Source: Chrysochromulina tobinii
Taxonomy: Eukaryota > Haptophyta > Prymnesiales > Chrysochromulinaceae
Direction: 5' to 3'
Assembly (NCBI GenBank): GCA_001275005.1
Contig: JWZX01002434.1
Span: 1-33,741 of the forward strand
Length of the DNA: 33,741 bases
The notes beneath the pieces were generated by a model, which searched no databases, was not told where the DNA came from, and saw only the letters and a list, made by a program, of their open reading frames with translations. Shown one piece after another: positions 1 through 33,741 of this stretch; position 1 is the first letter of the stretch; every line of letters starts with the position of its first letter. Both the position numbers and the translations under genes were made by a program.

Positions 1-169
1 CGGTGAAGTTCTTGAAGGGGCCGACGACGCGACGGCCGCTGTAGCTCTTGAAGTTGTACATCTCCAGCCGCACGATGCGGCCGGAGGAACGCGTGCCAAG
101 GGTAGATGATGCGCCGGCCGACGCGCCGGCCGACAGGCGCGTGGACAGGCTCGCGCGGTCCGCTGGCAT
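1..169 (-). CDS. SMC1: SMC1 cohesin ATPase, 5' end only (partial)
   Basis: Reads off the left edge of the window on the minus strand. From the ATG at 169 the frame is open to base 1 (about 56 residues). After a Ser/Ala-rich leader of about 28 residues it reads GRIVRLEMYNFKSYSGRR and then VVGPFKNFT, the beta-strand region just before Walker A in SMC proteins; the NFKSY-G...GPF-FT pattern is that of SMC1 in particular (human SMC1A has a very similar start). The Walker A motif would lie just outside the window. SMC1 is the cohesin ring ATPase acting in sister-chromatid cohesion. The leader is longer than in animal SMC1, and no other in-frame ATG precedes the conserved block except an internal Met. 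It diverges from the XPB gene. Family assignment rests on about 30 conserved residues; SMC1 over SMC2-4 is a judgement from that block. Confidence 0.8.
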   Translation of the reverse strand, partial: MPADRASLSTRLSAGASAGASSTLGTRSSGRIVRLEMYNFKSYSGRRVVGPFKNFT

Positions 170-446
170 TTCTTCGCTCTCCCGCTTCGCGCGACTCAAG
201 ACGGGGCGCGCGCGCGCTGCGTGAGTTGGCGTTCGCGCCGAGCGAGCCGGCGGCATGCGCTGAGAAGCCTAATTTGGCAGCTGATCGCGCTCGCATGCGC
301 CCCTGCTGGCGTAAAACCCGGTGCCTGTGAACAGTGCCATGATCCGCACGGCTGCCCCTTCAAAACAGGCAGCGCGTTCTTTCTGAGTTCTTTATTGGCT
401 AAGCCCGTTCACAGCGAATGGGCGGGGGAGCAGGTCGCCCGCCGCC
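170..446. promoter_or_regulatory. Intergenic gap between divergent SMC1 and XPB genes
   Basis: A 277-bp gap separates the two divergent start codons, so it must contain both promoters and 5' leaders. I see no TATA-like box at a convincing position; sequence is GC-rich with runs of alternating GC. The XPB start has a near-ideal context (gccgccATGg), supporting the right boundary. Function is inferred from position only. Confidence 0.4.
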
Positions 447-3400
447 ATGGAGTTCGAAGCCATGAAGCAGGGGCTCGAAGCTGCTTCCAATGCGGCGCAG
501 CTTTGCGTTTTGCTTCTGCGGCTACGAGACACGCCATGCAACGGAAAGCTTCGCCAGATCTCGGATAGCGGCCTTGGCAAGGCAGTAAAGCGGTTGACTA
601 ACCATGGTGACGCGGAGGTCGCAGAGGCTGCACAAGCGGTGGTCCGAGGGTGGACGGACCTCTTAGCCGCTGCGAAGCAAGCCAAAGAGAGTGCAAGCGC
701 CTCCGATGCCGTTGGCATAGTTCCCAGTAGCAGCATGGACAGCGCCACCACCGTTGCACCAGGCGCTCGATTAGCACCAGCAGCAAACAGCAGCAAGCAG
801 AGGATGGGCTCAACGCCTCTGGTACAGGCGTCATCTTCGATGGCGGTCCTGCCACCGCTCCTCCCGATGGCACCGGGCGAGTACAAGGATTACACCATGG
901 ACACGAGAGCAGCCGGGCGCGTGCTCGTCAAGCCCGACGCGGTGCAGAGGCCCTTTTGGGTGCTGCCCGACAACCGCATCATCCTCGAGTCGCACTCGCC
1001 AGTGTACGCCGAGGCCGAAGCGTTGCTGATCGCCATCGCCGAGCCCGTGTCGCGCACGCGCTTCTTGCACGAGTACCAGCTCACCGACTACTCGCTGTAC
1101 GCGGGCGCGTCGATGGGGCTGAAGACGAGTGAGATACTCGAAGCGATGGCACGCTTCTCCAAGACGGAGCTGCCGCCCAAGGTGCGCCAGTACATCCACA
1201 ACGAGACGTCGCGTTATGGCAAGGTCAAACTGGTGATGCGTGCGGAGCGACTCTTCATCGAGTGCTGCGGCAAGCCGGAGGTCCTCGCCGAGCTGCTGCG
1301 CGATCCGGAGCTCGAGCAATGGCGGCCGCTCGCGCGCCTCAAGCCGTTCCAGCTGCGCGTGACAGGCACCCGGGGTAAGAAGCTCGTGGGCAGCGTACGC
1401 TTCCTGCCCGCAGAGTGCATCTGTGCCTTTGACGCCTATCGGCGTGTCGAGATGCGCTACGGGAGCATGTCAGGGCTGCGCCCCGCGCCGCGTGACCTGA
1501 GCCGCGAGGCTCCTGAAGCGGCTCGGTGCGACCTGCGCTTTCGGCTCGCCTTCGCAACGGAGGAGGATGTCAAGCGATTCCACACCACGCTCGCCCTAGA
1601 CTATGTGGAGGGCAATCCTGCGTACAACTGGCGCAACCCCGACCACGAGCTCATGTTCTGCTTTGCCTCTGAAGCCGACCGGCGCCGCTTTTGGCTGACG
1701 GCGCTGCCCCGGCTGCGTGCCCAGGCGCAGCTCTCGCCCTCGGAGCACAAGGCGCTCGACGAGGCGCTCGGCCCGCCCCCCACTGGAGCTGTGCGCCTCG
1801 GCGTCGACGGCACGGGGGCGGGGGACAGCGCCCCTCGGGAGGCAGCGGACGCTGCAGACGTGGAGGCCCTCCGGCGTGCCGAGGACGTCGACGATGCCAG
1901 CGAGGCGCGCATCGAAGAGTTTGAGGTCGACCCGAGCAGGGTGAAGGAGGTCAAGGCGCGCTGCCGCCAGATCCGGTGGCCGCTCCTCGAGGAGTACGAC
2001 TTCCGAAACGACACGGAGAATCCGGAGCTGCCGATCGAGCTCAAGCCCGACTCGAAGATTCGTGACTATCAGGAGCAGGCGCTCAAGCGTTGTTTCGGCA
2101 ACCACCGGGCACGCTCGGGCATCATCGTGCTCCCCTGTGGCGCGGGCAAGACTCTCGTGGGCATCGTGGCGGCGTGCACGGTCAAGCGGAGCACGCTGGT
2201 GCTGTGCAACTCATCCGTCTCGGTAGAGCAGTGGTACCAGCAGTTCCTCATGTGGGCACAGATCGACAAGGATCGCGTGACGCGCTTCATCGCTGGCTCC
2301 AAGGAGCCGCTGCACAAGGATGCGTGTGTCCTCGTCTCCACGTACAACATGATTGGGTACACGGGCCGGCGCTCCGCCGAGGCGCGTGCCATCATGGAGG
2401 ACGTCTCGGACCGCGAGTGGGGCCTCGTCATCCTCGATGAGGTGCACGTCGCCCCGGCGGACACGTTCCTCACGTGCATGACGACCCGCACGCGCTCGCG
2501 CTGCAAGCTCGGGCTCACGGCGACGCTCGTGCGCGAGGACGGCAAGATCGATGTGCTCAACGCCCAAATCGGCCCCAAGCTGTACGAAGCCAACTGGCTC
2601 GATCTGCAGCAGCGCGGCTTCATCGCGACCGTCTCGTGCGCCGAGGTGTGGTGCGAGATGACGCCCGAGTTCTATCGCGAGTACCTGCGTGCGAGCACGC
2701 CGATGCAGCGGGTGCTGTACGCGCTCAACCCGAACAAGTTCCGCTCGTGTGAGTACCTGATGCGCTTCCATGAGAGGCGCGGCGACAAGGTGATCATCTT
2801 CTCCGACAACGTCTTTGCGCTGCGCGAGTACGCCAAGAAGCTGCAGCGCCCGCACATCGATGGCGACGTGGGCCAGAATGAGCGCATGGCGGTGCTGCAG
2901 CAGTTCAAGACGGGCGGACGCTACTCGACGGTCATCATCTCGAAGGTGGGCGACACCTCCATCGACCTGCCGGAAGCAAACGTGATCATCCAGATCGCGT
3001 CGCATTTCGGGGCTCGGCGGCAGGAGGCCCAGCGGCTGGGCCGAATCCTGCGCCCCAAGGCGCGTACGGGCCAGGAGTTCAACGCCTTTTTCTACACGCT
3101 CATCTCGCGAGATACGCAGGAGATGTACTACTCGGGCAAGCGGCAGCAGTTCCTCGTCGACCAGGGGTATGCCTTCAAGGTCATACCGCAGCTCGATCTC
3201 GATGCGGAGGAGGGGCTCGCGTACGGCACGAAGAAAGAGCAGCGCGATCTACTGAGCTACGTCATCTCCACTAACGAGACCGAGTTGCGCGGCGCCGACG
3301 AGCGCGAGGACGCCGAGATCTCACGCTCCACTGGGGCCGAGGACGGTGGTGTGAGCGGCGGCGGAATCACACGAAAGCGCGGCTCGATGGCCGAGCTCTC

Positions 3401-3530
3401 CGGCGCGGGCTCGATAGTCTACACCGAGGTGGCGCAGCCAGCCGCGCAACGGCTTCGGAGCGAGTACCAGAAGCGGCAACAAGCGAACGCGAAGGCGCGC
3501 GCAGCGCAGAGCGTGCAGGCGCAGAAATGA
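447..3530 (+). CDS. XPB: TFIIH helicase XPB/ERCC3 (Ssl2/Rad25) with N-terminal TFIIS-N domain
   Basis: Single-exon ORF of 1027 residues. XPB is the 3'-5' DNA translocase of TFIIH, which opens promoters and acts in nucleotide excision repair. Residues about 148-285 match the XPB N-terminal domain (KDYTMD, then RPFWVLPDNRIILESHSPVY and the HEY-LT-YSLYA block). The SF2 core follows: Walker A CGAGKT at about 564-569, DEVH box at 664-667, the XPB-specific RED motif at 696-698, and motif VI QRLGRILR from about 862. The start ATG has an excellent Kozak context. Unusual: residues about 5-80 (LLLRLRDTP-NGKLRQISDSGLGKAVKRL, with later VVRGWTDLL) match the TFIIS N-terminal domain/LW domain (PF08711), which is not part of animal or yeast XPB; animal XPB is about 780 residues. 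The C-terminus ends in a charged, Ala/Gln-rich tail. The XPB call is near certain; the TND call is good by pattern. Confidence 0.97.
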   Translation: MEFEAMKQGLEAASNAAQLCVLLLRLRDTPCNGKLRQISDSGLGKAVKRLTNHGDAEVAEAAQAVVRGWTDLLAAAKQAKESASASDAVGIVPSSSMDSATTVAPGARLAPAANSSKQRMGSTPLVQASSSMAVLPPLLPMAPGEYKDYTMDTRAAGRVLVKPDAVQRPFWVLPDNRIILESHSPVYAEAEALLIAIAEPVSRTRFLHEYQLTDYSLYAGASMGLKTSEILEAMARFSKTELPPKVRQYIHNETSRYGKVKLVMRAERLFIECCGKPEVLAELLRDPELEQWRPLARLKPFQLRVTGTRGKKLVGSVRFLPAECICAFDAYRRVEMRYGSMSGLRPAPRDLSREAPEAARCDLRFRLAFATEEDVKRFHTTLALDYVEGNPAYNWRNPDHELMFCFASEADRRRFWLTALPRLRAQAQLSPSEHKALDEALGPPPTGAVRLGVDGTGAGDSAPREAADAADVEALRRAEDVDDASEARIEEFEVDPSRVKEVKARCRQIRWPLLEEYDFRNDTENPELPIELKPDSKIRDYQEQALKRCFGNHRARSGIIVLPCGAGKTLVGIVAACTVKRSTLVLCNSSVSVEQWYQQFLMWAQIDKDRVTRFIAGSKEPLHKDACVLVSTYNMIGYTGRRSAEARAIMEDVSDREWGLVILDEVHVAPADTFLTCMTTRTRSRCKLGLTATLVREDGKIDVLNAQIGPKLYEANWLDLQQRGFIATVSCAEVWCEMTPEFYREYLRASTPMQRVLYALNPNKFRSCEYLMRFHERRGDKVIIFSDNVFALREYAKKLQRPHIDGDVGQNERMAVLQQFKTGGRYSTVIISKVGDTSIDLPEANVIIQIASHFGARRQEAQRLGRILRPKARTGQEFNAFFYTLISRDTQEMYYSGKRQQFLVDQGYAFKVIPQLDLDAEEGLAYGTKKEQRDLLSYVISTNETELRGADEREDAEISRSTGAEDGGVSGGGITRKRGSMAELSGAGSIVYTEVAQPAAQRLRSEYQKRQQANAKARAAQSVQAQK

Positions 3531-4179
3531 GACGACTTCAACGATCAGCTGCGACAAGAGTACGCCCTAAGAGCGAGTGCAGAGTCCACGGTCCAAGCCG
3601 GGCTCCGCGGCTCGGGGTGTCGGTACCGCTACCGGCTCTCGTCGTCGTCTCGTACCGAGTACGGTGACTGTGCTCTGTGCTCTGTGGCTGGTTGTGCGTG
3701 TTGTCGTACGATTGTCGATTCGTTTCATCCCGCTCGCGTCCATTTCGTTATTCGCTTACGCGTTCGCGTATCCGTATGGCTGAAATATGAAATTGAAATG
3801 TACGATCTACGTGAGGATTTCAGGGCACAGGGGTCGCGCTAACACGACGAACGACATCGACAAAGCACGCGACACCCTAACCCCCCGATACACGCACAGA
3901 CCTACCAGCCAGACTGCCCGGGCTCATTGTAGTAGCCTATCGGAGCGGGTGTCTGACACACATCCCGTCACCCCAGAGCCCAGCGTCACGACCCCCCCCC
4001 GCCCCTCCCTTCCCTCTCCTCCTCACCAACCGCTGGTCGAGATCATGCGCGCCAGTTGGGTAGGATATCTCAACCTCGACACGCCAACCCCAACACGGCC
4101 CACCGTTGGAGGCGTCGCGTGGGCGGGTGATTCATGCACACTGCCAGCACAGATCGTGGAGCATCTGAGCGTTACTGGC
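3531..4179. other. Convergent intergenic region, no gene seen
   Basis: 649 bp between the stop of XPB (+) and the stop of the phytase-like half-gene (-). Both 3' UTRs must lie here. Holds a polypyrimidine stretch with a C-run near 3990-4030 but no ORF with coding character and no recognisable RNA gene. Confidence 0.6.
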
Positions 4180-5076
4180 CTAGAGCTCGTCACGCAGACG
4201 CAGAAGAGCCGTGTTCGACGCCACGGTGACCGTCGTGTTTCGGGGCACGCCGCAGCACTGGGCCTGCGTCCACGCCTGGTGAATGTCGTCGCATGTGTAC
4301 GAATTGATCACATTGCGGGTGTTGTCGAAGATAGCATCGTCGAAGCAGACAATCATAAAACGCGTGTCCATAACCTGCTGGAAGTGCGGCGTCTGTGCTG
4401 CTGAGACCCCAAACTGGTTGGTTCCCGGGAAGTTGGTGTCAGTGCCGGCCATCAGACACCAGTTGTCCATGATGATGAGCTGCTCCGGTGTCCACTGCGT
4501 GAAGGCCGCAACAGCACGGCCGTCGCCGTCAGCATCGAACGGGTCTGACACACGATGGTAGTTGAGGACGCAGTTCTTGCGGAACACGTTGAAGCGGTCC
4601 TTGACAGTAAGATCGATGATGCACACGCGGTTGGCGGGGGCACCCTGGCCAGGGACCATGTGACCGTTGGGAAAGTCGGAGCGCTCGACAACGGCGATCT
4701 TGGTCGACGAGCCAGGCAGTGGCGACGCGTCCGCGATCGCACCGCCACCCGTCTCAAACTTGTAAAAGCCCCAGAACGAGTCGAAGGCCAGCGGCTGCGC
4801 CCGCACCTTGTACACACGGATGCCTGGCTCGTTGCGGTTGGCGAGGACCGAGCCCGCGTTGCGCTCGACAAAGGCCGCGACGAAGCCATCTGCCATCATC
4901 ACAAGACCCTCATAGCCACCCGATGTTCCGTGGCGCACGTAGTTGGTCGCGTCGACAACAGCGTCGGTCGAGATGCCGCACGTGTTCGCCTGCAGGGCCG
5001 CGATGGTGCAGTGCACCTTGTCGCTTCGGCTCGAGAGGAAGCGGCCGTTGAAGTTGCCAGACGAGTCGATGTCCAT
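4180..5076 (-). CDS. Phytase-like esterase domain protein, C-terminal half (gene split by inversion)
   Basis: Minus-strand ORF of 298 residues with no complete domain start: upstream of the ATG at 5076 is an immediate in-frame TGA. It reads MDIDSSGNFNGRFLSSR, then GYEGLVMMADG-VAAFVERN, then an Asp-rich segment with DPFDADGDG and LIIMDNWCLMAGTDTNF. This resembles the C-terminal part of the PF13449 family (esterase-like activity of phytase), predicted beta-propeller proteins that are usually secreted. The matching N-terminal half lies immediately to the right on the opposite strand (5088-5817), and the two join logically: the N half ends VLSNFVRTP and this half starts DIDSSGNFNGRF. Frame conservation over 897 bp argues for a recent inversion or an assembly misjoin rather than old decay. 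Family call is by pattern and moderate; the actual substrate is unknown. Confidence 0.7.
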   Translation of the reverse strand: MDIDSSGNFNGRFLSSRSDKVHCTIAALQANTCGISTDAVVDATNYVRHGTSGGYEGLVMMADGFVAAFVERNAGSVLANRNEPGIRVYKVRAQPLAFDSFWGFYKFETGGGAIADASPLPGSSTKIAVVERSDFPNGHMVPGQGAPANRVCIIDLTVKDRFNVFRKNCVLNYHRVSDPFDADGDGRAVAAFTQWTPEQLIIMDNWCLMAGTDTNFPGTNQFGVSAAQTPHFQQVMDTRFMIVCFDDAIFDNTRNVINSYTCDDIHQAWTQAQCCGVPRNTTVTVASNTALLRLRDEL

Positions 5077-5087
5077 TCATCCCGCCC

Positions 5088-5817
5088 GTGCTCGCCAACC
5101 ACACGTCCGGCATGGCAAAGACGTCGAACGTCACGTGCACCACGGCCACGACGGGCACCCGGAGCAGCAATGACCCATGGTGCGACATGGCGTTCGGCCC
5201 ATGGAACTACGTGCCATCGGTCGGTTTCTCGGACATCGAGCCTCGCATGGACGCCACCGGCAAGCGCATCACGGGTGAGTTCATCTGCACGACTGACAAC
5301 GGCTTCGGCAACTCGGCAAACTCATGGGACTACCCGCTCCACCTGCACCACATGCGCATCCAGAAGCCGTTCACCTTCCGCCACGGCGGCTCCACATTCC
5401 CAACGTACACGGAGACCACGAGCCTTGGCGTTGTCCTGCTCCGTGATCCGAACAACTTGGTCCGCTGGGAGAACGGCGCCGACATCCAGGTGACGTATGC
5501 CATCCCGGACGCGACTTGGAACGATTGGAAGAGCATGCGCGTGCTGACTGGCCGTGACTTTGACATCGAGGGCCTCGCGGTGCGCGACGCCAACTATGGT
5601 GAGCGCTCGCCCCGCACACTCTGGCCCACGCCTTCTCCACAACACAGAGTGCACCGGTCACATCACCTTGCTCACACGAGCTGACTGCCATGGATCCGAA
5701 CGCCGTTCGTGCGCAGCCATCGCTGGCGAGGAGCTGATGCCAGCGCTCTTTGCAGTCAACCCCACGACGGGTGTCGTGCTGAGCAACTTCGTGCGCACGC
5801 CCCATTCGGGAAGTTGA
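5088..5817 (+). CDS. Phytase-like esterase domain protein, N-terminal half (exons 5088-5598 and 5717-5817)
   Basis: Plus-strand coding segment whose frame is open from 5052; the first in-frame ATG is 5112, so 5088 is nominal. It reads VGFSDIEPRMDATGKRITGE, then CTTDNGFGNSANSWDYPL, then FDIEGLAVRDANY, all typical of the N-terminal half of PF13449 phytase-like proteins. A 118-nt GT-AG intron (5599-5716) joins DANY to AIAGEELMPALFAVNPTTG. The segment then reads VLSNFVRTP and runs into a stop at 5817 with no C-terminal half; that half is present inverted at 4180-5076. No signal peptide is visible at the left end, so an upstream exon is probably missing too; on the minus strand just right of 5817 a plausible acceptor (CCCACAG followed by VGLLNFP) may be that exon in its original orientation. 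That would make 5077 to about 5805 an inverted block. Confidence 0.7.
5599..5716 (+). other. Spliceosomal intron of phytase-like N half
   Basis: GTGAGC donor and GTGCGCAG acceptor, 118 nt, phase 1. Splicing joins DANY-A-IAGEELMP, which restores the conserved family sequence. Confidence 0.85.
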
Positions 5818-6489
5818 GCAGGCCGACCTGTGGGCAAACAAGTGACGGTCACCACAGCTCCAACAGCATGGAGGGCGTTCGGATGTACCAGGTAGTGTGC
5901 GGGATAGTCTTGGATTTGTTGAGAGAGGGTGAGTGTTGCGAGAAGAGCGATCATGCGCTCCGCGATCCTGTCGAGACGCAAAATGGAACGAGCGATCGCC
6001 CATAGAAAGTTATGATAGCAATGGCAAGCAGGCAATCATGATAGCAGACGATCTGAGCGACGCAGAACTGGAAAATCGGCAGACTGCGCACTGAAATGAA
6101 AAGTCGGCCGATCACTGAAGAGTCGGCCCGCCGGACCGTCGGCGATGGCGAACTCCCGACGGTGGTCTCAAAGTTGCCAAAGAAGGCAAAGACGAACCAC
6201 AACTCTTCTCGATGGGACACGCGTGACCAGAAATAGACAAACTTTCAAATCCCCATTAAATCGTCCACGACGAACACGTAAAATCCCGAGCGCCTGTCGG
6301 TTCTTGCACTGCCGAGACTGAAGCAGCCAACCCGCCACAGCGAGACAGGGAGCACAGCCACAGCGCCCTCCGCGCGGCTGCCGCGGCCACGCGGTCTCGA
6401 CTCATCCTCAACGACCGGATACCTAGCGATACACACGCACTTCCCTTTCCCGTACCCCCGGGCCGAAGTCCTATGAACTGATATGGCGC
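5818..6489. other. Intergenic region right of the split phytase-like gene
   Basis: 672 bp without a gene I can support. The left end may hold the true upstream exon of the phytase-like gene on the minus strand (reading VGLLNFP after an acceptor-like CCCACAG near 5836-5842). The rest is lower in GC than neighbouring coding DNA and shows no coding character. Confidence 0.4.
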
Positions 6490-9154
6490 TCAAGCGATTG
6501 GTAGCACAGCCGTCTCGAGCTCCGCGTCGTCCTCGACTGCGATCGAAGTGTGCGCGGCCATCCGGTTCACGTGCGCCTCGGCCGCTGCTGCGAGCGCCTC
6601 CACATCCGGGTTAGCGCTCGTGGCGCACTTTGGCAAGCACGCCGAGGTGCACCCCCGGTAGCAGCTCGCCTCCGCCGCCGAGTGGCAACGCGCGAGGCAG
6701 TCGCGTGCGCAGCCGAGCGCGCAGCGCACGGGCAGCTGCGCGGTCGGTGCCGCGTGCTCCGCGCACTCGGGACCGCCAAACTCGGGGTAGCAGAGGCACT
6801 CGCCATCGCGGCACCAGCCGTTGCCCGAGCATGAGCTCGGACACGTGCGCACTGCGCAGTCGATGCCGCCATAGCCCGGACGGCACCAGCACGTGCCGTT
6901 GAGGCACGCGCCATGCCCCGAGCAGTTGCCGAGGCACTGCGGCACCGAGCAGTCGCGGCCTCCCCAGTCAGGCGCGCACTCACACCGGCCGGCCTTGCAC
7001 GCGCCGTGCCCGTTGCACTCGTTCGGGCAGGTGGGGAGCTTGCAGTCATAGCCCGTCCAGCCGGCGTCACACTCGCAGCTCAGGCCGACGCACTTGCCAT
7101 TTGGAGCGCAGTCACTGCGCGCGCAAAAAGGGGAAAGGGTCATAAGTGGGCAAAGGGTCACCGGCCGTCCGAAGCAGAGCATGCAAGTGCAGCTGCATGG
7201 TTCGAGAAGATCGGGGGCGTGTGCGCACTCGGGGCATGCCGCAGCGGAGCAGTCGCTGCCCACCCAGCCCGGTTGGCAGTAGCAGGTGCCGTTGTGGCAG
7301 TAGCCGTGGTCGGCGCAGCCGCGCGCACACGTGCGGAACGAGCAGTCGACGCCCGACCAACCAGCCTCGCATGCGCACGTGAGCGCCTCGTCGCAGCGCC
7401 CGTGGCCCGAGCAGCCGTTGGGGCACGTGCGCTGCTCGCACGCATGCCCAGTGTAGCCGGCGGCACACACGCACATGCCATTGGAGCAGCGGCCGTGACC
7501 ACTGCAGTCTGAGGGGCACGTCTTGAGGTCGCACTGCCGGCCCGTCCAGCCAGGCTTGCACGCGCACGTGCCGTTGTAGCAGTGCTCGTTGAGGGCGCAG
7601 CCGTGCGCGCAGGCGAGCAGCGAGCAGTCAGGGCCGGTGTATCCCGTGTCGCAAGCGCATGTCCAGTCGCGGCATTGGCCGCGGCCGGAGCACTCGTTGG
7701 GGCAGGTGGGCACCGCGCAGTCGAGGCCGGTGTAGCCCGCCTCACAGTAGCACGACGCATTCACTGGGTCGCGGCGAACGGACAGGGCACGTGCAGCGCG
7801 TCAGCGAGCTGTGTGGGCACGCAGAGAGGGCAGCAGACGGGCGTGCATGCGCATGCGTGAGGGGCAAGGTCGCACCGCAGAGGCCGTGGCCGGAGCACCC
7901 TGCAGGGCAGGCACGCTGCGAGCAGTCGTCGCCCGACCAGCCCGCCTGGCAGATGCACTTGGTGTCCACGCAGTGGCCCGCGCCCGAGCATTCGTTGGGG
8001 CAGGTGGCGATGGAGCAGTCGGCGCCTCGCCACGACGGCTGGCAGACGCACGTGCCATTCTGCGTGTAACACGCACAGCGTCATTCACAGTGTCATTCAC
8101 AGTTTCAGCTCGAGCGAGGGCAGCGGGCGCGCGCGGCTCGGCGCGCTGTTCAAGCGCGCGCACACACCTGGCAGTAGCCGTGGTGCGAGCAGTCCTCGGG
8201 GCAGGTGACCACCTCGCACGCGTCACCCGTGAAGCCATCGGCACAGTAGCACGTGCCATTGAGGCAAAAGCCCTTGTACGAGCAGTCGCTCGGGCACGCG
8301 CGCATGGAGCAGTCCTCGCCGGCCCAGCCGGCCGCGCATTCGCACACCTTGCGCGTGTTGCACTCACCGTGGCCCGAGCACACGAGCCGTTCGTCGCCTT
8401 TGACGATGACGCCCGGACACACCTTCTCGGAGCAGTCCACGCCACTGTAACCCGCGGAGCACACGCACATGCCGTCCACGCACGAGCCGTGGTATGAGCA
8501 GGCGTTTGGGCACGTACGTGTGCCACACTCGGCGCCACGCCAGCCGGGCGCGCAGTAGCAAGTGCCATTGTAGCACGTGCCGTGCGACGAGCAGTCGGAT
8601 GGGCACGCGAGCGTCGCACAGTCGAAGCCGGTGAAGCCCGCGTCGCACGTGCATTTGAAGCTCGAGGAGCACGCTCCATGGCCTGAGCAGTCGCTCGGGC
8701 ACGCGCGTGTGGCGCACGACTCGCCCTTCCAGCCCGGACGGCACGCGCACTTGCCGGCCTTGCAAACGCCGTGGTAGTTGCACTCATCCGGGCAAGAGCG
8801 CACGGCGCAATCAGCACCGCGCCACCCAGGGTGGCAGTGGCACGTGGCATTGTAACAGAAGCCGTTGTTGCTGCAGTCGCTCGGGCAGACGCGCAACGAG
8901 CAATCGTAGTAGGTGAAGCCCGGAGCGCACTTGCACACGCCGTGCTCGCACACGCCATGCCCAGAGCACAGGTGAGGGCACTCGCTGCTCGACAAGTCAG
9001 GCGAGGAGTGCACGGCGACAGGCATGTCGAGAATGCCGTACGGGGCCTCGCTCGGCTGCGACACGGTTCTCGCAGGCAGCACCATAGTCATTAGGTAGAG
9101 TAGAGAGACGAATCGTGGGCATGTCCCAGTCGTTTGGATCGCCACCATATCCAT
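6490..9154 (-). CDS. Secreted protein with 20 tenascin-type EGF repeats (4 exons)
   Basis: Exons on the minus strand: 9154-8168, 8059-7876, 7763-7229 and 7114-6490, giving 776 residues. The start has a hydrophobic signal peptide (FVSLLYLMTMVLPARTVSQP). The body is 20 consecutive six-Cys modules of about 31 residues with the pattern CPxxCSxHGxCxNGTCxCxPGWxGxDC, the tenascin/teneurin-type EGF fold; many carry NGT or NAT sequons. A C-terminal cysteine-containing segment (CALGCARDCLARCHSAAEASCYRGC) follows, then an acidic tail; no membrane anchor is visible, so the product is probably secreted or cell-wall associated. Splice joins were chosen because each restores a perfect EGF module: YCQ-NGTC, GLC-V-NASC and CPD-DCAPNGKC. 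The third intron is also open in frame and would add 38 non-EGF residues if retained. Role unknown; adhesion or cell-surface functions are common for such arrays. Confidence 0.9.
7115..7228 (-). other. Intron 3 of EGF-repeat gene (stop-free, multiple of three)
   Basis: 114 nt, donor GTGCGCAC, acceptor GCGCGCAG, phase 2, inside repeat 17. Splicing gives AACPD-DCAPNGKC. Because the length is a multiple of three and has no in-frame stop, naive gene calling reads through it; retention would insert 38 residues that break the cysteine spacing. Confidence 0.8.
7764..7875 (-). other. Intron 2 of EGF-repeat gene
   Basis: 112 nt, donor GTGCGACC, acceptor CGACCCAG, phase 1, inside repeat 11. Splicing gives HGLC-V-NASCYC, restoring the EGF module. 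Confidence 0.85.
8060..8167 (-). other. Intron 1 of EGF-repeat gene
   Basis: 108 nt, donor GTGTGTGC, acceptor TTACACGCAG, phase 0, inside repeat 9. Contains a tandem 12-mer ACTGTGAATGAC shortly before the acceptor. Confidence 0.85.
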
Positions 9155-9204
9155 GGAGACGAGAGGTTCAGGTGATGCCCAGCTTGGCGTTTTGACGAAT
9201 CCTC
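9155..9204. promoter_or_regulatory. 50-bp bidirectional intergenic gap (EGF-repeat gene / Nnf1)
   Basis: Only 50 bp separate the two divergent start codons, so promoters and 5' leaders must overlap each other or the neighbouring coding sequence, unless a start is further inside a gene. Nothing that resembles a core promoter motif can be singled out. Confidence 0.4.
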
Positions 9205-9917
9205 ATGTCGACTTCAATGAGCGAACCCGCCATACTTCCGGATGCGTTCGCCACGCTGCCATCGCAGCGTGCAGCGCGCCTGCACGAAGTGGCGACGCGT
9301 GCACTCACCGACACGCTCGCCGCCGGCTGCTCGGGCGACGAGTTCGTCCTCGGCTTCACCGGGGTCGACGACGAGGAGACGCGTTTACTCCTCCTGAACA
9401 TGCGCGAGCAGACGCAGGCCGCCCTGCGCGACAACGTGCTGGTGCGTGCTGGTGGTGCTCACGCCAGCCACGCCACATCCCACTGAAAGGCAGTGCAGCA
9501 CGGCCGCCGCGTTCTCTCGCGCGCTCACTCTAACACGCATCGTACCTCTCCGACTGTCGCATGCAGGCGGAATTTGAGGTGCTCTTCAACGAAACGGGGG
9601 CGATCAAAAGCCTTGAGGCGCTCGATGCTCTGCTCGCACGGCAGCCCGAGCTGGCTGATGGCTCGCGCGTTCCTTTGACCTCGGTCACCGAGGCCAAGGA
9701 CATGATCGCCACCGCCACGCTGCCAGCAAAGCAGCAGCACAAGCTCGCGCTGCAGCAAGCGATTCGTCAGGTGGAGGCAGAGAATCAGTCGCTGCAGCAG
9801 CAATATATGGCGGCGCAGCCAGCGCTTGCGGCGGCATCCGAAGAGATCCAGGCGTGCAAGGCGCTCATCGAGAAGACAGCCATGACCTGCGAACGGTGGC
9901 GGGCAACGAACGCGTGA
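9205..9917 (+). CDS. PMF1: Nnf1/PMF1-like kinetochore protein (MIS12 complex), 2 exons
   Basis: Exons 9205-9441 and 9567-9917 give 195 residues, close to human PMF1 (205). The intron is 125 nt (donor GTGCGTGC, acceptor GCATGCAG, phase 0) and joins RDNVL to AEFEVLFNETG. Similarity to PMF1/Nnf1 is seen as RAARLHEVATRALTDTLA near residue 20, then F-E-GAIKSLEALDALLARQPEL, then a middle Pro/Leu segment followed by a terminal helix QVEAENQSLQQQYMAAQ that parallels the QKQEAENQQLADAV helix of PMF1. The C-terminal half is predicted coiled coil. Nnf1 pairs with Mis12 in the complex that links the inner kinetochore to Ndc80. In-frame ATGs at 9205 and 9217 could both start it. Identification rests on pattern and architecture in a fast-evolving family, so it is good but not certain. 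Confidence 0.72.
9442..9566 (+). other. Intron of Nnf1-like gene
   Basis: 125 nt, GTGCGT donor, ATGCAG acceptor, phase 0. Joins the first helix region to the GAIKSLEALDAL block typical of PMF1. Confidence 0.8.
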
Positions 9918-10591
9918 ACGATACCTGCCCACATGGAATGAGATGGCGGCATGGCGGCATGGCGAGGCTGAGGTGGGGCCGAACCCCGTGCGGGTGGGCT
10001 CCCCGCCCTGGATGAAGCCGTAGTGTTGCGCGGAGGCCCGTGTCGCGCACATGTGACGGGCTGCCAGCGGAAGGCCGACGCACTCGCAGGCAGCGAGGGG
10101 CCACGTAGAGCGGGACAACATAATGCCCAGAGACCAGAGTCTCAGAGCAGAGAGCCAGAGCACCCAGTCTAGTGTGCCCGCGTTCAGCGCCGACAAGCCA
10201 TGCAGCTGCAAGCACGCCTTCGTATCTGGCGCCATGGCACACCATGGTCGCCCTTTACGTCCGGAAGCGCATATAATTGTATGTGTCTGAGGCCATTTGC
10301 GGATCATAAGGACTAATATATGCATACATGTGCACCATGCCCTTGGGACGACACGACGACTACAATGTATACGATCGTCAGTGCCGCTGGAGGCCTCGCC
10401 TTGCGGCCTAGGCCCTAGCTGCAGCAGTTTAAGTAGATCGACTGTAATTTGCCTGCTCCCAGGCTCCCTGAGAAACTAAGCGCACATCTCTCATCTCTCA
10501 CATCTGTCATCACGCACACGACCAACGAGAATCGACTGTACTATTCGTTGCGCAAGCAGCGCCGACGGCGAGGGCGGCGCGGGCGAAAAAC
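9918..10591. other. Intergenic region downstream of Nnf1-like gene
   Basis: About 670 bp without a supportable gene. An open minus-strand frame (about 9.5-10.3 kb) overlaps the Nnf1 exon and shows no family resemblance. Region around 10300-10480 is lower in GC and probably holds UTR/promoter sequence. Confidence 0.4.
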
Positions 10592-10663
10592 GTATTGTAC
10601 ACAAGCAAGCTAATTAGTCGACACACACAAGTACCTAAACCAGCGCAACCGAGTACCCCTGTA

Positions 10664-10701
<38 letters not shown>

Positions 10702-10712
10702 ATTGTACACAG
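10592..10712. mobile_element. Direct-repeat-flanked short insert with inverted GCTTG ends (candidate MITE or introner)
   Basis: A 12-bp direct repeat GTATTGTACACA occurs at 10592-10603 and 10700-10711. Inside it the ends are inverted: CAAGCAAGC at 10602-10610 against GCTTGCTTG at the right end, the latter expanded into a (GCTT)n microsatellite of about eight units (10666-10700). This is the structure of a small insertion with a target duplication and terminal inverted repeats. Because the first copy starts with GT after a C and the second copy is followed by G (ACACAG), the interval could also be spliced as a 121-nt intron in the 5' leader of the gene starting at 10761. Both readings are inference. 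Confidence 0.45.
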
Positions 10713-10760
10713 CGTTGCAGTGTGGGGAAAGTGAGGTCACGGTCTCTCACAAGTCGTGCG

Positions 10761-11777
10761 ATGCTTCGTACCGCGGCGCTTCCTCATCGGCGCTTAACGA
10801 TTCGATGCGCTTTGCGAGTCGCTGCACGAGGACTCGCCGCATCAACGGAGTCCACGATGGCAGCCAAGCCTCCGCCGATTGACGAGTGGGATCCGCGCTT
10901 CATGCGATTTGCAGCAGGCGTCGTGGGCCTGTGCATCTTCCAGCGCTTCATCGTGCCCGCGCCTAAAGTGCCTGAGCCACCGCACGTGTCAAAACGAAAG
11001 GTCCCTCAGCCTGTGGAAGAGACGCCGCCCGCTCCATTGAGCCCGCCTGCTTCCCCCACCGAAATCGCCGATCCCGCCGAACCCACCGGGCCCCCAGCGC
11101 CGGCCTCAGCCACCATAGTTACTCCGCTGGCACCACCGGCACCAGCCGGCACCAAACCACTCGGCACCACCGCTGGGTGGCGCATCTTTGAGAGCGAGGG
11201 TGCTGTCATGGCTGCCTCGTCCACGTCATCGCTCCAGCTCACACCGCCCGGCGTGGCTGTGGGCGCAGTGCTCATCGGTGACGCTGAGCTCTTGGTCGAG
11301 TTGCCCGCCGCTTTCGGCTCGGACGCCTCCACCCTCTACCGCATCAAGCTGCCGACCGAAGAGTATCAGACCGGCCCCGAGCTCGTGCCCGACACGCTGT
11401 CGCCCGCCGGGACATGCACGCCGCCAGGCAGCGTCGTGAGCTGGATGACCTCCGGCTCACCACTCGCGGTACGCGGCGCGGTCGTGCGGAGCGGTTCGAG
11501 CCTCTTTCTCGCTCTCCGCTCCGAGGAGCACGCGCGCATAGGGAACCCGCTCTGGCTGGCCACGTGCAAGCGCCTCGGCCTGCCTGAGCCGCCCATCGAC
11601 CCGCTGGGTCCACGGCTCTACTCCGAATGGCGCCTCGTCGGCACTTTGGACAACGAGGCCGACCAACTTGAGGTTCAAGGTTTCCATGATGAGGCCGCCT
11701 GGTTCATTGACCATAGCACTAAGACTGCCGTGGCATTCTCCACCGATGGCTCGCGCACCGAGATCTCGCTTCGATAG
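10761..11777 (+). CDS. Hypothetical proline-rich protein with N-terminal targeting/anchor segment
   Basis: 338 residues from the ATG at 10761; the frame is open further left through a (GCTT)n repeat, but that part is low-complexity and unlikely coding. The first 30 residues (MLRTAALPHRRLTIRCALRV) are basic and lack acids, resembling a mitochondrial presequence. A short hydrophobic stretch FMRFAAGVVGLCIFQRFIV at about residues 46-64 could be a membrane anchor. A Pro/Ala/Thr-rich linker of about 80 residues follows, then a globular C-terminal region of about 200 residues (GWRIFESEGAVMAASST, later YSEWRLVGTLDNEADQLEV). I do not recognise the family. The mixture suggests an anchored mitochondrial or plastid protein, but this is inference. 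It converges on the phosphatase gene. Confidence 0.7.
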   Translation: MLRTAALPHRRLTIRCALRVAARGLAASTESTMAAKPPPIDEWDPRFMRFAAGVVGLCIFQRFIVPAPKVPEPPHVSKRKVPQPVEETPPAPLSPPASPTEIADPAEPTGPPAPASATIVTPLAPPAPAGTKPLGTTAGWRIFESEGAVMAASSTSSLQLTPPGVAVGAVLIGDAELLVELPAAFGSDASTLYRIKLPTEEYQTGPELVPDTLSPAGTCTPPGSVVSWMTSGSPLAVRGAVVRSGSSLFLALRSEEHARIGNPLWLATCKRLGLPEPPIDPLGPRLYSEWRLVGTLDNEADQLEVQGFHDEAAWFIDHSTKTAVAFSTDGSRTEISLR

Positions 11778-12408
11778 GAGCGCCTCGGTGCAACGGCCCC
11801 GGATCTCGCATGCTCACCGAAGATGGCGAGCGCACTCACATATGTTCCACGGGTGCAGGGATGTCACGAAAGACAGTTGCGAGCATGTGCATGCCGAGGT
11901 GGCCGCGTGGTCGCGTCCCACGTCACAAGGGTGCACATGCAACAGACAGGGCGAGAAGGAAGGCTCAAAAGTAAAATATTCCGGCCCGCGGGTCCGCAGG
12001 CGCAGCCGAGCGCCATATTGTCGACATGTCGAGCGCTGCGTCGGCGAGCTGGGGTACCCGCTGCGGAGCACGGAGGTGCAGCGTGGGGCCTTTATGGTTT
12101 ATCTCATGTTTGATGTGATAAAAGGGCAGTTTGGTCGCACCGTCGTTATTTTATAGATTAATAGCGAGTACTGAGTGGTATAATTCGGGCCGCGGCGCGC
12201 CCAGGGCGCAGGCCGCAGCCGGCGGAACGCGATAAGAACGCGACATGCGATCGCTTAAAGATTCATGCCAGGGAGGGAGCAAGATCGACTGCTGCTGCGG
12301 CCTTTGAGCATTTAGCCTCAGGGACGTGCTGTGGCGCCGTCGGCCGCAGTTACTTCGGACCTCCGGGCTCCGCTCTTCTTGATAACCCCCCGGGGGCCCC
12401 CGGATTCC
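11778..12408. other. Convergent intergenic region
   Basis: 631 bp between the stop of the gene at 10761-11777 (+) and the stop of the phosphatase (-). Expected to hold both 3' UTRs. An AT-richer stretch lies at about 12090-12190. No gene or structured RNA recognised. Confidence 0.5.
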
Positions 12409-13833
12409 CTAGCTGCTCTTCTTCTTCCTCGCGACGGCCGCCTTGCCAAAGCCGCCGCGCCCAACGAGTGTGCTCTCGGGCAAGCTGGCTGCCACGCTCG
12501 GGGCTGGGGGCGAGCCCGCGGCAGCCGCGTTGGGCTCGGCTGCCGTCGCCGTCGCCGTCGCCGTCTCGCCGATGGTCGCGCGCATCTGATTGCGCGCGCC
12601 GAGCGGGTCGGGGCGCAGCGCCTTGGGCAAGTCGGCGCGCACGCGCGCGAGCGAAGGAGGCCGGCAGAGGGAGCCGACAGCGAAGCGCTCGAGTGCTTCG
12701 ATGTAGCTCTGCTGGATCTCGGTCTCGGGACGGCGGGCGGCAAGGAAGCTCAGTGCATCGTACAAGGACCAGCCCGCGTGCGTGCTGAGCAGGTGTGCTG
12801 TTGCGAGGCTGCCCGCGCGCGAGCGGCCCTGCTGGCAGTGCACGAAGACGGGCCCATGAGCGGCGGCCGCGGCCATGGCGGCGAGCGTTGCCGGAAGCAC
12901 CTCGAGCAGACGCTCGCCGTCGCCTGGCTTGTCGGTCAGCTGCCCGCCGTCGGCGCAGCGTACCTCGACGAGCATGCATTGGCGGCCGGAGCTCATGGCG
13001 GCACTGACGACCTCGCGCGCGGGTGCGGGGTTTACGTGCTCAGGCGCGAGGTTGACGACGCCGCCGAGCGGCACGAGCGGCGCCCAGTCAGCGATGCACA
13101 ACGCATGGCCCTGGTGGCCGACGAGCAGCGAGCCGCCGACGAGGTTGGGTAACACGGGCCGGCGCTCGGCGCCCGTCTCGCCGCACAGGTAAGGGTGGGC
13201 GGCGCACAAGGCCGCAAAGGCGCCATCGGAGAGCAGATACACGGTGCGGCGCACGCGGCGCGTCACGGCGTCGAGGAGCGCGCGCTCGCGCTCGGTCGGA
13301 GCAGCAGAGGCGCCGATGCAGACGGCGTCGTCCTTGAGCGGCAGTGCGGCTGCCGCGGGCGCATCTTCGATGACGACGCTCTCGCGTAGCCGCGATGTGG
13401 CCATCGCTCGCAGATCGATGGCGACGGTACCAAACCACTGCAACACATTGTAGGCGAGCTCCACGTTGTCGAGCACCAAGACTGTGGCGCCGTTGCCGCT
13501 GCTCCCAGCGGTGATTGCGAGCGTGCTGGCCGGGCGCGCGAGGCTGATTGGCGTGGTCGCCTCGGCTTCACCATTACGCAGTCGCCACTCGGCCGTGCGC
13601 GGCAGGCCACTCGTCGCGGTGGCCTCTTTGATCACCACGACACCGTCGGCCGCCGGCAGTGCGTCGCCGTGCGCGTGCCACGCGGTGGCGTCGCCCTGCT
13701 CGGCCGCGGCGGCTGATCGTACCTCAAGCACCGTGACACCCGGCGCCACGCTCGCGTACACGAGGCGTACGCCGTCCTTGCCGAATGGCTTGGCCGCGAG
13801 CGTCCGCAGCGAGGCGGGAGTCGCTGTCCCCAT
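12409..13833 (-). CDS. Dual-specificity protein phosphatase, MAP-kinase-phosphatase-like
   Basis: 474 residues from the first true ATG at 13833 (upstream codons in frame start with TTG only). The catalytic signature HCQQGRSRAGS lies with its Cys at about residue 333 and Arg at 339, the CX5R motif of cysteine phosphatases; AHLLSTHAGWSLYDALSFLAARRP follows, as in DSP folds. Before it, RPVLPNLVGGSLLVGHQGHA is the usual DSP domain opening, preceded by TVYLLSDGAFAALCAAHPYLC, which resembles the end of the rhodanese-like domain of MAP kinase phosphatases. The general-acid Asp is probably in the ADGGQLTDKPGDGE loop. The first 150 residues are not recognised and the C-terminal 80 are Ala/Pro-rich and end in KKKSS. 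It likely dephosphorylates Ser/Thr/Tyr residues; the substrate is unknown. Confidence 0.88.
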   Translation of the reverse strand: MGTATPASLRTLAAKPFGKDGVRLVYASVAPGVTVLEVRSAAAAEQGDATAWHAHGDALPAADGVVVIKEATATSGLPRTAEWRLRNGEAEATTPISLARPASTLAITAGSSGNGATVLVLDNVELAYNVLQWFGTVAIDLRAMATSRLRESVVIEDAPAAAALPLKDDAVCIGASAAPTERERALLDAVTRRVRRTVYLLSDGAFAALCAAHPYLCGETGAERRPVLPNLVGGSLLVGHQGHALCIADWAPLVPLGGVVNLAPEHVNPAPAREVVSAAMSSGRQCMLVEVRCADGGQLTDKPGDGERLLEVLPATLAAMAAAAAHGPVFVHCQQGRSRAGSLATAHLLSTHAGWSLYDALSFLAARRPETEIQQSYIEALERFAVGSLCRPPSLARVRADLPKALRPDPLGARNQMRATIGETATATATAAEPNAAAAGSPPAPSVAASLPESTLVGRGGFGKAAVARKKKSS

Positions 13834-14070
13834 CAAAAAACACACGTGAGTGTTTTGCAATGCGCGTCGAATTGGGCACTTCGAGACACGACTCGTCCAC
13901 GCGCCGAGAGGAAAACCTCTTCCGTTTTCAGTTTGGGGTGACTGCCTTTCTGTGAGTTTCAGCGGCGGCGCCGCATCGGGCGGCGAGACCGGGTTTCGCT
14001 GATGTGGGGAAGCCCTGCCGCCCCTGGTTGAAAGTCAAAGCAGCCGCCTACCGACCCGACCTCGCTCGCC
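13834..14070. promoter_or_regulatory. Divergent promoter region, phosphatase / cyclin B
   Basis: 237 bp between two divergent start codons; inferred to hold both promoters. No specific core element can be assigned. Confidence 0.35.
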
Positions 14071-15578
14071 ATGCCTCCCAACGACGGTCCCGCCGCTGCG
14101 ACCCGCGCCCGCGTGGCGCTTGGCGACATTTCCAAGCGTCCCGAGCACAACAAGGCCATCGGCCAGCTCGGCAAGCCCTTGGTGCGCATCCCTTCGCAGC
14201 ACCCACCGCGCCCTGCTCGCGCAGCACCTGCCGGGCGGTTGCCTGCATGTCCCTGCGAGCGCGGCGGTCTGACCGCGCGGCGCCCGCCCATTCGCCACGC
14301 AGGAGCCGGCCAAGAAGGCCCTGGCCAAGCCGCGCGACAACCTGGCCAACGCCTTTGAGACTTTGGCGGTGCCCAGCAAGGAGGTTGACAAGGTCGACAT
14401 CCCCGACGTGCAGGATGCGCAGTCGGTCGTTCCGTACCTGCAGGAGATCCACGATCACTACCGCAAGTCGGAGGTGCGCACACGCCAGCACGCACCGCCC
14501 GGTGATCGCGGCATACTGGCCGGCCGGTGGACACACTCGCGATGCTGCACCTGTAACAGCGCAGCGGGCTCAGGCGAAAGGAGCCGGCTTGGAGCCGACG
14601 ACTGGCGACAAGGACTGCGGCGCGCAACGAGCTGGCGCGCGGCATTGGCATCTGCATGCACATTTGCTCCACGCTCCGCCCTCACCTTGCGCTGCTCCCG
14701 CTCCCGTCTCCACGCGCAGGCGATCCACCTCGCTGCGTCCACCTACATCACAAAGCAGGAGGACATCAACGAGAAGATGCGCGCGATCCTCATCGACTGG
14801 CTCGTCGAGGTGCACCTGAAGTTCAAGCTCATGCCTGAGACCCTGTACCTGACCGTCAACCTGATCGATCGCTACCTCGAGAAGGAGAAGATCAAGCGCA
14901 GCCACCTGCAGCTGGTCGGCGTCACGGCGATGTTCATCTCGTCCAAGTACGAGGAGATCTACGCGCCCGAGTGCCGCGACTTCGTGTACATCTCCGACAA
15001 GGCGTACACGCGCGAGCAGATCCTGAAGATGGAGGGCGACATGCTCTCGAAGCTCAACTTTCAGCTGACCACGCCGAACTCGCTCCTCTTCCTCAAACGC
15101 TTCGTCAAGGTCGCCGGCGTGCATGCCAACCCGCGCACCAAGACCGATCTGCTCGCCAACTACCTCGTCGAGCTCACCCTGCAGGACTACAAGATGCTCA
15201 AGTACCTGCCCTCGCAAATCGCCGCTGCTGCCACATACCTCTCGCTCAAGACTATGGGCGCCAACCCCTGGGTACGCTGCGCACCTGCCGCCTGCCGCCC
15301 TCACTTGCGTTTGAACTGCTCACTCGGGGCCGCTCCGCGCGCGTGCTGCGCGCTCACTCTGTCGCTCACGCGCGCAACCGCTCGCTTCCACTGTGCAGTC
15401 TTCGGAGCTGCAGCAGCACACGTGCTACACCGAGGCTGCCATCCTGCCCTGCGTGCGCGACATGAACCAGCTGCACAAGAACGCGGCTGCCAACAACCTG
15501 CAGGCCGTGCGCAAGAAGTACGCGCAGGAGAAGCACGGCTCCGTGAGCGGCATCCCGCCAGTCGAGATTGCTCCGTGA
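14071..15578 (+). CDS. Mitotic B-type cyclin (4 exons)
   Basis: Exons 14071-14181, 14303-14473, 14720-15271 and 15399-15578 give 337 residues; all three introns (121, 246 and 127 nt) are phase 0 with GTGCGC, GTGCGC and GTACGC donors. The N-terminus has a destruction box RVALGDISK (RxxLxxI), the APC/C degron of mitotic cyclins. The cyclin box starts with YLQEIHDHYRKSE, then INEKMRAILIDWLVEVHLKF, the classic B-cyclin MRAILIDWLVEVH helix contacting CDK1, and LTVNLIDRYL. The second fold runs PNSLLFLKRF and YLSLKTMGANPW into SSELQQHTCYTEAAI. It activates a CDK for entry into mitosis. Length is short for animal cyclin B (about 400) because of a short N-terminal region. The third-intron acceptor was chosen because W-SSELQQHTCYTE restores the usual YT-E context. 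Confidence 0.93.
14182..14302 (+). other. Intron 1 of cyclin B
   Basis: 121 nt, GTGCGCAT donor, CCACGCAG acceptor, phase 0, just after the destruction box region. Confidence 0.8.
14474..14719 (+). other. Intron 2 of cyclin B
   Basis: 246 nt, the longest intron in the window; GTGCGCAC donor, ACGCGCAG acceptor, phase 0, within the start of the cyclin box. Confidence 0.8.
15272..15398 (+). other. Intron 3 of cyclin B
   Basis: 127 nt, GTACGCTG donor, CTGTGCAG acceptor, phase 0. Confidence 0.8.
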
Positions 15579-16445
15579 GCCGCCGACGCGCCTCACGACC
15601 TACAGGCGGCACTGCTGCAGACGCAGTGCGCTCCCGGCGCCTCGACCGGCGTCGTGGACGCGCACGCATTTCGCGCGTGCTACTTTAGGGTTAGCACCAT
15701 GTGTGCGTACAGACACGAGCCCGGGCGCAGTGCGCTCGGGCTCGACATCTTGAGTGGCGCTGATGTGGCGCAGGTCAGATGATGGGCTTGATGGTAGGGG
15801 AGCGTGGTCATACCACGTGGGTCAAGCGATGGACAGCCGTCGGCATCGCGTGCTGTGATGTGCACCCGAGTATATGTGATCTGTGTACTTTTGTCGATGC
15901 GTGTGAGGGTCGGTCGGTCATGGAATGGATGGAAGATTACCTCTGCTACAGCTATGTATGTCGTTAATATGCCACTAACTGCACGTTTATCGTTTTGAGT
16001 CCAAATTGCTACCGTTCTCAATCGAGCGCTCAGCCTGTCGGAACCGCGATCGGATCGTCGGACGTCGCGGCTCGCGCGGAACAAGCCGGATCGAACTTCG
16101 AAGCCGGAACGCCAATCGCCATGGGCGGAACCGCGTCGCGGATCGACCGCGGCCCGCGTCCGTCCGGTCGGGTCGCTACCTAGTTACCCTATACCTGGTA
16201 GCGAGTTACAGCTTAGAAGCCTAACCCTAAGCGTTTACGCCCGGTCGGGCCGGTGTAAGCCCTCGCCTAACGGATCGATTCGGGCCTTCAAAATGCTGAG
16301 GGAACGCGCCGCTATGCCGCTATGCGCTAAGACGCTATTCGCCTCAGCCCTTCGCCCTGATGAGGCGAGACTCGCGCGCGCCAGCGCTGTGCCGGCGCGC
16401 GCCAGCGCCGCGCCGGCGCGCGCTTCTGCGCGTGGCGTCACCATC
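15579..16445. other. Convergent intergenic region with short GC-rich repeats and a hairpin
   Basis: 867 bp between cyclin B (+) and the unrecognised minus-strand gene. Holds an 8-bp inverted repeat TCGCTACC/GGTAGCGA with a 16-nt loop (16173-16204) and a tandem GC-rich motif GCGCGCCAGCGC repeated around 16375-16425. A lone TAACCCTAA (16221-16229) is telomere-like. No supportable gene; the right end may hold further exon sequence of the minus-strand gene. Confidence 0.45.
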
Positions 16446-18196
16446 TCACCATCTCTGGTATTTCGAGAGGCCATCGGGGCACCGCCACGGCGTATGGCCC
16501 CGCTCGGGCGTCTCTTGCATGTCCACCTCGCGCTCGAGACAGCGCACGCACACCCCGCGTACGTAGTGGTGCTGCTTGCACAGCCGCACCTGATGAGGGA
16601 CGCAATCAGTGGCAATCGGACGCAATCAGCGGCCATCAGCGGCCATCAGTGGTGCTGCTTGCATAGCCGCACCGCCGTCTTGAGCGCGCGGCGCGCCCTG
16701 TGGGAGCGTTCCTCGGCGGCGCGCTCCTCCTCGGCCTCCTCCTCCTCGCTGCTGCCCTCGGGGTAGTGGTTGTCGTTCAGCCGCCATTTGTTAAGGAGAA
16801 CGCTCCTATTTTGGGAAGGGCGTGGCGACCCCTTTTGGGAAGGGTGTGGCGACATGGCGCTGTCGAGGGCCTCTCCCGTCTCGCTCGTGAGATTGACCTG
16901 ATTCGCGGCCAGCTCGTGCGGTTGGGGCCAACGGCGCCGCTTCCAGTGAGCGTCCGTGTCCGGCTCCTTGCCGGCGTTTGCGAGGACGCGCGCGGCGACG
17001 AGGGCGGCGTCGGGTGCTGGTGCTGGCGACAGTAACGATGGTACCTCACTGGGCAGCTTCGCGCCACGCGCGAGCTCTGCGTTTGCCGCCGCGAGTCGGC
17101 GGCGCGCGTGTAGCAACGCCGCGCGCACGACCGGCCGCGCCTAGATGGAGTTAGGGTTAGGGTAGGGTTGGGGTTGGGGTTAGGGTTAGGGTTAGGGTTA
17201 GGGTTGGGGTTAGGGTTAGGGGTTAGGGTGAACCGGCCGCGCCTTGAAAGAGCTGCCGCTCGCGCCTACGCCTGGGCTCTCAGCCTCTTCGTCGGACGTG
17301 GCCATGGCCGCCGCGTACTCGTACGATGAGCCGTTCGAGAGAGCGGCGAAGTCGGCCTCGTGCGCGCGGTCGAGCGAGACGCCGGGGCGGGCGCATGATC
17401 GAGCGAGTGCGCTCTCATTGTCCGCTAACTGCAGCAGCGTCGGAATGATGTTTGGATGGCACGCCGCGAAGCTCCCAGTCAAACGGCCACCCTCGTACTG
17501 GTCGCGCGCGATCCGAGCGAAGTCGAGCACCGCCGTCGCGGCGTGTCGCAGCTGCGTGGCGCGATGCGTCAGGGACGCGGCGCGTCTCCCCGCCTCCACG
17601 CCCGCAGAGGCGGCGACCGAAGAGCCGCCGACGGCGACGGCATCCTCGCTGTGGTACTCGGAGTGATGCTCACCCGCCTGGGCCCGTAGCGCGTTCGACA
17701 GCTCGAGCAGTCGCGTGCCGGCTGCGCTCGGGTCGGTAGCCTCGTCCGAGAGCCGGCTGACGACGGCGCGCAACTCCTCAGCGAGGAAGAGGTGCGCGCC
17801 CGCCTCGAGCAGGCGCGATCGCTCCGCGGAACCGTTGCCTGCCTGAACTCTGGACGCAAGACGGTTCTGTGCGGCGCGCTCCCGTGACGGCGTCACGTAT
17901 GCATGAGGCGGCCGCTGTTTGCCAGCGCTGGCTGGCCTCAATGGCGAGGTTGCGGTGGAGGAGCGCCACAGAGGCTGCCTGCCCGTGCCAGTCAAGGGCG
18001 GCGAGCCCTCGTCCAATGGCTGCTGCGATGATGAGGAGGGCAAGTGCCACGGCGGGGCGGGAGGCGCAGGCGTGACGAAGCCATCGAGCGCAGCCGCCGC
18101 TGCAGAGCCGTCCAAGCTCAGATCAAGCGACGCCGAAAGCTGCTGCATGCGCTGAACCGAGCGCTGCGACATCGAGGAGGTGCTGAGGCGCTCCAT
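16446..18196 (-). CDS. Unrecognised protein with two recently gained introns (3 exons)
   Basis: Exons 18196-17234, 17140-16673 and 16589-16446 give 524 residues; both introns are phase 0. No family recognised. The N-terminal 130 residues are Ser/Pro/Ala-rich. Residues about 130-310 look helical and Ala/Arg-rich (LFLAEELRAVVSRLSDEA, later RATQLRHAATAVLDFARIARDQ). Near the end of exon 2 is an acidic stretch of Glu followed by RRALKTAVRLCKQHH, and the third exon continues YVRGVCVRCLEREVDMQETP, a Cys/His pattern (C-x2-H-H ... C-x2-C) that might bind zinc. The intron at 17141-17233 is made of telomeric repeats; the one at 16590-16672 is a 10-bp-repeat introner. A good donor GTGAGA sits exactly across the terminal codons (ATG-GTGAGATGG), so the gene may continue into another exon further left. 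Coding status is inferred from long open frames that join cleanly across both introns. Confidence 0.65.
16590..16672 (-). mobile_element. Introner-like 83-nt intron of 10-bp tandem repeats
   Basis: Sense strand begins GTGCGGCTATGC and ends CTCATCAG. The first 25 nt are a near-identical copy (one mismatch) of the exon sequence just after the intron, so exon sequence is duplicated on both sides. The core is a degenerate 10-mer array: GATGGCCGCT twice, then GATTGCGTCC, GATTGCCACT, GATTGCGTCC. Using the GT at the start of copy 1 and the CAG just before copy 2 restores RALKTAVRLCKQHH-YVRGVC in frame; unspliced, the frame stops at CKQHH-TGA. The same 10-mer core occurs in the DGAT1 intron at 30828-30901. 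Confidence 0.75.
17130..17244. repeat. Interstitial telomeric repeat block flanked by 13-bp target duplication
   Basis: About 13 tandem units of TTAGGG with TTGGGG and other variants (17151-17229) on the plus strand, bounded by two perfect copies of ACCGGCCGCGCCT (17130-17142 and 17232-17244). The non-telomeric residue is AGATGGAG on the left and GTGA on the right. It lies inside a minus-strand gene. Confidence 0.95.
17141..17233 (-). mobile_element. 93-nt spliceosomal intron made of telomeric repeats
   Basis: On the minus (sense) strand the two flanking copies read AGGCGCGGCCGGT. The last two bases of the upstream copy are the GT donor (GTTCACCC) and the first two of the downstream copy are the AG acceptor (CCATCTAG). 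Splicing joins SSFKARP to ARPVVRAALLHARRRL in phase 0, keeping the frame and leaving a duplicated ARP tripeptide, the expected scar of intron gain by insertion with target duplication. Retention gives KARPVHPNP and a stop. CCCTAAC units also give plentiful branch-point-like CTAAC motifs. No transcript is available here to prove splicing. Confidence 0.7.
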
Positions 18197-18647
18197 TCCT
18201 CCGACCGTTACAAAGGTTGGAAGGACACGTATTTGTTCTCAAAGTTTGGGTCGGGACCCCTGCACATACATGTAAAGCGAAATGCGATATCAACGCGTGT
18301 GGCGCCTCACTTGTTCACGTGAACTGCGAGAATAGAGACTTCAGGGTGTCGAGGAGGAAGCGCGCTTGCGCGAGCCTCTTCGCGCTCCGTAGCGCTCCCG
18401 TGCTCAACGTGCGTCGGTGCGATCGATGCACGCGCACAGCGCACCGCCTTCGTACACGGAATCGATCGAGTGCCCAGGTGCTTTCCTCCATGGTGCCCCG
18501 CGGGCACTCCTGCATCTCCGGAGTCTCCCTTTGTCTCTCTCATGACCGTGGTTTTTCGCATGCGGGCGTCGCCGCCGACCAGTCCGCCTCCCTCCTCTCC
18601 ACCCCGTGCGCTTCACTGCCACGCTCTTCTTCTCTCTTGTTCACAGG
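18197..18647. other. Divergent intergenic region before WD40 fragment
   Basis: 451 bp. The right end is strongly pyrimidine-rich and ends TTGTTCACAG just before 18648, a good 3' splice site, so an upstream exon or 5' leader of the WD40 gene may lie here; I cannot pick its donor. No convincing ORF. Confidence 0.4.
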
Positions 18648-19126
18648 ATGATCGCGATGCTCATCAACTGTGTAGCAGAGAAGACCAGCGCCCACAGCGG
18701 TGAAGTCTACTCGGTCGCCTTTTCCCCGGATGGGACCAAGATTGTCTCCGGATCGCGCGACGGGACGATCAAAGTCTGGGATGCAGGTGCGTCGGAGCCC
18801 TCGAATCGCCCCTCCTTGGCCAAAACTGACGCTTGCTGGCTCGTATTGCAGGCGCGCTGGGGCTGCTGAGCGAGAAGACGAACGCCCACAGCGGCTCGAT
18901 CAACTCGGTGGCGTTTTCCCCAGATGGCACGAAGATCGTGTCCGCATGCAATGGTGGGACGATCAAACGCTGGGATATGGTCAAGTGGTCTCGCAAAGAT
19001 CATTTGTTGTTCAACGTCACCACCCAGCAATTTGTCTTGCAGCTGCTGTGGCTGAACAAATACAGCATGAAGTTTCCTGATGATGTGCTAGATCTACTGA
19101 TTGAAGCTTGCTTGCAAAGCAGGTGA
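18648..19126 (+). CDS. Small WD40-repeat protein or gene fragment (2 exons)
   Basis: Exons 18648-18786 and 18852-19126; intron 65 nt (GTGCGTCG donor, TATTGCAG acceptor, phase 1). 137 residues from ATG 18648. It has two near-identical WD40 units: [20 protein letters not shown] with DGTIKVWDA, and [20 protein letters not shown] with [10 protein letters not shown] non-WD tail of about 50 residues follows ([19 protein letters not shown]). A beta-propeller needs about seven blades, so this is either the 3' part of a longer gene whose earlier exons are not evident here, or a fragment of a duplicated WD40 gene. The strong acceptor right before 18648 supports missing upstream sequence. No function can be given. 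Confidence 0.7.
18787..18851 (+). other. 65-nt intron between two WD40 units
   Basis: GTGCGT donor, TTGCAG acceptor, phase 1. Joins [20 protein letters not shown], giving the regular repeat spacing. Confidence 0.8.
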
Positions 19127-19688
19127 GGCGGGGTGACGGCAATCGGGTGTCGCCTCTTATTTTAGCAGCCTCTTCTGAGAGCTGCCTCCTATAAACGGAG
19201 TTGGGATTGCTGTTAGCTGATCACGTGAAGGTCCTACGATCACGTGGGGGTCACGCTGTGCTTGGGCGAGGCTTTGGATTCTTGGATTGCTGTCCTTGTC
19301 AAGTGCGCCGGTGCATGCGATTCCATGCGCACGGCGCCGTTGCTGTGTTTCAGAATCAGAATTTAGAATTAGAATCTGTCATGGAATCGTGTACGTGAAC
19401 CCGCCAATGCGCCATGCCCATGGCGCGTTGGCCGGCCATGCCAGGACCCAGGTGCTCCAGCGAAGGGATTCTTTACGCACCTCCGGTGTAACACCAGTGT
19501 TCCCGAATCGAATGAGCGCGCGTCTTCCATGTCGCGTCGTTTCGCTTCCTGGGCACACTGGACCCTCTCCACGTGGAATGTCACGTGTGTGGATCCCCAT
19601 CATGGCCATATTACATGTCGCATCGCAGACGTGTGACGTGATGTGACAGACGGGGGTGTTTGCTCCTCTCGGCGGCTCTTACAGTGTC
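19127..19688. other. Convergent intergenic region
   Basis: 562 bp between the WD40 fragment (+) and the pseudouridine synthase (-). Contains repeated TGTGACGTGATGTGACA-like and CACGTG-containing short motifs, and an AT-rich GAATTTAGAATTAGAAT stretch near 19355-19375. No gene recognised. Confidence 0.4.
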
Positions 19689-20160
19689 TCAGCCGCGCTT
19701 AAGCCGCGCTCCGTGCACGGCTTCGGCTCCCTCAACGGACAAGAGCGATTCATCGAAGCCTTGCTGCGCCTCGAGTAGGCGCGGCAAGCACCACTCGTAC
19801 AGCGCGCGCTTCTCGTCGCGCTCGAGCTCGCGCACCTGGCCAGGCTCGAGGCCGCCAAGCCCTACAGGCCCCACCTCCAAGCGGCGCAGGTGATGCAGAT
19901 GCAGCCCCGCCTGCTTGCACAGGCGTCGGACCTGATGATTCCGCCCCTGTGAAAGCACCACTTCGACGCGTGTGACCCAGCCATCCTGAGCGCCGTCCTG
20001 AGCGAGAGGATCCTCCAAAAGGCGAGGCGCCTCCACCACATTCGTCGCCCGTCCGTCCTCAGCGTCCCCGTCCTCGGCGTCCAGCTGGGCCAGCTCCGAA
20101 AGGCAATTCGCCTCTCCCAACGCCAACGCCGCCTCCAACTGCTGCTGCTCCTGCTCCTCT

Positions 20161-20222
<62 letters not shown>

Positions 20223-20876
20223 AGCTCGCTGCCTCTCGGCGCGCCGGCTCGCGTGCCAGAGCTCACGAGCTGAGGGAAGTCGCTTCGACGCGCGCCTGAT
20301 CTCCCCGTGCTGCTCTCGCTTGCGCGCCCTGTCCGCCGTGCTATCAAAGAATCGCCACTCGGAGGCGGGCCGCTCGTCCACGTACGAACCGCGGCACTCG
20401 ACGGCGACCGCCGGCCTCGAGTAGTACGTTCGGCCGCTGAGTCGATGGGTGAGTGGCGCCGCGAGCCGCTGGATGCTCGATGATTCAGGCTCGTGCCGAC
20501 CTGCGACGATCAGCTCATAGCGCTTTGTCACCGGCGAGCCGCCGTACGCCTCGAGCACCTCAGGCAGATTGATCAATGCGCGGTTGAGGAGGCCGTGAGC
20601 CGTCACCAAAATGAGCCCCGACGTCTCAAAATCAAGCCTGCCCACGTGGCCAGCCATCGGCACGACACCCGCCTCTAGCATGATGTCTGTCAGAGTCCGA
20701 CGTTTCTGAGTGTCGTGGCCTGCAGCACTCAGCACATTCCGTGGCTTGTAGATGGCGTACGTTGGCTCGGCGAGACATTCACCCGAAGGAACGTCGGTCA
20801 GAGCAGCGGCCGGCGGACGCAGATCATCGAAGAACCATCGTTGAGGCTGTTGCGTGAGAGAAAGCACGGCCATCAT
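19689..20876 (-). CDS. RNA pseudouridine synthase, RsuA/RluB/RluF type, with polyQ insert
   Basis: 395 residues from the ATG pair at 20876/20873; the frame is open upstream to 20996 without another ATG, so a longer N-terminus by splicing is possible. YAIYKPRNVLSAAGHDTQKR is the RsuA-family N motif, GRLDFETSGLILVT holds the catalytic Asp, and RVEVVLSQGRNHQVRRLCKQAG is the conserved C-terminal motif (R-N-H-Q-V-R-R). These enzymes isomerise uridine in rRNA; eukaryotic members usually act in plastid or mitochondrial ribosomes. Between the catalytic domain halves is a non-conserved insert of about 100 residues containing 20 consecutive CAG codons (20163-20222), followed by EEEQEQQQ and an acidic stretch. 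No S4 domain is visible at the N-terminus. Organelle targeting is inference. Confidence 0.9.
20163..20222 (-). repeat. (CAG)20 polyglutamine tract
   Basis: Twenty uninterrupted CTG units on the plus strand, read as CAG/Gln in the pseudouridine synthase. A second CAG tract of 23 units occurs at 29826-29894. Confidence 0.97.
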
Positions 20877-21047
20877 TTCCGGCCGCCTGGTTGCCGCACG
20901 CCTTCCACGCCTGCCTTGACCAAGATCCAAGTCGGCGAGTTTCTTCACGGGAACCGAGAAAAGCAAGCGGCACACAAAAAATTGCAGCTTACTCACTCAC
21001 TAGACTCACTTTCACTCACTCACTCAAAAGACCCCTCTAGCTAGGTG

Positions 21048-21740
21048 CTACTGAGATAGTCCGTCTGAGTGGTCACTGCTTCTCTCTACAGCCGGAAACC
21101 ACTTGCGCGCACGAAAGGTGGCACCGAGTTGCGCGGCCAGGATGGCGGTGGCCTCAATATCGACATCGGGGGCTTCGACGGCGGTGCATTCCACGGCTAG
21201 CCCAGCGTCCACACATGCACTCACGAAGCCTCGCACCTCCGAGAGTCCGAGCGACAGGCTGAAGACGGGCGAGTACCTCAGCTTCTCGGGTTTCATGAGC
21301 TGCACGTACTGATCGGCGTTGGCTGTAGCGAGAGCCACGGTTGCCGCGCTCACGCCCGCGGCCCGAAGGCGAGCCGCCGTGTCGGGTGCCTCGCTCGTGG
21401 GCACCAACCCGTTCGTGTTGACGCGCAGCACTAGGTCGTGAGGGTGCTCACTGCTGATGAGAGTCGCCGCCGCTTCGAGCTCGCGTAGCCGCAGCAGAGG
21501 CTCGCCGACGCCAGCAAAGCACACCTCGCTTGGTATGTCATTGCTTGCAAAAGCAGCACGAACGGCCTCAGCCACATCAGCAGCGCTCGGCTCGTTTCCA
21601 GCCGGCAATGGCACGAAGCCGCTCGCTGACGACATCGCAAAGCCAGGGCCGCGCGTCTGTGGCAGCGGCACAGCGTTGCATCGGTTCGTCAGCGCCACGT
21701 AAAGGGTCGAGCCGAGGCGGTACGTCAAGCCGGGAAGCAT
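21048..21740 (-). CDS. Radical-SAM-like protein lacking two of the three cluster cysteines
   Basis: 230 residues from ATG 21740. It resembles the TatD-linked radical SAM family: LYVALTNRCN near the start, then EPSAADVAEAV, then EVCFAGVGEPLLRLRELEAAA (the GGEP-like SAM-binding motif as GVGEPLLR) and VLRVNTNGLVP. The usual CX3CX2C iron-sulfur motif should follow LTNRC, but here the sequence is CNAVPLPQTRGPGF, with only the first Cys kept. The rest of the fold is conserved and the frame is intact, so this may be a repurposed, cluster-free paralogue. A second reading is that a short frameshift or small intron hides the cysteines (the +1 frame over this spot contains LCRC). Function unknown. Confidence 0.7.
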   Translation of the reverse strand: MLPGLTYRLGSTLYVALTNRCNAVPLPQTRGPGFAMSSASGFVPLPAGNEPSAADVAEAVRAAFASNDIPSEVCFAGVGEPLLRLRELEAAATLISSEHPHDLVLRVNTNGLVPTSEAPDTAARLRAAGVSAATVALATANADQYVQLMKPEKLRYSPVFSLSLGLSEVRGFVSACVDAGLAVECTAVEAPDVDIEATAILAAQLGATFRARKWFPAVERSSDHSDGLSQ

Positions 21741-22134
21741 ATTGAACGCCCTCTGTGAACAGCGCGTTCACGGCTGTGAACGTCCGTGTGCGAGAGCTGG
21801 CTTCTCATTCCTCGAATTTAGAGGGCTTCTGTTGCGGGTCCGGACGGCCCGTTCTGGGTTCTGGCTCACCATCTGTCGTTCCCACGATCTCGTCAAAAGA
21901 TGCCGCGTAATAAATCTTGGTGGAAGTGCGCGCGGTGGATCTCTGTCTCTTTGTGAGTTTGCGAGCCATGGTCTTTCCTCTTGCACTGTCCTGCCCTCAT
22001 TCCGCGGCTGTCTGTAATTTGAGTCTCTCTGTGTGGAACGGCATCGTGGCATGGGCTCTACGGATACCCTCTACTGTAAGGGCACAGACACATGCACGGG
22101 CGGTGGGGGCACCACGTATGCATGCGCCTCGTCC
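21741..22134. other. Intergenic region
   Basis: 394 bp between the start of the radical-SAM-like gene (-) and the stop of the ankyrin gene (-). Promoter of the former and 3' UTR of the latter expected. The minus-strand sequence TTCACAG just before the ATG is acceptor-like, so a 5' leader intron is possible. Confidence 0.4.
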
Positions 22135-22722
22135 TCACAGGCTGGCCAGATAGTCCTCAACGGCCTTCATCCGATACTTTTTGGCCAGCACGAGCGGAGT
22201 GTCGCCGCCGATGGTCTGCTTGTCAACCTTCGCGCCGGCAGCCGTCAGCAGCTTTACGCACTCGAGCCTGCCGTTGCGCGTCGCCATGTGCAAAGGGGTC
22301 TCCTTCCACTGGGTAACAGCATCCACCTCGGATCCGGCCTTGAGCAGCGTCTCGACTGCCGCGTCATTGCCCACTTGAGCAGCACGGTGCAGCACCGTCT
22401 TGCCGGCCGTATCCTTGGCGGAAGCTAGATCCCAGCCCCCGTCGACCATGAGCTTGAGCGATGCCTGGTCGCCGGTGCTCACGGCGTAAAAGGCTGCACT
22501 CTGCTGCTCTGACAGCGGAGGGTTGGCCTGCTTCGCAGCGGCGGCCCTCGCCTTTGGATTGTCGAATTCGCTGAGCGGCGGCAGGTTGAAGGCCTGCGCC
22601 GCCTGCAGCGGTGCAACGGCGGCAGCGGCAGCGCTCGAGAGCAACGCGCGGCGGCCGAGCGTCGTCTGTGCTCCGCCGGTGAGCGCCGATGCAGCCAGCG
22701 CGAACAGGGCAGCGCAAGCCAT
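22135..22722 (-). CDS. Ankyrin-repeat protein with thylakoid-lumen-type leader
   Basis: 195 residues. The N-terminus is a two-part leader: a hydrophobic MACAALFALAASALTGGA, then TLGRRALLSSAAAAAVAPL and QAAQAF, which has the twin-arginine, hydrophobic stretch and AxA cleavage site of Tat substrates of the thylakoid lumen. The mature part has about four ankyrin units: SAAFYAVSTGDQASLKLMVD, then GKTVLHRAAQVGNDAAVETLL, then ETPLHMATRNGRLECVKLL, and GDTPLVLAKKYRMKAVEDYL. Ankyrin repeats bind partner proteins; the partner is not predictable. A bipartite leader of this type is expected in algae with plastids bounded by extra membranes. Lumenal location is inference from the leader. Confidence 0.85.
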   Translation of the reverse strand: MACAALFALAASALTGGAQTTLGRRALLSSAAAAAVAPLQAAQAFNLPPLSEFDNPKARAAAAKQANPPLSEQQSAAFYAVSTGDQASLKLMVDGGWDLASAKDTAGKTVLHRAAQVGNDAAVETLLKAGSEVDAVTQWKETPLHMATRNGRLECVKLLTAAGAKVDKQTIGGDTPLVLAKKYRMKAVEDYLASL

Positions 22723-22946
22723 CGCCGCGAATCTTCACTTAGAATCTCGTAATTGCGTCGGCGCGGTGCGGGGGGCTGACGCCACGGTGTCGATACGCGT
22801 CGAAATTTGATGCGGACTAGGTCGAGGGTATTAGAACCGTCGAGGTGATCCACGATTTGTCGTTGACGAAGTAGTGCACGAGAGGCCCGGAGGATGTTCT
22901 CCTACCCCTGGTGCTTGGACGACGGTACCTGTACCTGTACCACACA
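22723..22946. promoter_or_regulatory. Divergent promoter region, ankyrin gene / deiminase gene
   Basis: 224 bp between divergent start codons. Near the right end is a palindrome-like GGTACCTGTACCTGTACC run (22924-22941) just upstream of the deiminase ATG. Regulatory role inferred by position only. Confidence 0.35.
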
Positions 22947-24290
22947 ATGCGCAATGTTTTAACGACCGCTCTTCTGCTCGCCACATTGGCGCACTCCTCC
23001 GTCAAGAGGGCCGACGCCGACGACAACGCTGAGGGGTGGTACGCACCAGCATACACAGAGCCAATGGACTCGATTCTGCTGCTTGCACAGGACCCCGACG
23101 TGCAGTTCGCGGATCCGTCCAAATTCACCTATCCTGACACGATCACGGCGGTGCAGGCCGAGCTTGCCAAAGCTCTGCATACGCACGTGCACGTGCGCGT
23201 GCTCGTGGATCCCAAGAGCACCGCTCATCAGCAGCGGAGCTTCGAGCTGGCGCTGATGAAAGCCGGCCTGAGGTTGCCGGTACCCAACATTAGCTTCGTG
23301 AACGTGAGCCATTGTGACATCTGGACACGGGACACCGGCCCGATCTGGCTGCGGCGGGCCGGTGGGCGCGAACCGAGTCGCCTCATGATTAAGCCGCACT
23401 TTACATTGTGGGGCTACCTTGTTGGTGATCACGTGCGTGGCCCGTGGGCTACGTGCGACGTACCGAACACGGTCCCCGACGGCCTCAGTACGGCGCTTGG
23501 CCTGCCCGTGGAGAGCGCAACGGACTTCGTGACCGAGGGTGGTGACAAGTCCTTCAATGGCCTAGGGACTGTGATCATGTCGCGCGAAGTCGAGCGCCAG
23601 CGGCACCCTGGCCTGACAGACGCTCAGATCGAGGCTCTTGCGCAGAAGTACCTCCGCGTGAGCCACGTGGTTTGGACTCAGGATGGGGTGGCGGACGATG
23701 AGCAGTCGTACCTCGGGCCGCTCGAAGGCGAGGGAGGCCGTCGCGTGTACACCACCATCGGCACCGGCGGGCACGTCGACGAGTGCGCGCGGTTTGTTGG
23801 CCCGTACACCGTGGTGGTGCCTCAGCTGACGCCGCAGCAGGCGCAGCACTCGGCGCTCGCAGCGACGACCGCACGCCGACTGGACGCGAATGCGGCGCTG
23901 CTGAGCAACCAGACAGATCAGAGCGGCCGCCGTCTCGTCGTCGAACGGATGCCCTACCCTGAGGAGCTCTACCTGACTATCAATGCATCCGAGGGCACGT
24001 ACCAGCTGCTTGCCCAGCTACCTGAGTTAGGACTCACCCCAGGCTCGGGGAGTGTCGAAGTCATCGCAGCGGCCTCCTACACCAACTATGTGATCGCCAA
24101 CGGCCTCATTGTGCTGCCGCAGTACTACAAGCCCGGCCGGCCGCAACGATTCGCCGACGCTGATGCGCAAGCCGTGGCTACGATGCGCCGGTTGTTTCCC
24201 GGCTACGAGGTGAAAGGCGTCAATCCTGAGCCCGTGAATTTTGGCGGAGGTGGGCTGAATTGCATCTCGAATAACATGCCGGCAGCATGA
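22947..24290 (+). CDS. Secreted agmatine/peptidylarginine deiminase family protein (PPAD/AguA type)
   Basis: 447 residues from the ATG at 22947, chosen because it begins a clear signal peptide (MRNVLTTALLLATLAHSS); the frame is open 12 codons further left. The guanidino-group-modifying fold is shown by WTRDTGPIW (Asp about 129), VTEGGDKSFNG (Glu about 197), GTGGHVDECARF (His about 276) and the C-terminal nucleophile in GGGLNCISNN (Cys about 439), the same order as in bacterial agmatine deiminase and the Porphyromonas peptidylarginine deiminase. Such enzymes hydrolyse agmatine to N-carbamoylputrescine or convert arginine residues to citrulline. Plant agmatine deiminase is cytosolic and about 380 residues; the signal peptide and larger size here fit an extracellular or secretory-pathway enzyme. 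The substrate is not decided by sequence. Confidence 0.88.
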   Translation: MRNVLTTALLLATLAHSSVKRADADDNAEGWYAPAYTEPMDSILLLAQDPDVQFADPSKFTYPDTITAVQAELAKALHTHVHVRVLVDPKSTAHQQRSFELALMKAGLRLPVPNISFVNVSHCDIWTRDTGPIWLRRAGGREPSRLMIKPHFTLWGYLVGDHVRGPWATCDVPNTVPDGLSTALGLPVESATDFVTEGGDKSFNGLGTVIMSREVERQRHPGLTDAQIEALAQKYLRVSHVVWTQDGVADDEQSYLGPLEGEGGRRVYTTIGTGGHVDECARFVGPYTVVVPQLTPQQAQHSALAATTARRLDANAALLSNQTDQSGRRLVVERMPYPEELYLTINASEGTYQLLAQLPELGLTPGSGSVEVIAAASYTNYVIANGLIVLPQYYKPGRPQRFADADAQAVATMRRLFPGYEVKGVNPEPVNFGGGGLNCISNNMPAA

Positions 24291-24489
24291 ACTGTTGGCC
24301 TTCGCCTTGTGCGTACTACGTATCTCGGATCGTTTCCGCGTGGTCCGGGGCGTCATCGGTCCGGGGTGAAACCGAACCGCGACGTAGTGATTTGATTTTT
24401 GTTTTTCAAAGGTGTAACGGGTGTCACATATTTCAATCGATCAGATTGAGAAGAGCTGTTCACGTTCGCAGCGGCCCGTTGCAAGCATC

Positions 24490-24548
24490 CTCAGGCAGCC
24501 GGCATGCAGCGCGATCCACGCGTGCACTCTCCGCCGGCCCACCGTCAT
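24490..24548 (-). promoter_or_regulatory. Candidate SECIS-like hairpin in selenoprotein 3' UTR
   Basis: On the minus strand, 68 nt after the selenoprotein stop, ATGA is followed by GGTGG-G-CCGGC, which pairs with GCCGGCTGCC, directly followed by TGAG. Ten pairs with one bulged G lie between the two TGA elements, which would face each other as the tandem G-A core of a SECIS. Above it is a purine internal loop (GGAGAG) and a second stem (TGCACGCG with CGCGCTGCA), as in form-2 SECIS. The conserved apical AA is not present in the expected place, so the assignment is tentative. Confidence 0.45.
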
Positions 24549-24615
24549 GGGCAGCCTGGCCGTTGCGCTGTGGCACAGCTCATCAATCGTGAGCTAGGAC
24601 ATGAGATCTGGATGA

Positions 24616-25202
24616 TTAGACACAGTCGCCTGCGCCATTGTCTGCGTCGAGCATGGCCTCAATCTCATCTGCCACCTTTGACCTCTGTTCGTCAGTACGG
24701 CAGGGTTCCGCCTGAAATTGGCTGTTGTACTTCGAGTACACGAGCTTGCCCACGGCCGATTCGTATTTTTTCGGGTATTTCACCGGCGGCGGCGGCCATG
24801 GCGTGGTTCCAGTTTGAGCCGCCGTCACCTCGAAAGAGCCCACATTTCCATCCGACGATGCAGTGATAGCCACCTCGTCGCCAAAGCGGTCCATGATGAC
24901 CTTCTTCAGCAGGGGCAAATCGTCGAACTTGTCAAATCACCCTCCGCAGTACCTACATGCATGGGGTTGATAGGTATGCAGGTCGATAAGTTGATGTGAG
25001 TTTGATAGGTATGCAGGGGCGGTCTTGGCAGCTTGGCTGCCGGTCAGGGAAAGGCAGCTCACTCGACGTGAACCATCAACTTGGGCTCGGCCATGAGCAG
25101 TGCTGCGCGCACGGCGTGGTGAGGTGCATGCTGCGTCAGAAACGAGTGCTTCAGCGCCGATGCCGCGCCGACAAAGACGAGAGCCAGAAGGGGACGCGAC
25201 AT
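24616..25202 (-). CDS. Rdx-family selenoprotein (SelW-like), UGA decoded as Sec, 2 exons
   Basis: Exons 25202-25063 and 24952-24616 joined across a 110-nt intron (donor GTGAGC, acceptor CATGTAG) give 158 residues. After the join the protein reads KLMVHVEYCGG-UGA-FDKFDDLPLLKK, where UGA at 24937-24939 sits exactly at the redox CxxU position (Sec about residue 52) of the Rdx family (SelW, SelT, SelH; PF10262). Downstream, SSDGNVGSFEVTA and GKLVYSKYN match the TG-FEV ... GKLVHSK block of SelW, with a Pro-rich insert of about 20 residues between them. The N-terminus (MSRPLLALVFVGAASALKHS) is a signal peptide or first part of a plastid leader. The open frame continues for more than 100 codons after UGA and ends at TGA 24616, so UGA is read through. 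A likely thioredoxin-like oxidoreductase. Confidence 0.85.
24953..25062 (-). other. Intron of selenoprotein gene with internal direct repeat
   Basis: 110 nt, donor GTGAGCTG, acceptor CATGTAG, phase 2; joins HV-E-YCGG. Contains two perfect copies of the 16-mer TTGATAGGTATGCAGG (plus strand, 24967-24982 and 25002-25017), 35 bp apart. Confidence 0.8.
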
Positions 25203-25924
25203 GATTTCTTCAGGGTGGAGTCGGTCTGCAGAGTCGGACGCTCGCCGCCTCACCATTGGCTGTGAACCGGAGGATGTACGCACCGTGAATTCTAAACGCT
25301 AAGGAAAGGCGTGTATCGTCGCCCGCCTCGTTAGGTACGGTCCCCGGTCGGAGTACCGACGGACGACAAATCACAAAAGACAAGTTTTTTTCTATCTCAA
25401 CCGCCCCCTGGGCCTGCTCGCTGCTGCCAAGGGGGAGTCGGGAGATAACCAAAAGGGGGAGTTCGCTAGCCGCCCGATGGTCGCCCGCCTCGTTAGGTAC
25501 GGTCCGGTGAGACAAAAGATAACTTTTCTATCTCGACATCTCTAAGATGTATGCATGCGGATACAGCTTACATCACAGGTATCCTCTACCAAGAACCATG
25601 CGGATGCGCATGCCCCGCACCATCCTCCTCATTAAGGCGACAGGGCCGCGCACGATTGTCTCGTCGCGCCGCAGCCTATACGGCGCTTTTCTCGCTCCAG
25701 CCATGAGCGCTTTTCTCGCTCGACGCTCCCGCCCACCCGGGAATCGACCACTGCAGTACTGGCAGCGCGGATCCCAACCTCCGTGAGCTCTAGCCCTAGT
25801 CGCTAGTGGATTGTCCCCCATGATTGCCCCTCATGTTCCAATGCCCCCCCATCGATGCGAGGCCACCCACGTCCTAAGACAATTGCACGCCAACATTCAG
25901 TGATTGATGTTGTTTCTTGCAAGC
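25203..25924. other. Intergenic region with diverged direct repeat
   Basis: 722 bp between the selenoprotein start and the ATPase stop (both minus). A direct repeat of about 23 bp (GCCCGCCTCGTTAGGTACGG core) occurs at about 25320-25342 and 25484-25503, each followed within 60 bp by CAAA(A)GA ... TTTTCTATCTC. Between them AAGGGGGAGT occurs twice. No gene seen. Confidence 0.6.
25320..25540. repeat. Degenerate direct repeat, about 165-bp spacing
   Basis: Two copies of CGCCCGCCTCGTTAGGTACG lead similar tails ending in TTTTCTATCTC; the second copy has lost part of the middle. Looks like an old duplication or a solo remnant of a small element. Confidence 0.65.
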
Positions 25925-28877
25925 TTACTCGGTCGTGCTCGTCACGACGGTGGGCCCCTCCATTGAGAGGGCGCTGTTTGCGCACGGCGTGACCGCATAC
26001 TGGCTTCGGATGCCGAGCAGGCTGATGGCATTCGCAAGCACGATGATGATGCCGAGCACGTCCGAGCCTACGGAGGCCGTAATCAGGTACCCCTCAGCTT
26101 TCTCGAACGCCGTGAAGATGAGCACCAACGGCAGCAGCTTGAGCAGCAGCGCAATCGCGACGGAGTTACGCAGCGTGCGCGCCGTGCGCCGCGCGCCCAT
26201 GATGCCGTCTGCCAGCCGACGCAGGTCGTTGGTCATCAGCACGACACCAGCGGCCGCCGAGGCCAAGGCGGTGCCATGGACACCCATCGCGATGCCCACG
26301 TCAGCGGCAGCGAGGGCTGGGCCATCGTTGACGCCGTCTCCCACCATGCCGACGATCGCCTCGCGCCGAAACTCTTTGATCATGGCGAGTTTCTCGGCCG
26401 GCTTCATCCCCGCGACCGCCGTCGCGATGCCCGCCTGCGCGCGCACCGCCTGCGCCGTCTCTTCACAGTCACCCGTGAGAATCGTCGTCTTCACACCCAG
26501 ACCGGCGAGTGCCGCCATCGCAGGCGCTGTCTCGCCGCGGATCGCGTCAGAGAGCTGGCACGCGGCCGCGATCTCGCCGTCTAGCAGCACCCAGAGCACG
26601 CTGCTTCCCGAGCGTCGCCAGCCCGCGATGAGAGACGAGCCCAGGGTCAGCTCCGGGGGGCCGTCGACGGGCGGCGAGGGCGGCGGTGAGGGCATTGGCG
26701 CCGTAGCGGGCGTAACCGTCGGTTCGATGGCAGCCTCCGGCGCGAGCTGGGGCATGGGCGCGGGGGTGGGCGTCGGCGCGAGGTAGGGCGTCGTCGTAGG
26801 CGCGAGCTCGGCAGTAGGGCATGGCCCGTCATGGCAACACTCTCTGGGAGGGTTGCAGCAGTCACGATGGCAGCAGCGGCCACCGCAGCGACGACGGCGG
26901 AGGCCCCGCCGGTTGCAGCATTCCTTCGGGCCACACCCGCCGCCGCGGCACTTGCCACAGTCCTTCGGGCACGGCGGCAGCGGATCCGCCGCCGCCTCGT
27001 ACGCCCCACCTTTGAATGCAGCCTGCGCACACCGCGCGGCCTCCGTGGCGGCCTCGAGGGCAGCCTGCGCTTGCTGCTGCTTCTTCTGCAGACTCGTGAG
27101 CATGCGCGCGGGCAGCTGGTGCTGCTGCGCGTGCGCGACGTTCGCGTTCGCCGCTCGGAGGGCCTCGGCGGCGGCCTCCATCTCGGGCGTCGAGACGACC
27201 TCCCCTCGCGCGATCGCCGCCTCCGCCAGAACGCGTCGGGCGAGGCGCTCGTTGCCTACGTGCACCTTGACGCCCTCCACGAGCGCTTCGATGCCCTCAC
27301 CTTCGAGGAGCATGAACTCGGGCGCGGGCGGCGGGTCCACGCCGAGCGAGTCCGCAAACTCAAGGAACGCGGCGGCGATCGGGTGGGACGAATTCTTCTC
27401 AACGGCCGCGGCGTAGCGCATCACGCTCTCGATTTCGGCACGCCGATTGGCATGGTTCAGCGCGAGCTGGCGTAGGCGGAAGCGCCCCTCGGTGAGTGTG
27501 CCGGTCTTGTCCACGGCCAGGTGCGTCATGCGCGCGAGCAGGTCGAGCTGCTTCGCGTTCTTCACGAGGATGCCCCACTTGGCGAGCGCGGAGATGCCGC
27601 ACGCATTCGTGACGGGCATCGCCACAATGAAGGAGCACGGGCACGAGATGACCACGAGCGCCAGGGCGCGATGCAGCCACCACACGCACCCATCCGCGCC
27701 TGCGCCCGTGTGCATCCAACGCTCCGTCCAAGTCTCGGGTTCCTCGCCGTGGCCTCCCTCGCCGTGGCCGCTCGCGCTGACGTTAGCGCTGACGCTCGCC
27801 ACGACGCTCGCCCCATTCGGAGCGTCGTCCTGAGCGTCGTCTGTCCACGTGCACCAGCCGAGTGGGATGGTGGCGAGGAGTATGGCGGTGAGTAGGATGA
27901 GCGTGGTGTACACGCGCGCGAAGCGCTCCAGAAACACCTCGCGCCCTCCCGAGCGCTGCGCTTGTGCGACGAGCATGCCGAGCTGTGCGGCCGTGCTCTC
28001 GGCCGGTAGCCGCACGACGCGGACGGTTAGGACGCCAGTCTGGTTGGTGGTGCCTGCGAAGACTTGAGCGCCCGCCGCCTTGGACACCGGTATCGACTCG
28101 CCAGTGAGCATCGACTCGTCGACCGACGAGGCGCCCCCGACGACGTCACCGTCGGCGGGTACGGCGCCCCCCGGTTTGACCAGCAGCAGCTCCCCCACCA
28201 CTACCTCTGAGAGCGGTTTGTCGGCCGAGCCGTCGGCCGGGTAGGCGCGCTCGGGCAGCATGCCGCCCAGGCTGCCCGCGAGGTTGGCCGTGTGGTGCAC
28301 GCACCATGCCTGGAGCCACTCGGAGCCCAGGAAGAAGAAGGTAATCGCGGCGGCCTCTTCCAGGTCGAGGAGCACAAGCGCGCCGATGCAGGCGAGCGCC
28401 ATCGACGCGAACATGTTGAGCGTGCACTGCAAGAAGAGGCCGTTGAGTGCACGCACCACGAGCGTCGGCAACCCGAGCAGCACGCACGCCAGCGAAAAGT
28501 ACGAGTACGGCCACTCCCAGAACTCGGTGTCCTTGGGGCGCGCCCAGACGCCTTGGCCGATCAGGAAGAGCACGAGGCAGCACACCGCAAGGATCGTCTC
28601 CTTCGAGCACATTTCGCCGCGCTTCAGGCCCGCCCCTGGGCCGCCCTTTTGCACGACCGACGCGCCGAGGAGCGCCCAGTTGAGTGGGCGGAGCATTTGA
28701 GCGGCGCTCACCTTGCTCGGGTCGTGGTAAACCGCGACGCCGGCGCAACATCAGGTTGAACTTGAGGTCGATGACGCCCTCCATGGGGCCGAGCTTCTTC
28801 TGGATCAGCGTCACCTCCGACTGGCAGCACATGCCCGTGACTACGAGCTCGGTCACCTTGATCGTGGGCTCCCCCAT
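25925..28877 (-). CDS. HMA: P1B-2-type Zn/Cd heavy-metal ATPase with Cys-rich insert; apparent 1-nt frameshift
   Basis: A transmembrane pump coupling ATP hydrolysis to export of Zn/Cd (possibly Co). The N-terminal HMA domain starts at ATG 28877 and has GMCCQSEV, the CCxxE variant typical of plant HMA2/3/4 Zn/Cd pumps rather than the copper CxxC. The body has the actuator TGES (SMLTGESIPVS), membrane motif SCPCSF, phosphorylation site DKTGTLT, SSHPIA of the N-domain, and GDGVNDGPAL. The HMA domain and body are in different frames: one surplus base near 28739 lies between LMLRR and VAVYHDPSKV, which otherwise join as a normal HMA domain, so this is a sequencing error or a real frameshift. Unusual insert between the N- and P-domains (about 26640-27215): a helical Gln/Ala stretch, then 14 Cys in about 55 residues (KDCGKC, KECC, RCCHRDCC, ECCHDGPC), then a Pro/Thr-rich linker, together about 190 residues. 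Mature length about 980 residues. Confidence 0.9.
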
Positions 28878-29465
28878 GTCTCCAACGGGATTGTGTTTGG
28901 TGTCGAGTGACGAATTCTCCCGGGCGTGAACAACTTCTTGCCTGGCCGGGTCACCGGTCTCAACGTCAAGCCGAGCCGAGCTTTCTGGATAGGTGGCAAT
29001 AGGGATACACCAGGTTTACACCAGGGGGTCATCGGGACGAAAGTCACGCCGTGCGCACTTTTTTGACCTAGTAGGGGACCTTGGCTAAGGTGACCTTCTC
29101 AGTTCTCACTACACTCAGGTAATTACCTCATAGGCTTTGAACACTGTGTTGTGACGCACACAGTGGACAGTGACACGTCGTTAGCGTTACCCATGCCGTT
29201 CCACGCCGCTCTCGCGGGCCCCATCTTTTGAGATTGAGAGTCAATTGAGCAATTGCAATTGAGATTATGTTGAGATTGACAGTCAATTCAAATTGAGAGT
29301 CAATTCAAAGCGTTGAGAGTCCATTGAGAGTGACTCAGGCAACCACAACGCACCACCAGCTAGCTCAACTGTCGCCGCATCGCCATGCGCTGTAGCACGT
29401 TGTAGGCGTCGATGGCTGGCGGCTGAGACGGTGGCTGAGACGGCGGCGGTTGCGTCAATCGAAAG
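28878..29465. other. Intergenic region with TTGAGAGTCAATT repeats
   Basis: 588 bp between the ATPase start and the end of the polyQ gene (both minus). The middle holds an irregular array (see repeat entry). The rest shows no gene. Confidence 0.5.
29229..29334. repeat. Irregular tandem array of TTGAGA/GTCAATT units
   Basis: At least five imperfect units of about 20-24 bp built from TTGAGATTGAGAGTCAATT and variants. AT-rich against a GC-rich background. Origin unknown. Confidence 0.75.
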
Positions 29466-29823
29466 CTAGCATTGCTGCTGCGCCTCGTCAATCGAAATGT
29501 ACCCCTTGGACGCCAGCAACGCGAACGCCAAAGCCCGCCTTTGCCTCGCTGCCAGCTGCAGGCTCTGTCGCTCCCTCGTCAGCCTGGTCTGGGTGGCCTC
29601 CTTCGGCGCCGCCGGCTGCCGCGGGCTGTCCGCGGGCTGCCGAGGGTCGCCACGCATGCGCCTCATCAACTCCTGCTGCTCTACGAGCTTCTGCATCGCG
29701 GGCTTTGGCAGCGGCGCCTTTGGCACCGGTGGCCTGGGCGCAAGTTTGGGCGGCGGCTTAGGCTGTGGTTTGGGCTGCGGTGGTGGTGGCGGCGGCCGCT
29801 GCTGCATTGGCTCCTCCGCCTCT

Positions 29824-29898
<75 letters not shown>

Positions 29899-30495
29899 TC
29901 CTCCTCCTCCTCCTCCTCCTCCTGATGATGATGCTGCTACTGCTACTGCTGATGATGATGATGCACCTGCTCCGGCTGCACCGGCTGCACCAGCTGCACC
30001 GGCTGCTGCGGCTGCTCCGGCTGGCTGCGTCGGCTCGACCACCACCGGTACCAGCGCCGGCTTCAGGCACATCATTATTAGTGCTGAGAGCCAGCCTTGA
30101 CTCGCTGCTACAGGTAGCTGCGCCATCGTCGCCTGCTGCCGAAGGAGCTTGGTTGACTGTATCCGCTCGAGCTTCGCTTCCAGCACCTGGATGTCTACTG
30201 CTGCCAGCAAATCTACGGCCGCCTCGGCTTTCGCTTCCTGAAGTTGCGCCGCACGGTCGTGCTGCATCTCCACGTAGCACTCATTCGTACCAGTGACTAC
30301 GTGCGACCTTAGTTCAGCAATTAGGTCGCGGGTTGACGCGTGCCGCAACTTTGCCGCAGCGGCCGATGAGGTCGCGACTGAGAGGTCGCGACCGGCGGGA
30401 CTGAGAGGACGTCGACCAGCGATGCTGGCGGACATGAATTTACACTCGCGTTTTGGACTGGAGAACTTCATGCCGGTACGCTCAACATGGCGCAT
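29466..30495 (-). CDS. Low-complexity polyQ/coiled-coil protein, internal splicing unresolved
   Basis: The N-terminal part starts at ATG 30495 and stays open for 245 residues; to about residue 130 it looks real, with a helical segment (DLIAELRSHVVTGTNECYVE, later AAVDIQVLEAKLERIQ) and then runs into Gly/Ala/Ser homopolymers. A second frame, open from 29936, reads the same trinucleotide run as nine Glu, 23 Gln, then PEAEEPMQQRPPPPPP, a Pro/Lys-rich linker and a basic helical C-terminus (QKLVEQQELMRRMRGD, later QSLQLAARQRRALAFALL) to the stop at 29466. Two in-frame TAG codons (29937-29939, 29943-29945) block a direct join, so an intron between about 30110 and 29936 probably switches frame; a donor-like GTAGCAGCGAG near 30110 and several CAG acceptors exist, but the exact join is ambiguous. 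No family recognised. Confidence 0.55.
29826..29894 (-). repeat. (CAG)23 tract followed by (GAG)9
   Basis: Twenty-three uninterrupted CTG units on the plus strand, with nine CTC units directly to the right (29895-29921). Read as Gln and Glu in one minus-strand frame, Ala and Gly in another. Confidence 0.97.
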
Positions 30496-30691
30496 TTGCT
30501 ACACATGCACAGATGCACAATCGTTGTCTGTACAAGAGCTCCTCCGCGGCCCTGCCGTCCTGTCTTGTGTGTGCCTCACCAGCGCTGGGAGCCCATGCCA
30601 AAGCGCCAGTTCGGCAGCCGGCACAAAGGCACGCCCATCTGGCCCTCGTGTGGCTGAGGCGGTGGCTTGATCGGCGGATCGGGCACGTCTC
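30496..30691. other. Short intergenic gap between DGAT1 stop and polyQ gene start
   Basis: 196 bp between two minus-strand genes: the 3' UTR of DGAT1 and the promoter/leader of the polyQ gene. Nothing further recognised. Confidence 0.4.
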
Positions 30692-33549
30692 TCACGCGGA
30701 GGCGTGCACGGCCTGCGTCGCATGCACATAGTAGAGCAGCACGCACAGCGGCTGGCCTACAAAGCAGAAGGTGACCCAAAAGAGGAAGTTGCCCGCCTGC
30801 TCGAAGGCGGTGCCTTGCGTGTACCTCCTGAGAAGCTTGGAGAGCGACGCAATCAGAGGTCATCAGAGGCCATCAGAGGCCATCAGCGGCCATCGACGAA
30901 CCTGAGAAGCTTGGAGAGCGGGAGCATGGGCACCTGCGACATCATGCCTACGAAGGCGAGCGGCATCCGGTACGAGTGCAGCGGGAAAGCGACGACGATC
31001 TCGTGCAGAACGGCCGAGAGGGTGAAGCACAGCAGGCCCGTGAGCACCTTTGAAGAGGTGACGTGTCGCTGGATGGGGAAGAAGGCGTGGCGCACGACCC
31101 ACATGTGGACGGGCATGTTCCACGTGCGCCAGTAGCCCTCGAAGTCGATCGCGTTCCACCACGCCTTGTAGAAGACGCGATCGCCGAAGCGCGTGAGCTC
31201 GGCCAGGAGATTGAGCCACACGTGGAAGAAGGCGTAGAAGCCGACCAGCCAGACGTATGTCACGGGTACCGCGAGGCGCAGCAGCCGGTCGAGGATCCTC
31301 GCCACATCGCCCGCCATGATCGGCTCGATGGACGTCTCGAGGAGAGGCAGCATGTACTGTACCACGAAGGCGGGCAGTAACGTCCATAGCATGATCGTCC
31401 GGAGGACGAGTGAGATCAGGTACGTCTTGCGCACGCGCGGTGTGCGAGGGTAGTCGAGCTGGTAGCACAGCGTAGGCGCGACTAGGAACCAGAGCAGGTT
31501 GCCGAAGGTCACGTTGTTCGGGTAGTGCAGGCTCGCGCCGTCGGTGTCGCTCACCGTCGAGCGGTACTTGGCAAGTCGTGCGTCGAGGGAACCTTCGGCC
31601 TCCCCTCGCGACTCCTTTCCCGCCTCGCGCAGGTCGTGGTGCACGTGCGCCCACGAGACGAGCTTCAGGAAGATCGTCACCGAGCAGATGAGCAGCAGCA
31701 CGCCGCCACCCGCGCCGCCGTAGTGGCGCTCCGTGCCCACGAGTGCCGCAGGCAGGGCGAGGGACGCGCCCACATTGATGGCATGCAGGGGATCGACGAA
31801 GCGGCGCGAGAAGCGACTGAAGGGCGTGCGCTGAACCGCGGCACGCTCCAGCCCAAACGCAAACAGGATCGGCACGGCGAGCACGGCCGCGGTGCGCAGC
31901 AGCGCGTGAAGCTTCACCTGAAGTGCGGCCCCGTCGAGAAAAGCCTCGGCGTCGCGGAGCAGATCGGCGAAAGAGGGAAGGGTGACGCGCAGACCGTTGA
32001 GGAGAAGGTTCTCGAGGAGCAGACGGAAGTTGGTCACCACAAAGAGGAGGAAGACCAGGTTGACGAACCCCGACAGGTTCGCGTGCTCGCCGCTCGGGTC
32101 GCTGCCAAATCCGCCTCCGGAGAGCAGCGACGGCTTCGACGTGCGGTGCATCGGGCGCGACGCCGGGAAGAGATTTGGGTCGAGAAACGCGCGCGGCTTG
32201 CGCGTGCCGCCAGGTGTGGTCGTCTCGCCGGGCGTGTCGGGCGCCGGCAGGGGCGGGGGCACCCCCGGCGCCTCGCCGAGCCCCACTTCGATGGGCGGAG
32301 GGCGGCACCCTTGAGAGGGCGGAGGGCGCGGCGGAGGCGCACTCAAGGGTACCGCGCTCGCCGCGGGCGACGTGGCCGACACGGGCTGCGCTGTGACGGC
32401 GGCGACGGGGGCACTCGTGGTGGCGCTGGGCAGGGCGCCCCCCTCAGCCGACGAGAGCGGCACGCCCCAGCGCACCGGCGGCGAGTACATGAGAGTTGCG
32501 AGGTTCTGATGAGACGGCACAGGCGAGAGCTGCACCGCGTCGAGCGTGCGCACCGAGCTACCCGTCGCCTCCGCAAGCGCCTCGAGCCATTTGTTCGCCT
32601 CGTGCTCGTCGGCGCAACTCGCGCGGAGCAGCGCACCCGAGCCTGGCCCGCGCTCCGAGTGCAGCGTGCCCTTGAGCCAGACCGAGAAGATGTGAAACTG
32701 CGCGCCCTTGGACTGCTTGGTGCCTTCGTCGATGACGACGCAATTCGAGAGAGGCAGCCGCTCATCCGGTACGAGCGCCGTCTCGGTCGGGTAGTAATGC
32801 AGCTGGAGTGCTCCCTGTGTATCGCGCGTGAGGACGAAGAAGCGCCGGTCCCAGCGCGACGCGCTCGAGCCCAGCCATGACCCGGCGTCAGGCTTGTACC
32901 GGTTCAGCCAGCCACGCGTCTGCTTGATCTGCTTCGTCATGCGCGCGAGCGTCGCCTCGAGCTCGACGATGCGCGCGCGCAGCACGCTCTCCGTGGCCAG
33001 GGTGCCCTCCGAGCTGCTTGCGCCGCCACCGACCGGCGCCGGCTCCACCGCGGCCGTGGCAGCGGTGCCCGCCGCCGCAGCCATGTGCCCCGACTGAAGC
33101 TCGTGCACGATGGAGATGTATTTGGCCTTAGCGTCGGCGGGTGCTCGGCCGCGCCGACGGGACCAGCTCGACCATTTGGTGTGGTCGATGACCAAGTACG
33201 CGGGCGGCCCCTCGGCCGGAGCGTCGCCGCACGTGCCCTGCTTGTAGTAGGAGTATAGGCGCAGGCGCTCCTTCATGGGCAGCTGGTCACGGATCTTGTT
33301 GACGTGTTCGCTCGCTCGCTCAAAGTCGGCGTCATACGGCGTGGCCGCTAAGCTCTTGTCAAGCCTGCTGCTCCGACGGCGCGCCCGAGCATCTCGCTTC
33401 CACAGGAAAAAGTAGGCTGTTGCGACCGCAAGCAGCGTGGCGAGGGCCGCAGTAGGAGGCGCGGATGGCCAGTCGGCGAGCGGCGCGCCTTCAGCCTTGG
33501 GCTTCGAGGGGGCACTGCGGCGGTTGAACGGGTTTGGAATGTTTGGCAT
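30692..33549 (-). CDS. DGAT1: ACBP-PH-DGAT1 fusion: acyl-CoA:diacylglycerol O-acyltransferase 1 (2 exons)
   Basis: Exons 33549-30902 and 30827-30692 give 927 residues; the 74-nt intron is a young introner. The C-terminal part (about 500-927) is the MBOAT enzyme DGAT1, which makes triacylglycerol in the ER: VDPLHAINVGASLALPAAL, LHYPNNVTFGNLLWFLVAPT, AFFHVWLNLLAELTRFGDR, FYKAWWNAIDFEGYWRTWN-PVH and SAVLHEIVVAFPLH, with the probable catalytic His, then the spliced end RRYTQGTAFEQAGNFLFW. N-terminal to this are a membrane span (about 32-50), an acyl-CoA-binding domain at about 72-155 (LPMKERLRLYSYYKQGTCGD, then W and A-AKYISIV), a short coiled coil (about 190-210), and a PH domain at about 211-330 (TRGWLNRYKP ... 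RRFFVL ... KWLEALAEATG), then a long Pro/Ser linker. Plant and animal DGAT1 (about 490-520 residues) lack both extra domains. The start is the first ATG. Confidence 0.92.
30828..30901 (-). mobile_element. Introner-like 74-nt intron of 10-bp tandem repeats in DGAT1
   Basis: A perfect 20-bp direct repeat CCTGAGAAGCTTGGAGAGCG (plus strand) occurs at 30901-30920 and 30827-30846. Between the copies the sense strand reads TTCGTC, then GATGGCCGCT, GATGGCCTCT twice, GATGACCTCT and GATTGCGT: five degenerate 10-mers. Splicing from GTTCGTCG at the end of the first copy to CTTCTCAG at the end of the second restores PLSKLLRRYTQGTAFEQAG exactly as the uninterrupted gene would read. Unspliced, the protein stops at LLRFVDGR. 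The core 10-mer array is shared with the intron at 16590-16672. Confidence 0.82.
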
Positions 33550-33741
33550 TCGCTGGAGTCTGGGCAGACCAGGTGGGCACGCACAAGAGAGCGGAGGTGC
33601 GACGCCGTCCACTCCCCGCGTGTTTCATGTTAATACACACAACACGTAAGCAACACAGCCGTGAAGACAAAACAATACAATACAGGCCAGGCCTCAACTG
33701 AGACACATGCAGGCAGAGAGCTGAGAAACAGCCTATAAGAG

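Follow-up and report, generated by a model that had tools for sequence, protein, structure and literature searches.

Candidate introns made of telomeric repeats flanked by target duplications in exons of Chrysochromulina tobinii

The origin of new introns is a long-standing question, and few cases have been caught in the act. The window analyzed here, a 33,741-nucleotide stretch of contig JWZX01002434.1 in the 53.15-Mb draft assembly (2253 contigs) of Chrysochromulina tobinii, raises this question at a single gene, where a degenerate array of TTAGGG-type repeats lies between two copies of a short duplication in the coding region. We took TTAGGG to be telomere sequence because several contigs begin or end directly with arrays of it. 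The question is whether such an array could be an insertion into an exon that is removed from the transcript as an intron. Judging from sequence, we consider it likely that a telomeric repeat was inserted into an exon of this gene with duplication of its target and is removed as a candidate intron, and that similar events occurred at other genes.

The gene carrying the array lies on the minus strand and encodes an uncharacterized protein, with its ATG at 18196 and its stop codon at 16446 (Table 1; exon ends are predicted). Pfam searches of its two larger window ORFs returned no family. Four homologs were found, namely P0001 (92% identical over its whole length), P0002 (98% over 62%), P0003 (51%) and P0004 (42%), and the C-terminal part past the insert was recognizable in P0001, P0003, and P0004. 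The host gene is single copy, as a search of the whole assembly with P0001 matched only three stretches, all in the window, at E <= 0.001. The two copies of the duplication are spaced 102 bp (34 codons) apart, which puts the flanking ORFs in one frame; with homologs spanning both sides and a single-copy gene, the treatment of the two flanking frames as one gene in the initial annotation of this DNA was well founded. Exon 2 also contains a 21-bp direct repeat (1 mismatch) with a 24-bp period at 16809-16853, PSQKGSPRPSQNRS, which is present in diverged form in P0001 (PSQNGSPRPSQIRS). Elsewhere in the window, long CTG/GCT triplet arrays at 20139-20222 and 29825-30028 read as poly-Gln in a minus-strand frame.

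The annotation had described about 13 telomeric units between perfect 13-bp duplications, and we recovered both features. We counted 13 C-rich units (8 CCCTAA, 3 CCCCAA, 1 CCCCTAA, and 1 CCCTA) in the 89 bp between the copies, TRF detected the array independently (17150-17229, period 6, 13.3 copies), and exact searches found AGGCGCGGCCGGT at both ends of the array on the minus strand and nowhere on the plus strand of the window. The insert lengthens the gene by 102 bp and brings in an in-frame stop, which the sense frame reaches after FKARPVHPNP. We regard it as improbable that the array is translated, or truncates the protein, rather than being an intron. By the genetic code, only one of the three frames of a pure 6-bp repeat of this kind is closed, whichever strand is read, the arrays at loci L047 and L039 are open in frame and could be translated, and the protein record P0002 stops within the array; against this, the window frame stops soon after entering the repeat, and the C-terminal stretch that would be lost is similar in P0001, P0003, and P0004.

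Comparison with two of the homologs suggested what the gene looked like before and after the insertion. P0001 reads SSFKVRPVVRAAL (SSFKVRPVV), with a single copy of the residues doubled in the window and no repeated ARP. The P0001 locus is a probable empty site, as judged from a protein record in which a GC-AG-spliced product would look identical. P0002, which comes from a separate source, reads SSFKARPVHPNP and then ends, matching translation into the window array, and thus this second record appears to carry the array as well. That telomeric reads were wrongly joined into the gene during assembly is conceivable for a draft of so many contigs, but we hold such an artifact to be extremely unlikely, since P0002 enters the same array in a separate source and several loci with duplicated targets would need identical faking.

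An exact 13-mer common to the 25-bp flanks is rare by chance. Among random pairs of unrelated flanks drawn from the loci examined in the genome, 65 of 300,000 shared one; for pairs separated by 79 bp within a single locus, a control that also contains tandem repeats and genuine duplications, the figure was 516 of 100,000. In a less refined test, the 150-bp window flanks scored 27 in local alignment, against a median of 18 and a maximum of 30 for 60 random stretches, and did not stand out from this control. These figures bear on the idea that an existing intron or a short CCCTAA-like motif expanded by slippage, the duplication being a coincidence or an old exon repeat. Variant units do cluster by locus, as slippage would produce (CCCCAA in the window and L048, CCCTGA in L033 and L072, CCCGAA in L050). 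We nonetheless find slippage very unlikely given the rarity of the shared 13-mer in both samples, the single copy in P0001, and the flanking duplications found at many other arrays (below).

Two introns can be drawn at the window duplication (Table 1). The initial annotation had taken the AG and GT at the ends of the duplication as acceptor and donor and had stated that their use keeps the frame with a duplicated ARP; the computed product, FKARP/ARPVV, bears out the latter point, but the GT-AG intron is the weaker of two options, as the GC-AG candidate has a better donor context and adds no ARP. Removal of the GC-AG candidate takes out exactly the inserted length and leaves the single-copy protein. 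With the +2 base excluded, the donor context scored 4.32 bits at the GC site and -0.34 bits at the GT site, in a model trained on 15 donors inferred from introns in the examined loci (training range 1.34 to 5.29 bits). At L033 the junction reads CAG/GCGCGG, with GC as in the window, and the first copy and array there contain no GT. We tentatively favor GC-AG over GT-AG for the window, where the sequence allows both donors; GC is a minority donor in this genome. The core of the annotation's proposal of an intron arising by telomeric insertion is thus retained (one continuous gene, an array that is most likely spliced out, and further loci alike), but with a different splice site.

Table 1. Features of the host gene (positions in the window; a slash marks a splice junction)
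Feature	Position	Strand	Basis
Exon 1	17243..18196	-	stretch 17231-18196 93% identical to P0001 1-326
First (5' in sense) copy of 13-bp target duplication AGGCGCGGCCGGT	17232..17244	-	exact string match
Telomeric array, degenerate (CCCTAA predominating, with CCCCAA units); 89 bp, short non-telomeric ends counted	17143..17231	-	
Second copy of 13-bp duplication AGGCGCGGCCGGT	17130..17142	-	exact string match
Preferred intron model, GC-AG, 102 nt, AAG/GCGCGG...ATCTAG/GCGCGG, restores FKARPVV	17141..17242	-	predicted
Alternative model of the initial annotation, GT-AG, 93 nt, CCG/GTTCAC...ATCTAG/, adds ARP	17141..17233	-	predicted
Exon 2	16673..17140	-	stretch 16622-17152 86% identical to P0001 319-495
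Second putative intron, 10-bp-unit array, GCG/GTGCGG...CATCAG/GTGCGG	16590..16672	-	predicted
Exon 3 and stop codon	16446..16589	-	stretch 16449-16601 92% identical to P0001 475-525

Pattern searches of the assembly, which required 15-18 perfect bases and can miss degenerate arrays, located 31 internal telomeric arrays besides that of the window; the genome total is thus at least 32, and these 32 were examined. The annotation had proposed scanning all introns of the genome for CCCTAA arrays with flanking duplications of 8-20 bp. Among our 32 arrays, duplications at or above a cut-off of 12 bp were present at 12, with lengths of 13-51 bp. They were exact in the window (13 bp), L035 (30 bp), L037 (47 bp), L044 (13 bp), and L050 (35 bp) and contained mismatches in L033 (25 bp), L034 (51 bp), L036 (31 bp), L043 (15 bp), and L047 (33 bp); the 25-bp duplication of L068 had mismatches and non-telomeric sequence between copy and array, and that of L072 (about 31 bp) had mismatches and a small indel. 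L070, with an 11-bp duplication, fell under the cut-off. In a flank-alignment control of 60 random stretches per locus, which covered the duplicated loci except L068 and L072, the score of L036 (52) equaled its control maximum, and the control maxima of L033, L035, and L036 were inflated, apparently by draws matching the same repeats. The last base of the longest perfect run fell at TTAG in 10 of the 32 arrays and at TT in nine, and we discarded array end phase as a telomerase signature, as the ends of the 32 arrays were not clearly non-uniform. The repeats at L042 and L071 were also set aside as target duplications, since they lie inside subtelomeric-looking repeat DNA. On the contigs of L038, L041, L061, and partly L059, TCATTTCTTCTCTCATTCTCCTCTTTTGACCCC adjoins the telomere array, and it is perhaps a subtelomeric motif.

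Thirteen of the 32 arrays lay inside genes (window, L033, L034, L036, L037, L039, L044, L046, L047, L048, L050, L068, and L072), and in all 13 CCCTAA was the sense strand (two-sided sign test, 2.4e-4), where genes were placed by a codon model trained on window genes, by translations, and by homology, with array orientation visible while judging. Since a pure repeat is open in two frames out of three on both strands, avoidance of stops alone cannot explain this bias. Splicing would account for it. The annotation had suggested CCCTAAC units as branch points, and with CCCTAA in sense, the array would permit both a pyrimidine tract and a branch point. A transcription-linked bias in insertion could also produce the same orientation. 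The 19 arrays left out include two whose array was not between coding stretches, L049 (at a gene end, TTAGGG-sense, which would count against the bias) and L051 (just past an ORF stop, CCCTAA-sense). L043 has a duplication and no clear gene, the gene strand at the duplicated locus L035 was only probable, L052 lay outside any clear ORF, and no clear coding on both sides was seen at L031, L032, L038, L040, L041, L045, L053, L065-L067, L069, and L070.

Several in-gene arrays were not accepted as new or clean exonic cases. At L034 and L050 the duplication covers an apparent pre-existing donor, the L036 array lies within an intron, the L046 array is in a gene beside an intron of 10-bp type (see below), and that of L072 precedes such an intron. 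At L034 (2297-2432) a 15-bp duplication, ACGTCAGTCTCGACG, borders an older intron of a ceramidase gene on both sides, and the apparent donor of this intron was duplicated when the telomeric repeat came in. At L050 (2566-2717) a 76-bp unit starting AGGTACAGC stands in tandem beside the telomeric insert, which looks like repeated duplication of one splice site.

At six loci (window, L033, L037, L044, L048, and L068) the array closes the reading frame, and its removal with the GT-AG or GC-AG boundaries of a spliceosomal intron reopens it. Five of these came from a survey covering 181 kb, a large share of which had been selected around telomeric arrays. The restored frame at these five is partly by construction, since a duplication was retained only where its excision left the coding frame open again. 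L048 was noticed on visual inspection. The survey returned 14 rows, two of them both strands of L068. All five telomeric loci (window, L033, L037, L044, L068) had AG/GT or AG/GC in the duplication, which was not a survey requirement, with AG/GT at L037, L044, and L068 and AG/GC instead at the window and L033. The four rows of 10-bp type (L033 twice, L043, and window 30827) had it too, and it was lacking in L034, L042, the reverse strand of L068, and two rows of the window that fall in EGF-like repeat sequence. In random coding segments of the five lengths the chance of AGGY ranged from 0.09 to 0.34 each, with a product of 1.2e-4. The L047 duplication contained no AGGY.

Proteins joined across these junctions resembled their relatives. 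L044 encodes a MATE transporter whose joined junction aligns gap-free to P0008; among its relatives (42 of the 120 listed were examined) the matching stretches read through the junction, and P0011 ends near it. The joined L037 protein matches P0005 (91%), P0006 (89%), and P0007 (58%), and the stretch LVRFH.RGN.G.R.WL occurs once in each of the three. L068 is FemAB-like; the joined protein scores 463 bits and spans positions 1-368 of a 369-position profile, versus 268 bits for the upstream piece alone. L048 is heparanase-like (GH79), with 60 bits for the joined protein and 35 bits for the upstream frame left unspliced, and it aligns to heparanase chains across the junction with a 2-residue gap nearby. 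No Pfam family was found for L033, L037, or the L072 piece. The candidate intron of L048 is 94 nt of wholly telomere-type repeat with some CCCCAA units, TTCACCG/GTAACCCTAACCC...CCCTAG/GCGGCA, and its boundaries, G/GTAACCC...CCCTAG/G, leave a duplication of at most about 2 bp.

Telomeric arrays are not the only short repeats that appear to interrupt genes here. The second putative intron of the host gene is an array of 10-bp units with a 26-bp duplication (1 mismatch, window 16565-16673), and at window 30827-30920 a 20-bp exact duplication surrounds 54 bp made up of 10-bp repeats; the gene there looks like an acyltransferase, which we take to be DGAT/MBOAT, and removal of CAG/GTTCGT...TCTCAG/ reopens its frame. 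Insertions of 10-bp units with duplications of 20-35 bp occur at window 16565 and 30827, at L033 851 and 1403, and at L072. The end of this family, GATTGCCTCCCTCATCAGGT, has 666 exact copies genome-wide versus 0 for a reversed-pattern control. Typically, the family ends with CCTCATCA/G and its duplication starts with G/GT. The two bases after CATCAG, which by duplication would also be the donor, were GT in 666 genome-wide matches, GC in 133, and GA or GG in 71; some of these matches sit in tandem arrays, and of the GC matches only one of five checked (at four loci) had a matching long duplication. At family junctions with a duplication in the examined loci there were nine GT and one GC. Judged by these features, the 10-bp family in the host gene does look like an introner. 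Its ends recur in tandem every ~58-84 bp at C1300:5082-5412, C806:5430-5650, C1061:17114-17292, and C699:1402-1725, as if insertion or duplication struck one site repeatedly.

The 10-bp arrays raise the possibility that the telomeric repeat is just one filler in a general process of intron gain, in which any short repeat (a 10-bp minisatellite, telomere sequence, or a local duplication) could patch breaks or nicks with an offset of some 13-60 bp and telomerase need not take part. We would give this a little less than an even chance; it overlaps with telomeric insertion as proposed above, the difference being where the repeats come from. The occurrence of 10-bp arrays with long duplications in the window, L033, and L072, the abundance of the family, and the overlap in duplication lengths between the 10-bp and telomeric cases are all in its favor. 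However, the 10-bp family has a common end and a duplication that typically starts at G/GT, whereas splice-site positions and array ends vary among the telomeric cases, and because of these differences the two need not share a mechanism.

Returning to telomeric insertion, we propose that a staggered break in an exon would be repaired with telomeric repeat and filled in, duplicating 13 bp of target in the window gene. The duplicated target would supply an AG/G(T/C) proto-splice site, and the C-rich sense strand (CCCTAA) would offer the pyrimidine tract and CTAAC branch points, whereupon the spliceosome would remove the array with one target copy and restore the old mRNA. At L048, the break would have fallen between two Gs, instead of an AG/GY in a duplicated target. 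Insertions of other kinds would be lost or, rarely, translated. We infer telomerase as the maker of the repeats at the break by analogy with what the sections of PMC7215372 used here propose for mammalian interstitial repeats. A stronger form of the proposal, to which we give an even chance, is that the C-strand telomere repeat is a ready-made intron, G/GTAACCC...CTAAC...CCCTAG/G, between two Gs, making telomerase repair of exon breaks a standing source of introns, pure at L048 and accompanied by a target duplication in five genes, that of the window included.

Introns can arise from a tandemly duplicated segment containing AG/GT, which becomes both donor and acceptor, and in studies of intron gain in Daphnia and potato, breaks and duplicated AGGT are reportedly involved. 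Recently gained introns are described for Daphnia populations (PMC4202315), and for a potato gene tandem duplication is given as the source of an intron (PMC4974935). The consulted sections of PMC7215372 describe short TTAGGG arrays inserted at double-strand breaks into previously empty sites in mammals; in horse, direct duplications attributed to staggered breaks are found at few loci (duplication alone at 3 of 66, and two more with deletion and addition), and none of the human arrays covered there is exonic. In contrast to the mammalian arrays of those sections, duplications of 13-51 bp here flank 12 of 32 arrays, and several exonic arrays are candidate introns. Introners, as treated in the main text of PMC9860276, create an intron by insertion, can take splice sites from the target duplication, include GC donors, and form families that share a sequence; the duplications of earlier families given there are 3-9 bp, and a Chrysochromulina example has 4 bp. 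The telomeric cases differ in having only the repeat unit in common, with ends and variants that are not shared, and in the length of their duplications, 13-51 bp at 12 of 32 arrays and at most about 2 bp at L048. Neither telomer nor tandem appears as a word in the main text of PMC9860276, and we found no report of telomeric-repeat introns among the matches listed for the open-licence literature, as represented by titles and abstract openings. We would place the telomeric cases within intron gain through insertions at breaks, as a distinct form of it.

With a recognizable insert, a duplication scar that orients it, and several loci in one small genome, the route from break to intron becomes directly testable. 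Our results suggest that telomeric repair of a break in an exon can be nearly harmless if the inserted piece is spliceable, which would explain why the in-gene arrays of this alga lie with CCCTAA in the sense orientation.
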